Of a stretch of 64,000 bases of DNA, positions 1 through 64,000 are shown in pieces. The stretch is from Actinomycetes bacterium. Its GTDB lineage: Bacteria; Actinomycetota; Thermoleophilia; Gaiellales; Gaiellaceae. Each line of letters opens with the position of its first letter. Positions within the stretch are counted from its first letter, which is position 1. The stretch covers positions 62,001-126,000 of the forward strand of contig JAPOVR010000032.1 of assembly GCA_026708005.1 (NCBI GenBank), in the 5' to 3' direction. The notes under the pieces were generated by a model. That model did no database searches and had not been told where the DNA came from. It saw only the letters and a program-made list of their open reading frames with translations. The position numbers and the translations under genes were made by a program.

Positions 1-861
1 AAGTTCCTCGATGCCGAACGCGCAGAGCACGATCGTGCGGCGAGGCTCCAGCGCGCGCCAGCGCTCCGCCAGCTCCAGCAGGGTGGCGACGCCGGTGGCG
101 TTGTCGGCCGCGCCGGGCCCCTCAGCCTGCGTGTCGTAGTGCGCGCCGATCACAACCCGCTCGCGGGCAAGCTCGGTGCTGGGGATCTCCCCGATCACGT
201 TCGCCGAGCTCTGCTCGGCATAACGACCCCGATGCTCCACGCGCAGCCTCACCGGGCCGAGGCTGAGCAGGCTCAGGAGTCGTCGTGCAGCCTCTCGCTC
301 GATCGTCACGCCCGGCAGCGGTTGCACGCGCCCCTCCCATGGCGGCTCAAGGCCGCGCGGGTAGAACGCTGCCGGGAAGTGGCCGAGCAGGCCGTCGGCT
401 GCCTCGCTGATGTTGACGAGAGCTGCAATGCCTTTCTCGGCAAGCGCCGGCGCGACGAGCCAGGCAAACGACGCGTGTCCAACCACCACCTTGCCGCGCA
501 GGCTGACTCCGCGTCCCTCTGCCGCTGCCATCTCAGCGGGCCCGCAGGATCCGAGGTACACGGCCTCGCCCTCCGCAACCCCCTCCGCGCTGTATTGAAG
601 CGGGGCGGACGGGAGCACCATCTCCTCCCCGAGCACCGCGCAGGTTGTGCTCTCGGGCGCGTACCCGAGGAACGGAAACGCCTCCGCCCGAACGTTCGCA
701 AGCCCGGCGGCATCGAACTCCGCCTGCACGAGATCGCGACAACGCTGCTCGCCGGGGGTGCCGCCAAACCGATTGCCAAGGTCGGCCACTCGCTCGAGCC
801 GCTGCCAGAGCGAGGAACCGTCGAGACCGGGCATGTCGCGCAACGGAACGTCAGCGCCCAC
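1..861 (-). CDS. M28 family zinc aminopeptidase (3' end cut by window edge)
   Basis: Metallopeptidase of clan MH that would release N-terminal amino acids from peptides using two zinc ions. The 287 visible residues carry the first metal motif (AHYDT, His241 and Asp243), the bridging Asp in GAADNATG (about 253) and, at the edge, the catalytic Glu pair in GIEEL. Residues of roughly 90-200 look like the inserted PA domain typical of secreted or exopeptidase-type M28 enzymes, but I see no signal peptide. The GTG start at 861 is chosen because AGGAGG lies 5 bases upstream; an ATG at 834 is an alternative. The C-terminal third lies outside the window. It is divergent from the SDR at 993. Confidence 0.85.
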   Translation of the reverse strand, partial: MGADVPLRDMPGLDGSSLWQRLERVADLGNRFGGTPGEQRCRDLVQAEFDAAGLANVRAEAFPFLGYAPESTTCAVLGEEMVLPSAPLQYSAEGVAEGEAVYLGSCGPAEMAAAEGRGVSLRGKVVVGHASFAWLVAPALAEKGIAALVNISEAADGLLGHFPAAFYPRGLEPPWEGRVQPLPGVTIEREAARRLLSLLSLGPVRLRVEHRGRYAEQSSANVIGEIPSTELARERVVIGAHYDTQAEGPGAADNATGVATLLELAERWRALEPRRTIVLCAFGIEEL

Positions 862-992
862 AGTCGCCTCCTCGTCGCATGCGCGGTGAGCCTAGACGAT
901 CTCCGCGAGCGGGCGCCCGCGCCGAGACCCGGAACTGCCCACCGAGGAAGCCGGGCTTGCATCCAACGCCCTGCCTACGCGAGGATGCACGG

Positions 993-1760
993 GTGTCCAG
1001 CACGGTCGATGCGCCCGCTGTCGTCGTTACCGGAGCCGCCGGCGGGCTCGGAGGCGAGACCGTGCGCCTGCTGGCCTCTCGGGGGGTGCGCGTGCTCGCA
1101 GTTGACGTGAACGCACAGCAGCTCGATGCGTTGTCTGCGACGGTGGCGGAGCCAGCTGCGCTCGGGACCTACGAGGCCGATGTCTCACAGCCGCGGGAGG
1201 TGCGGGGATTCATCGACGAGGCCGTGCGACGCTTCGGCCGCCTCGACGCGCTCTTCAACAACGCGGCGATTCTCGGGCCGGCGGTGCCGATCGAAGAGTA
1301 CACGGAAGACGCCTTCGCACGTGTCCTGTCGGTCAACGTCCACGGCATCTGGCTCGCAATGAAGTACGGGTTACCTCATCTGAATAGGACGCGCGGCAGG
1401 ATCGTGAACACGTCGTCGATCGCGGGCATCAGCGGCTGGCGCAACCTGTCTGGATACACCGCGGCCAAGCACGCGGTCATCGGCCTCACGCGAGCCGCCG
1501 CCGTCGAGTACGCCGAGCACGGGGTGCAGGTGAACGCGCTCTGCCCGGGCTCGATGGACACGGCGATGCTCTGGGAGGGCGCCGAGGGGATCTCACCTGA
1601 CCGCGCGGAGGCACAGCGCACCCTCGAGAGCGCGGTGCCGCTGGGCCGCCTGGGCTCCCCGGCCGAGGTCGCGCAGGCCGCGGTATGGCTCCTCCTCGAC
1701 GCGCCGCCGTTCATGACGGGCGCGATCGTCCCTGTCGACGGCGGCCAGACCGCGAGCTAG
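993..1760 (+). CDS. SDR family NAD(P)-dependent oxidoreductase
   Basis: Classical short-chain dehydrogenase of 255 residues. It has the nucleotide motif TGAAGGLG at about residue 12, the NNAAILG motif, the catalytic Ser in NTSSIAG and the YTAAK Tyr/Lys pair, and it ends with the usual MTGAIVPVDGG. The acidic residue after the second strand (AVDVN) favours NAD(H). The GTG at 993 is preferred because the fold begins four to six residues later; the frame stays open further upstream but that stretch is not SDR-like. The substrate cannot be read from the sequence. It stands alone between the M28 peptidase and the deacylase gene. Confidence 0.85.
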   Translation: MSSTVDAPAVVVTGAAGGLGGETVRLLASRGVRVLAVDVNAQQLDALSATVAEPAALGTYEADVSQPREVRGFIDEAVRRFGRLDALFNNAAILGPAVPIEEYTEDAFARVLSVNVHGIWLAMKYGLPHLNRTRGRIVNTSSIAGISGWRNLSGYTAAKHAVIGLTRAAAVEYAEHGVQVNALCPGSMDTAMLWEGAEGISPDRAEAQRTLESAVPLGRLGSPAEVAQAAVWLLLDAPPFMTGAIVPVDGGQTAS

Positions 1761-1975
1761 CCGGCCCCGACGGACGGTGAGCGCACAGCCCGCACCGGCA
1801 AGCCCCGCCCCGGCATTGGCGAGCAGATGGATGAGCCCGAGCTCGCGGACGTGAACACTGCCGACGCACCGCCTTGCACAGCGCGCCTGACGCGGCGGCT
1901 CACAGCATCGTTAACGTGCGTGCTATCGACCGCCGTGGCCGACAGGATCCGGCCACGCTCGACGAGGTTCGTGCC

Positions 1976-3568
1976 GTGAGCGCAGATCTCATCTTCCGAA
2001 ACGCGACGGTCTACCCAGGCGAGGGGGCGCCGCGGCGAGCGGACGTCGCGGTCGCGGGCGGTTCGATCACGTCAGTCGATGCGGCCCTGCCGCAGACGGA
2101 GGCGGCCGAGGTTGTCGACGGCGAGGGGTTGATCCTCTGCCCGGGCTTCATCGACATGCACGCCCACTCGGCGCTGCGAACCCACGATGATCCGCTGCTC
2201 ACGCCGAAGATCCTGCAGGGCTATACCACCGAGCTGATCGGGCCGGACGGGCTCGCGCCGGCTCCGGTCGCCGCCGATCGGCGCGGCGAGCGGCAGGCCT
2301 ATCTCCGAGGCCTCGAAGGCGCAGGCCCCGAGCAGTGGTCGTGGTCGACGTTCGACGAGTACCTCGACTGGCTCGAGGGAACGCGGCCCGCTCTCACGCT
2401 GGTCCCGTCGATCGGGCACAACTCCGTTCGCGATCGGGTGATGGGCGGCGATCGCCGGGCACCCACCGCGACCGAGCTCGCGGCGATGCGCAAGGAGGTT
2501 CGGATCGGCCTCGAGAACGGCGCGCGCGCGCTCTCGTTCGGGCTCATCTACCTCCCTGGGACATACGCCGAGACAGACGAGCTGGTCGCGCTCGCGGAGG
2601 AGGCCGCGGCGTTCGGGGCACCGCTCGTGCCTCACATCCGCAACGAGGGAATCGCCGTTCTGGATGGGCTAGCCGAGATGATCGATGTCGCGCGCCGCTC
2701 CGTCGCTCCGCTGCACGTGTCGCACCTCAAGTCGCGAACGGACGAGGCGCTGATCGACGGCATGCTCAAGCTGCTCGAGGAGGCAAGCGCGGAGCTCTCG
2801 ATCAGCTTCGACCAGTACCCGTGGGGAGCCGGCAGCACCGTGCTCGCCGCGCTCCTGCCGCCGTGGGCTCAGGAAGGGGGCGCCTCGGGCACGCTCGCGC
2901 GCCTGCGCGACCGGGACGCCCGGGCTCGCATGGCCGAGGACATGCAGGTCGAGACGCCCGAGTTCGAGGGCATCTACGCGAGCCTCGGCCCCGATCGGGT
3001 CGTGATCGCCAACGCGGCACCGCCCAACGACGGCGTGGTCGGGCGCACGCTCTCGCAGATCGCCCTGGAGCGCGGCGTCGAAGGCTACACCGCAGCGTTC
3101 GACCTGCTGCTCGAGAGCGAGCTCGACATGACAATGATCTCCCACTACGCAACCGACGAGGCGGTGCGGAAGATCGCGGCGCACCCGCTCCAGCTCGTTG
3201 GCTCAGACGCGATCTTCGGCGCCAAGCCCCACCCTCGCCTCTACGCCACGACGCCGCGCTTCCTCGGCCGCTACGCGATCCAAGACGGTCTCGTGCCGGT
3301 CGAGGAGGCCGTCGCGCGGCTCACCGCCCGCGCCGCCGACCGCATCGGCCTCCCCGACCGCGGGCGCATCGCGCCGGGGAAGCGCGCCGACCTGGCGCTG
3401 CTCGATCCGACCCAGTTCAGGGACGAGGCGACGTTCGACGAGCCAGCGCAGAGCCCGCGCGGGCTGGCCGGCGTCTGGGTCGCCGGGCAGGCGGTCGTGC
3501 GCGACGGCCGCGTCACCGGCGCGCGCCCAGGCGGTGTCATCCGGACGCCGTTCCCCGGCTCAGGCTGA
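1976..3568 (+). CDS. N-acyl-D-amino-acid deacylase family amidohydrolase
   Basis: Member of the amidohydrolase superfamily related to D-aminoacylases, which hydrolyse N-acyl-D-amino acids to a carboxylate and a D-amino acid. Metal-binding HxH is seen in GFIDMHAHS (His62, His64). Further on are the VPHIRNEG and PLHVSHLKS His segments and the C-terminal Asp in GSDAIFG (Asp411), followed by the family pattern HPRLYATTPRFLG. The length of 530 residues is typical. The GTG at 1976 leaves the expected short N-terminal beta strand; the frame is open to 1874 but lacks a good ribosome site. It may act on D-amino acid conjugates from peptidoglycan or on related N-acyl compounds; which one is inference. 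Confidence 0.85.
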   Translation: MSADLIFRNATVYPGEGAPRRADVAVAGGSITSVDAALPQTEAAEVVDGEGLILCPGFIDMHAHSALRTHDDPLLTPKILQGYTTELIGPDGLAPAPVAADRRGERQAYLRGLEGAGPEQWSWSTFDEYLDWLEGTRPALTLVPSIGHNSVRDRVMGGDRRAPTATELAAMRKEVRIGLENGARALSFGLIYLPGTYAETDELVALAEEAAAFGAPLVPHIRNEGIAVLDGLAEMIDVARRSVAPLHVSHLKSRTDEALIDGMLKLLEEASAELSISFDQYPWGAGSTVLAALLPPWAQEGGASGTLARLRDRDARARMAEDMQVETPEFEGIYASLGPDRVVIANAAPPNDGVVGRTLSQIALERGVEGYTAAFDLLLESELDMTMISHYATDEAVRKIAAHPLQLVGSDAIFGAKPHPRLYATTPRFLGRYAIQDGLVPVEEAVARLTARAADRIGLPDRGRIAPGKRADLALLDPTQFRDEATFDEPAQSPRGLAGVWVAGQAVVRDGRVTGARPGGVIRTPFPGSG

Positions 3569-3612
3569 CAGGGCGGCCCTGGCGTGACGCATGGGCGGCT
3601 CCTTCGGCAGCG

Positions 3613-4755
3613 TCAGGTGATAGCCCCGGCGGCTCTGAGCCGGGCGATCTCGCCCTCGTCGAGACCCCAGTCGGCAAGCGCCTCGTCGGTCTGCTGGCCG
3701 GCATAGGGCGGCGGGCGGCCGACGGCGCCAGGCGTGCGGCTGAAGCGCGGTGCAGGCCCTGGTTGAACGAGCCCCTCCACCTCCACGAACGTCGTGCGGG
3801 CCGCGTTCTGCGGGTGGTCTGGGGCCTCGGCCATCGAAAGCACCGGCGCGAAGCACGCGTCCGAGCGCTCGAGCACGTCGCACCACTCCTGGCGTGTCCT
3901 CGTCCGGATGAGCTCCGCGAAGCGCTCCCGCATCCCAGGCCAGCTCGACCGATCCCAGCGCTCGGCCTCCGAGATCTCCTCGACACCTGTGAGGCGAACA
4001 AGCTCGGCGTAGAACTGCGGCTCAAGCGCGCCAATCGAGATGAACCGGCCGTCGGCCGTCTCGTACACGCCGTAGAACGGCGCGCCGCCGTCCAGCCGGT
4101 TGCTCCCGCGCTCGTCGACCCAAGAACCGTCTTCCCGCCATGCGTAGATGAGCGTCGAGAGGAGCGCCGACCCATCGACCATGGCAGCGTCAACGACCTG
4201 ACCCTGCCCTGAGCGGCCAGCCTCGAGCAGCGCGCACACAACCCCGAGGGCAAGCAGCATGCCGCCGCCACCGAAGTCGCCGATGAGGTTCAGCGGCGGC
4301 ACGGGCGCCCCCCCCCGCTCGCCAATCCCGTAGAGGACACCGGCAAGCGCGATGTAGTTGATGTCGTGGCCCGCGGCATGGGCATAGGGGCCCTCCTGGC
4401 CCCAGCCCGTCATACGGCCGTAGACGAGCCGCGGGTTGCGCGCCAGACACTCGCCCGGGCCAACGCCAAGCCTCTCGGTCACGCCGGGCCGGAACCCCTC
4501 GATCAGCGCCTCCGCGCGCTCAACGAGGCCGAGCATCGTGAGAACGCCCTCGGTGTTCTTCAGATCGACGACCGCCGAGCGCTTGCCCCGCCCCAGCAGA
4601 TCGCGCGAAGGCCCCTCGGGATTCGGATCGAAGGAGGCCGGCCGGTCAATACGAAGCACGTCCGCACCGAGATCCGCGAGGACCATCCCGGCAAAAGGTG
4701 CGGGGCCGATTCCCGCCAGCTCGAGTATCCGTACGGTCGCGAGTGGCCCAGCCAT
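3613..4755 (-). CDS. mcr: CaiB/BaiF family, alpha-methylacyl-CoA racemase-like
   Basis: Family III CoA-transferase fold protein of 380 residues, closest to 2-methylacyl-CoA racemases, which interconvert R and S 2-methylacyl-CoA by 1,1-proton transfer in branched fatty acid or sterol side-chain breakdown. The racemase residues known from the Mycobacterium enzyme (His126, Asp156, Glu241) have counterparts at His130 in AGHDINY, Asp160 in IGDFGG and Glu245 in GALEPQF, a constant offset of four. The ATG at 4755 begins MAGPLATVRILEL, the normal family N-terminus. It is convergent with the deacylase gene. A true CoA-transferase activity is less likely because the racemase His is kept. Confidence 0.88.
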   Translation of the reverse strand: MAGPLATVRILELAGIGPAPFAGMVLADLGADVLRIDRPASFDPNPEGPSRDLLGRGKRSAVVDLKNTEGVLTMLGLVERAEALIEGFRPGVTERLGVGPGECLARNPRLVYGRMTGWGQEGPYAHAAGHDINYIALAGVLYGIGERGGAPVPPLNLIGDFGGGGMLLALGVVCALLEAGRSGQGQVVDAAMVDGSALLSTLIYAWREDGSWVDERGSNRLDGGAPFYGVYETADGRFISIGALEPQFYAELVRLTGVEEISEAERWDRSSWPGMRERFAELIRTRTRQEWCDVLERSDACFAPVLSMAEAPDHPQNAARTTFVEVEGLVQPGPAPRFSRTPGAVGRPPPYAGQQTDEALADWGLDEGEIARLRAAGAIT

Positions 4756-5544
4756 CGTGCAGTCCGTCCCACCGGCGCCAGCGGCCGCAGGCGCCGGGGC
4801 ACGCACGATACCACGCCCTCATGCGCGCAGACCGTCGCGTGGACAGACGCCCGCGAGGCCACCTCGCACAGCGGCCGGCGGGAGCGGGCGCGGGCGCCCT
4901 TCGCCGGCTGACGTGCCAGGGCAGGAACAGCTGCCGGGACGCCGCGCAGCCGGCCGGCAACGATCGCCGGCGATTGCCCGGCCGGCTCCCGCCCAGCCAC
5001 TCCACGCTGACCCACACCTAACGAGCGCGCACAGTCGCGCGCAGAAGCCAGCCCGCTCTGCCAATGCGACCGCTCCGGGCCGATCCGCGCGCCTCCCTGC
5101 GGGGGCCCTGCAGGAAACAACGGCAGAGTTGTGTCACCTAGACGCGCCGTCAGTAGGGCACTCGGCCCTGCAGAAGTGGTGCATTTCCGTCGCATTTCTG
5201 TGACAACCCGTGACAAACCTACGCGCTTTTGTGGGCTACACCTACGCGCTTTTGTGGGCTACCCTCTCCCGGGTAGTGGGCGGGAGGCGGGCTGTCTCTT
5301 CACAACGTTCAAAACGGCCTCCGCTGCCGGCCACGACGGCACGCCCTGGCACCCCCACGCCCCCTCCCCGCTCAACCCCTCGGCGCGAGAGCCACACAGC
5401 CCCGCAGACAGCCCCGCGGCGCGAGCCGCGAGGGGACAGGCACCCGCGTGCCGCTCGACCTCCCGCGGCGACAGCCCCACGCCCCCCCGAGGCGAGCCGC
5501 CGTGACAGAAGCACCCCTACAGGGCAACGCGCTGGCTTGCCCAA
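4756..5544. other. Intergenic region without a supported gene
   Basis: About 790 bases between two minus-strand genes. Open frames exist but their translations are low-complexity Arg/Pro/Ala strings, as expected from GC-rich non-coding DNA. The stretch 5330-5520 is strongly C-rich on the plus strand. A short direct repeat lies at 5218-5263. I recognise no structural RNA here. Confidence 0.5.
5218..5263. repeat. Two-copy 23-bp tandem repeat
   Basis: Two head-to-tail copies, 5218-5240 and 5241-5263, identical except for the last base. Each contains the core GCGCTTTTGTGGGCTAC. It is noticeably less GC-rich than its surroundings and sits in a gene-free region. It could be a paired operator or a replication slippage product; nothing decides between these. 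Confidence 0.75.
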
Positions 5545-5979
5545 CTACACCGATACCGGCGGCGAACTGGCGAAGCAGTAGGAGTCCAGGACGAGGCTGT
5601 GCACAACCTCAAGCTCTCCCCGATCGCGCGGCGCGCAGACGAGCAGCCGGGTTGGCGGAATGCGCCCCTCGCGCGACCAGGGATGGAGCTCAGCCCACCC
5701 TGACTCGATCGCGGCGTCTGCCTCCTCCTCGGGAAGGCTCAGATGCAGGCTCTGGTCACGCTCGGGATGGAGATGCGCAAACTCGCGCCCGATCAGGAGC
5801 GCCTCCGGCGGGCCAACTGCCGCCGCCTCACTCAGCACCTGCGCTCGGGCGCCCAGAACCGAGATCCTGCTCGGCTCCTCGCTGACCTCGGGGAGGGCAA
5901 ACACGCGCTCGGCGAGCTCACGCCGGAGCGACGGATCGGTGGACTGCTGATCGAGCTGCTGCTGCGGGTTGCCAACCAA
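5545..5979 (-). CDS. DUF5519 (luciferase-domain) family protein
   Basis: Small protein of 144 residues. The middle carries GREFAHLHPERDQSLHL and the second half ESGWAELHPWSREG followed by VCAPRDRGELEVV, a pattern I recognise from the DUF5519 or luciferase-domain family, whose function is unknown. The start appears to be TTG at 5979; the ribosome site is weak, so the N-terminus is uncertain by a few residues. No signal peptide or membrane segment is visible. It lies downstream of the tRNA-His gene on the same strand, with no clear functional link. Confidence 0.7.
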   Translation of the reverse strand: MVGNPQQQLDQQSTDPSLRRELAERVFALPEVSEEPSRISVLGARAQVLSEAAAVGPPEALLIGREFAHLHPERDQSLHLSLPEEEADAAIESGWAELHPWSREGRIPPTRLLVCAPRDRGELEVVHSLVLDSYCFASSPPVSV

Positions 5980-6116
5980 GACCCGCAGCCACAGCCCAGC
6001 ACGGGCTTCGGACGTGCCGTACTCACCGCAACGCCCTCGACCCCGCCACGGCTAGCACAGACGCGGCCTACACCGCCGGCGATCGCGCAGCGAGATGCTG
6101 TGCGGGATCTCGCGAG

Positions 6117-6190
6117 GGTGACCGACGGGATTCGAACCCGCGACCACCGGGACCACAACCCGGGGCTCTACCAGCTGAGCTACGGCCACC
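6117..6190 (-). tRNA. tRNA-His (GTG anticodon)
   Basis: A full cloverleaf folds on the minus strand. The 7-bp acceptor stem is GTGGCCG with CGGTCAC (one G-U pair), the D arm is GCTC/GAGC, the anticodon stem CCGGG/CCCGG carries anticodon GTG, and the T arm has TTCGAAT. The extra G at position -1 and the discriminator C73, which pair and identify tRNA-His, are both encoded. CCA is not encoded. Confidence 0.97.
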
Positions 6191-6243
6191 GCGCGCTTCA
6201 ACGATAGCGCAGCGCAGGGATCGCAGACGCTTGCCGCCGCCGG

Positions 6244-6924
6244 TCAGAAGAGCGTGAGGGCGGGCTCGGCATCGCCGTTCAGAACGGCGAGATCGACTTC
6301 GACCCACCCGATCTCTCGCGACTCCGCGAGCGCTCGCGCCTGGGGCTTGACGAGGGACGCAGCGAGCACTCCGCGGCACCCTGCAAGCTCAGGGTCGATC
6401 CGAAGACGCTCCAGATAGCGGGTCAGCTGCTCGACGGCGTCGATCGTCCCAATGCGTTTCACCTCGACGGCAACCCACCGGCTGTCCTGGTCGCGGCACA
6501 TGAGGTCGACGGGACCGATGTCGGTTGGCCACTCCCGGCGCACGAGGCGAAGCCCTTCGGCACAGTGCCACGGCGCTGCCGCCAGCGCCTCCTGGAGATG
6601 GGCCTCGACGCCCTCCTTCTGGAGCCCGGCGGCCTCCGCCATCTCATGCTCGACATCGCTCAGAACCTCTGCGACGTCGATCTCGAGCTGCTCGTCGCCC
6701 TTGAGCTTGCGAACCACGATGCGCTCGATCGGGCTCCCCTCGACGTCGATCGCGGTCGGGGGCGTCATCCAGTTCAGCGGCTTGTAGCCGCCGCTGTCGG
6801 CGTGCACCATCACCGAGCCGTCCGACTTGAAGACAAGCAGGCGCAGCGCCTCCGACAGCACTGCGGACAGCCGACCGGTGTACCGCACCTCGCAGCGAGC
6901 GACGATCAGGCGCACGGCCGGCAA
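6244..6924 (-). CDS. nucS: Endonuclease NucS/EndoMS
   Basis: Mismatch-specific DNA endonuclease that replaces MutS/MutL repair in most Actinobacteria; it cuts both strands around G-T, G-G and T-T mismatches. The 226-residue protein has the N-terminal DNA-binding half (MPAVRLIVARCEV, YKPLNWM at about 48-54) and a C-terminal RecB-like nuclease domain with the active-site set Asp140 in GPVDLM, Glu154 and Lys156 in VAVEVKR. The extreme C-terminus is ALTLF, matching the short hydrophobic tail used to bind the beta sliding clamp. The TTG start at 6924 aligns with the mycobacterial N-terminus. Length and order are normal. Confidence 0.95.
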   Translation of the reverse strand: MPAVRLIVARCEVRYTGRLSAVLSEALRLLVFKSDGSVMVHADSGGYKPLNWMTPPTAIDVEGSPIERIVVRKLKGDEQLEIDVAEVLSDVEHEMAEAAGLQKEGVEAHLQEALAAAPWHCAEGLRLVRREWPTDIGPVDLMCRDQDSRWVAVEVKRIGTIDAVEQLTRYLERLRIDPELAGCRGVLAASLVKPQARALAESREIGWVEVDLAVLNGDAEPALTLF

Positions 6925-6975
6925 CCTACTGGCTCAAACGGACAGTGGTGAAGCTAGATACAGCGGATGACCACC

Positions 6976-7023
6976 TCACCCGCGGCGCCCCTGTCATGAT
7001 CACCCGCGGCGCCCCTGTCATGG
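6976..7023. repeat. Two-copy 24-bp tandem repeat
   Basis: Two direct copies, 6976-6999 and 7000-7023, differ only in the final base. Each contains CCCGCGGCGCCCCTGTCATG. They lie between the 5' end of nucS and the 3' end of the rhodanese gene, so they could affect nucS transcription or rhodanese termination; no hairpin with a T-run is seen. Confidence 0.8.
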
Positions 7024-7097
7024 TGCCGGGCGATCGAGCGGCGGGCCGACCGTCGGGGCCCTCCATCTCAGGCGCGATCGACGCTGACCGGGCCGAC

Positions 7098-7508
7098 CTA
7101 CCCGTCGCGGGGCTCGCGCCCGTCCGCGGTCTTGCTCACCGGGCCACCGGCCTCCAGCCAGCCACCGAACCCCTCTGCGATATGGCTGACCCGCTCGAGG
7201 CCCATGTCCTGAAGCGTCTTGGTCGCAAGCGCCGAGCGCCAACCGCTCGCGCAGTGCAGCACGAAGTGCTTCCCGGAGCCGAGGACCTCTTTGTAGTAGG
7301 GGCTCTCGGGGTCGACCCAGAACTCGAGCATGCCGCGAGGGGCGTGGTAAGACCCCGGGATGAAGCCGTCGCGCTGGCGCTCGCGAATGTCGCGAACGTC
7401 GACGATCTGCACGTCGGCGTCTCCGGCAAGCGGCAACGCCTCCTCGACCGAGAGCGAGCGCACCTCGGCGTTCGCCTCTGCCACGAGCTCCTTGACCGTC
7501 TTCCTCAC
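7098..7508 (-). CDS. Rhodanese-like sulfurtransferase domain protein
   Basis: Single rhodanese domain of 136 residues. It shows VQIVDVRDIRER and the active-site loop LHCASGWRS with Cys86, which would carry a persulfide. The GTG at 7508 is chosen because GGGAGGAG sits just upstream; an ATG at 7556 would add 16 residues but has no ribosome site. It is a cytoplasmic sulfur carrier or thiosulfate:acceptor transferase by family; the partner is unknown. It is divergent from the ahcY riboswitch region. Confidence 0.85.
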   Translation of the reverse strand: MRKTVKELVAEANAEVRSLSVEEALPLAGDADVQIVDVRDIRERQRDGFIPGSYHAPRGMLEFWVDPESPYYKEVLGSGKHFVLHCASGWRSALATKTLQDMGLERVSHIAEGFGGWLEAGGPVSKTADGREPRDG

Positions 7509-7719
7509 TCCGCTCCTCCCGTACTCAACCAACCCATGGTTAATGGACGAGACCATTGATGACGCAGACCGGAGCTCTCTGTCGAGTCGTTACCGGCTCC
7601 AGACAAACACGTCGGCTGTCGGCGCGCCATCGGCACTGTGGGCAGAGCACGGCTTCATGGATCGCCGAGCCTCGAAGCAGCGCCGGACGGCCACCACCGG
7701 GCGTCGCTATAGTCACTCG

Positions 7720-7810
7720 AGGCTTCGAGGAGCGTTGCGACGCGGGTGTTAGGCCTGCGCCAGGCTCGGAGCGCCCGGCCCAGCCGGATCGAAGAGAACA
7801 GCGCTCGTGA
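7720..7810 (+). promoter_or_regulatory. S-adenosylhomocysteine (SAH) riboswitch
   Basis: Upstream of ahcY lies the conserved SAH-riboswitch core CGAGGAGCGTTGCGAC and, 20 bases on, GCCAGGCTCGG. Stem P1 pairs TTCGAG (7724-7729) with CTCGGA (7765-7770). P2 pairs GCGGG (7742-7746) with CCTGC (7754-7758). The P4 pseudoknot-like stem pairs GAGCGTTG (7730-7737) with CAGCGCTC (7799-7806). SAH binding is known to raise expression of SAH-recycling genes. A possible -10 box TATAGT is at 7708-7713. The ahcY ribosome site follows at about 7824, consistent with translational control. Confidence 0.88.
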
Positions 7811-7837
7811 GATTCTTCCGCGAAAGGAGGCCTGATA

Positions 7838-9256
<1,419 letters not shown>

Positions 9257-9445
9257 CGGGGTTGGGCCTGGGCTGCGCTCGCCGGCGCGGCCGGTCTCGC
9301 CCGGGACACCGCGAGCCTCGGCAAGCAGCAGCTCTTCGCCCGCGTGCGGCCGCAGCCGAGGGTACTTCGCGTGAGGCGTTCACCCGACACGCCCGCCGGT
9401 ATAGGCGCCGGTATAGGGTTACCTCGGGCGAGACGAAGAAGACGG

Positions 9446-10708
9446 ATGGCCGCTGAGAGGATCACGATCGACCTGGCGATGAGCGCCGCCCGTATCGAGC
9501 ACGACATCGAGACGCTCAGCGGGCCCGCCTACACAGGCTCGGACGACGCGATCAGGCGTTACGCCTACATCCCCGAGTATCGGAACACGCTCGACTACTT
9601 CACCCGCGAGCTCAAGGCTGCCGGATTCGACGTATCGCTCGACCCGGTCGGCAACCTGATCGCGCGGAATCGCCCAAAGGGCGAACCCGCGTTCGGCGTG
9701 GGATCGCACTGCGACTCCAACCGCAACGGCGGTCGCTACGACGGCACGCTCGGCGTCGTCACCGCGCTCGAGATCTGCCGGATCAGCACCGAGCTCGGCC
9801 TCAACCTGCCGCTCCAGCTCATCTCGTTCCTCGAGGAGGAGTCCTCCGGGTTCGGCCAGGGGGTTCTCGGCAGCCGCATCATGACGCAGCAGGTCACCGA
9901 CGAGGACCTCCGCGAAAACTTCCGGGCGCTCGACGACGGGCGCTCGTTCTGGGACCACGCCACCGAGGCGGGCTTGGAGCCCGCGCGCTGGCGCGAATGC
10001 GCCGAGGGGCTCGACGGGCTCGTCGGCTGGATCGAGCTTCACATCGAGCAGGGCCGCGTGCTGCAGGACGAGCGGCAGCAGGTCGGCATCGTTACCGCGA
10101 TCGTCGGCATCACCTGGGTTGACCTCACGTTCCACGGCCGCGCCGATCACGCCGGCGGCACGCCGATGGGCTACCGGGCCGATGCGGGGCTCGCCGCCGC
10201 CGAGACAGTCGTCGAGCTCGAGAAGCTGGCCAACGCTCAGAGCATCCCGACAGTCGGAACCGCAGGCGTTGGCGAGTTTCAGCCTGGGCTGCACAACGTC
10301 ATCCCCGGAGAGGCTCGCCTCGGGCTCGACATCCGCAGCATCGACGAGTCGGTCTACCGCGCCGTCGTCGCTGACATCGTTGCCTTTACCGAGCAGGCCG
10401 CCGAGGCGCGCAAGCTGACACTCGACGTGGAGATGCAAGACCTGACTCAGGCAACGGGCATGGACGAGGGCGTCGTCGGCGCGCTTGAAGAGGCCGCCGC
10501 GGCCAGCGGCCATCCCTTCCGGCTCATGTCCTCGGGCGGCGGCCACGATACGCAACACGTCGCCCCACACGTTCCGAGCGCGATGGTCTTCGTGCCCTGC
10601 AAGGACGGGATCAGCCACTCTCCCGATGAGCTGGCCAACCCCGCCGACGCGGCCGCCGCGGCCGAGATCATGCTGAACGCGATCGCGCGGCTGACTGCGA
10701 CTGCTTAG
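9446..10708 (+). CDS. M20 family Zn-dependent amidase (carbamoylase/allantoate amidohydrolase type)
   Basis: Member of the hydantoinase/carbamoylase branch of M20, which cleaves N-carbamoyl amino acids, ureidopropionate or allantoate. Motifs seen: GVGSHCDSNRNGGRYDG (metal His and Asp), FLEEESSGFG (catalytic and metal Glu), WIELHIEQG, FHGRADHAGGTPM and SSGGGHDTQH, with DGISHSPDE at the C-terminus. The length of 420 residues fits. The ATG at 9446 gives MAAERITIDL. Substrate specificity cannot be told from these motifs. It follows ahcY after 189 bases without an obvious terminator. Confidence 0.87.
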   Translation: MAAERITIDLAMSAARIEHDIETLSGPAYTGSDDAIRRYAYIPEYRNTLDYFTRELKAAGFDVSLDPVGNLIARNRPKGEPAFGVGSHCDSNRNGGRYDGTLGVVTALEICRISTELGLNLPLQLISFLEEESSGFGQGVLGSRIMTQQVTDEDLRENFRALDDGRSFWDHATEAGLEPARWRECAEGLDGLVGWIELHIEQGRVLQDERQQVGIVTAIVGITWVDLTFHGRADHAGGTPMGYRADAGLAAAETVVELEKLANAQSIPTVGTAGVGEFQPGLHNVIPGEARLGLDIRSIDESVYRAVVADIVAFTEQAAEARKLTLDVEMQDLTQATGMDEGVVGALEEAAAASGHPFRLMSSGGGHDTQHVAPHVPSAMVFVPCKDGISHSPDELANPADAAAAAEIMLNAIARLTATA

Positions 10709-11025
10709 GAAGGTTCGGCGTTCTTCGGTGGGCGGGGTTGGTCTGCGGCCTCGGCGGCGTCCTGCTTGCCATGCGGAAGCTGGCCTGTCATAGCGGGGGC
10801 CTGTCGCAACTCCCGTCTGCTGGACCGTCCTGTTCACGTTCGCTGTCCTAACAAGTCCGCGAGAGTGTTCGTTGTGTTCGCAGACAGTCCGACCGGAGAA
10901 GAAGTGGTGGCAGACAGACACACCGACCCGCTCAAGGACTGCCTTGACGACCGGCCAGTCCAGCGTCACGAGAAATGCTTGACGCGTTTGCCGAGCAGGA
11001 GAACGAGCTGAGAGTGAAGACCCGG
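10709..11025. other. Intergenic flank of the insertion sequence, no gene seen
   Basis: The 317 bases between the M20 gene and the left end of the IS contain open frames without family resemblance. It may hold remnants disrupted when the element arrived, but I cannot identify any. Confidence 0.45.
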
Positions 11026-11055
11026 CTGACCTGGACCCGCGTGTGGTTGTCGGTT
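11026..11055. repeat. Left terminal inverted repeat of the IS
   Basis: Reads CTGACCTGGACCCGCGTG then TGGTTGTCGGTT. It matches the complement of 12278-12309 with a two-base gap and a few mismatches. The OrfB stop codon lies at its inner edge. Confidence 0.75.
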
Positions 11056-11907
11056 TAGGTTGTTCGGGTGTTTAGGCTTTCTCGCCAGGTGGCGGCGAGT
11101 TCGGTGGGTGTTTGGTAGCCGATCCCTGAGTGGGGTCGGTGGTGGTAGGCGGTGACGTAGTCGTTGATGGCTCTCCTTGTGTGGTCGAGGGTTTCCCATT
11201 CGGCGCGCCAGGCCAAGCGTTTCTTGAAGTGGCCAAACCAGGACTCGATGAAGGCCTGGGATTCGGGGTCGCGGTAGCCGCCGCGTCGGTGGGTGATCCC
11301 GCGGCTCGATAGGTGTTTGCGGAAGCCACGGGAGGTGAATTGGGTGCCGTTGTCGGTGCCAAGCGTGAGCTGGTCGGGCTCGATCGCTCGCGTCTCGAGC
11401 GCGCTCTCGAGGCAGGCGATCGCTTCGGTCGTTCTAGCCCGATGGTCGAGTGTCCAGGCGGTGATCTCGCGCGTGCAGCAGTCGATGATCGCGTGCAAGT
11501 TCACCCAGCCGTGCTGGCCTGTCCAGAGCTTGGTCATATCCATATGCCACAGCTCTTCGGGACGGGTGACCTGGAAGAAACCGGGTCGGGGCCGCCGACC
11601 AAGATAGCGGGTCGGTTGCAGGAGTCGGTGCTGGTGCATGATCCGTTGCACCCGCTTGCGATTCACCGGCTCAGCGAGCTCGCGAGACGCGATCGCAGCG
11701 ACCATCCGCGTCCCATCGGCCGGATTCGCGTTCGATCTCCACGATCGCCGCGTCTGCCTCTGAGACCCTTCCTGGGCCGGCCTCGATCGGTCCGCGCCGG
11801 GGAACGCGATAGATCGCCTGGCGTGAGATGCCTGCCACTCGCGCGACCACCGCCGGTCGGCGCCCCTGAGCGACCACGGCACGGGCTCTGGACACGCGGA
11901 CGCTCAC
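11055..11907 (-). pseudogene. IS3-type transposase OrfB, frameshifted
   Basis: Encodes the rve/DDE integrase domain. The start is GTG at 11907, overlapping the OrfA stop by four bases (GTGA), which suggests translational coupling. The frame runs through a helix-turn-helix-like segment (ARVAGISRQAIYRV) to about 11730. There the frame must shift to continue NPADGTRMVAA, then LWHMDMTKLW (first Asp), GTDNGTQFTS (second Asp) and FIESWFGHFK (Glu). Loss of one CG from a CGCGCG run would explain the break. This is not the OrfA/OrfB boundary where IS3 elements use programmed shifting, so I call it inactivated. Confidence 0.8.
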
Positions 11908-12221
11908 GTCCAGTCCCGCAACAGTTCCCCCGCAACCTCCAGCTCGTACGTCTTCTTGCCCAGCGAGCGCTCGAGTTGCGCAATCCGTTTCTTCGAGTCT
12001 TTCAGCTCCTGCTCGCGCGGATCCCTGCCGCGCTCACGCGACGAGCGCAACGCCTCCGTGCCGCCCTCCAGGAGCTTGTCACGCCACCCGTAGTACAGCG
12101 TCTCCGAGACCTCGTGCTCACGACACGCATCGCGCACGCTGCGGTCGCCACGAAGACCGGCGAGCACGATCTCGGCCTTCTGCCCGGGTGTCCGCAAACG
12201 CCGATCTTTCCTCTCGCTCAT
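11904..12221 (-). CDS. IS3-type transposase OrfA
   Basis: A 105-residue DNA-binding subunit. It has an N-terminal helix-turn-helix (AEIVLAGLRGDRSVRDACREH, then VSETLYYGWRDKLLEGG) and a C-terminal coiled coil or leucine zipper (ELKDSKKRIAQLERSLGKK) used for OrfA-OrfB assembly in this family. The frame is intact from ATG at 12221 and overlaps the OrfB start. Confidence 0.88.
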   Translation of the reverse strand: MSERKDRRLRTPGQKAEIVLAGLRGDRSVRDACREHEVSETLYYGWRDKLLEGGTEALRSSRERGRDPREQELKDSKKRIAQLERSLGKKTYELEVAGELLRDWT

Positions 12222-12277
12222 AAGACCAACTCCTCAATCTCATGAACAACCATCCCCCCAAACCCACCAGCTCAGGC

Positions 12278-12309
12278 AACCGACAACACGCCAGCCGGGT
12301 CCAGGTCAG
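12278..12309. repeat. Right terminal inverted repeat of the IS
   Basis: The complement reads CTGACCTGGACCCGGCTG and ends in TTGTCGGTT, pairing with the left end at 11026-11055. It is upstream of OrfA and would normally carry the element's promoter. Confidence 0.75.
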
Positions 12310-13025
12310 AGTCAGTGTCGAAGGCATCTATAGGTGACCTGCTCCTCTGAACTTTGGTGTCGGGGCAGGGTGGTTTGGCGTAGGGGCAGTCGGTGGCGCA
12401 GTTCTGCAGGGCGTTGGGGGTGGCAGCAGACGACGTACTGTCGTCGGCGCAGGTGTGGGTCACGTCGCGACCTGCCTGGACATTGCCTCTCCAGGGGTTT
12501 CTTGCCGCTGAGGCCGCGCTAGGATATCGGTGTGTCCCCGGAGGCCGCCTGGTTCATGCTGCACAGGACCAGGGCGGCGCTCCGCGGCGGCTAGAAGCCG
12601 CCCGGTCGGGGCGGATGAGGCCCCTGCTAGCGAGGCTGGGGAACACGCGGGCGGCTGAGAGGCCCCGGGCACCGGTTGCGGAGTGGGCTATGCCCAGCCG
12701 TTGGTAGTGTGGGGCGCACCCAGCCCGGACCACAGCGAGCCGCACAGACCGTGCTCGAGCAAGCAGAAACGCTATCTGTCGAATGGGCAGCGGCGTGACT
12801 CAAAGCGCTGCATTCCAGAGACCGGGTATGCCGACGGCGATGACGAGCGCGGCGGTCCTGCCATCATGTCCTTGGAGAGTCAGGACGAATCAGTTCTCGC
12901 GCCGTGCCTCCTAGACGAGTACGAACGTGGAGCGAGGATAGAAGATAGATCCTAGTTCGATCGGATCAATACATACGGTAGTGCCCTTGGCATCCTGCCG
13001 ACCCGGTCGGCGCGCCGCAACCTTG
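12310..13025. other. Gene-poor region beside the insertion sequence
   Basis: Some 700 bases in which no reading frame shows family features. One plus-strand frame near 12393 reads QFCRALGVAADDVLSSA, which resembles the end of a helix-turn-helix domain, but it has no supporting context. The stretch 12930-13010 is AT-richer than the rest of the window. Confidence 0.4.
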
Positions 13026-13652
13026 CTACTTCCGTGACTTCCTTCGAGACGAAAACCAAGACGAAAGCAGCGGGATCAGCTCCTTGGCTGCCGCCGCAGG
13101 ACCGAGCTGGATCTTACAGTCGACTCGCTCCACAAAACTGGCATAGACGACGAGCGCCCACGCGAGGGCGTCTTCCGCCGCCTCCGGATTGGGGTCGTGC
13201 AGAAGCACAGGCGGCCTGTCATACCCAGCAGGGATCTCGGCATCGAAATATCTTTGGAGTGTGCGGAGAAGCGAATAGTGCGCAGCCTTGCTTCCCTCTC
13301 AAAAAATCAGGTCGTAGAGGTATGTGAACCCGATGGCCTCTGCCATGTGGTAGCCGCTGGGGAGGTCTCGATTCGGATCGCGGTTTTCGAGCAGACTTTT
13401 GAGCTTCCGCTTGGTCTCGGCTAGCTTTTTCTCGGCTGACGCTCGGAGATCAGCGAGCGCTTGGTGATCGGGAGCATGAGGGTCTTCGAGCGCACGAACC
13501 TGCCTGACCTCTTCGGTGAGGTCTTTCCGTGCGAGTAGCAGAAAGCGCGTTTCCCTCTCGACCGTATCGTCTGGATCTGGCTGGGTGGCAGCCTCACCCC
13601 TTTGCGCCGCGGGGAGCTGCGGTGTCTCGGCGCTCGGCCGGCGACGCGGCAA
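13026..13652 (-). pseudogene. Hypothetical protein split by an in-frame TGA
   Basis: Two open frames on the minus strand (13652-13299 and 13298-13026) are in the same phase, separated only by a TGA at 13299-13301. Read through, they give one protein of about 208 residues. It has a charged helical N-terminal half (KDLTEEVRQVRALED, AEKKLAETKRKLKSLLENR) and a C-terminal part with YLYDLIF, EGSKAAHYSLLRTLQRYFD and ALAWALVVYASFVERV. The simplest reading is a Trp (TGG) to stop change. I do not recognise the family. The start at 13652 is uncertain. Confidence 0.5.
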
Positions 13653-13716
13653 GGGTGATCGTGTCGGTGGTGGGTTTTGTCGCTGGCTTGCCGGCGGCGG
13701 TTTAGGATGAGGTGTT

Positions 13717-15135
13717 GTGGCATCCGGTGGTGGAGGAGCGACGCTGCGGCAGGTGGCGATTGTTGGCGGAGGCGTCTCGGGGCTGGGGGCGGCGTGGGCG
13801 TTGCACCATCACCCGGATCGTTTTGACTTCCGGCTGTTCGAGGCCCAGGGCCGGGTCGGCGGTAACGCTGTCACGGCCGATATGCCTCAGGAAGGCGGCG
13901 GCTCGGTTCCTTTCGATATCTCCGTTACCGCCTGTATCCCGTCGGTCTATCCACACGTCCTGTTGCTGATGGAAAAGTTCGGCATCGAGCTGGTCGACAC
14001 CAGGTTCAGTTACAGCGTGGGCTACCAGGGCGGTGTGTACGCCCACGATTTCGACTCCGAAACCAGGGTCGGGCTGCAAGCCGAGATCGTGAAGTTCCAG
14101 CGTCTCCTGGGATGCCTGCACAGGTTCGGCAGGCTGAGTCGCTCCCAGTCGAGGTTCCTGAACACCCTGAACCCGTTCAACTACGTGAGCATGGGGACGC
14201 TGCTGAACCTGGCAGGATTCTCCGGAGAGTTCAGGTACAAGATCCTGAAGCCGATGTTCGTCAACTTCCTGATGGCGACGAACGTTTTCGACATGCCCGC
14301 GTCGCTGTTTGCGAGATATCTCGAGTTCTTCGACATCGAGACCGCCACGCCCATGAAGACGTGGGACCAGGGGACACGGCGCGTCTACGAGAACCTCTCG
14401 GCCGACTTTCGCGACAGGATCTACCTCAACCGGCCCGTGCGGAAAGTGTACCGGAGCAAAGACTGCGTGGTCGTCGAGCTCGAGAACGGCGCCCGGGAGA
14501 CGTTCGACGAGGTGATCTTCGCCTGCAACGCCAACCAGACGCTGATGATCCTCGACAAGCCGACACTGCTAGAGCGCTACATCCTCTCGTCGATACGGTA
14601 CGAGAGCGAACTCCACAACCATACCGTCGTGCACTGGGACTCCTCGGTCCTTCCGGACAACGAGACGAAGCCGATAGAGACGCGCAGCACCTACATCGAG
14701 CAGTACGGCGCCAGGCCGGACAACTACGAGATCACGTACATCATGCACAACCAGCAGCCATGGGCAAGCCGGTCTGACAGGCCTTGCCTGGTGACCTACA
14801 ACCCGATCAGCGAGATCGATCCAGAGAAGGTCATCGGACGGTGGTGGTTCCAGCACATCGTTCACGACGTGCGCCATGTCGCATGGCTCGTTCCGTTGTT
14901 CCACTTCGTTCAGAGCAAGAGACGGACCTGGCACTGCGGCGCCCACACGCTGATCAACAGCCAGGAAACCTGCTTCGTCAGCGGGCTCGCCGTAGCAACA
15001 CAGATCGGGGCGGAGTACCCCTTCGACGATCCCGACGCGAGACGGTTGTTCAACCACTACGGACGCGTCATGCACGGTCGGCACTTCAGAAAAGCGAAGC
15101 GCCGTAAATCACACGCCGCCAGCGGCAAAGACTGA
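13717..15135 (+). CDS. FAD-dependent NAD(P)/amine-oxidase-fold oxidoreductase
   Basis: Predicted flavoprotein of 472 residues. The dinucleotide-binding motif VAIVGGGVSGLGAA lies at about residues 13-26, with an acidic end at RLFEAQGRVGGNA, which together define the FAD-binding amine-oxidase/phytoene-desaturase superfamily. Later parts (DEVIFACNANQTL, TWHCGAHTLI, ETCFVSGLAVA) resemble the COG2907-type proteins often found near cyclopropane fatty acid synthase genes; no such neighbour is present here. The GTG start at 13717 follows GGATGAGG. No transmembrane segment is clear. The substrate is unknown. Confidence 0.8.
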   Translation: MASGGGGATLRQVAIVGGGVSGLGAAWALHHHPDRFDFRLFEAQGRVGGNAVTADMPQEGGGSVPFDISVTACIPSVYPHVLLLMEKFGIELVDTRFSYSVGYQGGVYAHDFDSETRVGLQAEIVKFQRLLGCLHRFGRLSRSQSRFLNTLNPFNYVSMGTLLNLAGFSGEFRYKILKPMFVNFLMATNVFDMPASLFARYLEFFDIETATPMKTWDQGTRRVYENLSADFRDRIYLNRPVRKVYRSKDCVVVELENGARETFDEVIFACNANQTLMILDKPTLLERYILSSIRYESELHNHTVVHWDSSVLPDNETKPIETRSTYIEQYGARPDNYEITYIMHNQQPWASRSDRPCLVTYNPISEIDPEKVIGRWWFQHIVHDVRHVAWLVPLFHFVQSKRRTWHCGAHTLINSQETCFVSGLAVATQIGAEYPFDDPDARRLFNHYGRVMHGRHFRKAKRRKSHAASGKD

Positions 15136-15194
15136 ACGACCCAACGCTGTCCGAGCCCGCTCGATTCGGTGGCGGGTTGTCCGGTGCGAAACGC

Positions 15195-15758
15195 TCAAGC
15201 CGGCTGGGGCTGGGGATCGTGCAGGAGGCCGGCCTCGAGAGCAGGGCAATACGCGGCGGCGACGCCTGCGATCTGCTCCCGCGACGCGCCGTAGAGGCTC
15301 TCGCTCATCGTGACGATCGCGAGGTCCGGCAACCCGCAGGCCCGAGCCGTCCCCTTCGCCATGTCGATGAGCACCTCGGTGACCAGCATGACCGTCGGCA
15401 CGCCTTCGGCCTCCGCCGCCACCATGTCGCGCACACTGCGCGACGTGCACGTCGCTCAGTCGCCGACTGCTATCACCAGCGCGCTGTACCGGTCGGCCAT
15501 GGCCGCCGCCCAGCGCGCGGGCGAGGGTCCGCCCAGGGGCGGCCGGGCGACCCGCGCGAACGACAGCGACCTGTGCTTGCGGCTTAAGAACTCCGCTGCC
15601 GCGTCGAGCATGCCCTGACCCCACATGGCTCCCGGGTTCAGCATGCTGTCCACCAGTCCGAGCTTCGCCTCTGACAACGACGATGGGCGCTCGGCCGCGG
15701 TCTTCGTCTCGTACGCGTCCGCCACTGGATCGATGTAACGCGAGCTAATGCTACTCAT
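15195..15758 (-). CDS. UGSC-type selenoprotein, copy A (Sec at codon 101)
   Basis: Reading through the TGA at 15456-15458 gives a 187-residue protein. The first 100 residues include GLVDSMLNPGAMWGQG and GGPSPARWAAAMADRYSALV. The TGA falls in the sequence GD-U-ATCTSRS, a UxxC redox motif, followed by AEGVPTVMLVTEVLIDMAKGTARACG and SMSESLYGAS. This matches the UGSC family of (seleno)proteins, where U or C occupies the first motif position and which resembles glycine/betaine-reductase B-type selenoproteins. Copy B at 35763 has TGA at exactly the same codon and mostly silent differences after it. A hairpin suitable as SECIS follows. The ATG at 15758 has GAGG upstream. It lies 33 bases after the partner gene. 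The reaction is unknown. Confidence 0.85.
15426..15444 (-). promoter_or_regulatory. SECIS-like hairpin, copy A
   Basis: Perfect 8-bp stem GTCGCGCA/TGCGCGAC with apical loop GTG. The loop begins 19 bases after the TGA, within the spacing known for bacterial selenocysteine insertion elements. The identical hairpin occurs in copy B. SelB recognition is inferred, not shown. Confidence 0.6.
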
Positions 15759-15791
15759 GGTCACCTCAGCCTTTTCCTCGAAGCGATCTTT

Positions 15792-16826
15792 TCACTCCTC
15801 GACCTTCTTGATGACGATCTCTCCGAAGCCGAAGCAAAGCGCCGTATAGCCTCCGTACGGTGCGCCGGCGACCGTTATGAGGACACGCCCCGGCGCATCG
15901 ACGATCGAGATCGGCTCATCGGAGTACGCGTCGTCCTGCCAGGGCGGAGGCATCACGTCGTCCATGAACCCAAAGAGGCCTCGCTCTGAGAGCCGCTCGC
16001 GTGGCACGCAGGCGCGCTCGAACAGGAACTGCTGAACGTCTGCCTTCGACCAACCCGCGTCCGAGATGAGGTTGGCATGCTCCGGGGCCATCACGAGCCA
16101 GAGATCCTGGCGAAAGAAGATGTTCGTCGTGCCGGGTATCGCTGCCGATTCCGCAATCGTTCTGAGGATGAGCTCTGGTTCCGTTCGGCCCATGTCGGCG
16201 ATGCAGAGCGGAACATCCGCTGCGTAGACCGTGACTGTGGAGTCTTCGGGGGCGAAGCCGCGCTCGACCGGAAGCTCTGGCCAGGGCGAGAGGTCGACGT
16301 TCTCCGTGTAGCAGTAGCTGTACTTGCCCGGATGGCCGATCGTCGAGCCGTCCAGCGCACGCTCGTCAGAATGTCGTATCGGCCGAGCGCCGGCGATGTT
16401 GCGCAGGCAGAGGTTCAGCGCACGGCCGATTGTGGCGTTCGCACGGCTCCCCGAACCGAGCGCTCCAGCATCGCCGTTCATCTCAAGAGCCCGCGCGATC
16501 GGCCCGCTGACGAGGACGAGAGCAGCCATCGGATCGACCGCCGTCACCATATCGTCGAGCCAGAAGCCCTCGTCCGCTACTGCTCGAACTGACGCCTCGA
16601 CCACCGGGAGGTACTCAGGAAGACATCCAGCCATCACGGCATTCGCCGCGATCTTCTCCCGGGTGGCGATCCCCCCGGCCGGCGGTAGCGCTGCAATGAC
16701 CTCATCGCGCCGGCTCGAGAGCTCGCCGAGCATTCGCTCCACCCTCTCGTTCGTGGGGGGAACCACCGGGAGACCGTCCGTCCAGCCCAGCTCGTAGCAC
16801 TCTTCGAAATCTTCGATCTCGTCCAT
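15792..16826 (-). CDS. Selenoprotein-associated protein of unknown function, copy A
   Basis: A 344-residue soluble protein directly upstream of the UGSC selenoprotein gene, paralogous along its length to the product at 34687. Shared landmarks are CYELGWTDGLPV near the N-terminus, PPAGGIATREKIAANAVMAG, LRNIAGARPIRHSDERALDG, GKYSYCYTEN, TTNIFFRQDLWLVMAPEHAN and GAPYGGYTALCFGFGEI. Several Cys positions are kept in both copies. I recognise this as a partner found with UGSC proteins but know no assigned activity. The ATG at 16826 matches the other copy's start. It is probably co-transcribed with the selenoprotein. Confidence 0.75.
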   Translation of the reverse strand: MDEIEDFEECYELGWTDGLPVVPPTNERVERMLGELSSRRDEVIAALPPAGGIATREKIAANAVMAGCLPEYLPVVEASVRAVADEGFWLDDMVTAVDPMAALVLVSGPIARALEMNGDAGALGSGSRANATIGRALNLCLRNIAGARPIRHSDERALDGSTIGHPGKYSYCYTENVDLSPWPELPVERGFAPEDSTVTVYAADVPLCIADMGRTEPELILRTIAESAAIPGTTNIFFRQDLWLVMAPEHANLISDAGWSKADVQQFLFERACVPRERLSERGLFGFMDDVMPPPWQDDAYSDEPISIVDAPGRVLITVAGAPYGGYTALCFGFGEIVIKKVEE

Positions 16827-16994
16827 CCCTACGCCACTCTAGCCTTCTACTCACTCAAGCCACGGAACCATTCGAGCCGGAAGCGGATACCGTGGGCGCC
16901 GGTGGTGATCGACGCGGAGGCCACCTCCGGTGGAGGCGCCTGTTGCAGACCCGCAGCAAGGCTCTCCCAGCCTTGTACCTCGCTTACGAGACGA

Positions 16995-17075
16995 TCCCAG
17001 CAGTAGAGTTCTGCCCTCTCGCGGCGACGACGCATCGACGGGCGCACCAATCGAACAACGGAGAGAGGGAGAGAC
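16995..17075 (+). promoter_or_regulatory. Conserved leader/promoter region of SMP-30 gene, copy A
   Basis: The segment upstream of the SMP-30 start is recognisably similar to that upstream of the other copy (32957-33035). Shared elements are TAGAGTT (17004-17010 here), a GCGC-CAATCG box, and a GAGAGAGG ribosome site followed by GAC-ATG. TAGAGT could be a -10 element; no clear -35 is seen. Confidence 0.35.
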
Positions 17076-17954
17076 ATGTTGGACACGTTCTCGATGCTCG
17101 TTCAAGGCCTCGACCATCCGGAGGGAGTGACGTGGGGACCAGACGGCCACCTCTACGCTGGAGGTGAGGCTGGTCAGATCTACCGGGCGAAGCTAGACGG
17201 GCGAGTCGAGCAGATCGGAACGACGAGATGCTTCGTCCTTGGTCTGGCGCTCGATGCAAACCTGCGCGTCTATGCCTGCGACCTGTACCACCACAAGGTG
17301 TTCCTGTTCGAGCCGTCAACGGGGGGACTAGAGATCTACTCGTCGGGCACCGATGAGGCACCACTAAACCAACCGAACTACCCAGCGTTCGACGATGCAG
17401 GGAACCTCTACGTGTCGAGCTCCGGCGACTGGGGGCCAGACGACGGAAAACTCTTTCGGATTTCGGCGACCGGCGAGACGTCGATATGGTCGACAGAACC
17501 CGACTGCTACACGAATGGCTGTTGCCTGGGCGCTGACGGTGACGCAATCTACGTGGTCGAGTCGCGACGTCCACTCGTCTCGCGGATTCCGATTCTCGCT
17601 GATGGATCAGCAGGCGCGCGTGAGATCGTGACGGAGCTCCGGGGCTGCGCTCCGGATGGAATCGCCCTGGATGTCGACGGATCGCTCTATGTGTCGTGTT
17701 ACTCGCCAAATCACATCTACCGCATCACTCCGGATGGCGTCGTCGAGCTGCTCGTTGAGGATCCCAGCGGCACCATGCTCTCGACTCCGACCAACGTGGT
17801 GTTCGCCGGTGACGATCTCGACCGGCTCGTCGTCGCCAACGTAAGCCGGTTTAATCTTGCAATCACGCAGCTAGGCGTACGCGGGCTGCCGCTGCGCTAT
17901 CCGGCGATCCGACGCGAGACCGTGCCGCCTTCTCCGTACATCCACAGGTTTTAA
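17076..17954 (+). CDS. SMP-30/gluconolactonase/LRE family protein, copy A
   Basis: A 292-residue six-bladed beta-propeller lactonase-type protein. Repeating blades are visible as DHPEGVTWGPDGHLYAGG, GLALDANLRVYACD, YPAFDDAGNLYVSS, CCLGADGDAIYVVES and APDGIALDVDGSLYVS. The propeller Asp/Asn/Glu positions that bind the divalent metal in SMP-30 and PON-like lactonases (Glu in HPEG, Asn in QPNYPAF, Asp in APDGIAL) are kept. It may open a sugar or other lactone; the substrate is unknown. The ATG at 17076 has GAGAGG upstream. It is the same length as, and nearly identical in sequence to, the copy at 32078-32956. It is convergent with the SDR gene. Confidence 0.88.
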   Translation: MLDTFSMLVQGLDHPEGVTWGPDGHLYAGGEAGQIYRAKLDGRVEQIGTTRCFVLGLALDANLRVYACDLYHHKVFLFEPSTGGLEIYSSGTDEAPLNQPNYPAFDDAGNLYVSSSGDWGPDDGKLFRISATGETSIWSTEPDCYTNGCCLGADGDAIYVVESRRPLVSRIPILADGSAGAREIVTELRGCAPDGIALDVDGSLYVSCYSPNHIYRITPDGVVELLVEDPSGTMLSTPTNVVFAGDDLDRLVVANVSRFNLAITQLGVRGLPLRYPAIRRETVPPSPYIHRF

Positions 17955-18115
17955 CATCACGGGCCGAGAGTCGCTGAGCCGTGTGGCCCTGACGCCGGTG
18001 GGCGCTGCAGGATGCTCGACTGACCCTCTGACCGCTCCCACATCGTATGCGTTGCCTCGACATGGGGTACGCGTCCGTGATCTCGACGACACGGCAACTG
18101 AGGGCGGCGTTCACC

Positions 18116-18895
18116 TCACGCGCGAGCCTCTTGAGGCACGAAGCTGGTGCCCGTTGAGAACCCTCCGTCGACCGTGACCTCCGAACCGGTCATGTACGAG
18201 GCTTCGTCGGATGCCAGGAAGAGCACGGCATTCGCCGTGTCGGCGGGCTCGGCGAACCGCTTGATCGGATTTCCCTGGAGGTACGCCGGCCCCATGACCG
18301 GATCCTCCACCACGATGCCGCCGATGCGAGTATTCGTCAGGCCGGGATTCACCGCATTGACGCGCACCCCCTGCGGCCCGAGATCGAGGGCGGCTCCTCG
18401 TACAAAACTCACGACGGCACCTTTCGACGCGCAGTAGCTCGAGTTGTTGTTGCCGGCAAAGTGGGCGTTGATCGAGGCGATCGCAATGATCGAGCCCCCG
18501 CCGTTGGCCACCATGACTCGGGCAGCCTCCTGCGTGCAGTAGAAGACCCCGTTGACGTTGACGTCCAGGACGTGCTGCCAGCTCTGGTCGTCGATCTCGA
18601 GGACGTGCGCGAGATGTATTACACCGGCTGCAGCCACCATCACGTCGAGCTTGCCGAAGCGAGAGACGCACTCGCTGACCGCGCTCTGCACATCCTCACG
18701 CTTCGTGACGTCCCCAGCCACCGTTGCCAAAGCCCAGCCGCTTTCCTGAAACTCGGCTGTGGTCTCCTCCAGCACGTCCGCATCGACGTCGAGGGCAACG
18801 ACATCGGCGCCTTCCTCGGCGAAGCGCTGTGCGATCCCCTTCGCAATCCCCCGTCCAGCTCCGGTGACGATCACTGCCTTCCCCGAGAACCTCAT
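18116..18895 (-). CDS. SDR family oxidoreductase of cassette A
   Basis: A 259-residue short-chain dehydrogenase. It begins MRFSGKAVIVTGAGRGIAKG with the TGAGRGIA nucleotide site, has Asp in ALDVDAD for NAD preference, AAAG in place of NNAG, Ser in IASINAH, and the catalytic pair in SSYCASKGAV. The C-terminus is MTGSEVTVDGG. The ATG at 18895 follows AGGAGG by six bases. The cassette B homologue (31123-31872) is interrupted by stop codons, so this is the only working copy. It is convergent with SMP-30; a lactone-forming dehydrogenase feeding a lactonase is a reasonable but unproven pairing. Confidence 0.88.
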   Translation of the reverse strand: MRFSGKAVIVTGAGRGIAKGIAQRFAEEGADVVALDVDADVLEETTAEFQESGWALATVAGDVTKREDVQSAVSECVSRFGKLDVMVAAAGVIHLAHVLEIDDQSWQHVLDVNVNGVFYCTQEAARVMVANGGGSIIAIASINAHFAGNNNSSYCASKGAVVSFVRGAALDLGPQGVRVNAVNPGLTNTRIGGIVVEDPVMGPAYLQGNPIKRFAEPADTANAVLFLASDEASYMTGSEVTVDGGFSTGTSFVPQEARA

Positions 18896-19225
18896 CAGCG
18901 CCTCCTCTGTCTCGTGTCTCTCTCTATAACCCTGCGACAACCAGCTCCTCGCAGAGCTGCGTGGGATTGTATGGGCGCCGTGTCGAGCTTGATCGCCGTC
19001 AACGGGTGACGCCGGCACCTCACACCCGTTCGCGGCCTGAAGGCAGATCGTCGTGGCGGGCCCTTGCTGATCCGCGGCCCGCTTTCGGTTGCCGGCCCAG
19101 AAGATGACTCGAACCGTCGCGGGACGTCAGCCCAGCAATCAGATACTGCCCGTTTCGCGTATGGTGCGGACGCCGGACGCGTGCCAACCGTGTCATGGCC
19201 CTGCCATCGGAAAGGAGATGACGCG
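18896..19225. other. Divergent intergenic region between two SDR genes
   Basis: 330 bases between divergent SDR starts, expected to hold both promoters. TATGGT at about 19160 could be a -10 box for the plus-strand gene. No gene or strong hairpin is seen. Confidence 0.4.
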
Positions 19226-20059
19226 ATGCGGCTCGCTGGCAAGACCGCAGTTGTCACAGGAGGAGCCCGGGGAATCGGCGCAGCGACAGCCGTACTTCTT
19301 GCGCGCGAGGGAGCGTCGGTTCTCGTCGCGGATGTGAATGGAGCCGGAGCAGATCGTGTCGCCGACACGATTCTCAAGGATGGCGGCACAGCCGAGGCAT
19401 TCCGGGTCGACGTGACGGATCCGGCGGGCGTCGACGAGATGATGGATCGTGCCATCGAACGTCTGGGTGGTCTAGAGATCGTCTTCAACAATGCCGGGAT
19501 CGAAGGCGAGATGACACCCATCGAGCAGACGCCGATCGAGGAGTGGCATCGGGTCATCGACGTGAACCTGACCGGCACGTTCCTTGGCTGTCGGGCCGCT
19601 GTTCCGCGTATGCGTGAGCGTCGGGGCGGGAGCATCATCAATGTGGGTTCGATGATGAGCTTCCTCGCCCTGGCGAATGCCGCGGCATATTGTGCTGCTA
19701 AGAGTGCCGTCGTGATGCTGACGAAGGCAACAGCAATCGAGACCGCAAAAGATGGGATTCGCGTCAATGTCGTGTGCCCGGGCGCCGTGGCGACTCCGAT
19801 GCAGCAGCATGTGCTCGAGGGTCTACGAGGACACGCATTCGAGACCGAGGAGGAGCTCCAGACGGCTCGCACGGAGCTTGCAGCAGGCCACCCGATGCGG
19901 CGCGTCGCCGAACCGGAGGAGATTGCGGATGCGGTGCTCTTTCTCGCCTCGGACGAATCCTCATACCTGACCGGCTCCGAGCTGCGTGTCGACGGTGGGC
20001 TCACGGCGATCTGCGCGGCGGTCGATCACTGGGCCGACGCGCGGGAGAGCAGCAAGTAA
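19226..20059 (+). CDS. SDR family NAD(P)-dependent oxidoreductase
   Basis: A 277-residue SDR starting MRLAGKTAVVTGGARGIGAA, with Asp in VADVNGAG (NAD type), NNAGIEGEM, Ser in VGSMMSF and the YCAAKSAV catalytic pair, ending YLTGSELRVDGG. The ATG at 19226 follows AAAGGAG by eight bases. It is convergent with the ABC-transporter operon, with a 41-base gap. The substrate is unknown. Confidence 0.87.
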   Translation: MRLAGKTAVVTGGARGIGAATAVLLAREGASVLVADVNGAGADRVADTILKDGGTAEAFRVDVTDPAGVDEMMDRAIERLGGLEIVFNNAGIEGEMTPIEQTPIEEWHRVIDVNLTGTFLGCRAAVPRMRERRGGSIINVGSMMSFLALANAAAYCAAKSAVVMLTKATAIETAKDGIRVNVVCPGAVATPMQQHVLEGLRGHAFETEEELQTARTELAAGHPMRRVAEPEEIADAVLFLASDESSYLTGSELRVDGGLTAICAAVDHWADARESSK

Positions 20060-20100
20060 CCGCAGTTCAGCGCTGTTCACCGAGGCCGGTCCGAGGTGAC

Positions 20101-21171
20101 TTAGCCAGCCTCCTCCCGCGAGCTTGCCGGGACATCTTGGTCTTCGGGAGCGAGTTCGAGGTCGCCTTCCGCGGCGCGCCAGCAGCGCGTCTGATGGCGG
20201 TCGGATAGCACTCGAAGCTCCTGGAATTCGCTCTGGCAGCGCTCGAGCACGAACGGGCAGCGCGAGGCCAGAAAGCAGCCTTCGGGCAGGTCGATCGGAC
20301 TCGGTATCTCGCCCTCAAGACGAACGCGTCGATCGCCGCGCCCAACCCGCGCGCGCGGGTTGGGCGTCAACGTCGAACCGAGGAGCCCCTGCGTGTAGGG
20401 GTGGCGAGGTCGAGCGAACAGCTCGTCGCGATCGGCGATCTCGACGACCTGGCCGAGGTACATGACGGCGACTCGATCGCAAAATCTTCGGACCAGAGCG
20501 AGGTCGTGGGAGATGAAGATGTACGAAAGGTCGAGCCGCTCCTGGAGGTCACCGAGCAAAGTGACGATGTCGGTCTCGGTCTCGGGTGGTAGGGCGGAAG
20601 TGGGCTCGTCGAGCACGATCAGCTTGGGCTCCGCGGCAATCGCCCGGGCGATGGAACATCGTTGCTGCATCCCGGTTGAGAGTGCTCCGGGAAGCGCGTC
20701 GGCGACCTCGGGGCGCAGCCCGACGAAGCCGAGGAGCTCGACGGCGCGCGCGTGCCGCTCCGCCTTGGACATGCTCGTGAAGTTCCGCAAGGGCTCGGTT
20801 ATCTGATTGCCGATCCGCCAGAGCGGATTGAGTGACTCCATCGGTTCCTGATAGACGATCTGCATGTCCTTTCGCAGCAGCCGAAGCTCGCGTTTCGACA
20901 GCGCGCCAAGCTCATGCCCTTGAAACTCGATCAGGCCGCCGCTCGGCTCGAGCAGGCGAAGGACGCACCGACCCAGAGTGCTCTTGCCGCTGCCGCTCTC
21001 ACCGACGATGCCGAACGTCTCACCACGCCTGACCTCGAACGAGACGTTGTTACATGCTTGCAGAACGCTCTTCGACCCATGAACCCGGAAGTGCTTCTGC
21101 AGGCCGTCCACGGCCAGCAAGAGATCGGCCGGGTCGCCAGCGACTCGCGAGTCGCCGTCGCCGCTAGACAT
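20101..21171 (-). CDS. Peptide-type ABC transporter ATP-binding protein (DppF/OppF-like)
   Basis: A 356-residue ATPase, last gene of the minus-strand import operon. Walker A is GESGSGKST, the Q-loop lies in [13 protein letters not shown], Walker B is [11 protein letters not shown] and the switch His is in FISHDLALV. The signature reads LSTGMQQR instead of LSGGQQQR. The C-terminal oligopeptide-transporter extension HPYTQGLL with Cys-containing [14 protein letters not shown] supports the Dpp/Opp class. The ATG at 21171 overlaps the upstream gene by eight bases, implying coupled translation. Confidence 0.9.
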
Positions 21172-22201
21172 CCGTGCCTCCGTCGCTTTCCGCTGGCGGA
21201 CGCGCAGCCTGCGCAAGGGCCGTTACGTCTGCAGCGCGATGGCAGCGGACCTGATGGCCATCGTGGAAGTTGCTCAGCTCGGGATGCACTGTCGAGCACC
21301 CGGCATCCGAGCTCGCGAAGGGACAGCGAAGGTGGAGACGACAGCCCGGGGGCACCCGTCGCGTATCGACCGGGAGGCCGCGCAGCCTCACCGCGCGGTG
21401 GTCGTGACCGACCCCCTGAGCCGCGAGCAGCGCGATTGCGGCCGGATGCGCGACCTCTTCAAAGAACCGCTCCACCGGCGCGTGCTCGACGACCTCGCCG
21501 GCGTTCATGAGGTAGACCCGGTCGCAGTAGTTGGCCACGACCCCCATGTCGTGGCTCACGACGATCATGCCCAGCTTGTGTGTCCGCCGCAACTCGTCGA
21601 GCAGGTCGAGTATCTGCTCCTGAATCGTCACATCGAGCGCGGTGGTCGCCTCATCGGCGATTAGCAGCTTTGGCGATGGCGAGAGGGCCATAGCGATGAG
21701 CGCTCGCTGTGCCATCCCTCCCGACAGCTCGTGCGGGAACGAGTTCACCCGCCGCTGCGGATCGTTGATCCCTACCTGTTCGAGCAGCTCCAGCGTCCGG
21801 CGCCGAGCTTCCCCGGAGGATGCTCCGGAGTGCACCTGATAGTGGCGGTCGATCTGCTCGCCGATCCGCTTGACGGGGTTGAAGGCACCACGTGGATGCT
21901 GGACGACGAGCCCAATCTCCCGCCCTCGGTATGCACGCCACTCGTCTTCGGTCAGGCTCGATCCCTGCGAGACGTCGAAGAGCTTCTGACCCTCGAACTC
22001 GACGCTGCCGCCGACGATCTGACCGCTGCGCCGAGTCATGCCGAGCACCGCGAGCGCGAGCGTCGATTTCCCGCAGCCGCTCTCGCCCACGAGACCGACG
22101 ACTTCACCGGCGGGGACCTCCAGACTCGCACCGGTGACCGTCCGGTTGGCGCTTCCAACCTGCCGATACTCCACCGAGAGGCCACGAACCGAGAGCAGCA
22201 T
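21164..22201 (-). CDS. Peptide-type ABC transporter ATP-binding protein (DppD/OppD-like)
   Basis: A 345-residue ATPase partner. Walker A is GESGCGKST, the signature is ELSGGMAQR, Walker B is LLIADEATTALD and the switch His is in VVSHDMGVV, with the C-terminal RCPFASSDAGC segment of the oligopeptide class. The start ATG overlaps the stop of the permease gene (22201). Together with the OppF-like subunit it would form the heterodimeric motor of the importer. Confidence 0.92.
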   Translation of the reverse strand: MLLSVRGLSVEYRQVGSANRTVTGASLEVPAGEVVGLVGESGCGKSTLALAVLGMTRRSGQIVGGSVEFEGQKLFDVSQGSSLTEDEWRAYRGREIGLVVQHPRGAFNPVKRIGEQIDRHYQVHSGASSGEARRRTLELLEQVGINDPQRRVNSFPHELSGGMAQRALIAMALSPSPKLLIADEATTALDVTIQEQILDLLDELRRTHKLGMIVVSHDMGVVANYCDRVYLMNAGEVVEHAPVERFFEEVAHPAAIALLAAQGVGHDHRAVRLRGLPVDTRRVPPGCRLHLRCPFASSDAGCSTVHPELSNFHDGHQVRCHRAADVTALAQAARPPAESDGGTDV

Positions 22202-23121
22202 CAGACTTCCCTCAGGAATACGGCTCGCAGAGCCTCACCGACAACAGCGAATCCGAACACGGTCAGGGAGATCGCGACTCCCGGGAAGAACGATATCCAC
22301 CACTCGCCGATGATGATGCTCTCCGCTCCACTCGCAACCATCACGCCCCACTCCGGCGTCGGAGGCCGCACTCCGGCTCCGATGAACGACAGGCCCGCCG
22401 TGATCAAGATCGCAAAACCGATGGTGATCGGCACCTGGGCGAGCGCAGGCGACAGCCCATTCGGTAGGACGTGCCGAACGGCGATGTTTAAGTCCGTGGT
22501 ACCAGCTGCCTTCCCTGCCTCAACGAAAGTTCTCTCCCTCAACGACAACACCTGACTTCGGACGAGGCGCACATAGATCGGAATGTTGAGCAGTGCGATC
22601 ACGAGCACGATGTTCTGGAAGTTCCGCCCAGTCAACACGACAATGATGATCGCGAGCACGTAAAGCGGAAACGACTGAATCAGATCGGCGATCCGCATCA
22701 CGAACTCGCCTGGCCAACCCCGGTAGTACCCCGTTAGCAGGCCGATCGCCGACCCGATAAAGAAGGCAATTGCCGTGGCTACCAGAGCGATCGCAACATC
22801 GATGCGCGGTGCAGCGAGCACGCGAGAGAAGACGTCGAACCCGTTCGGATCCGTCCCGAACCAGTACGTCGTACTCGGCGGCAGATTTGCATTCGGCGTC
22901 GCTTCCTCGAGTGGAAACCGAGCCAGGTACGGTCCCACAATAGCGAGCAGAACGGCGACGGCCACCAGAAAGAGTCCGATCCGAACCAACCAACTTCGGC
23001 GCAGCAACTCCTTGACCTGCGCTCCCATCCCTGCCGGCGGCAGCGGCGCGTCACCCGATCGCTCACCGCCCATGTCTGCCGCATCGCCGACCGCCCCGTA
23101 CTCGCCAGGCTCCACGCTCAT
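22201..23121 (-). CDS. Peptide-type ABC transporter permease (DppC/OppC-like)
   Basis: A 306-residue inner-membrane permease. It has an N-terminal cytoplasmic stretch, a first helix (LVRIGLFLVAVAVLLAIVGP), the typical FGTDPNGFDVFSRVL segment, several further helices, and the EAA loop (EAGKAAGTTDLNIAVRHVLP) that contacts the ATPases. The start at 23121 overlaps the preceding permease stop by four bases. Confidence 0.92.
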   Translation of the reverse strand: MSVEPGEYGAVGDAADMGGERSGDAPLPPAGMGAQVKELLRRSWLVRIGLFLVAVAVLLAIVGPYLARFPLEEATPNANLPPSTTYWFGTDPNGFDVFSRVLAAPRIDVAIALVATAIAFFIGSAIGLLTGYYRGWPGEFVMRIADLIQSFPLYVLAIIIVVLTGRNFQNIVLVIALLNIPIYVRLVRSQVLSLRERTFVEAGKAAGTTDLNIAVRHVLPNGLSPALAQVPITIGFAILITAGLSFIGAGVRPPTPEWGVMVASGAESIIIGEWWISFFPGVAISLTVFGFAVVGEALRAVFLREV

Positions 23122-24134
23122 CCGGGCTCTCCGTAGCGGACGCGCGGGTCGAGAACCGCATACATGACGTCGAGCAAGAGATAGATGAACAGGACGAAGG
23201 CGGCCATCACGCTGACTGCGGCTTGGATTGCCGGAAAGTCCACCGAGAGAGTCCGATCCAACGAGTAGCGCCCCATCCCCTGCAACGAAAACACCGTCTC
23301 GATTATCACGGCTCCTCCGAGAGCAAAACCAAAGAGGATTCCCGTCACCGTTAGCGTCGGCGCAAGCGCGTTGCGGAAGATGATGCGGCGCCGAAGCTGA
23401 CGAGGTGATCCTCCGGCTTGGGCGTAAAGCAGATAGTCAGAAGCATGGACGTCCATCGCAGCCTGACGCATGATCTTCAGAATCGGTCCAGTGAGGACAA
23501 ATGCGAGCGTGATGACAGGCAAAGCGAGGTGCTTGAGCACTGATACGAATACCTCTATATCCCAGTCGAGTAGGCTATCGATCAGCACAAACTTGGTCGG
23601 ACCATTCGGTGGAATAAGATGAATGTCGAGAAGTCCAAGAGGAGCTGGGAACCACCCTAAGATGAAGAAGAAAATGTAGACGAAGAACAGTCCCCACCAG
23701 AAGTCGGGTTGTGCACCCGCAAAGAGGGCATAGACGGTCGTTCCCTTATCCGCCTTTCCGACCGGTCTGGATGCGACATAGAGGGCGACAGGAATCGCTA
23801 TAGCGATTGCTACCATGAAGCCAAGAATGATTAGCTGTAGTGTTATGGGAAAGCGCTGAGCTATTTCCTCGAACACGGGGTCACCGGTGGTCCAGGCCTC
23901 ACCGAAGTCAAGCCGGACGATGCCGCCGAGGAAGTCTCCGAGTTGACTTCCGAGCGACGCGTCAAGACCAAGCTCCTCCTTCACTGCAGCACGACCCTCC
24001 TCCGTCGCGAAGATGCCGACACGCTGCGTGACGGGATCGACCGGCAGCAACCTGAGCAAGAGGAAGGCTCCCACGACCACTAGGATCAACTGTGGGACCA
24101 GGAGCGCAAGTCGCTTCAGGATAAACCTGGTCAT
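23118..24134 (-). CDS. Peptide-type ABC transporter permease (DppB/OppB-like)
   Basis: A 338-residue permease beginning MTRFILKRLALLVPQLIL. It has the DppB-type first helix, a periplasmic domain, and later helices including PVITLAFVLTGPILKIMRQ with the EAA-type loop YAQAGGSPRQLRRRIIFRNAL. It ends in the DPRVRYG motif usual for this subunit. The 230-base gap to the binding-protein gene may allow differential expression. Confidence 0.92.
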   Translation of the reverse strand: MTRFILKRLALLVPQLILVVVGAFLLLRLLPVDPVTQRVGIFATEEGRAAVKEELGLDASLGSQLGDFLGGIVRLDFGEAWTTGDPVFEEIAQRFPITLQLIILGFMVAIAIAIPVALYVASRPVGKADKGTTVYALFAGAQPDFWWGLFFVYIFFFILGWFPAPLGLLDIHLIPPNGPTKFVLIDSLLDWDIEVFVSVLKHLALPVITLAFVLTGPILKIMRQAAMDVHASDYLLYAQAGGSPRQLRRRIIFRNALAPTLTVTGILFGFALGGAVIIETVFSLQGMGRYSLDRTLSVDFPAIQAAVSVMAAFVLFIYLLLDVMYAVLDPRVRYGEPG

Positions 24135-24364
24135 CTCAGAACCTGGCGCAGAATCGCCGCTGGCAGCCACGCTCGGTGGGCCATGGCCGCGGATGCGTCG
24201 TCAGGACGTGCGACCGCTCGAGTGCTGCGACAGGCCCCGCAAGCGATACAGGGCTCGCCTCTGCACCCGGCCGCAGCACACCCCGAATGCAGGGGTAACA
24301 GGCTGCTGAAGCATGCCGCATACTCGCGGACTCGGGCCGAACACTCCACGCGGCGGCGGAGACG
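24135..24364. other. Gap between binding-protein and permease genes
   Basis: 230 bases inside the importer operon. Such gaps often hold a processing or attenuating stem that keeps the binding protein in excess. I see GC-rich inverted segments but no single convincing terminator. Confidence 0.3.
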
Positions 24365-26254
24365 CTACACGGTCTTCAGCGAATGGAAGTAGATGATCAG
24401 GTCCGCTCGGGGGCTAAAGCCTGTGATGTCCTCCTTCACGGCGACCTGTAGCGCGGGCTCGAACAAGGGCACCCACGGGAGATCCTCGATCAGGATGTCC
24501 TGGATCTGTCCGAACAGCTCCAGGCGCTCGTCTCCAGTCGACGTCTTTGCTCGCGCGAAGATCTCGTCCAGCTCGGGGTTGCTGTACCCCGTTCGATTGA
24601 CGATCCCACCGGTGATGTAGAACAGCTCGGTCATGTAGCTCGGATCGGTCCCGTGTGCATATTCCTGGTCTTTGAGAGCGAGCGCGAGCTCCCTCTTGGG
24701 GCCGCTATTTCGATCGTCGAACTCAACCGCAGGCAACGGCTCCAGCGTGATCTCGATACCGACCGCTGCCAGCGCCGTCTGGATCTCGATCGCCATCGGC
24801 TCCAGGAAGCTGGACCGCTCGGCCGTGTAGTACAGAACCAGGCCGGGACCCTCGAGACCCTCGCCGTTCGGATAGCCCGCCTGCGCCAGAAGGTCGGCCG
24901 CCTTCGCAGAATCCGTCACGTACCTACCGGGATACGACTTCGCCCCGGGGAAGGTCGACGAGATGAGACCATCAAATCGTCTAGCGGTGCCGAACAGGAC
25001 CTTCGACTGGATCTCGTCGTAGGGCATTGCGTACGCGAGAGCCTGGCGAAGCAGGCGCTGCGTGTCGACATCGCCACCGGCGGCCCACGGCTCGATCTCC
25101 GTGCTGACGCCTACCGACAGCGTCGCGTTCGATTCGGTCCACTCAAGCACCTTCGCGGTGTCTGACGCGCGAACCTCCTCGAGCTCACGGGGAGTAAGCT
25201 CGGTTGCGACGTCAGCATCGCCGCTGAGGATCGCGGCAAGGCGGTTCGCCGACTCGGGAAGCGCACGGGCGATCACCGTCGTGAACTGGGGCTGCCCGCG
25301 GTAGTAATTGGGGGTTGCCTCGTATGTGATGCTGGAGCCCTTCTCCCAGGCGCCTATGAAGTACGGGCCGAAACCAGCCGTATCCGTCTGGTCGAGGAAC
25401 TCCTGCGCGAACGGGTCGTCGGCAGTGACGTGTTTCTTCGCCTCTGTCGAGTCGTACGGGTACTGGCTGAAGATCGCGAGCACGCGCGGGAATAGCTCGT
25501 TGGGCGCGAACTGCTTGAAGCGCACGGTGTAGTCGTCTATCTTGACGACCTCGTCCTTGAGGCTTGTGTCGGCGCCCTCGTCGAAGACCTCGGGGCCCAG
25601 AATCGACATGAAGTTGCCAAGGAACCAGCCAATCGGGGCCGTGTTGCACACGCACTTGTAGCGCTCCCACGACCAGATCACGTCATCGGCGGTGAACTCG
25701 TTCCCACGATGGCTGAAGACACCCTGGCGGAGTTTGATGTCCCAGAGGAGGTCGCCGGCGGGCTCGATCGACTCTGCGAGTCGCATGTCGAACGGCGCGG
25801 CAAAGTCGGGGACGAGCGTCCCGGTGCCGTCGTCGGTACGTCGGTACTCGATCAGGGGCTCATACACGTTCGCATAGGTCTGCTGGAACGATCGTCCAAC
25901 GCCGCCGCCTGCACCGTCGGAGTCGAGAGCAGGCGCGATGGTCGCCTCGAGTTGGACGAGAGTCGTCCTGACCTCCGCCTCGGCGAGCTCGGGCTCCGGA
26001 GCCGGTTCCGGAGCAGGCGCCGGCGGCGCCTCCTCGGGTGCGGGCGCTGGCTGTGCGCTGTCATCATCGCCGCCACATGCTGCGAAGAGGGCGCCTAGCC
26101 CGACGCTCGCTGCGAGCGCCATGCCTCCCTTTATGAGCTGAGCGCGTGTCATCCCGCGCTGCTCCAGCTCGTGATCGAGTCTCCTTTCGGCGGACTTCAA
26201 GACCTCCTGCTGGAACTCGCTCAGCTCGTCTCGGTCTGTGCCCTTCCCCGACAT
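24365..26254 (-). CDS. ABC transporter substrate-binding lipoprotein, family 5
   Basis: A 629-residue extracellular solute-binding protein of the peptide/nickel family. A long N-terminal extension precedes a signal with a lipobox at LFAACGG (Cys60), then an acidic/proline-rich linker (PAPAPEEAPPAPAPEPAP) and the SBP_bac_5 domain (LRQGVFSHRGNEFTADDVIWSW, VRQALAYAMPYDEIQ-like segment near 380, YSNPELDEIF near the end). The substrate is not deducible. The ATG at 26254 follows GAGGAG. It is co-oriented with a luciferase-like gene upstream and the permeases downstream. Confidence 0.9.
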   Translation of the reverse strand: MSGKGTDRDELSEFQQEVLKSAERRLDHELEQRGMTRAQLIKGGMALAASVGLGALFAACGGDDDSAQPAPAPEEAPPAPAPEPAPEPELAEAEVRTTLVQLEATIAPALDSDGAGGGVGRSFQQTYANVYEPLIEYRRTDDGTGTLVPDFAAPFDMRLAESIEPAGDLLWDIKLRQGVFSHRGNEFTADDVIWSWERYKCVCNTAPIGWFLGNFMSILGPEVFDEGADTSLKDEVVKIDDYTVRFKQFAPNELFPRVLAIFSQYPYDSTEAKKHVTADDPFAQEFLDQTDTAGFGPYFIGAWEKGSSITYEATPNYYRGQPQFTTVIARALPESANRLAAILSGDADVATELTPRELEEVRASDTAKVLEWTESNATLSVGVSTEIEPWAAGGDVDTQRLLRQALAYAMPYDEIQSKVLFGTARRFDGLISSTFPGAKSYPGRYVTDSAKAADLLAQAGYPNGEGLEGPGLVLYYTAERSSFLEPMAIEIQTALAAVGIEITLEPLPAVEFDDRNSGPKRELALALKDQEYAHGTDPSYMTELFYITGGIVNRTGYSNPELDEIFARAKTSTGDERLELFGQIQDILIEDLPWVPLFEPALQVAVKEDITGFSPRADLIIYFHSLKTV

Positions 26255-26405
26255 AGCTCTCCTCCTCTTCAGACCTGCCCTCTCGGGCTCGCGCTCACTG
26301 CCACCTTCACTACTCTGTGTACGAAGTAGGCCATTCTCATTCGCGCTGATCGAAGCTTCTTGGCGCTCACCAAAGTACCACACCACCGCAACGATCACTG
26401 CGCCG

Positions 26406-27509
26406 TTAGACCACTTCAGCCTCCGCTTGCTCCGCAACGAACGCTTCGGGCACCGGTGTCTCGTCGCCGAACTCGGGCATGACCTCCTCAGCGAACAAAC
26501 GCATCGACCGCAACACCCGGTCATGCTCCAGTCCGCCGGTGTTCATGAGGCAGCAAAAGCGCTTCACACCGACATCGTCCCGCAGCGCTCGAATCACGTT
26601 CCGCGCCCCTTCCGGGTCCGAGACGAGAACGTTTCCTGACGCGTTCAGCTCCTCGACCGGCGGTACGGTGCTGTCGCCGCTTATCAGCACCTCCTCATAG
26701 GCCTCGTAGCCCTTTGGTGCCTTCCCCTCGAAGCCGGGCGTCGCTTTGAGCGCGTGCGAGAACTGGAACTCGATCGCCGTCCTGCTGTCGTCAAATGCCT
26801 GTTCTACCGTCGGCGCAAGATGAACCACCATCGTCACCGGGATATCTACCTGTGCTGGCATACGGCCGTTTTGAATCATCGTACGCGCACCCGATATGAT
26901 GTGCTTCTTCAAATCCTCGAGCGGCATCAGCGCTGGCGCGGTCATGATGTCGAAGCCCTTCTGAGCGGCAAACTCAAACGTCGATGGACTGATGGCAGCG
27001 ATCATTACCGGCACAGGCTGCTGAAGTGGCTTGGGAAACACTTCAACGTTGTTGACCTGAAAGTGCTGGCCCTCGTACGAGAACGGCTCCCCTTTCCACA
27101 GCCCGACGATGATATCGAGGCTCTCGCTGAACACCTCTCTGCTGGTTGACTGGTTGGAACCCTGATGTGCAAATTCGCGAGGCTGATAACCGCGGCCGAC
27201 TCCGAAATCCAGACGCCCACCGCTGAGAACATCAACCATCGCGTATTCTTCGGCAGTTCTGACTGGATAATCAAACGGAAGGATTGCGACGGCAGTGCCG
27301 ATACGGAGCGTCTGAGTTCGTTCCGCAATTGCCGACATCAAGACTGGTGGACGTGACATGGCTCCGTAAGAGCTGCCGTGATGCTCCGCGAGCCAAGCGA
27401 ATGTGAAACCCAGCTCTTCCGCGTATTGGCACTGTTCAAGGATCTCCTCGTACTCGCGCCTGTAATTCCCACGTGGGCTGCTACCGAGAAAGAAAAGGCC
27501 AAACTTCAT
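26406..27509 (-). CDS. LLM class flavin-dependent oxidoreductase
   Basis: Luciferase-like TIM-barrel monooxygenase of 367 residues starting MKFGLFFLGSSPRGN. Family landmarks are WLAEHHG at about residue 40, RIGTAVAILPFDYPVR, DVLSGGRLDFGVGRGYQP and VPVMIAAISPSTFEFAA. It may use reduced FMN or F420. The ATG at 27509 follows GAGGAA. As first gene of the importer operon it could oxidise or desulfurise the imported compound, an idea supported only by position. Confidence 0.88.
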   Translation of the reverse strand: MKFGLFFLGSSPRGNYRREYEEILEQCQYAEELGFTFAWLAEHHGSSYGAMSRPPVLMSAIAERTQTLRIGTAVAILPFDYPVRTAEEYAMVDVLSGGRLDFGVGRGYQPREFAHQGSNQSTSREVFSESLDIIVGLWKGEPFSYEGQHFQVNNVEVFPKPLQQPVPVMIAAISPSTFEFAAQKGFDIMTAPALMPLEDLKKHIISGARTMIQNGRMPAQVDIPVTMVVHLAPTVEQAFDDSRTAIEFQFSHALKATPGFEGKAPKGYEAYEEVLISGDSTVPPVEELNASGNVLVSDPEGARNVIRALRDDVGVKRFCCLMNTGGLEHDRVLRSMRLFAEEVMPEFGDETPVPEAFVAEQAEAEVV

Positions 27510-27943
27510 TGGGTTCCTCTCTAATGTGCCGGTGGCGGCCGGCCTACGTCCGTCGACGCGCGGAACCACTAGCGCGTGAATGGGCTCGCGCGGGTGGCGC
27601 GATCATAGGCCGGCAGCGGCCCTCTTGTCAAGGATGTCACAAGCTTCGCGAAGGTGAGTTCTGGCGATCCGCGCCCTAGTGGCACCCGAACGGAAGATCC
27701 GGCCGATCGGCCATGAATCCACCCGTGTCGACAGGGTTTCCGGCACCCCAGGGTGGCAACCGCGGCACCCCCGGCCCCGACACCGTCTGAGCGATCCGCG
27801 CGCGGCCCAGGCGCCGTGACAGCTCGAAGAAGCGGGGCCCCGCTGCACGGATCGGCACGAGGAGGTACCGGCGTCTAGCCGGTCTTCTCTGGATCTCTAG
27901 CCTGGTCGAGGTTATCGGCCATCGCTCCCCACCTCTCGGCTAA
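27510..27943. other. Intergenic region, no supported gene
   Basis: 430 bases upstream of the LLM gene, presumably with its promoter. A minus-strand frame at 27676-27858 (PRFFELSRRLGRARI) is open but not recognisable. Confidence 0.4.
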
Positions 27944-28115
27944 CTCGACACGAACGCTCGCGCGCTGCCCTGGCTCGAGTGCACGCCGCTCGAGGTCATG
28001 CGCGAGCACAGCCGCTTCACCACACAGCCGCGCCGGCTGCCAAAGGAGTGGGGCGACGCGGTCATGAGCGAGAACGCGCGCGGGTTCTATCGGCTACCGC
28101 CACTGTCGCCAAGGC
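27944..28115 (+). pseudogene. Remnant of an amidohydrolase (C-terminal pieces)
   Basis: The plus-strand frame reads LPWLECTPLEVMREHSRFTTQPRRL and soon after AVMSENARGFYRL. Both pieces resemble the end of amidohydrolase-2 family proteins (FRERVRLTTQP followed much later by ILRENALAFYGL), but the roughly 60-100 residues that normally separate them, including the catalytic Asp segment, are missing. There is no stop codon before the next gene's start. I read it as an internally deleted, truncated relic. Confidence 0.4.
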
Positions 28116-28170
28116 CGCCTAGCCTCGCCCTGCGCCCCAGGGTAGGGTACGCGCAACCCGGAGGTGCAGG

Positions 28171-29109
28171 ATGGCTAAACGAGCTGGCGTCGTGCTCGAG
28201 CGCGACGACGTCACGATCCTCGACACGAACGCAATGCCGTGGGAGGACCACTTCTACGGCGGCACCAAGACGAAGATCCTCACGCGCTTCGACGACGGCG
28301 CGCCACTGGTCCAGATCGTGTGGATTCCCGCCGGGCTTGAGACGTTCGGCGACGCTCCGGAACGCCACGCCCATGCCGTGACCGAGCGGCTCCTGGTGTT
28401 TGCGGGCGAGTTCCCGATCATCGAGTACGAGGACTTCGAAGACACGGTCGGCGAGCGGGTCGTGTTCAAGCCCGGCTGGTATCTCGATCGGCGTGCGGGC
28501 AGCGTCCACGGCGCCGACCCCGCGAACCCGGCTCCGGTCGGGTTCCTCTGCATCGAGTGGCGAGAGGGCAGGAGCTACGTCGGCGAGGACGGCTCCGAGA
28601 CGGAGGTCCACCATCTCGACGGACCAGTTTCCCCAAAGCCACAGGCGAACGACCCGGCGAAGACCGGCGGCGGCGTCTACGAACGAGACAACGTGACGAT
28701 CCTCGACACGACCGCAATGGCGTGGGAAGACCACCACTACCCTGGCTTCAAGGCCAAGATCCTCTCCCGTGACGCGAACGGGGCGCCGAGCGTTCAGCTG
28801 GTCTGGATGCCGCCCGCGCTCACCTCGTTCGACGAGAAGGCCGCGCGCCACGCCCATACGAACGCCGACGAGTGGGTGCTCTTGCTCGCGGGCGAGATCT
28901 CGATGCGCGAGTATGAGAGCTTCGACGACACGGTCGGCGAGACGGTTGTCTTGAAGCCCGGCTACTACGTCGACCGGCGCCGCGGCAGCGTACACGGCGC
29001 AGATCCAGCGGACCCGTCGCCGGTCGGGGCGCTCTGGCTCGCGTGGCGCACGGGGCCGCACTACCTCGGCGAGCCGGGCGCCGAGAACGACATCGACTAC
29101 CTCGAGTAG
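28171..29109 (+). CDS. Bicupin protein with two tandem cupin domains
   Basis: A 312-residue protein made of two similar halves (about 1-150 and 165-312). Each half begins with ERDDVTILDT or ERDNVTILDT and contains WEDHxY, a metal-type His pair (ERHAHAVTE, ARHAHTNADE), EYExFxDTVGE, KPGWYLDRRAGSVHG or KPGYYVDRRRGSVHG, and a WR-containing end. This is an internal duplication of a cupin sensor or dioxygenase-like domain. The His spacing in both halves suggests both could bind metal. Substrate unknown. The ATG at 28171 is preceded by GGAGG at about 28160. Confidence 0.85.
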   Translation: MAKRAGVVLERDDVTILDTNAMPWEDHFYGGTKTKILTRFDDGAPLVQIVWIPAGLETFGDAPERHAHAVTERLLVFAGEFPIIEYEDFEDTVGERVVFKPGWYLDRRAGSVHGADPANPAPVGFLCIEWREGRSYVGEDGSETEVHHLDGPVSPKPQANDPAKTGGGVYERDNVTILDTTAMAWEDHHYPGFKAKILSRDANGAPSVQLVWMPPALTSFDEKAARHAHTNADEWVLLLAGEISMREYESFDDTVGETVVLKPGYYVDRRRGSVHGADPADPSPVGALWLAWRTGPHYLGEPGAENDIDYLE

Positions 29110-29464
29110 CTGCCAGCGGCCGCCTAGCGAGCGAGGAGCGGGGAGCGGTCACCGCCCCGGCCTCGACAAGCGATGAGCTCGAGAAGCACTAGCTGAACAC
29201 GCCGATTTGAAGGGCTTGGTGGTGAGCCCTCTGCGCGCTCGCCGGTACGCGCGGCCGTAGAGCTTGCCCACGTTGCCCACCGTGCCGGCGAAGCGTTCAA
29301 TGCTCCTCTGGCGGGCTCCCGCGTCTGTGAGGGTCGCGACGTTAGGCCGTTCCCGCCACGCCTAACAGGTGGCCCGCTCTGCGAGGTCGAGGTCATCTTC
29401 GCCGGCCACACACTCGAGCAACGATGACCCTTGTTCGGGCTGGTGTGATGACAAGCTCTCGCTG
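29110..29464. other. Intergenic region, no supported gene
   Basis: About 355 bases. Minus-strand frames around 29160-29290 (VGNVGKLYGRAYRRAR) look faintly protein-like but have no recognisable family and no start context. Confidence 0.35.
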
Positions 29465-29584
29465 ATGGCCCCAGACGCGGCTTCCAACCGGAATACCGTT
29501 CTCCTCACGGTCGATTTCGACGCGATGTCATTGTGGACGCCCGGGGAGACGTTCGCGTCCGCACGGACAGTCGGTCACCGTTGA
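29465..29584 (+). pseudogene. Possible N-terminal relic of a polysaccharide deacetylase
   Basis: A 39-codon frame reads MAPDAASNRNTVLLTVDFDAMSLW and stops at 29582-29584. The TVDFDA-SLW pattern is the usual start of NodB-type deacetylases (first catalytic Asp), but the rest of the domain is absent. Short length makes this tentative. Its TGA overlaps the TTG start of the next gene. Confidence 0.3.
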
Positions 29585-30723
29585 GCGTGACCCGCGCTCT
29601 CCTCGAACGCCGCTGGGGGAAGCTCCAGGCGGCCATGGCCGCGTCGGACATCGATGCGCTCGTTCTCGCGGGTCGTGGAGTGCTGACGTGCTATGGACTC
29701 GTCGCCTACGCAACGGCATATACACCGCTGATCCGTACCGCGTACGCGCTGCTGGGCCGGGAAGGTGAGCCCACCGTCTGGCTTGCGAGCGATGTGGACG
29801 CTGAGGCTGCGGCCGAACGGTCCGGTCTGGCAGACATACGCATGACAGGGGAGATGCACGCGGCGCCAGGTGCCAGGCCGACGGCCGCCCTGGTGGCGGC
29901 CGAGATCCGTGCTCGTGGAGCGACCCGTATCGGCGTCGCCGGCCTAGCGGACATCATCCCGCGCTCCGAGGCGGCGCTCCTCGAAGAAGGCCTCCACGGG
30001 GTTTCGGTAACCGACGCAACCGCCCTCGTGAAGAACGTCAAGCAAACGAAGGACGCCGACGAGGTTGCCGGCCTCCGCTCAGCGCTCACCCTCGCCACCG
30101 AAACGTACGACGCTGCGCCGGCAATGCTCCAACCGGGCGCGCCGGCACAGGGCGTCGTCGCCGAGCTCGAGCTCATGTTGCGTGCGGACGGCGCCACGGA
30201 GCTCCTGGTCTTCGTCCACGCAGGGCTCCATATCGTCAAGCGGGTGACGGACACCGTCCTGAGCGAGGGCGACCTCGTCACGGTCTGTGTGGAGGTCGCA
30301 GATCGGTACGGCTACTGGGTTGAGATCGCGGGTCTCTTCTCGCTCGGTGAACCATCGGAGCCCGCGCTGAACCTGACGGCCGGCTGCTATGAGGCACTCC
30401 GCCTCGCCGGCGAACGGCTACGCGACGGTCAGCCCGTCGCGGCAGCGACGATCGCCCTCGACGAGGTAGCTGAGCGCCGCAACCTTACGACACAGCTCGG
30501 TCTTGGACACGGCATCGGCATCGACCACGACCTGCCCATCCTCCATAGCGAGAGCGACGCGGCCTTCGAGGCGGGCCAGGTGATCAGCGTGCACCCGAGC
30601 CTGTCTGACGCCGAGCGCGGCATCGGTGCGCTGGTCGCTGACGCGTTCCACGTAACGCCGACCGGAGCTCAGCGACTCAGCACCCTACCTCTCGAACTCA
30701 CCGTTGTCCGCTCGGACGGATGA
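29581..30723 (+). CDS. M24 (creatinase/Xaa-Pro peptidase) fold protein, probably non-metallo
   Basis: A 380-residue protein with an N-terminal creatinase-like domain (RRWGKLQAAMAASDIDALVL) and a C-terminal pita-bread domain (NVKQTKDADEVAGLR, LGLGHGIGIDHDLPIL, FEAGQVISVHPSL). The metal-binding Asp pair normally in LLDIGA and ADLTRT is replaced by VCVEVAD and VEIAGLF, so the dinuclear metal site is probably absent, as in creatinase-type members. The start is taken as TTG 29581 or GTG 29587; a GTG at 29533 would add 16 residues. It could be a C-N hydrolase of creatine-like compounds; this is inference. Confidence 0.72.
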   Translation: MSVTRALLERRWGKLQAAMAASDIDALVLAGRGVLTCYGLVAYATAYTPLIRTAYALLGREGEPTVWLASDVDAEAAAERSGLADIRMTGEMHAAPGARPTAALVAAEIRARGATRIGVAGLADIIPRSEAALLEEGLHGVSVTDATALVKNVKQTKDADEVAGLRSALTLATETYDAAPAMLQPGAPAQGVVAELELMLRADGATELLVFVHAGLHIVKRVTDTVLSEGDLVTVCVEVADRYGYWVEIAGLFSLGEPSEPALNLTAGCYEALRLAGERLRDGQPVAAATIALDEVAERRNLTTQLGLGHGIGIDHDLPILHSESDAAFEAGQVISVHPSLSDAERGIGALVADAFHVTPTGAQRLSTLPLELTVVRSDG

Positions 30724-30781
30724 GACGGTGAGCGTCGTCGTTTGGCCGGAAACTTGAGCTCAACCAGAGTGCGTCCAGCTG

Positions 30782-31125
30782 TCAGCCGAGTGGCGCCGAT
30801 TCGATCGCGTGCGCAGCCGGCAGAACCTCGTCCGCAAAGCGGTCGAGTTGCTCGAGCATGCCCTCGGTTGTGCCGGAAGGCGGGTCAAAGAGGATCGTGA
30901 TGTGCGAGTATCCGTGGGCGGCGAAGTCCTCGAGGTCAGAGATGATCTGCCCGGCGTGCCCGGTAAGCGTTGGACGTCTGTCTCTTCCCGTAACGGGGTC
31001 TGACTTGTCCGTGATTCTCCCGGAGGCGAGCCCGAGGAGCTGAAAGTCATCGAGGTCGCGACCGACACGCGACCGACACGGTCCGCCTCGTCAACGATCG
31101 CCTCCCGCACATAGTCGTAGCTCAC
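30782..31125 (-). pseudogene. C-terminal remnant of an LLM oxidoreductase
   Basis: The minus strand ends with a frame reading LTGHAGQIISDLEDFAAHGYSHITILFD then GTTEGMLEQLDRFADEVLP, the typical C-terminus of luciferase-like oxidoreductases. Upstream, an 11-bp tandem duplication (GTGTCGGTCGC twice, near 31060-31085) breaks the frame from the preceding YVREAIVDEADRVGR. The N-terminal two thirds are missing and the relic abuts the truncated SDR at about 31125. Confidence 0.6.
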
Positions 31126-31872
31126 GGGGCTGGCCGGGGGATTGCGAAGGGAATCGCGCGGCGATTCGCTGAGGAAGGAGCAGATGTCGTGGCGTTCGAC
31201 CTTGACGCGGATGCGCTGGCAGAGACGGCAGCTGAGTTTCAGAAGAGCGGCTGGAATCTGACAACCGTGGCCGGGAACGTGACGAGGCGAGATGATGTCC
31301 GGGGTGTGGTGAACGAGTGTGTCGCTCGGTTCGGCAAACTCGACGTGATGGTGGCCGCGGCGGGCGTGCTCCACCTCGCGCACGTTCTCGAGATCGACGA
31401 CAAGAGCTAATAGTATACCCTAGACGTCAACGTCAACGGGGTTTTCTACTGCACCCAGGAGGCAGGCCGTGTGATGGTGGCTGGTGACGGTGGCGCGATT
31501 GTCGCAATCGCCTCCATCAACGCCCACTGGGCCGGCAACAATAACTCGAGCTACTGTGCGTCTAAGGGTGCCGTTGTGAGCTTCGTGCGCGCCGCGGCCC
31601 TGGATCTCGGGGCTCAGGGCGTACGCGTCAACGTCGTCCACCCGGGACTGACAGATACCCGCATCGGCGGAATCGTGGTCCACGACCCGGTCATGGGGCC
31701 CGCGTTCCTCCAGGGAAACCCGATTAAGCGCTTTGCCGAACCCGCCGATACCGCCAACGCAGGCCTCTTCCTCGCATCCGAGGATGCGTCGTACATCACC
31801 GGCTCGCAGATCACGGTTGACGGCGGCTTTACAACCGGCACCGGCTTCGTGCCCGAAGAGGCACGCACGTGA
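31123..31872 (+). pseudogene. SDR oxidoreductase of cassette B, inactivated
   Basis: Strongly similar to the SDR at 18116-18895, but the first dozen residues are missing; the frame picks up at GAGRGIAKGIARRFAEEGADVV. Two consecutive stops, TAA TAG at about 31408-31413, replace the Trp-Gln that follows LEIDDKS. Beyond them the frame is open to the end with IASINAH, SSYCASKGAV and ITGSQITVDGG intact. No product is expected. Confidence 0.85.
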
Positions 31873-32077
31873 TGCGACGCCGCTCGAAGCTCACTCGGCG
31901 TTGGACATCGCAGGCGAGCGGCGCGCTCGGAGGCAGCGTGCGGCGTTGGGCATCGCCGAGGGGTTTGTGCATTCAGGTGGCCTTTGCCGGCGCATCGACT
32001 CGGCAGGTTCGCTGACCCTTGAGCCCGGCGTGATCGAGACCGCGCAAGAGTTGGGCCCGCCGGCAAGACCTTTGTAT

Positions 32078-32956
32078 TCAAAACCGGTGGATATATGGAG
32101 AGAGCGGAAGGGTCTCTCGTCGGATCTCCGGATAGCGCAGTGGAAGCCCAGGCACGCCCAGCTCCGTAACGGCGAGGTGGAACCGGCTCACGTTGGCGAC
32201 AACGAGCCGATCGAGATCGTCACCGGCAAAGACGATGTTGGTCGGCGCCGAGAGCATCGTGCCGCTGGGATCCTCAACAAGGAGCTCGACGACACCATCC
32301 GGGCTGATCCGATAGATGCGGTTGGGGGAGTAACACGACACGTAGAGTGATCCCTCGACGTCCAAAGCGATTCCGTCCGGAGCACAGCCCACAAGCTCCG
32401 TCACGATCTCCCGCGGGCCGGCCGATCCGTCCGCGAGAACTGGAATCCACGAGACCAGCGGGCGTCGCGACTCGACCACGTAGAGTGCGTTGCCGTCGGC
32501 GCTCAGGCAGCAGCCATTTGTATAGCAGTTCGGTTCTCTCGACCACACCGACGTTTCGCCGGCTGCAGAGATCCGAAAGATTCTTCCGTCATCCGGCCCC
32601 CAGTCACCGGAACTCGACACGTAGAGATTCCCTTCATCGTCGAACGCTGGGTAATTTGGCTGGTTGAGGGGCTCCTCATCGGTCCCCGCCGAGTAGATCT
32701 CCGTTCCTCCAGTCGAAGGTTCGAACAGGAACACCTTGTGGTGGTAGAGATCGCAGGCATAGACGCGGAGGTTTGCATCGAGCGCCAGACCAAGGACGAA
32801 TCCCCGCGTCGTTCCGATCTGCTCGGCTCGACCCTCCATCGTCGCCCGGTAGATCTGGCCGGCCTCGCCCCCCGCATAGAGGCAGCCATCTGGTCCCCAC
32901 GTCACTCCCTCGGGATGGTCGAGACCTTGTACAAGCATAGCGAAGCTGTCCAGCAT
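32078..32956 (-). CDS. SMP-30/gluconolactonase/LRE family protein, copy B
   Basis: A 292-residue beta-propeller lactonase-type protein, collinear without gaps with the product at 17076-17954. It retains the same blade motifs (HPEGVTWGPDGCLYAGG, YPAFDDEGNLYVSS, APDGIALDVEGSLYVS) and metal-site positions. The ATG at 32956 follows GAGGAAG; the frame is open further upstream but the paralogue fixes the start. Unlike the neighbouring SDR and Rieske genes it is intact, so it is probably still under selection. It is convergent with the SDR pseudogene and divergent from the LLM gene. Confidence 0.88.
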   Translation of the reverse strand: MLDSFAMLVQGLDHPEGVTWGPDGCLYAGGEAGQIYRATMEGRAEQIGTTRGFVLGLALDANLRVYACDLYHHKVFLFEPSTGGTEIYSAGTDEEPLNQPNYPAFDDEGNLYVSSSGDWGPDDGRIFRISAAGETSVWSREPNCYTNGCCLSADGNALYVVESRRPLVSWIPVLADGSAGPREIVTELVGCAPDGIALDVEGSLYVSCYSPNRIYRISPDGVVELLVEDPSGTMLSAPTNIVFAGDDLDRLVVANVSRFHLAVTELGVPGLPLRYPEIRRETLPLSPYIHRF

Positions 32957-33035
32957 GTCTTCCTCTCTCGTGCTCTCCGATTGGCGCGTCCACGACGCGT
33001 TCGTCGCGGCCAGAGGTAACTCTAATGCCGAGCAG
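32957..33035 (-). promoter_or_regulatory. Conserved leader/promoter region of SMP-30 gene, copy B
   Basis: Counterpart of 16995-17075. TTAGAGTT on the minus strand (TAGAGT at 33024-33019), a CGCGCCAATCGG box and the GAGAGAGGAAG ribosome site are shared with copy A. Divergent promoters for the LLM gene must lie in the same 170-base interval. Confidence 0.35.
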
Positions 33036-33128
33036 TCCAGCAGGACCGGGCGAGGTGGATCGCGGCGTCTGCGATGGCGCGAGCGACGATAGGCTTTGCG
33101 ACTGCGCACATCGAGAGGAGAGGAGCCA

Positions 33129-34178
33129 GTGGCTTCGCAACAGGAGCCAGGCCATCCGCTGAAATTTGGCGTCTGGTACGACTTCCGCAACCCGCGGCTC
33201 TGGCCTCGCTCGTATGCACGCCTATACCGGGAGAGCCTTGCTCAGATCGAGTGGGCAGACGAGCTCGGCTTCGAGTCGGTCTGGCTCTCCGAGCACCACT
33301 TCACGGACGAGGCGTACCTGCCCGCAATGCTCCCGATGCTGGCCGCCGTCGCGGCACGAGCGAAGCGGATGCGGATCGGAACCGCGGCGTTGCTCGCCCC
33401 GCTCCACCATCCTCTGCGTGTCGCCGAGGATACCAGCGTCGTCGACCACTTGTCAGGAGGGCGGCTCGAGCTTGGTCTTGCGCCAGGCTATCGCCCAGAG
33501 GAGTTTGAGGCTCTCGGAGTTCCTCACTCGGAACGCGGTTCTCGAACAGACGAGCTAGTCGACATCCTCAAGACTGCCTGGCGGGGAAAACCGTTCTCGT
33601 ATACGGGTCGCCACTACACCCTCAGGGACGTTCAGGTGACACCGGCACCGTTCCAGAGGCCACACCCACCCCTCTGGATCGGGGGTGGCAGCCGAGCGGC
33701 AGCCCGACGAGCCGGGCGGCTCGGCTGTCATTTCATGCCCGACTGGGCGGCGAGCCCCGCTGTCCACGACGTGTATCGAGACACGCTCGTCGAGAGTGGT
33801 TACCTGCCGGAACGCTTTCGCGTCTGCATGAACCGGCAGATCTACGTCTGCGAGGATCCCGAGGAAGGATGGCGCGAGGTTGGTGAGCACTACCTCTATT
33901 CGTTCAACCGCTACAGGGAATGGTTCGCTGCCGCCGGCGACTTTCCAGAGCTTGGCGCGCCTCTGGCGAGTAGCGACGAGCTACCTCGAGATGTTCACCT
34001 CGTCGGTACACCTGAAATGGTGATCAAAGACATCCAACAGATACAGAAGACCTACAGCTTTGAACGCTTCATCTTCTTCGCGAATCCTCCCGGACTTCCC
34101 ATCGAGCGCGGCTCGCAATCCCTCGAGCTCCTGGCGCAAGAGGTGATGCCCCACTTTGCTGATACTCCTAGCGGTTGA
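33129..34178 (+). CDS. LLM class flavin-dependent oxidoreductase of cassette B
   Basis: A 349-residue luciferase-like monooxygenase. It has HPLKFGVWYDFRNP at the N-terminus, SVWLSEHHFTDEAYLPAML, MRIGTAALLAPLHHPLRVAED, DHLSGGRLELGLAPGY and PLWIGGGSRAAARRAGRLG. The GTG at 33129 follows GAGAGGAG. It occupies a position between SMP-30 and the partner gene that is empty in cassette A. The cofactor (FMN or F420) cannot be decided by eye. Confidence 0.88.
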   Translation: MASQQEPGHPLKFGVWYDFRNPRLWPRSYARLYRESLAQIEWADELGFESVWLSEHHFTDEAYLPAMLPMLAAVAARAKRMRIGTAALLAPLHHPLRVAEDTSVVDHLSGGRLELGLAPGYRPEEFEALGVPHSERGSRTDELVDILKTAWRGKPFSYTGRHYTLRDVQVTPAPFQRPHPPLWIGGGSRAAARRAGRLGCHFMPDWAASPAVHDVYRDTLVESGYLPERFRVCMNRQIYVCEDPEEGWREVGEHYLYSFNRYREWFAAAGDFPELGAPLASSDELPRDVHLVGTPEMVIKDIQQIQKTYSFERFIFFANPPGLPIERGSQSLELLAQEVMPHFADTPSG

Positions 34179-34686
34179 GTTCGAATTGCTCTGTCTGCGA
34201 GAACTGGTCTCCACCGGCGCGTGCCGCTGTCGCTCGTGGTGACTCGCACGACTCGATCGGCGTCGGGTCGAGGCTGGGCGCAGCCGCACAGTCTCCGCGG
34301 CAAGGATGCACCGCCCCAAGGTTGGGAACCAGCGACGAGACCGCTGGGCGGCCACACCGACCGTAGCGATCGTCTGCCTGCCTGATCGTCGCCGACCTCG
34401 GCGCCCCCGCACGGGCTTGGGCGCTCGCTCGGGAGGCTCGAACCCGTCGTAGCCGACCACCATCGGACCGTCGTAGACGATCGCGATCGGTCTCGCCACC
34501 TTCGGCTCATGTGCTGACTTGCCCCGGGCCGTCTTGAAGCTCGCCCTAGCCGCTTTGAATATACTCGCCGGCAGGAGTTCCCTACTGCCGCTGGTCCGGT
34601 ACCGATGATCAAGACGAAGAAGCGCTTTCTCCCACCAGCTGGCGTGTTCTGTCCCTCAATGAGCAGGCGGTTGGCGCGGTATCGAC
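34179..34686. other. Intergenic region in cassette B, no supported gene
   Basis: About 500 bases between LLM and partner genes. A minus-strand frame near 34499 reads ARPIAIVYDGPMVVGYDG but has no family I know and no start context. The interval may contain decayed coding DNA and the promoter of the partner/selenoprotein pair. Confidence 0.35.
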
Positions 34687-35733
34687 ATGATTGAGCTCGA
34701 AGATTTTGAGGCGTGCTACGAGTTGGGCTGGACCGACGGTCTGCCCGTGATTCCCCCCACGCTCGAGAGGGTGGAGCGAATGCTCGGCGAACTCTCGCAC
34801 CGGCGCGACGAGGTCATCGCGGTGCTACCGCCGGCGGGGGGGATGGCCACCCTGGAGAAGATCGCGGCGAATGCCGTGATGGCAGGGTGCCGCCCTGAGT
34901 ACCTCCCCGTAGTCGAGGCAGCAGTTCGCGCGGTGGCGGATAAGGGCTTCTGGCTCGACGACATGGTGACGGCTGTCGATCCGATGGCCGCTCTCGTCCT
35001 CGTCAGCGGGCCGATCGCGCGGGCTCTGAAGATGAACGGCGACGCCGGAGCCCTCGGGTCGGGAAGCCGTCCGAATGCGACCATCGGCCGCGCACTGAAC
35101 CTCTGTCTGCGCAACCTGGCCGGCGCTCGGCCCATCCGCCATTCGGACGAGCGCGCGCTTGACGGATCGACGATCGGGCATCCAGGGAAATACAGCTATT
35201 GCTATACAGAAAACGTCGTGCTCTCTCCCTGGCCCGAGCTTCCGACCGAGCGTGGTTTCGATGCAGATGACTCCACGGTCACTCTTTACGCTGCAGATGT
35301 ACCAGTCTGCGTCGTTGATATGGGTAGAACCGAGCCCGAACTTATACTCCGGACAATCGCCGAGTCAGCTGCAATCCCTGGCACCACGAACATCTTCTTT
35401 CGCCAGGATCTCTGGCTTGTGATGGCGCCGGAGCATGCCAACCTTATTGCTGATGCGGGTTGGACAAAGGCTGATGCTCAACAGTTTCTATTTGAGCACG
35501 CAAGCATCTCTCGCGAACGTCTCACAAACCGAGGTTTATTCGGGTTCATGGATAATGTGATGAAGCCCTCCTGGCAGGATGACAAAGATAGCGATAACCC
35601 GATCTCAATCGTCGACGCTCCTGAGCGAGTGCTGATAACCGTAGCAGGAGCACCGTACGGCGGGTATACGGCCCTGTGCTTTGGCTTCGGCGAAATCGTC
35701 ATCAATAAAATTGACACGAATAGAGGCAGTTAA
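34687..35733 (+). CDS. Selenoprotein-associated protein of unknown function, copy B
   Basis: A 348-residue paralogue of the product at 15792-16826, collinear through its length. All landmarks of copy A are retained (CYELGWTDGLPV, PPAGGMATLEKIAANAVMAG, LCLRNLAGARPIRHSDERA, GKYSYCYTEN, GAPYGGYTALCFGFGEI). The third codon positions are AT-richer towards the 3' end (about 35440-35730) than in copy A. It is followed after 29 bases by the selenoprotein gene. The activity is unknown. Confidence 0.75.
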   Translation: MIELEDFEACYELGWTDGLPVIPPTLERVERMLGELSHRRDEVIAVLPPAGGMATLEKIAANAVMAGCRPEYLPVVEAAVRAVADKGFWLDDMVTAVDPMAALVLVSGPIARALKMNGDAGALGSGSRPNATIGRALNLCLRNLAGARPIRHSDERALDGSTIGHPGKYSYCYTENVVLSPWPELPTERGFDADDSTVTLYAADVPVCVVDMGRTEPELILRTIAESAAIPGTTNIFFRQDLWLVMAPEHANLIADAGWTKADAQQFLFEHASISRERLTNRGLFGFMDNVMKPSWQDDKDSDNPISIVDAPERVLITVAGAPYGGYTALCFGFGEIVINKIDTNRGS

Positions 35734-35762
35734 GCACTCCGATGCATGATGTGAGGTGAGCA

Positions 35763-36311
35763 ATGAGCAGCGACAGTTCGCGCTACATCAATCCAGTGTC
35801 GGATGCTTATGAGGTGAAGAGCGAAGCTAAACGTTCGTCATCCCTTTCGGACGCCACTGTGGGCCTGGTCGATAGCATGCTGAACCCAGGAGCCATGTGG
35901 GGCCAAGGCATCCTCGACGCCGCCGAGGAATTCCTGAGCCGCACGCAAACGTCACTCACCTTTGCGCGCGTTGCCCGGACCCCGGTCGGTGGGCCATCGC
36001 CGGCGCGGTGGGCGACAGCGATGGCTGAACAGTACAGCGCGCTCGTCACAGCAGCCGGCGACTGAGCCACATGCACGTCGCGCAGTGTGCGCGACATGGT
36101 GGCGGCAGAAGGCGAAGGACTACCCACGGTCATGCTCGTGACCGAGGTGCTCATCGACATGGCGAAGGGGACGGCTCGGGTGTGTGGGCTGCCAAATCTC
36201 GCCATCGTCTCGATGAGCGAAAGCCTCTACGGAGCATCGCGAGAGGAGGTTGCGCGCGTCGCTGCTCCGTACTGCTCTGACGTCGAGACCGGGCTTCTGC
36301 GTGATCTCTAG
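35763..36311 (+). CDS. UGSC-type selenoprotein, copy B (Sec at codon 101)
   Basis: Reads as a 182-residue protein if the TGA at 36063-36065 is selenocysteine. The N-terminal hundred residues align without gaps with copy A (GLVDSMLNPGAMWGQG, GGPSPARWATAMAEQYSALV). After GD-U-ATCTSRS the frame continues EGLPTVMLVTEVLIDMAKGTARVCG and SMSESLYGAS to a TAG at 36309. Codons after the TGA differ from copy A mostly at silent third positions, which is hard to explain if the TGA ended translation. The ATG at 35763 follows GAGG. Redox chemistry through the U-x-x-C pair is likely; the substrate is unknown. Confidence 0.85.
36077..36095 (+). promoter_or_regulatory. SECIS-like hairpin, copy B
   Basis: Identical in sequence to the copy A hairpin: 8-bp stem GTCGCGCA/TGCGCGAC, loop GTG, loop starting 19 bases after TGA. 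The only differences between the copies from TGA through the hairpin are two silent bases next to the TGA. Confidence 0.6.
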
Positions 36312-36397
36312 AGAGACTTACTGGACTGTGTAACACGCTGCACCCAAGCGGGGGTACGATCCGTTCTACCGAGGTGGCCCAGAGCGAGGAGGCTCAG

Positions 36398-37492
36398 ATG
36401 GAGACTGAAGCGACCGCTGACATCGCGGGCTCAACGCTTCGAGACTCCCTCGATTCGGGTCACACCTTCCCGGGCAGGTGGTTCACGGACGCCGCAATCT
36501 TTGACCTCAAGCAGGAGCGCGTCTTTCGTCGTAGCTGGCTCTACGTGGGTCTCACGAGTCAGATTCCAGATCCGGGTGACTACTTCACGGGTCGTGCTGG
36601 CCGGGTTCCTGTCGTCGTGGTTCGAGACGAGCACGGCCAGATCAACGCCTTCGTAAACGTTGGTCGCTATCGCGGGTCGCTGATCGTCCAGGAGGAGCTC
36701 GGACACCGTATGACGCTTCAGTGCCCCTACCACAACTGGACATAGAGGCTTGAGGGGTCGCTGCGGAATGCGCCACGGTCCGACCGCAATCCTGAGTTCG
36801 ATCCGCATGGCATCACACTCGCCCGACTCACATCGAATGTCTTCGACCCGCTCATCTTCGTCAGCCTTGACGCAAATACACAACCGTTTGCCAAGATCTT
36901 CGCTCAGTGGATAGAAGACGTGGAGAGCACCTCGGCACGCCTGGACGTCGCGCTCAACTGCCGCGAGTCGATCAGTCACGAGATTGCTAGCAACTGGAAG
37001 GTGCTCTGCGAGAACAATTTCGAGTGCTACCACTGCCCAGCCAATCATCCGACGCTGGCCGCGATTCAGGACGTCGGCGAGGACTTCAGCTGCGAATTTT
37101 GCGATAGGTACTTCCGTTACGGACCGCGTCCAGACACCGTCCACAGCATTCAGAACAGAGACTCGCTTCTCTACTTCCTCTGGCCAAATCTCTTCATCTT
37201 CTTCATCCCTGGCGTGAGCGGGGTCGTCCGCCAGATCCAACCTGTGTCGTCCGACCGCTCTCTCGACGTTCGGCGCTACTGCTTCTCGGATGCAGTCGAC
37301 GATGATGTCAAACCTGAGACCGTTGAATTCTGGAAGCACGTCCTCGCACAGGATGCGGCTCTCTGCGAGAACGTCCAGCGCGGCCTCGGCTCTGGGCGAT
37401 TCGGCCAGGGTCGACTCTTGCTCCCCGTCACGGATCCTGCCATTCAGCGCTTCGAGTGCATGCTTCACCGATCTCTGAGCGACGGCGACTGA
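36398..37492 (+). pseudogene. Rieske non-heme iron oxygenase large subunit, inactivated
   Basis: Ring-hydroxylating-type oxygenase alpha subunit of about 365 codons starting at ATG 36398 behind AGGAGG. A TAG at 36743-36745 interrupts the Rieske domain just after CPYHNWT. The first pair of Rieske ligands is also lost: the expected VNVCRHRG reads VNVGRYRG, so Cys and His of CxH are Gly and Tyr. The second pair (CPYH) and the catalytic-domain iron region (NNFECYHCPANHPTL) remain. The combination of ligand loss and nonsense codon argues for decay, not for recoding. Confidence 0.88.
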
Positions 37493-37769
37493 CCCAGCCG
37501 ATTTCGGCTCGGACGGTAGCGATGTCTGACCGCTCAACCCCTCTCGCATCCGGAGCGTAGTGAGACCGTCAGACGACCCGGCGCACAAGGAAGCCGCATC
37601 GATCCAGCCTAATCCGCGCCATTCAGCAGCTTGATCCTGCAGGCTCGACTGAGTCAGCGAACTCGACGACGACGCCCGTGGCCAGCCAGTATGGGTATGC
37701 GCGGCTGGCAGGCCGGACTCGGTGGACACCGCGCCCAAACCGAAAAGCGCCTGTCATAATCGATCGGTC

Positions 37770-40058
37770 GTGGATGCGCTCGCCGGTATTCGGGTCCTGG
37801 ATTTTACGCAGGCGTGGGCGGGGCCTGTGTGTACTCGGATGCTGGCTGACTTCGGCGCGGACGTCGTGAAGGTGGAGTCCGAGGCAAAGCCTGACCTGGG
37901 GCGGATTGTCGGCCCGTATGTAGCCAAGGAGCCGGATTTCGATACCTCTGGGTACTTCATCGAGTGGAACCGGAACAAGCGCTCACTCCGGTTGAACCTC
38001 CGGGAGCCAGACGGTACGGCGTGGGCTCGTCGGCTCGCGTCGACGTGTGACGTCGTCGTGGAGAACTTCGCGCCTGGCGTCATGGGGAAGCTCGGGCTCG
38101 ATTACGAGGCTCTGCGTGCAGTGCGTTCAGACATTGTGATGCTATCGTTGTCCGGCTTCGGCGCGACAGGGCCGCTTCGCCGCGCGCCGGCCTACGGCCA
38201 GCAGATTGAAGCGATCTCAGGGCTGATGTCAGTGACCGGCTACGTCGAGGGGCCACCGTTGAAGCCCGGGATCTCGTTTCCAGATCCGATATCGGGTGTG
38301 GCTGGTGTGGTCGCGGTACTGGCTGCGTTACGACGGCGGTCGCGGACGGGCTCCGGATGTTGGCTGGACCTGTCGATGCTCGAGCTAACGGCCGCCCAGC
38401 TCTCGGAGCCGTTGACGGCAGCACAGGCGGATGGAGTGTCACCGTCGGCGGTGGGTAACGCGAGCCCGTATTTCGCGCCGCACGGCGTGTACCGATGTCG
38501 CGGACAGGATCGATGGATCGCGATCGAGTGTCACACCGAGGAAGAGTGGCGCTCGCTGCTGTCGCTCTTGGGTGAGTCGTCCTGGTCGACAGATCCTCGC
38601 TTCGCTGATCTGGCGAGCCGACTCGCGCATCGGGAGGCGCTGGACGAGGTGATCGCCCGGTCGACACGCGAGGAGGACGCCGAGGAGCTGACCGCTCGTC
38701 TGCAGGCGACGGGCGTGCCCGCGGCGCGCATCTCGACGATCGCCGACCTGTTCACCGACCCGCATCTGCACGAGCGCGGCTTTTGGCTCACCGTCGATCA
38801 CAGGAAGGTTGGCCGGCTCGAGACAGCAGGACCGCTGGCGCGGCTCGAGCGTACTCCGGCTCGGGTGCGGCTGCCGCCGCCGCTGCTCGGCGAGCACACA
38901 GATGAGGTATTGGCGGAGGCCACGGCGTTTTCGACCGCACGGGTGACGCGGCAGTCGGAGACGCTGAGCAATGGCGCCGCACCGCTCGCGGATCTGCGGA
39001 TGGTTGAGTTGTCGAGCATGATCGCGGGCCCCTACTGCGGCAAGCTGCTAGCTGGACTCGGCGCGGACGTCGTTAAGGTCGAGCCTCCCGCGGGCGACCC
39101 ACTGCGGCGACTTGGCCGGACGGACGCCTCTGCTCCTGGCGAGCTGAACCCGACCTTCCTGAGCCTCAACGCTGGCAAGCAGAGCGTCACGCTTGACGTG
39201 ACTGCCGAGGCCGGGCGCCGGACGTTCTTACAGCTGCTCAAGACAGCCCACGTGCTGCTTGAAGACCTCGGGCCTGGCTGCCTGGATGAACTCGTCGGCG
39301 ATCCGTGGCGACTCAACCCGCGCTTGGTCGTGACGTCGATCACCCCGTTCGGACACAGCGGCCCGCGCAGCAACTGGAAGGGAGGAGACCTGATCGCCTG
39401 GGCCTCTGGCGGCATGGCGCACATCACCGGTGAGCCCGACCAAGCGCCGCTGCAGGCCGGGGGTTTCCAGGCCTACCACCTCGCTGGACTGCAGGCTGCC
39501 GCGGGAACGATGATCGCGCTCGCCCATGCAGAGCGCACCGGCCAGGGACAGCGCGTCGATATCTCCCTCGAGGAGTCGGTCGCCGGCGTGATCGAGTCCG
39601 CAGTGACCGACTACCAGTACGACGGCACCGTTCGAGGGCGAATGGGCACTCGCCACCCAGCCGCGCACGGGGTCGGCATGCAACGACTCGCCGACGGCCG
39701 GTGGCTGTTCGTCGGCACCTGCCCGACTGCCGCAATGTGGAACGCCGTGCGTGAGCTCATGGGTGATCCCGAATGGGCGCGCGATCCCCGCTGGCAGAGC
39801 CATAGCGAGCGCCGAGCGCACGCCGACGAGATGGATCGCCTCGCCAGCGAATGGTTCGCCTCGGCTACCAGCGAGACAACCTTCGAGCCGATGCTCGAGC
39901 GAGGGATTCCCGTCGGTCTCGTCAATGACGCCCACCAGGTCCTCGCCCTACCCCAGCTCACTCAGCGGCAGTTCTTCGAGGAGGCTCTCGGACCCGCAAC
40001 AACCTCGCTGAGAATCCCAGGCACACCCTGGCGCTCACTCACCGGCGACCGCAACTGA
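37770..40058 (+). CDS. Fused double-domain family III CoA-transferase (CaiB/BaiF)
   Basis: About 762 residues comprising two complete CaiB-type domains, roughly 1-385 and 405-762. Domain 1 begins DALAGIRVLDFTQ and keeps the catalytic Asp172 in SFPDPISG (the residue that forms the acyl anhydride in formyl-CoA transferase). Domain 2 begins DLRMVELSSMIAG, but the equivalent place reads GGFQAYHLAG without Asp, so it is probably structural. Family III enzymes work as interlocked dimers; the fusion could encode that dimer in one chain. A GTG at 37722 is an alternative start. It is followed by an enoyl-CoA hydratase. Confidence 0.88.
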   Translation: MDALAGIRVLDFTQAWAGPVCTRMLADFGADVVKVESEAKPDLGRIVGPYVAKEPDFDTSGYFIEWNRNKRSLRLNLREPDGTAWARRLASTCDVVVENFAPGVMGKLGLDYEALRAVRSDIVMLSLSGFGATGPLRRAPAYGQQIEAISGLMSVTGYVEGPPLKPGISFPDPISGVAGVVAVLAALRRRSRTGSGCWLDLSMLELTAAQLSEPLTAAQADGVSPSAVGNASPYFAPHGVYRCRGQDRWIAIECHTEEEWRSLLSLLGESSWSTDPRFADLASRLAHREALDEVIARSTREEDAEELTARLQATGVPAARISTIADLFTDPHLHERGFWLTVDHRKVGRLETAGPLARLERTPARVRLPPPLLGEHTDEVLAEATAFSTARVTRQSETLSNGAAPLADLRMVELSSMIAGPYCGKLLAGLGADVVKVEPPAGDPLRRLGRTDASAPGELNPTFLSLNAGKQSVTLDVTAEAGRRTFLQLLKTAHVLLEDLGPGCLDELVGDPWRLNPRLVVTSITPFGHSGPRSNWKGGDLIAWASGGMAHITGEPDQAPLQAGGFQAYHLAGLQAAAGTMIALAHAERTGQGQRVDISLEESVAGVIESAVTDYQYDGTVRGRMGTRHPAAHGVGMQRLADGRWLFVGTCPTAAMWNAVRELMGDPEWARDPRWQSHSERRAHADEMDRLASEWFASATSETTFEPMLERGIPVGLVNDAHQVLALPQLTQRQFFEEALGPATTSLRIPGTPWRSLTGDRN

Positions 40059-40402
40059 GCGCTGCACCCCAGCTCGCTGAGCATAAGCACACTTTCGGCC
40101 ACGAATTCGGCCTCCAGCTGACGCCTGAATAGATCGAGCGTCCGTTCGCAAGGTGAACGCTTACCCGTGGAGTCACGATCCGACGAGGCGACTCGCCACG
40201 AGACACGAGCCCGTGCGCTGGTGGCCCGAGGCTCGCGCTCCCGGTTTGAGGTGACTGAGGTAGCCACGGGCTAGGGTGAGCTCTGTGACTTACTGGCGTA
40301 TCACTCGCAAGATGTGTGCTGCCAGACGAGCACGAGTGTCGGTGCCGGCGCGATGGTCGCCGTCGTCGGCGGCCTGTCATAAGCGCGGAGGGGAGCTAAC
40401 AG
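40059..40402. other. Intergenic region, no supported gene
   Basis: 344 bases between the CoA-transferase and the hydratase. Minus-strand frames are open but not recognisable. GGAGGGGAG at about 40387 is the ribosome site of the next gene. Confidence 0.4.
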
Positions 40403-41176
40403 ATGGCCGTTGAGTTCACCAAGGACGGCGGGATCGGATTCATCACACTTGATCGCCCGCCCGTAAACAGCTACGAGATCACCTTCATGGGCGAGCTCGG
40501 CAAGACCGTGGACGCCGCCGCCAGCGACGATGACGTCAGAGCTGTCGTACTGCGGAGCGCTCGGGAGAAGTTCTTCAGCGCGGGTGCCGACGTCAAGGCG
40601 TTCAGCACCAAATCGCCCGAAGAGAACACGAAAATGGCTCGTGCGGCTCATGCGGTGCTGGGCACGATCAGTGCGGTGCCGAAGGTGTTCATTGCTCAAA
40701 TCGATGGGCACGCTCTCGGCGGCGGGCTCGAGATAGCACTGGGGTGCGATCTGCGCTTCGGTTCGGATGGCAGCTACCAGGTTGGCCTGCCTGAGTCACA
40801 ACTCGGACTCCTGCCCGGTAACGGCGGCACCCAGCGCCTGTCACGGCTGATCGGTGCGAACCGCGCCCTCGACTTGATGGTCAGCGGCCGATCAGTCGGC
40901 CCGCAGGAGGCGCTCAAGCTCGGCATCCTCGACCGTGTCTTCCCGGTCGACCAGCTGGAGGACAAGACACGGGAATACTGTGAGCAGCTGGTCGCGGGCG
41001 CTATCAAGGCGATCGGCAACATCAAGCGCGCGGTCAACGATGGGCTGACACGGCCGCTCGAAGCGGGTCTGGCCCTCGAGCTCGATCTGATCGACGAGCT
41101 CTTCCGGTCGAGCGACGCTCAAGAGGGTGTCGCCGCGTTCACCGAGAAGCGCAAGCCCGAGTTCACGGGTAGCTGA
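40403..41176 (+). CDS. Enoyl-CoA hydratase/isomerase family protein
   Basis: A 257-residue crotonase-fold enzyme that would add water across 2-enoyl-CoA. It has the oxyanion-hole segments FSAGADVKAF and HALGGGLEIALGCDLRFG and both acidic catalytic positions of true hydratases (Glu in GGGLEIAL and Glu in LPESQLGLLPGNGGTQRL). The ATG at 40403 follows GGAGGGG. Its place after the CoA-transferase suggests activation of an acid to its CoA thioester followed by hydration. Confidence 0.9.
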   Translation: MAVEFTKDGGIGFITLDRPPVNSYEITFMGELGKTVDAAASDDDVRAVVLRSAREKFFSAGADVKAFSTKSPEENTKMARAAHAVLGTISAVPKVFIAQIDGHALGGGLEIALGCDLRFGSDGSYQVGLPESQLGLLPGNGGTQRLSRLIGANRALDLMVSGRSVGPQEALKLGILDRVFPVDQLEDKTREYCEQLVAGAIKAIGNIKRAVNDGLTRPLEAGLALELDLIDELFRSSDAQEGVAAFTEKRKPEFTGS

Positions 41177-41361
41177 CAGCCGTGTTGCGACCTGACCGCT
41201 GCCTCCCGCCGTCGCTTTGACTGGCCGGTCATCTTATGGAGGTCCGGTCAACTCCTACACACCCGCTGGCCTTGTCCCGTCCAGCCTTCCAGAATCGGTT
41301 GGGCTCGACCAGACTCTCGACGAACTGGCAGCAAGCAGCGACCGACGGCGAGGAGCATGAA

Positions 41362-41555
41362 ATGCCCGCAAGAGCATCTTCATTAGCGATCTCAGCGGCA
41401 AGAAGATCTCGGAAGGGCAGGGTGCGAAGATCCGGATCGGCTTCGACGATGCATGCAAGGGCAGCTACGAGATCGACGCCACACGGGAAGAGGCTCAGGA
41501 GCTAGCCGAGAAGGGCCGCAAGGTCGCCCGCAGAGGCAGAAATCCGAAAGCGTAG
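41362..41555 (+). pseudogene. Small Lsr2-like conserved protein, start region frameshifted
   Basis: A frame of about 60 codons reads IFISDLSGKKISEGQG, IRIGFDDACKGSYEIDAT, then EEAQELAEKGRKVARRG and ends PKA-stop at 41555. This resembles small actinobacterial proteins related to the Lsr2 N-terminal domain (YEIDL plus basic tail). An ATG at 41362 has GAGGAG seven bases upstream but is out of phase with this frame by one base, and TGA lies just upstream in phase. Either one base was lost (true decay or sequence error) or translation begins at a rare codon. Confidence 0.45.
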
Positions 41556-42222
41556 AGGGCCAGCTCCTCCCGGCAACTCCGCTCTCTTCGACACCGAAAA
41601 GAGGCCTTAACCCGAGGGCTCTTCATCCACGGATAGCTGTCGACGGCTTCTTCAAGGCGCCCGCGCCGACCCGTACCAACTGGCTGTGGTCGTGGCGTTG
41701 GGGACAGTGGGCCGGTCTCCAGACCGACCCCAGACCGCGACCGTTCTGCGCCCGAAGGGGGCGATGGCCTGAATCATCGTGAAGTGGTTCCCCATGCGGG
41801 TTTGCGGAGCAGGAGATGGCCCTCGTGGCCCCCGCCCTCATCGCCCTAGTCTGCGCTGCGCCAACCCCCTGCAGCCGCGCCTCCTAACTACGTCGCCTAG
41901 CCCGGCTGCCCCACCAGAGCGCAGATAGAGAGAGGCCCTCGGGGTTGCCCCTGAGAACCGATGCTTCCCGTTCACACCAGCCCGGTAGAAACACACCCGC
42001 GGTCCCAGGCTGCACCCGCTCCCGAGCGGAGCACGCACCTGCGCGTTGGGATCGGCCGCGCGATGGAATCCGGCAGGAGCCGCGTCCGCACCCGTCCAGC
42101 GTCCTCTGGACGCTCCGCCCGCACTGGGGTACTTTGGCGCCCCGACCCGGAACACCGGATCGAATGCCTCCAACCCTGCCCAACCGCTGACGTTTTATAC
42201 CTCGACCCGGTCGTGCTGCGGA
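41556..42222. other. Intergenic region, no supported gene
   Basis: About 670 bases with overlapping frames of Arg/Pro/Trp-rich composition and no recognisable domains. No RNA gene or repeat is seen. Confidence 0.4.
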
Positions 42223-43008
42223 TCAGACCGGCAGGAACTCCCGCAGCGCCTCGCTGAAGGCCTGGGGCTGCTCGAGGTTCGAGAGGTGAGCCGTCTTCAG
42301 CTCGACGTAGCGGGAGCCTGGAACGCACTCGTGCATCGCGTGCATCGGGCCTGGCGGGGTGCCGGTGTCCGCCTCGCCGGCGATGAACAGGGCCGGAACA
42401 GCGATCTCGCCGAGATGAGGCTCGTAGGCGATGGCCTTGATCGCTGCGATGCAGCCCGCGTAGCCCTCGACAGGCGTCTTGGCGATCAGCGCTCGGACGC
42501 GATCGAGGACGGGCTCGCCCCGCTCGCGCATCGGCTCGGTGAACCAGCGCTCGATCGTTGACTCGACCAGCGGCTGCATCCCCTGGTCACGCGCAACCGA
42601 GACGCGCTCGTCCCACATCGGCAGCACCTCGGCCGGCATCGACGCGACCGCGTTGGCAACGGTAATGCTCTCGAGCCGATCGGCGTGGGCAAGCGCAAGG
42701 CCGAGGGCTGTCATGCCGCCGAGCGAGAGACCGGCGAAGTGCGTGCGCTCGATGCCGAACGTGTCGAGCAGGCCGACGACGTCCCCCGTGAGGTCAGCGA
42801 AGCTGTAAGGGGCAGAAGGAACCGACGAGCGGCCGTGGCCCCGCGTGTCGTAGCGGAGGATGCGGTATGAGTCGGCAAATGCGGCAACCTGCGGATCCCA
42901 CATCGTCAGATCGGCGCCCAGCGAGTGCGAGAACGTCAGGTACGGGGCGCCTTCCGGCCCGCTCAGCTCGGCCTGAAGCTCGACCCCACCGACCGCGATC
43001 CGTTCCAT
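42223..43008 (-). CDS. Alpha/beta hydrolase, 3-oxoadipate enol-lactonase-like
   Basis: A 261-residue hydrolase. The nucleophile elbow GLSLGGM holds Ser, the acid lies in IAGEADTG and the His in TAHLSNLEQP, with YDTRGHGRS before the elbow. The overall layout (SHSLGADLTMW at the start, the short cap, and ending SEALREFL) is that of PcaD, which opens the enol-lactone in the beta-ketoadipate pathway. No other pca genes are present, so a different lactone or ester is possible. It lies ten bases downstream of the SDR gene, likely in one transcript. Confidence 0.82.
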   Translation of the reverse strand: MERIAVGGVELQAELSGPEGAPYLTFSHSLGADLTMWDPQVAAFADSYRILRYDTRGHGRSSVPSAPYSFADLTGDVVGLLDTFGIERTHFAGLSLGGMTALGLALAHADRLESITVANAVASMPAEVLPMWDERVSVARDQGMQPLVESTIERWFTEPMRERGEPVLDRVRALIAKTPVEGYAGCIAAIKAIAYEPHLGEIAVPALFIAGEADTGTPPGPMHAMHECVPGSRYVELKTAHLSNLEQPQAFSEALREFLPV

Positions 43009-43018
43009 CTCCTACACC

Positions 43019-43777
43019 CTAGATGCTACGGCCACCGTCGATCTCGAGCGTGACGCCGGTGATGAACTCGGCCTCATCGCTCACGAGATAGAGCGCGGCC
43101 TGGGCCACATCGATCGGCTTCGACATCCGCCCGAGCGGAATCCCAGCGACGAACGGCGCACGGTTCTCTGGCGTATCCGGCCTTCCCATGAACGTCTCGA
43201 GCAGGCCGGTCTCGCCAATCACCGGGCAGAGCGCATTGACCCGGATGTTGTCGGGAGCCAGCTCGACCGCCATCGACTTCGTCAGCGTGTTGACCGCGCC
43301 CTTCGAGCCGTTGTACCAGGTGAGGCCCGGCCGGGGGCTCAGCGCGGCGATCGACGAGGTGTTGAGAATGCAGCCGCCGCCCTGACTCCGAAAGTACGGC
43401 ACGACCTCAAGCGCGGCCAGGTAGATCGACTTCACGTTCACCTCGTAGATGCGGTCGAACTCGGCCTCGCTCAGCTCGAGTAGCGACGCCTTGCGCTGCC
43501 CGACCCCGGCGTTGTTGACGAGGATGTCGAGCCGCCCTAAGGAGCTGATCGCCTCGGCGACCATCGCCTTGATGTCGTCGCGCTTGCTGACATCCGCATG
43601 GACGAAGCTGGCCGTGCCACCGCGCTGCGCGATCGCCGTCGCTGCAGCTCGACCAGCATCGCGATCGATCTCGGCAACCACGACCGCCGCCCCCTCCTGG
43701 GCAAACAGCGCCGCCATCGCCTCGCCGAAGCCCGACCCGGCGCCGGTAACAACCGCGACCCTCTCGTGCAGGCGCAT
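43019..43777 (-). CDS. SDR family NAD(P)-dependent oxidoreductase
   Basis: A 252-residue SDR: VAVVTGAGSGFGEAM, Glu in VAEIDRDAG favouring NAD, NNAGVGQ, Ser in NTSSIAAL and the WYNGSKGA Tyr/Lys pair, ending ITGVTLEIDGG. The ATG at 43777 gives MRLHERVAVV. It is probably co-transcribed with the lactonase-like gene, which would suit oxidation of an alcohol followed by ring opening of a product; that link is inference. Confidence 0.87.
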   Translation of the reverse strand: MRLHERVAVVTGAGSGFGEAMAALFAQEGAAVVVAEIDRDAGRAAATAIAQRGGTASFVHADVSKRDDIKAMVAEAISSLGRLDILVNNAGVGQRKASLLELSEAEFDRIYEVNVKSIYLAALEVVPYFRSQGGGCILNTSSIAALSPRPGLTWYNGSKGAVNTLTKSMAVELAPDNIRVNALCPVIGETGLLETFMGRPDTPENRAPFVAGIPLGRMSKPIDVAQAALYLVSDEAEFITGVTLEIDGGRSI

Positions 43778-43884
43778 GCACCCTGAGCCTAACCGAGCCC
43801 GGGAGCCTTTAGGCGAGCGGCTGCCGACTCGTCAACGCCCGCGTGCGAAGATGCGACCCGCCACGTCAAGCCGCTTCGGTCACC

Positions 43885-46050
43885 TTACCGAGAGGCTGCC
43901 GTCGCCGCGGCCGCGGCCGCGGCACGCCGGAGCGGCGAGGGCTCAACGCGGAGGAGCTTCGCCAACCAGACCGGGAGCACCCAGTTCCACCGGCCGATGA
44001 TCGCAACGGACGCGGGGACGAGCATGGCTCGGATGATCGTGGCGTCGAGCAGAATGCCAAGCGCGAGCGCAGTTGCGAAGATCTTGACTTCGGTACCGGG
44101 CGTCGCGGTGAGCGCGACAAAGGCCCAGAAGAGGATCAACGCCGCACTCGTCACGAGCCGACCTGTACGCCCGATGCCTTCGACGACCGCCGTTCGCGTC
44201 TTGCCAGTGCGGTCGTAGACCTCGCGCATCCGGCTGACGACGAAGACATGGTAGTCCGTTGAAAGCCCGAACAGGAACGCGAACACCATGAGCGGCACCC
44301 AATTGGTGATCGAGCCGGTCGGCTCGATTCCCCAGATCAACCCCGAGCCATAGCCTTTCTGCCAGATCAGCACCATCAGCCCCCAGGCCGTACCGACCGA
44401 GAGCAGGTTGAGCGCGACGGCCTTGAACGGCAGCAGGACCGAGCGGAACGCGCGAGCCAAGAGCACGAACGTCAAGAGAACGATCAGCCCGATCATCAGC
44501 GGGAAGTTCCCGTAGATCGCGTCGATAAGGTCCGAGCTCTGCGCGGCCTGACCGCCAACACCCGCGCTGCTGCCGGTTGCAGCGAGCGTGTCGCGCACCC
44601 GGTCGAGGGTGGCGCGGCCCGCGCGGGAGTTTCCATCGTCGGCCGGAACGACGGTCACGAGCGCGGTGCCCTCTTGCCGCCACTCGGGATCAGTCGGAGC
44701 AACCGCCCCAAGCACACCACGGGTACCGCTAAGCGCCCGGGCCACGGCCTCGGGATCACCATCGCCCACAAGCACTTCGAAGGGTGTGAGCGGGCCGGCG
44801 CCGATGCCGGAGGCCTCCAGCTGATCAAAGGCCTCGCGGGGGGCTCCGGACTGGGCAAGCGATTCGGCCCGTGGGACACCGAGCTGAATTTGGAAGGCGA
44901 GGACAACGAGCGCGACGAGCGCAGCGGTCGCCAAGACGAAGACCACCCGCCTGCGACGAACGACGATGCGGGCCCACTCCGTCCAGAACCGGCTTGCGCG
45001 GTCTTCACGCCGGAGTCGCGGCCAGTCGACGCGCGGCCCGACTGTCGCGAGGATCACAGGTAGCAGCGTGATCGCGATCGCAGTGCTGACGAGCGGTATC
45101 AACATGCCTGCGATGCCGATGCTGCGCAGGAACGGCACCGGCAGGACGACGAGCGCGAGCAGAGCGATGGCGACGGTCGTTCCGCTAAAGACGACGGACG
45201 AGCCCGCGCGCTCCATCGCCCGCTGAACGGCCTGCTCGTTGCTCACGCCGGCGCGCCGACGCTCCTCACGCCACCGGATGACAACCAGCAATGCGTAGTC
45301 GATCGACACGCCAAGGCCGATTAGGGCAACGAGAAACTGGACGATGAACGACACGTCGGTGGCCTGTGCCAATGGCCAGATCAAGAGGAACGTCGTCGGA
45401 ATCGCAATCGCGGCCAAGAGGAGCGGGATCAAGGCCATGAACGACGCGAACACGAAGGCGAGGATGACGAGCGCGCCCGCGGCTCCTACCAGCACCTCGG
45501 CCAGCACGCTTGGCCCGGTCTCGCCGCTCTCCTCGGCAGGGGCGCGTAGGACCTCGAGCCCCGTCACGGCGATCGGAGCGCCGCCCACCGTCACACCTGC
45601 AAGCGCCTCTGCGGCGGCCTTGGCCTCGGCTTGGCCCGCGCTGAAGCCGCGTCCCTCTGGAATGACGACGATCGCATAGGTCGTTCGGCGATCGTCGGAG
45701 ACGAACGCGGGGTCGCCTGTCGAGGCGAAGGAGACGATTCTCGCCACGGGCAGCGCCGCCTTGACGCGATCGAGCGCCTGCCCGAGCTCTCCGACGATGC
45801 CCGCCGAGTCGACGGTCGTGCCCTCGGGCAGCGTGACGACCGGAACGATCGGCGCGTCGGCGCCGCCGCTCCCATAGAGGCGCAGCACCTCGCGATTCGT
45901 CTCGAAGCTCTCCCGGCCCGGAACGGCGAACTCCTGCGAGAGCGAGTCGATGCTCGGCCTGACCGCAGCGAAGGCCGCGGCTGCGATGATCAGCCAGGCG
46001 AGAACGACCGTCTTCTTGTGTCCGAGGACCCAGCGGGTGAGGGTTGCCAC
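43885..46050 (-). CDS. MMPL/RND family membrane transporter
   Basis: About 721 residues with the 12-helix MmpL/RND layout: helix 1 at the N-terminus (TVVLAWLIIAAAAFAAV), a large extracytoplasmic loop, five helices including VALIGLGVSIDYALLVVIRW, then a second loop and VFAFLFGLSTDYHVFVVSRM. The two GxSxDY-type motifs (GVSIDYALL and GLSTDYHVF) are the proton-relay segments of this family. It exports lipids or hydrophobic compounds in relatives. The GTG at 46050 fits the helix 1 position; an ATG at 46092 would add 14 residues. Confidence 0.88.
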   Translation of the reverse strand: MATLTRWVLGHKKTVVLAWLIIAAAAFAAVRPSIDSLSQEFAVPGRESFETNREVLRLYGSGGADAPIVPVVTLPEGTTVDSAGIVGELGQALDRVKAALPVARIVSFASTGDPAFVSDDRRTTYAIVVIPEGRGFSAGQAEAKAAAEALAGVTVGGAPIAVTGLEVLRAPAEESGETGPSVLAEVLVGAAGALVILAFVFASFMALIPLLLAAIAIPTTFLLIWPLAQATDVSFIVQFLVALIGLGVSIDYALLVVIRWREERRRAGVSNEQAVQRAMERAGSSVVFSGTTVAIALLALVVLPVPFLRSIGIAGMLIPLVSTAIAITLLPVILATVGPRVDWPRLRREDRASRFWTEWARIVVRRRRVVFVLATAALVALVVLAFQIQLGVPRAESLAQSGAPREAFDQLEASGIGAGPLTPFEVLVGDGDPEAVARALSGTRGVLGAVAPTDPEWRQEGTALVTVVPADDGNSRAGRATLDRVRDTLAATGSSAGVGGQAAQSSDLIDAIYGNFPLMIGLIVLLTFVLLARAFRSVLLPFKAVALNLLSVGTAWGLMVLIWQKGYGSGLIWGIEPTGSITNWVPLMVFAFLFGLSTDYHVFVVSRMREVYDRTGKTRTAVVEGIGRTGRLVTSAALILFWAFVALTATPGTEVKIFATALALGILLDATIIRAMLVPASVAIIGRWNWVLPVWLAKLLRVEPSPLRRAAAAAAATAASR

Positions 46051-46227
46051 CGGCCTGTTATAGCTGCGCCCAGCAGCGCCCGCTAAGGACATGTCACGGA
46101 CAGCGTTGATCGGTCAGCCTGATCCAGGGCTCGCGGTGTCAGCGCCAGGCACCGCCTTGACGCAGGCGAGGATCGCATCGAGAATCGGACGGGAGGCCGC
46201 GCGGCGGCTCGAGCTGAAAGGAGCCGC

Positions 46228-47655
46228 ATGGCAGAGACCACCACCACACAGATGCCACTCGGCGCCACCTGGGACGAGGTGCGCGAGTGGGACGAGCGCT
46301 ACTACCTCCACCCGTTCAAGGCGGCCGACGAGTACCACCCCGTCGCCGTTGAGCGCGGCGAGGGCTCCTATCTCGTCCTGGCCGACGGCCGCCGGGTACT
46401 CGACTTTCTCAGCCAGTACTGCTGCGTCAACCTCGGCCAGGCGCAGCCTCAGATCGCCGCGGCAATTGCCGAGGCCGCCTCGCGCTTTGCCTACTTGTCC
46501 GAGCCCTGGACCAGCGACTACCGCGCCAAGGCCTCGAAGCTGATCGTCGAGGATCTCCTCGGGCCTGACGGCTGGGCCGGCGCCGTTCGCTTCCTCTCGA
46601 CGGGCAGTGAGGCGACCGAGATGGCGCTCATGGTCGCGCGGCTCTATACCGGCCGTTCGCTCGTCGTGACCCAGGAGTTCTCCTACCACGGCTGGACCGA
46701 GGGATCGGTGGGCACGACCGGCGTGCGCGGCATGCGCGGGAACCTTTCAACGGCCGACGGCGAGGTGCGTGAGGTTCCGACCGCGATCGATCAGCACAAC
46801 TACGCGCTCGCACCGGCGCCAAGCCACTGGCCAGAGTGGACAGGAGAGCTCGACGATGGGCGGCTTCCGTGCGTCGCGCAGACCGAGCGGCTAATCCAGG
46901 AGCTGCTCGGGCCTGAGAACGTCGCGGCGTTCATCTGTGACGTGTCACAGGCCCCTGGCATTCACCCGCCGCCCCAGTACATCCCGCAGATCGCCGAGAT
47001 GTGCCGCCGGCTCGGCGTGCTCTGGATCGACGACGAGGTCCTCTGCGGCTTCGGGCGAATGGGCACCTGGTTCGGCTACCAGGCGTTTCCGGGCGTGGCG
47101 CCAGACATTATGACCATGGGCAAGGGCATGATGGGCGCCGCGGTGCCCGCGGCCGGCATCGTTGTCAACCGGGAGATCGCCGAGTTCCTCAGGGAACGGC
47201 GGTGGTGGAACGCGATCACGATGGCGGCGCACCCCGTCGCGATGGCAGCGCTCGTCGCGAACATCGAGCTCATGCTGGAGGAAGACATCGTTGCCCACGC
47301 CGCCCGCATGGGCGAGTACCTCGGCCCGCGGCTGCTCGACCTGGAGGGCCGGCATCCCTCGGTCGGCCACGTGAACGGGGCCGGACTCTTCTGGCTCATC
47401 GAATTGGTCAAGAACAAGGACACGGCTGAGCGCTTCGTCCCGGAAGATCGCCGCACGATGGGGACCGGTGACGTCGACGCCTGGCCGGTGAGCCGCATTG
47501 CCGCCTCCTGTCTCGAGCGTGGCGTCTCCATCAGCGGCTTCGTTCCGAATACGCTGCGGATCGCCCCGCCGCTCACCGTGACCGGAGCCGAGTGCGACGA
47601 GGCGCTCACCGCCCTGGACTTCGCTCTCAGCGAGCTTGACCGCGACTGCACGTAG
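46228..47655 (+). CDS. Class III PLP-dependent aminotransferase
   Basis: A 475-residue omega-type transaminase. It shows GRRVLDFLSQYCCVNLG, FLSTGSEATEMALMVAR (phosphate binding), QEFSYHGWTEG, the cofactor Asp in WIDDEVLCGFGRMG and the Schiff-base Lys in IMTMGKGMMGAAVP. The ATG at 46228 follows AAAGGAGCC. The substrate is probably an amine or omega-amino acid paired with pyruvate or 2-oxoglutarate. It is convergent with the amidohydrolase operon. Confidence 0.9.
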   Translation: MAETTTTQMPLGATWDEVREWDERYYLHPFKAADEYHPVAVERGEGSYLVLADGRRVLDFLSQYCCVNLGQAQPQIAAAIAEAASRFAYLSEPWTSDYRAKASKLIVEDLLGPDGWAGAVRFLSTGSEATEMALMVARLYTGRSLVVTQEFSYHGWTEGSVGTTGVRGMRGNLSTADGEVREVPTAIDQHNYALAPAPSHWPEWTGELDDGRLPCVAQTERLIQELLGPENVAAFICDVSQAPGIHPPPQYIPQIAEMCRRLGVLWIDDEVLCGFGRMGTWFGYQAFPGVAPDIMTMGKGMMGAAVPAAGIVVNREIAEFLRERRWWNAITMAAHPVAMAALVANIELMLEEDIVAHAARMGEYLGPRLLDLEGRHPSVGHVNGAGLFWLIELVKNKDTAERFVPEDRRTMGTGDVDAWPVSRIAASCLERGVSISGFVPNTLRIAPPLTVTGAECDEALTALDFALSELDRDCT

Positions 47656-47814
47656 AACCCTAGACCCTCAGCACCTCGAAGAGCCCTTGCTGGTGCTCCC
47701 TCGGACGAGGAAGCGGCCCCTGAAGGGCTCGAGACCCGCGCCTGTGCCCGCCCGAGCTCAGCTCGACGAACCGGCCGAGCACCGCGACTTCCAGACGCGC
47801 ACAGGCGCCCGAGC

Positions 47815-50040
47815 TCAGCCTGGCAGCGACCGCTTGTCGAGGAAGCGCTCGAGCACGTTGCGGGTGAGCCTCGCCACGTCGTTGTCGTAGCCGTTCCAGG
47901 AGAGGCTCGAGCACCACGTGATCGAGCCCGTCGAGAAGACGGCGCCCCCGCCGGGGTGCGTGAACAGCGTCATGTCGGCGCGCACATCCGGGTCCTTCGT
48001 CCCCCCGACGCCAGGCGTCGAGACGGGGATCTCCTCGACAACCCGCAGCATGCCGTCCGTGTGCGCTTCCGAGGCGGCCAGCAGCAGCGTCTGCGGAGGC
48101 GTACCGAGGTCAAGCTCGTAGCGGTCGAGCTCGTGGCCGGCAGCGCCGCCGCCTGCAAGACCGAAGTCACCGATGATATCGCCCTCGATGCCCTCGAAGA
48201 CCCAGGCTGCCCGCTCGTCGCGGGCGTCGGGCAGCAGCCGAAAGTACGACGAGCAGTCGAACCCCTCCGCCGCGAAGCCCACCGCGGCGAGCTTCTGCGG
48301 CGCGCGCCCGCGGTATCGCCACAGGCCGCCGGGCCGGCCCGTCGAGGCATGCCAGCCCTCGCCAGGCTGCCCCTCCCAGGCCCGAATACCCGCCTCTCCG
48401 CGGCGCACCTCGATGATGTGGGGCTTCTCTGGGTGGAACGTCGTCACCCAGTAGAAGCCGTTGCCGCCGAGGTACATGAGGCCCCCACCGCCGGCGACGA
48501 AGCCCTCCAGCGCGTCGAGCATTCCCGGCGAAGTGTACTCAGGGTGTGTCCCGGTGATGATGACGTGGTACGGCTCAAGCAGCTCGACCCCCTCACGATC
48601 GAGATCCTCGTCGGTGGCGACATCGAACTGCTGCCCGTCGGCATCGAGCCAGTCGATCAGGTTGAGGTCGGCATTGAACCCCCACAGCCCCGATGCGATC
48701 GGCGAGAGGTACTTCGGTCGCATCGTCAGGATCGGCCTGAGCCGAGACGAGTAGCACACGCCGCTGCCGTCGGCGTGCGAGTCGTACATCGAGAGGCCAA
48801 GCTCACGCCGCTCGGCGAGAACGACGTCGCTCTCGCACAGCATGATCGCGTGCCCGAGGAGGTACTCGGCGGCTCCCGCATCGGTGCCCTGGTGGTCGTT
48901 GGCGTACGCGAGGTAGGTCGCTGTTGGCAGGAGGACGAGCGCCTTCGCGGTCGCGGTCCCCTGGGGCGGGCGCACGACGAACGGCACGTACTCCTCTGCC
49001 TTGCCGGCGCGCAGCCGCACCGCATAGAGTCCGCTCCGCATCCCGCGGGGAACCGTGAACGCAAGGTCCGGCTCCCAGCGTGCGTCCTCGAGATCGTCCT
49101 CGTGGAAGTGAATCGCGCCGTACTCAGACGGGGCATGGACGAAGGAGTCGGTCCAGCCCGACCAGCTTGCTCCGGTCATCCCTCGCGCAGGCAGGTTGAC
49201 GCACGTGCCGTGCAGGCCGTTCCCGGAGACGTCCTCGACATGGTCGGACGGAATGCCCTCTGGCCCGATGCCCACGCTGAAGTCCCAGGCGGCAACGGCA
49301 GCCCCAGCAGCGTGAACGGCCGGCGCCTCGAGCTTCCCGTTGAAGTGCCTTGCGGGAACGACCCGGCCATCCTCGGCCGTCTCGCACGCCGCGAGCAGGA
49401 ACCTCGTGTTGGCTGGTGCCGCGATCTCGACGGCGGCCGCTCGCTCCGCGCGCTCGCCGGCAGGCGCACCGAGCGGTCCCACTTGCGAGTTGAACGACGT
49501 CACCTGCGGGTCGCACCGAACGCTCATGAAGCCGGAATCCGCGTCGCACTCCCCTTCGATCTCATACCAGACGCGCTGCACGAGCGGCCTCTCGGTCACA
49601 GCCTGCGCGGCGTTGCCCTGGCCGTCGCCGACGTGAAACGCGAGGCGGCCTGCCTCGTCGAGCATCAGCGCATAGCCGGCTGAGAGATCAGCACGCCACC
49701 TCCCCATAATCACCTGCTCGCCGCTGCCAGGCAGCGTCGGCCAGACGAGCGCACGCAGCGACAGGCTCCCGCGCGCGGCAAGCCTGCCGTCCGGATCGTC
49801 GATGCGCACGTAGGAGCCTGTCTCGATCGGCTGCACTCGGCCCGGATAGGCCCCCGCGAGGTCCGAGTCGACCACCACCTCCTTGAACCCCGGGCCGGAC
49901 GGGTCGGCGCAGCCGCAGAGCAGCCTGACGAGCGCGGCCTCGAAGCGCTGCTCGCCCTCACAGCTCACGTGGAAGCTGACGGTCTCGCCCGGGGCTGCGC
50001 TGAAACGATCGGGGTAGGCAAGCACGAGCGGCCGGCTCAT
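47815..50040 (-). CDS. dmfA2: N,N-dimethylformamidase-like large (beta) subunit
   Basis: A 741-residue protein similar in length and layout to the large subunit of iron-dependent N,N-dimethylformamidase, which hydrolyses DMF to dimethylamine and formate. It has an N-terminal beta-rich/LamG-like half and a C-terminal glutamine-amidotransferase-like half with GLSMYDSHADGSGVCYSS, ITGTHPEYTSPGMLDAL and GGGLMYLGGNGFYWVT. These are the Tyr- and Glu-containing stretches where the mononuclear iron is bound in the known enzyme. The ATG overlaps the small-subunit stop by four bases. The true substrate may be another small amide. Confidence 0.85.
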   Translation of the reverse strand: MSRPLVLAYPDRFSAAPGETVSFHVSCEGEQRFEAALVRLLCGCADPSGPGFKEVVVDSDLAGAYPGRVQPIETGSYVRIDDPDGRLAARGSLSLRALVWPTLPGSGEQVIMGRWRADLSAGYALMLDEAGRLAFHVGDGQGNAAQAVTERPLVQRVWYEIEGECDADSGFMSVRCDPQVTSFNSQVGPLGAPAGERAERAAAVEIAAPANTRFLLAACETAEDGRVVPARHFNGKLEAPAVHAAGAAVAAWDFSVGIGPEGIPSDHVEDVSGNGLHGTCVNLPARGMTGASWSGWTDSFVHAPSEYGAIHFHEDDLEDARWEPDLAFTVPRGMRSGLYAVRLRAGKAEEYVPFVVRPPQGTATAKALVLLPTATYLAYANDHQGTDAGAAEYLLGHAIMLCESDVVLAERRELGLSMYDSHADGSGVCYSSRLRPILTMRPKYLSPIASGLWGFNADLNLIDWLDADGQQFDVATDEDLDREGVELLEPYHVIITGTHPEYTSPGMLDALEGFVAGGGGLMYLGGNGFYWVTTFHPEKPHIIEVRRGEAGIRAWEGQPGEGWHASTGRPGGLWRYRGRAPQKLAAVGFAAEGFDCSSYFRLLPDARDERAAWVFEGIEGDIIGDFGLAGGGAAGHELDRYELDLGTPPQTLLLAASEAHTDGMLRVVEEIPVSTPGVGGTKDPDVRADMTLFTHPGGGAVFSTGSITWCSSLSWNGYDNDVARLTRNVLERFLDKRSLPG

Positions 50041-50423
50041 CCCGCGTCCTCCCGAAGCAACTTGAGACGCAGCCGAAACACGGCGTGCTCGGCCTCTTCA
50101 ACCGTGCGGTACACCTCACTGCCAACCGGCACGGGACGCTCTTCCCTCACACCCGTGAGCCGAGCCAGCCGGTACCGTGCAAACGGTTGGTCGCAGAGGA
50201 TCACCACCTTGCCGGCCAGCGGGCCTCGCCGCAGATGCGCCAAGACATGCCCCAGGCGATCGGAGTGCCGCCCGAACGGATTGGCGGCATGCTCCGCGAC
50301 GAGCTCCTCATCAACAAGCTCCAAGACCTCCGCCCGCGAGCGCTGCGCGAAACGCGCGCGCGCGTTTCGCGCCCGATCCTCAGCGGACGCGAGAGGATTC
50401 CGAGACTCCGCTCCCGAGCCCAC
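50037..50423 (-). CDS. dmfA1: N,N-dimethylformamidase-like small (alpha) subunit
   Basis: A 128-residue protein with EELVAEHAANPFG in the middle and TVEEAEHAVFRLRLKLL at the end, matching the small subunit of dimethylformamidase in size and motif order (HHAKNPFG, EEEAMHAVFLRR there). It directly precedes and overlaps the large-subunit gene (ATGA), the same gene order as in DMF-degrading bacteria. The first 20 residues are uncertain; an internal start could be used. Confidence 0.8.
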   Translation of the reverse strand: MGSGAESRNPLASAEDRARNARARFAQRSRAEVLELVDEELVAEHAANPFGRHSDRLGHVLAHLRRGPLAGKVVILCDQPFARYRLARLTGVREERPVPVGSEVYRTVEEAEHAVFRLRLKLLREDAG

Positions 50424-50554
50424 CCCGCGCTACTCACCTCCCCGATCGGACACCGTCATGTCACCCTAGCGCGCAACGCTATTGCCCGCAGGCACGCACA
50501 CGAGAGGTTGGCTGAGCCCAACCCAGCTGCTCGTCTCGCCCGCATGAGCCTCCG

Positions 50555-52282
50555 TCAGTCGACGACGGGCAGCGTGATTCGCGAGGGGTGCGCCTGGTTG
50601 TGGAGGACGACCTGCGTCGCAACGACCGCCGCCGCCGGGCCCTCCTGCCCAGGGATGCCGCCCGTGTTGAGGTTACGATCCCACTGTGGGAAGTCTGAGC
50701 TCGACACATCGACGCGCAGCCGCTGGCCGGCCTTGATCCGCCATCCCACCGGGCCGAGGCGGATCTGGTACTCGACGATCTCTCCGGGTTTCACCGGCGT
50801 CGGATCGCTCGCCGAGCTCCGATAGCGAGCGCGAACGATGCCCTCCTGGATGTTCGTCGAGGAGGGGCAGCAGGTGTCCTCGTCGACCACGCACAGCCGA
50901 CACGTCCAGTCGGTGTCGACAGCGCTCGTGGCCGCATAGAGCGTGAGCACGACATCGCCGAGCACGTCGAGGTGACGCTCGAGCGGCTCGGACGTGTAAC
51001 AGAGAACACCCCGAGCCTGCTCGTAGATGCCTTGCGGCGCAGGCCCCTCCGGCGAGATGCCCTCGACGCAGCACGAGTGGCCCCCGAAGCTCAGCGAAGG
51101 GTTGCCCGGGTCGTAGATGAAGGTGTCGGGCAGCTCGTCGCCGGGGGGCTCGGTCGAGAGCCAGCCGTCGCCGGTTGCCGTGTTGGCCCGCCCGCGCGAG
51201 TGGAGGAACCAGTCGGTCGGGCGCGCGCGCGACGGCGGCCAGCCGTCGAGATCGTGCCAGCCATCGCCGACGACGTACACGGTTGCGGGCGCGTCGAGCG
51301 CGCCGTTGTCCTCCCCTTTGAGGACGTGGTCGAACCAGCGGAGCTGCCAGTCGTCGACGATGTTTGAGCCAGCGTCGCCACCGGCGCCGACGAGGGGCTT
51401 CCATGGCCCGTGAAGCCATGGACCGATCACGAGCTTCTGCGCGACGGCGGCGTCCTCGCTCCCTGCGCCGGCGCGCAGCCCGGCGAAGTTGTCCGCCGTG
51501 CCGTTGATGAAGACATCGTACCACCCGCCGACGTGCAGCGCGCTGACCGTGATGCGCGAGTAGTCCTCGTCGATCGACAGAGGTCGCCAGTACCCGTCGT
51601 AGCTCGGGTGCGCCAGCCAGTCTTGCCAGTAGTCGGTCTCTACGAGACTCGGAATGGCCGTCAGCGGCAGCACCCAGTTGAGCTCTGGCATCTGACCGAG
51701 AGCCGCGAGCTGTGCCTGCATCCCGTCCTCATCGCCCTGCCGCTTCAAGCTGGCCAGCTCGAGGAGCATGGCCCAGAACGCGACGAAGGCGATGCGGAGC
51801 GCCCCCTGATCGTACGTCCAGCCCTCATAGGCCTGTGCGGCGGCGAAGCCAGGGCTGATCGTCACGAGGCTCGGAGGCCTCAGGCAAGCGGTCTGGAGCT
51901 GCAGGTAGCCGGGGTAGGAGAACCCGTAGGTGCCCACGCGCCCGTTCGAGCCCGGCAGCCGCGCAGCCCACTCGATCGCGTCGTAGCCATCGTCGGCCTC
52001 GTGAACGAAGGGGTACCAGCCGCCCTCGGAGCCGCCGGCCCCCCGGCAGTCCTGTACGACAACCATGTAGCCATGTGCGGCATACCACGACGGGTGAGCG
52101 AAGCCGAAGTTCGACTCGGCGGCCGTCTTGTCGTACGGCAGGCGCAAGAGCAGCACGGGGCTATTCTCAGCGCCGCGCGGGCGGTACACGTCGGCGACGA
52201 GCGTCGTACCGTCGCGCACAACGCACGGAACGTCGTTCTCCACGACAACATCCGGTAGGCCGGGCATCCCTCTACCGCTCAT
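50555..52282 (-). CDS. CocE/NonD family serine hydrolase (X-Pro dipeptidyl-peptidase S15 fold)
   Basis: A 575-residue hydrolase with the S15-type catalytic domain (nucleophile Ser in GTYGFSYPGYLQ, acid region near SALHVGGWYDVF, His in VIGPWLHGPW) and a C-terminal jelly-roll domain (LRVDVSSSDFPQWDRNLNTG) as in cocaine esterase and glutaryl-acylase relatives. It may cleave esters or amides. The ATG at 52282 lies six bases after AGGAGG. It is 130 bases upstream of the DMFase-like genes and likely in the same transcript. Confidence 0.9.
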   Translation of the reverse strand: MSGRGMPGLPDVVVENDVPCVVRDGTTLVADVYRPRGAENSPVLLLRLPYDKTAAESNFGFAHPSWYAAHGYMVVVQDCRGAGGSEGGWYPFVHEADDGYDAIEWAARLPGSNGRVGTYGFSYPGYLQLQTACLRPPSLVTISPGFAAAQAYEGWTYDQGALRIAFVAFWAMLLELASLKRQGDEDGMQAQLAALGQMPELNWVLPLTAIPSLVETDYWQDWLAHPSYDGYWRPLSIDEDYSRITVSALHVGGWYDVFINGTADNFAGLRAGAGSEDAAVAQKLVIGPWLHGPWKPLVGAGGDAGSNIVDDWQLRWFDHVLKGEDNGALDAPATVYVVGDGWHDLDGWPPSRARPTDWFLHSRGRANTATGDGWLSTEPPGDELPDTFIYDPGNPSLSFGGHSCCVEGISPEGPAPQGIYEQARGVLCYTSEPLERHLDVLGDVVLTLYAATSAVDTDWTCRLCVVDEDTCCPSSTNIQEGIVRARYRSSASDPTPVKPGEIVEYQIRLGPVGWRIKAGQRLRVDVSSSDFPQWDRNLNTGGIPGQEGPAAAVVATQVVLHNQAHPSRITLPVVD

Positions 52283-52419
52283 CACAGACCTCCTCTGTTG
52301 CGCTCCAGAGCGCTCTCTCGCCTCAACGACACCCCGGCATCACGCAGCAGCCGCGCACGGCCCGTGCTCCAAATGATCGCTGTGCCGGGTCACAGCTCTG
52401 AGCCGCCAGCCGCCTCAAC

Positions 52420-53571
52420 TCACACGACGGAGGCCGACTCGGAATCGAGTTGAGGTCCTGGCGTCCCGCGCGCTGCCAGCTCAGTCAGGAAAACGTCCGC
52501 ATCGACGCACTGCTCGGGCGTGTGGACCCCCGGTGCATGTATCCGACCTTCGCCAAGCCAGATCGCTCCAAGCGCCAGCGCGTTGGAGACGAGCGGCGAG
52601 ACGTCTCCGTAGAGGCGGTAGATCAGCCGCCGCGGCCGACTTTCTCGCACACCCTCCACGATGACGTGGACGGCGAACGTAACCGACTCGGGTGAGCCCG
52701 AAGCGGCAGCCCTCTCGCGAAGGTAGCCGTGGAGATGCCGCGCCAGGAACTCCCGGCGCGCGATCTCGGAATCACCGATTCTGATCGGTCGGTCTGAGGT
52801 GAGACCAAACGCGGCGCTGGCCGCCAGCAGATCGTTCGCGATCTCAGGTGCAAGGCCGAGACGTACCGTGGCCTCGCGCAGGCCGGGAAATGAACGGAGG
52901 AACATCGAAGGTTCGGGATGGGCAATGAGGCCGGTCCGAAGCACACCGAGCGGCGCCCCGAAGTCGTACGGCTCTAGCTCGGAGAAGCCGGGAACGAGGG
53001 TTGGCGCCCCGTCTCGCACAATCGAGATCTCGCCGTCGATCAGGTCGAGCAGGTGCGTGACGTTCGCGACACCACCAAGCGAGCTCTCGGTTGTCCCACC
53101 GTGAACGACGTGCACCGCGTCGACGAGATCGAGCCGCTTCGAGCCGCTCCCAGCGACAAGGTTGGTCACACCGGGACTGCAGCCGAGCCCAAGGATCACC
53201 GTCACGCCGGCGCCTTCGGCGCGCTCTGCAAGCTCGAGCGCAGCCTTGGAGGCCGATGCGTCATCGCAGAGATCGACGCAGGGCTTCCCTGCCTCGATGG
53301 CGGCTTTCGCTACACGCAGGGCGTAGTGGTAAGCGGGGCCTGCCGCATTCACGACGACGTCGTACGCGGCAAGCGCAGCCGGCAGCGCGGAGTTACTGTC
53401 GAGATCACCCGGCACGGGCACGCACTTCCGCCCGACCGTGGCGACAACCTCGGCCCCGCGTGCGCGGTCTCGACAGCCGACACCGACGGACGTGACACGC
53501 TCGTCGGCAGCGAGCACCTGGACGGTCTGCGATCCAAATGTGCCGGTCGCGCCGAGGACGATAACCCTCAC
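52420..53571 (-). CDS. Saccharopine dehydrogenase NADP-binding domain protein
   Basis: A 383-residue oxidoreductase-like protein with the N-terminal Rossmann motif VLGATGTFGSQ, then DVVVNAAGPAYHY and CVDLCDD, and a C-terminal catalytic-type domain (LGLGCSPGVTNLVA, HGGTTESSLGG). Saccharopine dehydrogenase-like and trans-acting enoyl reductase-like proteins share this arrangement; the substrate is unknown. The GTG at 53571 overlaps the upstream M20 stop (GTGA), so translation is probably coupled. Confidence 0.82.
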   Translation of the reverse strand: MRVIVLGATGTFGSQTVQVLAADERVTSVGVGCRDRARGAEVVATVGRKCVPVPGDLDSNSALPAALAAYDVVVNAAGPAYHYALRVAKAAIEAGKPCVDLCDDASASKAALELAERAEGAGVTVILGLGCSPGVTNLVAGSGSKRLDLVDAVHVVHGGTTESSLGGVANVTHLLDLIDGEISIVRDGAPTLVPGFSELEPYDFGAPLGVLRTGLIAHPEPSMFLRSFPGLREATVRLGLAPEIANDLLAASAAFGLTSDRPIRIGDSEIARREFLARHLHGYLRERAAASGSPESVTFAVHVIVEGVRESRPRRLIYRLYGDVSPLVSNALALGAIWLGEGRIHAPGVHTPEQCVDADVFLTELAARGTPGPQLDSESASVV

Positions 53572-54956
53572 TCGCCCGCCAAGCCGCACCAGTCAATCGT
53601 CATCACGGCGAACGCGCTCGCGCAGTCGACCAACTGCTCGATCGGGACGTACTCGTTGGCACCGTGGGCGCCCATGACAAGATCGCCCGGACCAAACGTG
53701 ATGACGTCTATCCCGTACTGCTGCTGCATGTAGCAGCCATCGTGCACGCCCTTGAAGCCCGAGAGGACGGCATGCTTGCCAGTTGCCGTCTCGTAGGCCT
53801 CGGAGAGCACCTCGCACGCGGGATGGTCGAGAGGCAACGAGAACGGCGGTACGTCATAGCGCTCCGCGATCCGCACAGTAGGCGGATGCGCAACAAGCCA
53901 CGGGTCTCGGGAGACCCACGCGTCGATCTCGGCCCGCAGGTCAACCTTGATCTCCTCGACATCGACCCAGCCCGGATAGAGGACACCCCCCTCAATGCGA
54001 GCATGGCCGGGCACCGAGCCCATCCAGTCGCCCGCCTCGGCGCGACCGACAGCGATGAAGAAGGGCGCGACACCCTGCCGGTCGATCGGCAGCGGATAGC
54101 CTCCGCCCCCCATCAGCGGGTGGCGATAGCTCATCACCCAGCGGCGCTCTAGCTGCTCCAGCCGATTGAGCAGCTCGCGCAGGTACTTCAGCGCATCGAC
54201 TCCCACCGCCTCGCCCTGCGGTATTCCGTAGCGCTGGGGCCACGACATGAGGTTGCGCTCGCTGATGTGTACCTCCTTGCCTTGGATCTCAATCTCGATA
54301 CCGAAGAAGCCGCCTGAGATGGCGTGGAGCTCGTTGTGCGTTGGCTCGGCGACAATCGTGAGATCTGGCTTGCCGCGCGCCTCCATCTCGCGCCGCATCG
54401 TCGGAAGGCACCCGAAGTGCGGGTGCGCCGACTCCTCACCGATGACGACTGTCGAGATCACGTCCCCTGCGAGCTGAAGATCGAGCTCTTGGAGTGCCCG
54501 AACCGCCCAGAGATACGCGGAGATGCCACCCTTCATGTCGGTTGACCCGCGTCCGTAGAGGTTGCCATCCTCGACGACCGGATCGAACGGATCGCGATGC
54601 CAGCGGTGTTTGCGCTCGTGCTCATACACGGGAACCACATCGCAGTGACCGTTGTAGAGGAGCGATCGCCCACCGCCGGCACCCCGCCACACAGCCGAGA
54701 GATTCGGGCGCTCCTGGTCTGGATCGTCCGAGTGTCGTGTGACCTCGTCGTAGCCCCCATCGCGAAGGAACGGCTCGACGAACTCGTCCTGTACTTGACG
54801 CTCCTCGGTGAACACAGACGGGTACCGAACGAAGTCCTTGCAAAACTCGGTCAGCTCGTCCGTGTGCTCGTCGATCCACGCGAGCGCCAAGCGGCGGGCT
54901 TCAAGCACGGCCGCGCTCGGCTCCGCCTGCGGTGGCTCGCTTTGAGCTGCGTTCAT
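53568..54956 (-). CDS. M20 family deacylase (ArgE/DapE-type)
   Basis: A 462-residue binuclear zinc amidohydrolase: metal His in YNGHCDVVPV, bridging Asp in GRGSTDMKGG, catalytic and metal Glu in VIGEESAHPHFG, Asp or Glu in IVAEPTHNE, and His in GFKGVHDGCYM region. The lid or dimerisation domain is longer than in ArgE. It probably removes an acyl group from an amino acid or amino-containing compound. Its ATG overlaps the SDR stop (TGATG), and its own stop overlaps the next start, so three genes are translationally linked. Confidence 0.88.
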   Translation of the reverse strand: MNAAQSEPPQAEPSAAVLEARRLALAWIDEHTDELTEFCKDFVRYPSVFTEERQVQDEFVEPFLRDGGYDEVTRHSDDPDQERPNLSAVWRGAGGGRSLLYNGHCDVVPVYEHERKHRWHRDPFDPVVEDGNLYGRGSTDMKGGISAYLWAVRALQELDLQLAGDVISTVVIGEESAHPHFGCLPTMRREMEARGKPDLTIVAEPTHNELHAISGGFFGIEIEIQGKEVHISERNLMSWPQRYGIPQGEAVGVDALKYLRELLNRLEQLERRWVMSYRHPLMGGGGYPLPIDRQGVAPFFIAVGRAEAGDWMGSVPGHARIEGGVLYPGWVDVEEIKVDLRAEIDAWVSRDPWLVAHPPTVRIAERYDVPPFSLPLDHPACEVLSEAYETATGKHAVLSGFKGVHDGCYMQQQYGIDVITFGPGDLVMGAHGANEYVPIEQLVDCASAFAVMTIDWCGLAGE

Positions 54957-55804
54957 CACCGCAGCGCCTGGATACTCGTCGCGGGATTCCCGGGCGTCAC
55001 GAGCTTGGCGAGCGATGGGAAACCCGTGCCCATGGCGGTCCAGCCCCCGTCGACCGTGATGTCAACACCGTTGACGAACCCAGCTTCCTCCGTGCAGAGC
55101 CAGAGAGCGAGCGAGACGACCTCTTCCGACTTGCCAAAGCGCCCGACCAGCGTGAGCTCCTCGGCCCTAGGCCCGAGAACCGGGTCCTGCCGCAGCGGCG
55201 CATTCGCAGCCGTCTCGATGACTCCTGGCGAGATCGACACGCACCGAACCCCCCGCGGGGCGAACTCGATCGCCCAGCAGCGCGTCATCGCTCGCACCGC
55301 AGCCTTCATGGCCCCGTGGGCCCAGCCTCCTGGCGCATTGCCCGGCATCACCGTCCCAGCCCCGCGAATCCCGGCCACTGACGCGATGTTGATCACGATT
55401 CCGCCGGGCCGTATGCGGGGAAGAGCATGCTTCGTCGGGAGAAAGACGTTCGTCAGCTCGTTGCGGATACTGGCGTCCCACTCCTCCATCGTCGTCTCCT
55501 CGACCAGCGTCACGATCGGAGACGACGCGTTGTTGTAGAGAACATCGATTCCTCCGCAGCGTCGGACGGCACGCGCGATCCAGGCCTCGACCGTCGCCTC
55601 GTCGGAGAGGTCTCCGACCATGAAGTCCGCATCCAGGCCCTCGGCGCGCGCGAGCTCGACTGTCTCCCTGCCGCCCTCCTCGTTCACATCGGCACCGAAT
55701 ACGGTCGCGCCCTCGCGCGCGAACGTCAGACAGGCAACCCGGCCTTGACCGCTTGCCGTCCCCGAAATCAGGGCAACCTTTCCCTCGACCCGCCGCCCGC
55801 CCAT
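54956..55804 (-). CDS. SDR-fold protein lacking the catalytic tyrosine
   Basis: A 282-residue SDR-type protein with VALISGTASGQGR in place of the usual TGxxxGxG, Asp in FGADVNEEG, NNASSP and Ser in NIASVAG. The catalytic YxxxK reads HGAMK, so Tyr is replaced by His. The C-terminus (FVNGVDITVDGG) is normal. It may be catalytically altered or inactive. The ATG at 55804 lies seven bases after the EthD gene. It sits in the operon leading to the DMFase-like genes. Confidence 0.82.
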   Translation of the reverse strand: MGGRRVEGKVALISGTASGQGRVACLTFAREGATVFGADVNEEGGRETVELARAEGLDADFMVGDLSDEATVEAWIARAVRRCGGIDVLYNNASSPIVTLVEETTMEEWDASIRNELTNVFLPTKHALPRIRPGGIVINIASVAGIRGAGTVMPGNAPGGWAHGAMKAAVRAMTRCWAIEFAPRGVRCVSISPGVIETAANAPLRQDPVLGPRAEELTLVGRFGKSEEVVSLALWLCTEEAGFVNGVDITVDGGWTAMGTGFPSLAKLVTPGNPATSIQALR

Positions 55805-55811
55805 GCGTCGC

Positions 55812-56180
55812 TTAGGGCGAGATCCAGGCGTGTCCCGACAACGAGCCGGGGCCCGCAATCGGGGGCGGGATGTACACGTGCTCCTTGGCGATCCAAAACG
55901 TGCCTGTCGTCTTCGCATAGTTGGGAACGTCAGCCCAGGCTTCACCCATCGCCGGCGAAGCGGCCGCCCGTTCGAACTCCGCCTCGTCGTCCCACCACTG
56001 CTCGACGAACGCGTCGGCCTCGAGCTCCCCCTGGAGCTTCTGCTTGACCTCGGACACGACGTAGCCCCGCAGGCCTTCGCACTGGGCAGAGATCGGCGCG
56101 TGGACGTCCCGCCAGTAGTTGAAGAAGTCCTCGGTCTCGAAGTCGTCACGCTTGTACGCCGTTCCTATCACCTTGATCAC
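55812..56180 (-). CDS. EthD domain protein
   Basis: A 122-residue ferredoxin-like-fold protein of the dimeric alpha/beta-barrel superfamily. It has the EthD pattern FFNYWRDVHAPI near residue 20 and FVEQWWDDEAEFERAAASP later. EthD is needed in ethyl tert-butyl ether degradation, and relatives include polyketide cyclases and methylmuconolactone isomerases. Embedded in the catabolic operon, it could be a small isomerase. The ATG at 56180 gives MIKVIGTAY. Confidence 0.85.
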   Translation of the reverse strand: MIKVIGTAYKRDDFETEDFFNYWRDVHAPISAQCEGLRGYVVSEVKQKLQGELEADAFVEQWWDDEAEFERAAASPAMGEAWADVPNYAKTTGTFWIAKEHVYIPPPIAGPGSLSGHAWISP

Positions 56181-56253
56181 GCTACGCCTCCAATCTGGCT
56201 GTTGGCTGGCTGGTCAGCTGCCGCAGACGCTCGCGTTTCTGCAGACCATGGTG

Positions 56254-57042
56254 TCAGTCAGGCACGTGGTAGGCCTGCGCCGTCAACCCACCGTCGACGA
56301 TGAGATTCTGGCCGGTCACATAGCCAGCAGCGTCGGAGGCAAGGTAGAGAAATGCCTCGGCGATGTCGTCTGCAGCCGCGAGCCGATTCATCGGGACCGC
56401 GGGGAAGCTCGCACGGAAGCGCTCCATGGCCTCGTCGCCAACGAGATCGAGCGACCGCTGGGTGTCGGCTGGACCTGGGCTCACGCAGTTGACCCGGATG
56501 CCGTTAGGAGCAAGCTCGACCGCCATTACCTGGGCAAGGGCAACGAGGGCCGCCTTCGTGGCGCAGTACGGAGCAAACTCAGCGCCTGCACCCATTGCGT
56601 TCACGGAGGTCGTAAAGAGGATCACCCCGCCTTTCCCATCTTGCGCCATCGAACGTGCCACGCGCTGGGCAATGACGAAGATGCTCATGAGGTTGATGCG
56701 GACCTGCCTCTCCCACGACTCGTCGGTCAATTCGAGGAAGGGCTCGGGCCACGACATCGCCGCGTGGTTTGCAACGAGAAGATCGATTCGCTCGACGCCC
56801 CCGAGCGCCCGCTCGACCGCGTGCTCGCAGACGTCGGTCTCGGCAAGCTCGGCCTCGATCGAGACCGGGCGAGCCCCCAGCGACTCGACGTCGCTGGCGA
56901 CCGCGGCGAGCCGCTGCGCGTCGAGCTCGACCAGGCATACGGCCGCCGCGCCTTCGCGAGCTAGGCCGAGCGCAGTGGCTCGCCCGAACCCGCTGCCGGC
57001 ACCGGTGACGATGGCTGTCCGCCCCCGAAAGCGAAGCTCCAT
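56254..57042 (-). CDS. SDR family NAD(P)-dependent oxidoreductase
   Basis: A 262-residue SDR heading the minus-strand run: AIVTGAGSGFGRATALGL, Glu in LVELDAQ, NHAAMSW in place of NNAG, Ser in FTTSVNAM and the PYCATKAALV Tyr/Lys pair, ending YVTGQNLIVDGG. It is a likely first gene of an eight-gene transcript that ends with the DMFase-like subunits. The decayed SDR at 59611-60184 has a closely similar C-terminus (LVDLVGEQ and IDLMVDCGLTAHA), suggesting a local duplicate. Confidence 0.87.
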   Translation of the reverse strand: MELRFRGRTAIVTGAGSGFGRATALGLAREGAAAVCLVELDAQRLAAVASDVESLGARPVSIEAELAETDVCEHAVERALGGVERIDLLVANHAAMSWPEPFLELTDESWERQVRINLMSIFVIAQRVARSMAQDGKGGVILFTTSVNAMGAGAEFAPYCATKAALVALAQVMAVELAPNGIRVNCVSPGPADTQRSLDLVGDEAMERFRASFPAVPMNRLAAADDIAEAFLYLASDAAGYVTGQNLIVDGGLTAQAYHVPD

Positions 57043-57222
57043 GCCGATTAGTATCCCTCAACGTTGCAGCTCAATGCCACCGTGCGACCGCTCGCGGTGT
57101 CCCGTTGATAGTGGCCTGCCCCGGGACCATCGGACGGTCCCACCGCTGGCGAGGTCGAGCCGATCGGGGCGTCGCTCCGGGAAGATCAGCCACTCGCGCT
57201 CTGCTCACAAGGAGGTCCCTGA

Positions 57223-58041
57223 ATGGCCAAGGCTGCTATTGACGGCGCGGAGCTCTGGTATGAGCTCAAGGGCTCGGGACCCTTCCTCGTGGAGATCGGC
57301 GGAGCCGTTAGCGCGCACGAGGGATACGCGACGGTTTCCGATGCCATGACCGAGCACTTCACAGTCATTGACTACGACCACCGCGGCTACGGCCAGAGCG
57401 ACCGCCCCAAACAGCGCTACACCATGGCAACGTGGGCTGACGATCTGTCGCAGCTGCTCGATGCGATCGGCGTGGAGCGAACCCACGTGCACGGAGGCTC
57501 GATGGGTGGCTTCATCGCGACGCTATTCGCTGCTCGCTATCCCGCACGGGTCGACCGACTCGTGATCAGCGGTGCCGTCGCGAAGTGCGATGAGATGGCG
57601 CGTGCGCAGCTCGAGGTCTGGAAGGCGATCGCGCGCGCCTACGGTACGGCCTCGGACGAGCTTGCGTGCGAGCTGGCAACAAAGGGGCTCTCGCGGCGGT
57701 TCCTCGACGAGAACTTCGGACCCGACGACCTCGCAGCCATCCGTGACGTGGTTGCTCGCAACGTCGACACGGACGTGTTCTGTGATGCGTGCGACGCAAT
57801 GATCGAGACCGACGTGACCGTTGAGCTCCCACTGATAGAGGCGCCGACGCTTTTGCTGTGCGGATCGGAGGACTGCCTCACGCCGCTTGAGTGCGGGCCC
57901 AACGGTGTTGGCATGCGACGCATGCAGCAGCTGATTCCCGGCGCGCTCCTGCATGTATTCGATGGCTGTGGGCATGGCAACCTGATCGAGCGGGCCGACG
58001 AGTCGATCCGCGTGATAGTCGACTTCCTCAAGCGCACGTGA
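57223..58041 (+). CDS. Alpha/beta hydrolase
   Basis: A 272-residue hydrolase with DYDHRGYGQSDRP, nucleophile Ser in VHGGSMGGFIA, acid in LLCGSEDCLTP and His in DGCGHGNLIE. It resembles lactonase- or haloalkane-type members, but no specificity can be given. The ATG at 57223 follows AAGGAGG. Its stop overlaps the next start (GTGA), so it is translated together with the solute-binding-protein homologue that follows. Confidence 0.87.
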   Translation: MAKAAIDGAELWYELKGSGPFLVEIGGAVSAHEGYATVSDAMTEHFTVIDYDHRGYGQSDRPKQRYTMATWADDLSQLLDAIGVERTHVHGGSMGGFIATLFAARYPARVDRLVISGAVAKCDEMARAQLEVWKAIARAYGTASDELACELATKGLSRRFLDENFGPDDLAAIRDVVARNVDTDVFCDACDAMIETDVTVELPLIEAPTLLLCGSEDCLTPLECGPNGVGMRRMQQLIPGALLHVFDGCGHGNLIERADESIRVIVDFLKRT

Positions 58042-59462
58042 TTCTGCGCGAGGCCTTCGACTACGAGATCTCGGCGCTCTCGCCCACGAGTGCGCACATC
58101 GATCCAAGCCACGTAGCAGCCTACGAGACGCTGGTGACCAAGGGCGCGGACGGGTGGACGCACCCGAAGCTAGCCGAGTCGTGGACTGTGTCCGACGACG
58201 GGCTGGAGTGGCGTTTTTCTCTGCGGCGTCGTGCGAGGTTCCACTCCGGAGCTCCATGCGACGCCGCGGCTGTCGTGGCTGCACTGGAGCACCTGCGGTT
58301 CTTGTTTCCGCTCGGGCAGCTCTGGTACTGGGATCCTGTCGACTCGATCCGAGCAGAGGGCGAGGACGCGCTCGTGATCGGCCTCCACTACCCCTATGCG
58401 CGACTGCCGTCGCTGCTCTGGGGCACCCACTCGACGATCTACAACGAGGCGCTGCGTGCGGCCGACCCAGACTCCTTCGGAGAGACGGTGGCTGACGGGA
58501 CCGGCCCTTTCCAGCTCGAGTCGTGGGCGGCAACACGGCTTCGCCTCAAGCGATCCGAATGCCACGACGGACCCGCACCCCCGCTTGACGCGATCGAATG
58601 GATCGCGATTCTCGATCCCTCCGAGCGGCTCGCCGCGCTCGAGTCAGGGCGGGTGCATGTCGTGCACAGCCCTCCGATGGACGAGATCGATCGGCTCAGA
58701 GGCGACGAGCGCTTCCGCGTGGTCGAACACCCGCAACCCTCGAGCCTCTACCTCGCGCTCGACTGGCGGCGTGCCGATCTCGGATTCGACCACATCGACG
58801 TGCGGCGGGCCATTGCGCTCGCCATCGACCGTGAGGCGATCGTGCAGGAGGTCTTCGACGGCCACGGCACGGCAACGTGGGGCCCTGTGCCACCGGGGGA
58901 CGAGTTCTACGAGCCCTTGGTCGACCACGGGCGCCGCCGGGACGTCGAACGGGCACTTCAGCTGCTCGGCGGACGAACGATCAACTGCGAGTGCGTCGTC
59001 CAAGACGACGCGTTCATCGCGCACGCCGGCCGGCTTGTCGCATCCCAACTCGCAGCAGTCGGCGTGCAGCTCCAGCTGCGGCTCGTCAAGCCCTTCGCGC
59101 CATTCTACGAGGCGTGCGCCGCCGGGCCACCAGCCTTTCTTTCGAAGTGGCTCTGGCCCGACGCCGTCGATGCCCTGATCGGGTTTACGTCGACCCGCTG
59201 CCGGGGCTTTCCAAACTGGCAACACGCCTCGATCCCCGCTCTGGATGCAGCCTTTGAGGCGTGGCTCCGAGGGGCGACACGAAGCGAGCTGCACAAGGCG
59301 GCGCGCCGTGTACAGGCAATCGCCGCAGAAGAGCTCCCCTCCATTCCGCTGGTGACGCCCAACGATGTCTGGGTGCACGCCAGCCCTGTGCACGGGTTCG
59401 AGCCGCACCCGGGCGACCTGTACCCACTCTACGACAGCGTCTCGCTTAGAACCGCGGCGTAG
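58038..59462 (+). CDS. Family 5 solute-binding-protein homologue without signal peptide
   Basis: A 474-residue SBP_bac_5-type domain beginning at once with VILREAFDYEISALSP. It has WTHPKLAESWTVSDDGLEWRFSLRRRARFHSG, DGTGPFQLESW, HIDVRRAIALAIDREAIVQ and SELHKAARRVQ. There is no signal sequence, lipobox or Tat motif in frame upstream; the start overlaps the preceding hydrolase stop. It is about 90-100 residues shorter than the secreted relatives. It may work as a cytoplasmic ligand-binding protein, or the upstream signal-coding part may have been lost when the genes were joined. Confidence 0.82.
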   Translation: MILREAFDYEISALSPTSAHIDPSHVAAYETLVTKGADGWTHPKLAESWTVSDDGLEWRFSLRRRARFHSGAPCDAAAVVAALEHLRFLFPLGQLWYWDPVDSIRAEGEDALVIGLHYPYARLPSLLWGTHSTIYNEALRAADPDSFGETVADGTGPFQLESWAATRLRLKRSECHDGPAPPLDAIEWIAILDPSERLAALESGRVHVVHSPPMDEIDRLRGDERFRVVEHPQPSSLYLALDWRRADLGFDHIDVRRAIALAIDREAIVQEVFDGHGTATWGPVPPGDEFYEPLVDHGRRRDVERALQLLGGRTINCECVVQDDAFIAHAGRLVASQLAAVGVQLQLRLVKPFAPFYEACAAGPPAFLSKWLWPDAVDALIGFTSTRCRGFPNWQHASIPALDAAFEAWLRGATRSELHKAARRVQAIAAEELPSIPLVTPNDVWVHASPVHGFEPHPGDLYPLYDSVSLRTAA

Positions 59463-59610
59463 TCGGGCCCACGCATGGCAGCGGGAACGCCGATGCAACC
59501 CACCGTCCAGCCGACCTCTCGGTCGACCGATGGAGCACCGAGAAGCCAGGCACGCCGGCAGGATCAGACGGCTTCACACCCCGACCTCACGATGGGGATG
59601 ATCGACCGCC

Positions 59611-60184
59611 ATGGATGCGAATCGACACGCGGGCAAGGCTGTTTTCATCACCGACGGCAGAGGCGGGTTCGGGGCAGCGGCGGTGTAACACTTCGCGAGG
59701 AAGGGGCAGCGCGCATCTACCTGGTCGATGACCGCCTCGACCGCATTGCCGCAGAGCTGGAGCCGCTCGACGTGACTGTCGGCAAGATCCGGGTCGATGT
59801 CTCTGAGATCGCCGCGTGTGAGCAAGCCGTCCGCGAGGCGCACGAGAACGCCGGCCGGATCGACGTCCCCATCTCGAAGGCAGCGGTCGCGAGCCTGGCG
59901 CAAACGACGGCGATCTAACTGGTCTCGCACGGCATCCGAGTCAACTGCGTGAGCCCTGGGCCGAGCGATTCGCGGAAGTCGGTCGATCTCGTCGGCGAGC
60001 AACTCGCGGAGCAGTGGCGACAGGAGGGCTTTCCCGTCGTACCCATGGGCCGGCTCGGCGCCGCCAAGGATATGGCCGCCGTGCTCTCGTTCCACGTCTC
60101 CGACGACGCCGCCACGTGACCCGCATCGACCTCATGGTCGACTGTGGACTCACAGCGCACGCTTGCACAGTTCCGCCGGCGTAG
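59611..60184 (+). pseudogene. Degenerate SDR gene
   Basis: Pieces of an SDR survive in several frames: an N-terminal KAVFITDGRGGFGAAAV ended by TAA, then EEGAARIYLVDDRLDRIAAELEPL and ISKAAVASL ended by TAA, then SHGIRVNCVSPGPSDSRKSVDL and RLGAAKDMAAVLSFHVSDDAAT, and finally IDLMVDCGLTAHA. The catalytic Ser-Tyr-Lys region is deleted. The closest relative in the window appears to be the SDR at 56254-57042. Confidence 0.75.
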
Positions 60185-60385
60185 CCCGACGTGCTTGAGG
60201 ACACACGAGACCGGGTTGTGCCGATAGCAAGTAGCGCCGATCGCTTGACATTCGCGTAGACGACGCAAGAAGATGCGGCAGAGAGGGTGTCGACGTGCAT
60301 GACCCTGGCTAACTCTGTGGCCTGAACTGCGTCTATGTCGGAAAGCAACCGTTCACGGAGCACAACCAAGCACAAGGAGGACGCG

Positions 60386-62251
60386 GTGAGCGATCGATCG
60401 CACCGGCCGGACCACGATCCACCAAACGGGGGCGAGGAAGGAGTCGAAGAGCTTGTCAACGAGTACATCAGGAAGCGCATAGACAGGCGGCAGTTCTTCA
60501 AGCGCGCCGGCGTACTCGGCATCTCCATCACAGGCGCCGCTGGACTTCTCGCCGCGTGCGGGGGCGACGACGACGCGGCCGCGCCTGCCCCACCGTCACC
60601 TGCGCCTGCCCCACCGTCACCTGCACCTGCGCCATCAGAGCCAGCGCCCGCCCCACCGTCACCTACACCTGCCCCACCAGAGCCAGCGCCCGCCCCACCG
60701 GAGCCGGCGCCCGCCCCACCCGAGCCGCCGCCACCCGCCGGAGGGCCAACCATTGGCGGAACGCTTATCGAAGGCTACGACCGCGACTTCACGAAGATGG
60801 ATGCCATCCGGACAGGCTGGGCCGATCCTTCGTGGACCGCGCTGTATGAGTTCACGCTGATCCGTGACGCCGCGGGCCTTCCAGTGCCTGCACTCGTGGA
60901 CAGGTGGGAAATCTCCGAGGACCTGCTCACGTGGACGTTCACGATTCGCTCAGGGCTGACCTTCCACAGCGGTGCCCCGCTCACGGCCGATTCGGTCGCG
61001 AAAGCGTTCAACCTCATGCGCAACCCTGACACTGGCCAGAACGCCATCTTCTGGCCGGCAGGCACCGACGCCGTCGCCGTTGACGAGACGACGGTTTCGA
61101 TCAGTTTCGAGGGGCCGAATGCAGCGTTCCCGGAGACGTTGGCGACTGAGTTCTCGATGATCCCGAATGTCGAGCTGCGGGAGCAGGTCGGAGACGATTT
61201 CGGCGCAGCGGTGCTCGATGGCTCCGGCCCGTTCACGCTCGCGAACTTCGCGCCCGGGATCGAGGTTCTGGTCGAGCGTTGGGACAGCTATCCCGGTACC
61301 AACATCCCCTACGTCTCGAACCCTGGTCCCGCCTACCTCGACGCGGTGCAGTGGGTCCCGATCATCGAGCCGGGTCAGCGCGCCAACGAGATCGAGACCG
61401 GCAACGTCCACGTCGTCAAGAACCCAGCCGGACAAGACATCGCCCGTCTCGAGTCGAACCCGGATCTCACCACCATCTCGTTCGCGTCACTGTCGCAGTT
61501 CACGATGAACCTGAACCACACCAAGACCGAGATCGGATTCGACGATGTCCGTGTGCGGCAAGCGATCTCACACGCAATCGACCGGCAGGCAATCGCCGAG
61601 TCGCTCTTCTTCGGACAGGCCGAGGCGACGCCCGGGCCGATCGCGAGTAACTGGAAATGGTACGAGCCTGCAGTCGAGCAGTTCAACACCTTCGACCCAG
61701 AGCGGTCGAAGGCACTGTTGGACGATGCAGGGTGGCTCATGGGAGGGGACGAGATCCGCGAGAAGGGCGGGAATAAGCTGTCGTTCACGCTTCAGAGCAA
61801 CGCCGTCAATCAGCCGACGGCGAAGGGCATCGACGAGGCGATCGTGCCGATGCTCGCCGATGTCGGAATCGAGATGAAGCGCGAGACTCCGGACGTGGTC
61901 ATCGTCCGCGTGCTTGACGCCGAGAATCCGGTCGATGCATACACGTTCGAGTGGCTCTGGTCTGCACCCATAGACGTGCTGGTTTTCTTCTGGAACTTCC
62001 CGAGTCTCGACTACGCGTTCGCGCTACACCCGGACAGCGTCGCGGCGTTCGAGAAGTATCAGACGGCTACTGACATCACCGTGATGGAGGAGGCGGGGCG
62101 CGAGCTCCAGGTCGCGTGGGCGGAGCAGCTGCCTCAGATCCCGATCGTGACGTTGAACAACGTCTACGTGCATCACAACGACGTCATGGGTTACACACCG
62201 CTCCAGTCGATGCTGTACCCCCTCTACAACGACGTCTACCTGGCCTCGTAG
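60386..62251 (+). CDS. ABC transporter substrate-binding lipoprotein, family 5, Tat-type signal
   Basis: A 621-residue binding protein. The N-terminus has a twin-arginine motif DRRQFFKR (Arg34-Arg35) followed by a hydrophobic stretch and lipobox LLAACGG (Cys58), so it is probably exported folded and lipid-anchored. A long Pro/Ala linker (about 65-120) leads to the SBP_bac_5 domain (TLIEGYDRDFTKMDAI, WTFTIRSGLTFHSGAPL, DDVRVRQAISHAIDRQAIAE). The GTG at 60386 follows AAGGAGG by five bases; an ATG at 60335 is less likely. It is first in an operon with two permeases. Confidence 0.92.
   Translation: MSDRSHRPDHDPPNGGEEGVEELVNEYIRKRIDRRQFFKRAGVLGISITGAAGLLAACGGDDDAAAPAPPSPAPAPPSPAPAPSEPAPAPPSPTPAPPEPAPAPPEPAPAPPEPPPPAGGPTIGGTLIEGYDRDFTKMDAIRTGWADPSWTALYEFTLIRDAAGLPVPALVDRWEISEDLLTWTFTIRSGLTFHSGAPLTADSVAKAFNLMRNPDTGQNAIFWPAGTDAVAVDETTVSISFEGPNAAFPETLATEFSMIPNVELREQVGDDFGAAVLDGSGPFTLANFAPGIEVLVERWDSYPGTNIPYVSNPGPAYLDAVQWVPIIEPGQRANEIETGNVHVVKNPAGQDIARLESNPDLTTISFASLSQFTMNLNHTKTEIGFDDVRVRQAISHAIDRQAIAESLFFGQAEATPGPIASNWKWYEPAVEQFNTFDPERSKALLDDAGWLMGGDEIREKGGNKLSFTLQSNAVNQPTAKGIDEAIVPMLADVGIEMKRETPDVVIVRVLDAENPVDAYTFEWLWSAPIDVLVFFWNFPSLDYAFALHPDSVAAFEKYQTATDITVMEEAGRELQVAWAEQLPQIPIVTLNNVYVHHNDVMGYTPLQSMLYPLYNDVYLAS
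60582..60738 (+). repeat. Imperfect 18-21 bp repeats coding a Pro/Ala linker
   Basis: Within the binding-protein gene, units of the type GCGCCTGCCCCACCGTCA and GCGCCCGCCCCACCAGAG repeat about seven times, encoding PAPAPPS and PAPAPPE. Such repeats change length easily, so the linker between lipid anchor and binding domain probably varies among strains. Confidence 0.75.
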
Positions 62252-62313
62252 CTCTGTAACACAGGCGGCGGGCAGTATGCGATCAGGCGTACCGCCCACC
62301 GCCTGCTGATCTC

Positions 62314-63246
62314 ATGACCGCCTACGTCCTGCGCCGATTCGTCTACGCGATCTTCCTGCTGTTCATCGCGTCGCTGTTCGTGTTCTACGGGCTGCGCGTC
62401 GCGCCAGGTGACGTCACCGACTACATCAGGACGGTCACGAGCGGTCAGGAATTCGGCGAGACACTGCGAGAGCAGCTCGGCCTGAACGAGCCACTGCCGG
62501 CGCAGTACTTCGTCTTCGTCAAGAACTACCTCTCCGGCGACCCCGGCAACTCGATCATCACCGGCGCACCTATCACCGAGATCCTCAAGGACTCCGGTGT
62601 CAACACGGTGAAGCTTGGCGCCTCGGCGATCATCATCGTGTACCTGCTCGCAATCCCGCTCGGGCTCTTCGCCGCCTGGCGACGCAACTCGCCCCAGGAC
62701 CAGACGATTCGGTTCCTCGCCGTTCTCGGCATGGGTGTCCCCAACTTCTTCCTAGCCATCCTGCTCATCCAGCTCTTCGCGGTGAAGCTCGGGTGGTTCC
62801 CGGTCGCTGGGCCCGGCGGCTTGAGACACCTGGTCCTGCCAGCTGTCGTCCTGGCACTCGAATCGCTCGCGATCAACATCCGGCTCATGCGCTCGTCGGT
62901 GCTGGAGGAGGCGGCAAAGGACTACATGCGCACGCTGCGCGCGAAGGGGTTGCGACAACGTCGGATCATGTGGGCTCACGCGCTTCGCAACTCGCTGGTC
63001 CCGGTTGTTGCCTTCGCCGGTATCGTCATCCCACTGATCCTCGGCTACACGCTGATCGTCGAGGTGATCTTCCGCTTCCAGGGGATCGGCTTCCAGCTCG
63101 TCGAGTCAATCCAGAACCGCGACTACGCGCTCGCCCAGTCGCTCGCCCTGCTCTTTACCGCAGTCGTGATCTTCTCGAACTTCCTGGCCGACATCGGGCA
63201 CCAGCTGCTCGACCCACGCGTGCGCGAGCGAACGGTGGCTCGCTGA
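62314..63246 (+). CDS. Peptide-type ABC transporter permease (DppB/OppB-like)
   Basis: A 310-residue permease: first helix FVYAIFLLFIASLFVFYGL, the family segment LGLNEPLPAQYFVF, helices through the middle, the EAA-type loop MRTLRAKGLRQRRIMWAHALRN and the final LLDPRVRERT. The ATG at 62314 gives MTAYVLRRFVYA. It follows the binding-protein gene after 62 bases and precedes the second permease by 25 bases. Confidence 0.92.
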   Translation: MTAYVLRRFVYAIFLLFIASLFVFYGLRVAPGDVTDYIRTVTSGQEFGETLREQLGLNEPLPAQYFVFVKNYLSGDPGNSIITGAPITEILKDSGVNTVKLGASAIIIVYLLAIPLGLFAAWRRNSPQDQTIRFLAVLGMGVPNFFLAILLIQLFAVKLGWFPVAGPGGLRHLVLPAVVLALESLAINIRLMRSSVLEEAAKDYMRTLRAKGLRQRRIMWAHALRNSLVPVVAFAGIVIPLILGYTLIVEVIFRFQGIGFQLVESIQNRDYALAQSLALLFTAVVIFSNFLADIGHQLLDPRVRERTVAR

Positions 63247-63271
63247 TGCGAGTCCGGGAGCTGCAGCCCTG

Positions 63272-64000
63272 ATGGCAACGCGACCCGCCGACGTTCACAC
63301 CGGAGGTGCTGCGCTTGCCGCAAGCGGCGCTGAGGGACGTCTCCGCGACGCGTTCGTCCTGCTCTGGGCAAACAAAGTGGCACTCCTCGGCCTGGTGCTG
63401 ACGATCTTGTTCCTGCTCATCGGAATGGCCGGCATCGTCATCCTGCTGCACCCGGGACTGCATCATCTCTGGGAGGACCAGAACCTCCGGGCCGTCCTGG
63501 TCACACCCGGCAGTGAAGGGCATCTGCTCGGCACCGACAACTTCGGCCGCGACCTCCTGTGGCGAATCGTCGCGGCAACCGGGCTCTCCGCCTTGATGGC
63601 TGTGGGCGTGACAGCATTCGTGATCGTCGTGGGGCTCGTGATGGGCTCGGTTGCCGGCTTCTTCGGCGGCCGGGCCGACACGGGCATCACCGGGCTGATC
63701 GACCTCACGTGGGGCTTCCCGCTGCTTTTGGTCGCGGTGATCTTTGCCGGCATGGTCGGCAAGGGTCTCAACGCGGTCGTCGCAGCCGCTGCGGTCATCC
63801 TCTGGGCCGGGTTCGCACGGATCATCAGAGCGCAGGTCAAGACGCTCCGGGAGCGGGAGTTCGTTGAAGCGGCGCGCATGCTGGGAACGCCCGCGTGGAA
63901 GATCCTCGTTCGCCACATGTGGCCCAATGTGCTCGGCACAGTGCTCGTCATGGCGTCGTACTACGTCGCGATCACGATCATCGTCGAGGCAGGCTTCTCG
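63272..64000 (+). CDS. Peptide-type ABC transporter permease (DppC/OppC-like), cut by right edge
   Basis: 243 residues are visible, with no stop before the window ends. It has an N-terminal cytoplasmic stretch, first helix KVALLGLVLTILFLLIGMAG, the subunit-typical HLLGTDNFGRDLLWRI, several helices and the EAA loop EREFVEAARMLGTPAWKILVRH. ATPase genes probably follow outside the window. The ATG at 63272 is chosen because the domain begins shortly after. Confidence 0.9.
   Translation, partial: MATRPADVHTGGAALAASGAEGRLRDAFVLLWANKVALLGLVLTILFLLIGMAGIVILLHPGLHHLWEDQNLRAVLVTPGSEGHLLGTDNFGRDLLWRIVAATGLSALMAVGVTAFVIVVGLVMGSVAGFFGGRADTGITGLIDLTWGFPLLLVAVIFAGMVGKGLNAVVAAAAVILWAGFARIIRAQVKTLREREFVEAARMLGTPAWKILVRHMWPNVLGTVLVMASYYVAITIIVEAGFS

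Follow-up and report, generated by a model that had tools for sequence, protein, structure and literature searches.

Probable selenocysteine at codon 101

The open reading frame at 35763-36311 (+) of the window (the whole stretch of 64,000 nucleotides that was analysed) runs from ATG to TAG over 182 codons plus the stop, and contains one internal TGA, at codon 101 (36063-36065, +). Is this codon a stop or is it read as selenocysteine (Sec), and what would the complete protein do? The preliminary description of this DNA had called the gene (copy B) a second UGSC selenoprotein, the first being copy A. Copy A lies at 15213-15758 on the opposite strand (-), with its TGA at 15458-15456 and a hairpin at 15444-15426. 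When translated with TGA as U, copy B matched Pfam PF24696 (UGSC) over residues 11-176 with 90.4 bits (E=2e-25), far over the cut-off of 25 bits, and it shared with the UGSC family (PF24696; NF041046; GOS survey PMC2398784) the size of about 180 aa, a SECIS hairpin, a neighbouring P3 gene, and Sec at a like position with Cys at +3. The family assignment and the Sec reading were both supported. However, the match to the NCBIfam UGSC equivalog model NF041046 (67.9 bits for copy B, 73.5 for copy A) fell under its cut-off of 125 bits, and the Sec-Gly-Ser-Cys tetrapeptide was absent: copies A and B, a third copy (C) and most of their subclade have U-A-T-C, and an Acidobacteriota assembly (L050) has U-A-S-C. 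Copy B further differs from canonical UGSC proteins in lacking the Cys at +6, which is absent in the UATC clade, in a 4-residue insertion after LVD (the SMLNPG region), and in its identity to them of about 20-28%. Copy C, on contig C164 of the same genome, also carries the TGA and is more diverged, at 50% identity, than A and B are from each other. A subclade comprising the three copies, same-family relatives, one Acidobacteriota and one Chloroflexota assembly, all with TGA and UATC or UASC, was supported. Judged from sequence, copies A, B and C belong to a UATC-motif subclade under the NCBIfam UGSC cut-off, a point that is new here.

Comparison of the two copies agreed with what had been claimed for them. 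The TGA occupies the same codon in both, 181 codons align without a gap at an amino-acid identity of about 78-79%, no frame-destroying indels were found, and third positions account for 27 of the 42 nucleotide differences downstream of the TGA. The calculation that had been proposed, dN/dS on either side of the TGA (Nei-Gojobori, A versus B), gave 0.091 before it (upper bound 0.18) and 0.122 after it (bootstrap 95% 0.054-0.219), the latter far under 1, as had been predicted for selection on the protein downstream. Synonymous divergence (pS) was 0.22 in codons 102-113, next to the TGA, and 0.64 before it; an RNA hairpin within the coding sequence is expected to restrain synonymous change in this way.

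Such a hairpin, GUCGCGCA-GUG-UGCGCGAC, is located at 36077-36095 (+), starting 12 nt past the TGA. It folds with -12.4 kcal/mol alone (z -2.54 in context) and can be drawn with 8 bp, or with 7 bp and a 5-nt AGUGU loop, the loop starting 18-19 nt past the UGA. Published constraints on bSECIS elements (PMC13188914) are a loop of 3-9 nt with a G in its first two positions, a spacing of 16-37 nt and an MFE <= -7.5, and the copy B hairpin agrees with each of them. Among 19 distinct homologues, standard pairs filled 98% of the pair cells and 5 of the 8 pairs had changed on both sides; none of 500 shuffles reached any observed covariation measure, and sliding the partner strand abolished the signal. 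This stretch folded with -9.9 to -12.4 kcal/mol in Sec genes versus -1.6 to -7.6 in the six Cys homologues, which, by these foldings, lack the bSECIS hairpin. We did not take runs of A/B identity alone as evidence of a SECIS element, since the longest (40 nt at codons 127-140; permutation p 0.0008) lies outside the hairpin.

In a 31-protein alignment the Sec position was TGA in all 25 Sec homologues and Cys in the other 6, and positions 101 and 104 were invariant, as in a UxxC motif with Sec-to-Cys replacement. The pattern scan of genome contigs had Cys codons at the Sec position and thus under-counted Sec homologues; a pattern-based scan of viral contigs found no relative. The genome also encodes the bacterial Sec gene set: a tRNA-Sec (selC) with UCA anticodon (66.9 bits, confirmed by ARAGORN), immediately preceded by selA and selB, and selD (325 bits). 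The hairpin, together with SelA, SelB, tRNA-Sec and SelD, makes it very probable that codon 101 receives Sec, a reading to which the hairpin-less Cys homologues lend independent support. That the TGA is a genuine stop, giving a 100-aa product and leaving the downstream similarity as a leftover, is extremely improbable: the code of this genome does use TGA as a normal stop, but against this stand the purifying selection after the TGA, the covarying hairpin, the complete Sec machinery, and relatives in Actinomycetota, Acidobacteriota and Chloroflexota whose corresponding codon is likewise TGA. In the overall explanation, which we regard as probable as a whole, 35763-36311 is a functional UGSC-family (PF24696) selenoprotein gene of a divergent Sec-Ala-Thr-Cys subclade.

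Inverted duplication and the fate of block B

At the DNA level, the surroundings of the two copies (15.2-18.9 kb and 31.1-36.3 kb) gave three collinear inverted matches of 79-83%, covering a common set of four genes: SDR, SGL lactonase, P3 and UGSC. The P3 genes (15792-16826, -, for copy A; 34687-35733, +, encoding 348 aa, for copy B) are 87% identical in amino acids, as are the SGL/gluconolactonase-like genes (PF08450) at 17058-17951 (+) in block A and 32081-32956 (-; open reading frame to 33190) in block B, and omega was about 0.1 for each of UGSC, P3 and SGL. The SDR gene is intact in block A (18116-19018, -; PF13561/PF00106), whereas its counterpart in block B (31021-31866, +) lacks the 5' end and is broken by a tandem TAA-TAG at 31408-31413. 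A luciferase-like monooxygenase gene (33096-34178, +; PF00296, E=1e-62), between SGL and P3, is found in block B only. Copies A and B were sisters, with support of 99/99, in the tree of the rows compared. From these comparisons, the pair is an ancient inverted duplication of the SDR-SGL-P3-UGSC block, and it is because of this duplication that two UGSC selenoproteins occur within 20 kb.

The arrangement had been described as unusual for an actinobacterium, which did not hold up: the pair here arose by segmental inverted duplication, and among the 36 genomes of the class that have the family, at least 11 carry more than one UGSC gene. An older survey listed 33 UGSC proteins in 26 organisms (PMC5029168). 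An integrase-core (rve) transposase-type gene is present at 11055-11882 and a DDE transposase adjoins copy C, and it is plausible that mobile elements had a role in the copying of the block.

We considered whether copy B, even with its TGA recoded, might be a decaying duplicate whose locus no longer matters. Beyond the truncated SDR with its two stops, copy B has a longer branch than copy A (0.19 versus 0.097), so that it evolved somewhat faster, and a lower GC3, and the gene directly downstream, for a Rieske ring-hydroxylating oxygenase alpha subunit (36374-37489, +), is broken by an in-frame TAG (36743-36745). This Rieske gene is likely a pseudogene or reflects an assembly error. However, copy B has acquired no indel, TAA or TAG over a dS of about 1, its overall omega is 0.11, it keeps 22 of 23 clade-invariant sites before the Sec and 12 of 14 after it, its hairpin is unchanged, and the block B genes for P3 and SGL have stayed intact (omega 0.09 and 0.10). 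We therefore regard decay of the locus as unlikely, and a functional copy B as the better description. Block B thereby provides a clean internal contrast, in which the selenoprotein frame was kept through its TGA and the adjoining SDR copy decayed with ordinary stops.

A merging of two strains or species during assembly is very improbable as the source of the pair: the assembly is fragmented (177 contigs) with an estimated contamination of 2.7%, but both copies are on a single 187-kb contig, mutually inverted, about 20 kb apart and with DNA identity of just 79-83%, block B differs by one additional gene and by the decay of its SDR, and the two copies are closest to each other among the rows compared.

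The partner gene P3 and a likely relationship to GrdB

P3 lies directly upstream of UGSC, and a P3 homologue adjoined UGSC at every UGSC locus examined. It was present in 35 of the 399 genomes of the class, and this set is identical to that of the 35 genomes in which UGSC scored over the cut-off. Searches of Pfam and NCBIfam with P3 and its relatives (a 19-member alignment) matched no family. In one further locus (L073, with motif UPGC), and apparently in another (L074), a UGSC-like domain and P3 are encoded in a joint open frame that has one TGA, so that these appear, from their reading frames, to be natural UGSC-P3 fusions. Taken from gene order and sequence, P3 is an unnamed family beside or fused to essentially every UGSC gene, which is also new here, and the two very probably constitute a conserved two-gene module with P3 upstream. 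The authors of the GOS survey reported UGSC fused to a domain 'Unknown_1' (PMC2398784), and P3 may be this domain. UATC/UASC-type UGSC together with P3 also occurs in other phyla, in L050 (Acidobacteriota) and L054 (Chloroflexota), and this points to a horizontal spread of the module.

The GOS paper suggested a thioredoxin-like fold for UGSC (PMC2398784). Our AlphaFold2 model (pLDDT 92) instead has five strands alternating with helices, Sec101 following strand 93-99 and standing at the start of helix 102-117, and its best PDB matches were azoreductases, lumazine synthases and flavodiiron proteins. We therefore propose, as a further new point, a predicted fold that is flavodoxin/Rossmann-like and not thioredoxin-like. 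For P3, the model gave poor PDB matches only (fumarate hydratase, cyclic amide hydrolases; TM 0.30 or less), and a sequence search of the PDB returned nothing real for UGSC, P3 or a full-size GrdB relative.

Profile comparisons pointed to GrdB, the selenoprotein B of glycine reductase, and its relatives PrdB, GrdF and GrdH (of D-proline, sarcosine and betaine reductase; PF07355, TIGR01917). TIGR01917 (GrdB) was matched by 10 of the 31 UGSC proteins, with 3.7e-4 at best, and others matched GrdF and PrdB; copy B itself scored 11 bits against TIGR01917, under the cut-off of 602, and had no match to PF07355. An hhalign comparison of UGSC with TGA-containing GrdB-type proteins of the same phylum gave 89.5% (E=2e-6, score 49.5), the maximum in shuffled-column controls being 23.1, and aligned Sec on Sec as well as a 'PHP' motif near the C-terminus. 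The stretch GDUATCTSRSV is thereby placed against STUGTGTRCGS, and the UGTxTRC of GrdB-type proteins is resembled by the canonical UGSC motif, UGSCxSC. GrdB-type proteins work with the product of a neighbouring gene, as UGSC very probably does. They differ in size (about 430 aa for GrdB-type proteins versus about 180 for UGSC, which lacks the PF07355 match) and in that partner, which is the pyruvoyl-type GrdE/PrdA (PF09338) for GrdB-type proteins and P3, which has no Pfam family, for UGSC. We conclude, and this is new here, that UGSC likely shares ancestry with the Sec domain of GrdB/PrdB, a remote relationship in which single-protein matches are weak. In 15 genomes of the phylum (L095-L109) there are full-length GrdB-type genes (PF07355) whose TGA stands in an STUGTGTRCG-like motif; where checked, GrdE-type genes (PF09338) adjoin them, and some of the genes are part of joint open frames of great length. 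Homology of P3 itself to GrdE/PrdA was unsupported (hhalign 0.2% to a GrdE set that included some over-long frames).

These comparisons bear on another reading of the protein, that UGSC is a generic thioredoxin-like thiol-disulfide oxidoreductase that uses UxxC, a classic redox motif, for antioxidant or repair work and has no substrate chemistry of its own. Against it stand the confident five-stranded flavodoxin/Rossmann-like model, with no thioredoxin in its top 50 PDB matches, and the profile similarity to GrdB/PrdB. The strict P3 partner and catabolic surroundings point rather to a specific enzyme, and we consider the generic role doubtful.

A proposed two-subunit selenoenzyme and its setting

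GrdB and PrdB enzymes are thought to make and break a Se-C bond (PMC10298544), and for a GrdB-like pair, cleavage of the fluoroacetate C-F bond has been proposed (PMC10838667). From these precedents, we infer that UGSC and P3 form a two-subunit GrdB-like selenoenzyme. UGSC would be a compact relative of the GrdB/PrdB Sec domain and would have a flavodoxin-like alpha/beta fold, in which the Sec101 selenolate sits at a helix N-terminus. Sec101 would attack a carbon of the substrate (or a disulfide-like bond) while the substrate is held or polarised by P3, Cys104 would resolve the Se-adduct to a selenenylsulfide, and a cellular dithiol would re-reduce it. The attack on carbon, what P3 contributes and the kind of substrate are conjectural, and we hold this chemistry with slightly less than even confidence. 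The fluoroacetate-cleaving pair FarB/FarE (PMC10838667) is similar to UGSC-P3 in being a two-gene, Sec-dependent module with a proposed attack on an activated carbon, and its partner, as for P3, is not a pyruvoyl proprotein. It differs in belonging to anaerobic Synergistota and in having been described as GrdB/GrdE homologues.

Whereas GrdB chemistry is known from anaerobes, the UGSC cluster here has oxygenase genes. The cluster contains the SGL lactonase, SDR, two luciferase-like monooxygenases, Rieske oxygenase remnants, a CoA-transferase, an enoyl-CoA hydratase and an oligopeptide-type ABC transporter, and this catabolic-type gene setting suggests a catabolic role for the UGSC-P3 locus. In this cluster, the two duplicates probably act on related but distinct substrates. 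Copies B and C have luciferase-like monooxygenase genes nearby, and the interval between A and B contains such genes too (33096-34178, +, and 26406-27569, -, in the window; 5665-6729, +, in L021); a functional link between them and the UGSC-P3 module is possible. As a conserved neighbour of UGSC this gene was rejected, being absent near the Acidobacteriota and Chloroflexota relatives and at most UGSC loci. Elsewhere in the window, an ordinary SAH riboswitch (Rfam RF01057; 7721-7813) is located directly upstream of an S-adenosylhomocysteine hydrolase gene (7838-9256, +), and a large protein gene at 47818-50040 (-) has a C-terminal domain like the N,N-dimethylformamidase beta-subunit (PF20254).

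Taken together, we consider it probable that copy B combines a recoded Sec101, an origin as an inverted duplicate, membership in a P3 module and a remote relationship to GrdB, the proposed chemistry of a two-subunit selenoenzyme being the least certain part. More tentatively, UGSC and P3 might represent an unrecognised class of two-subunit selenoenzyme in which GrdE/PrdA was swapped for P3, cleaving C-N, C-X or C-S bonds in bacteria that are probably oxygen-tolerant, with A, B and C as substrate-specific paralogues. With an obligate partner, an apparent fusion of the two in nature, likely common descent with glycine and proline reductases and three paralogues in one genome, what was a hypothetical protein becomes a testable two-subunit enzyme. 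The partnership with P3 and the link to GrdB are the more interesting result, through which a large uncharacterised selenoprotein family is made testable.
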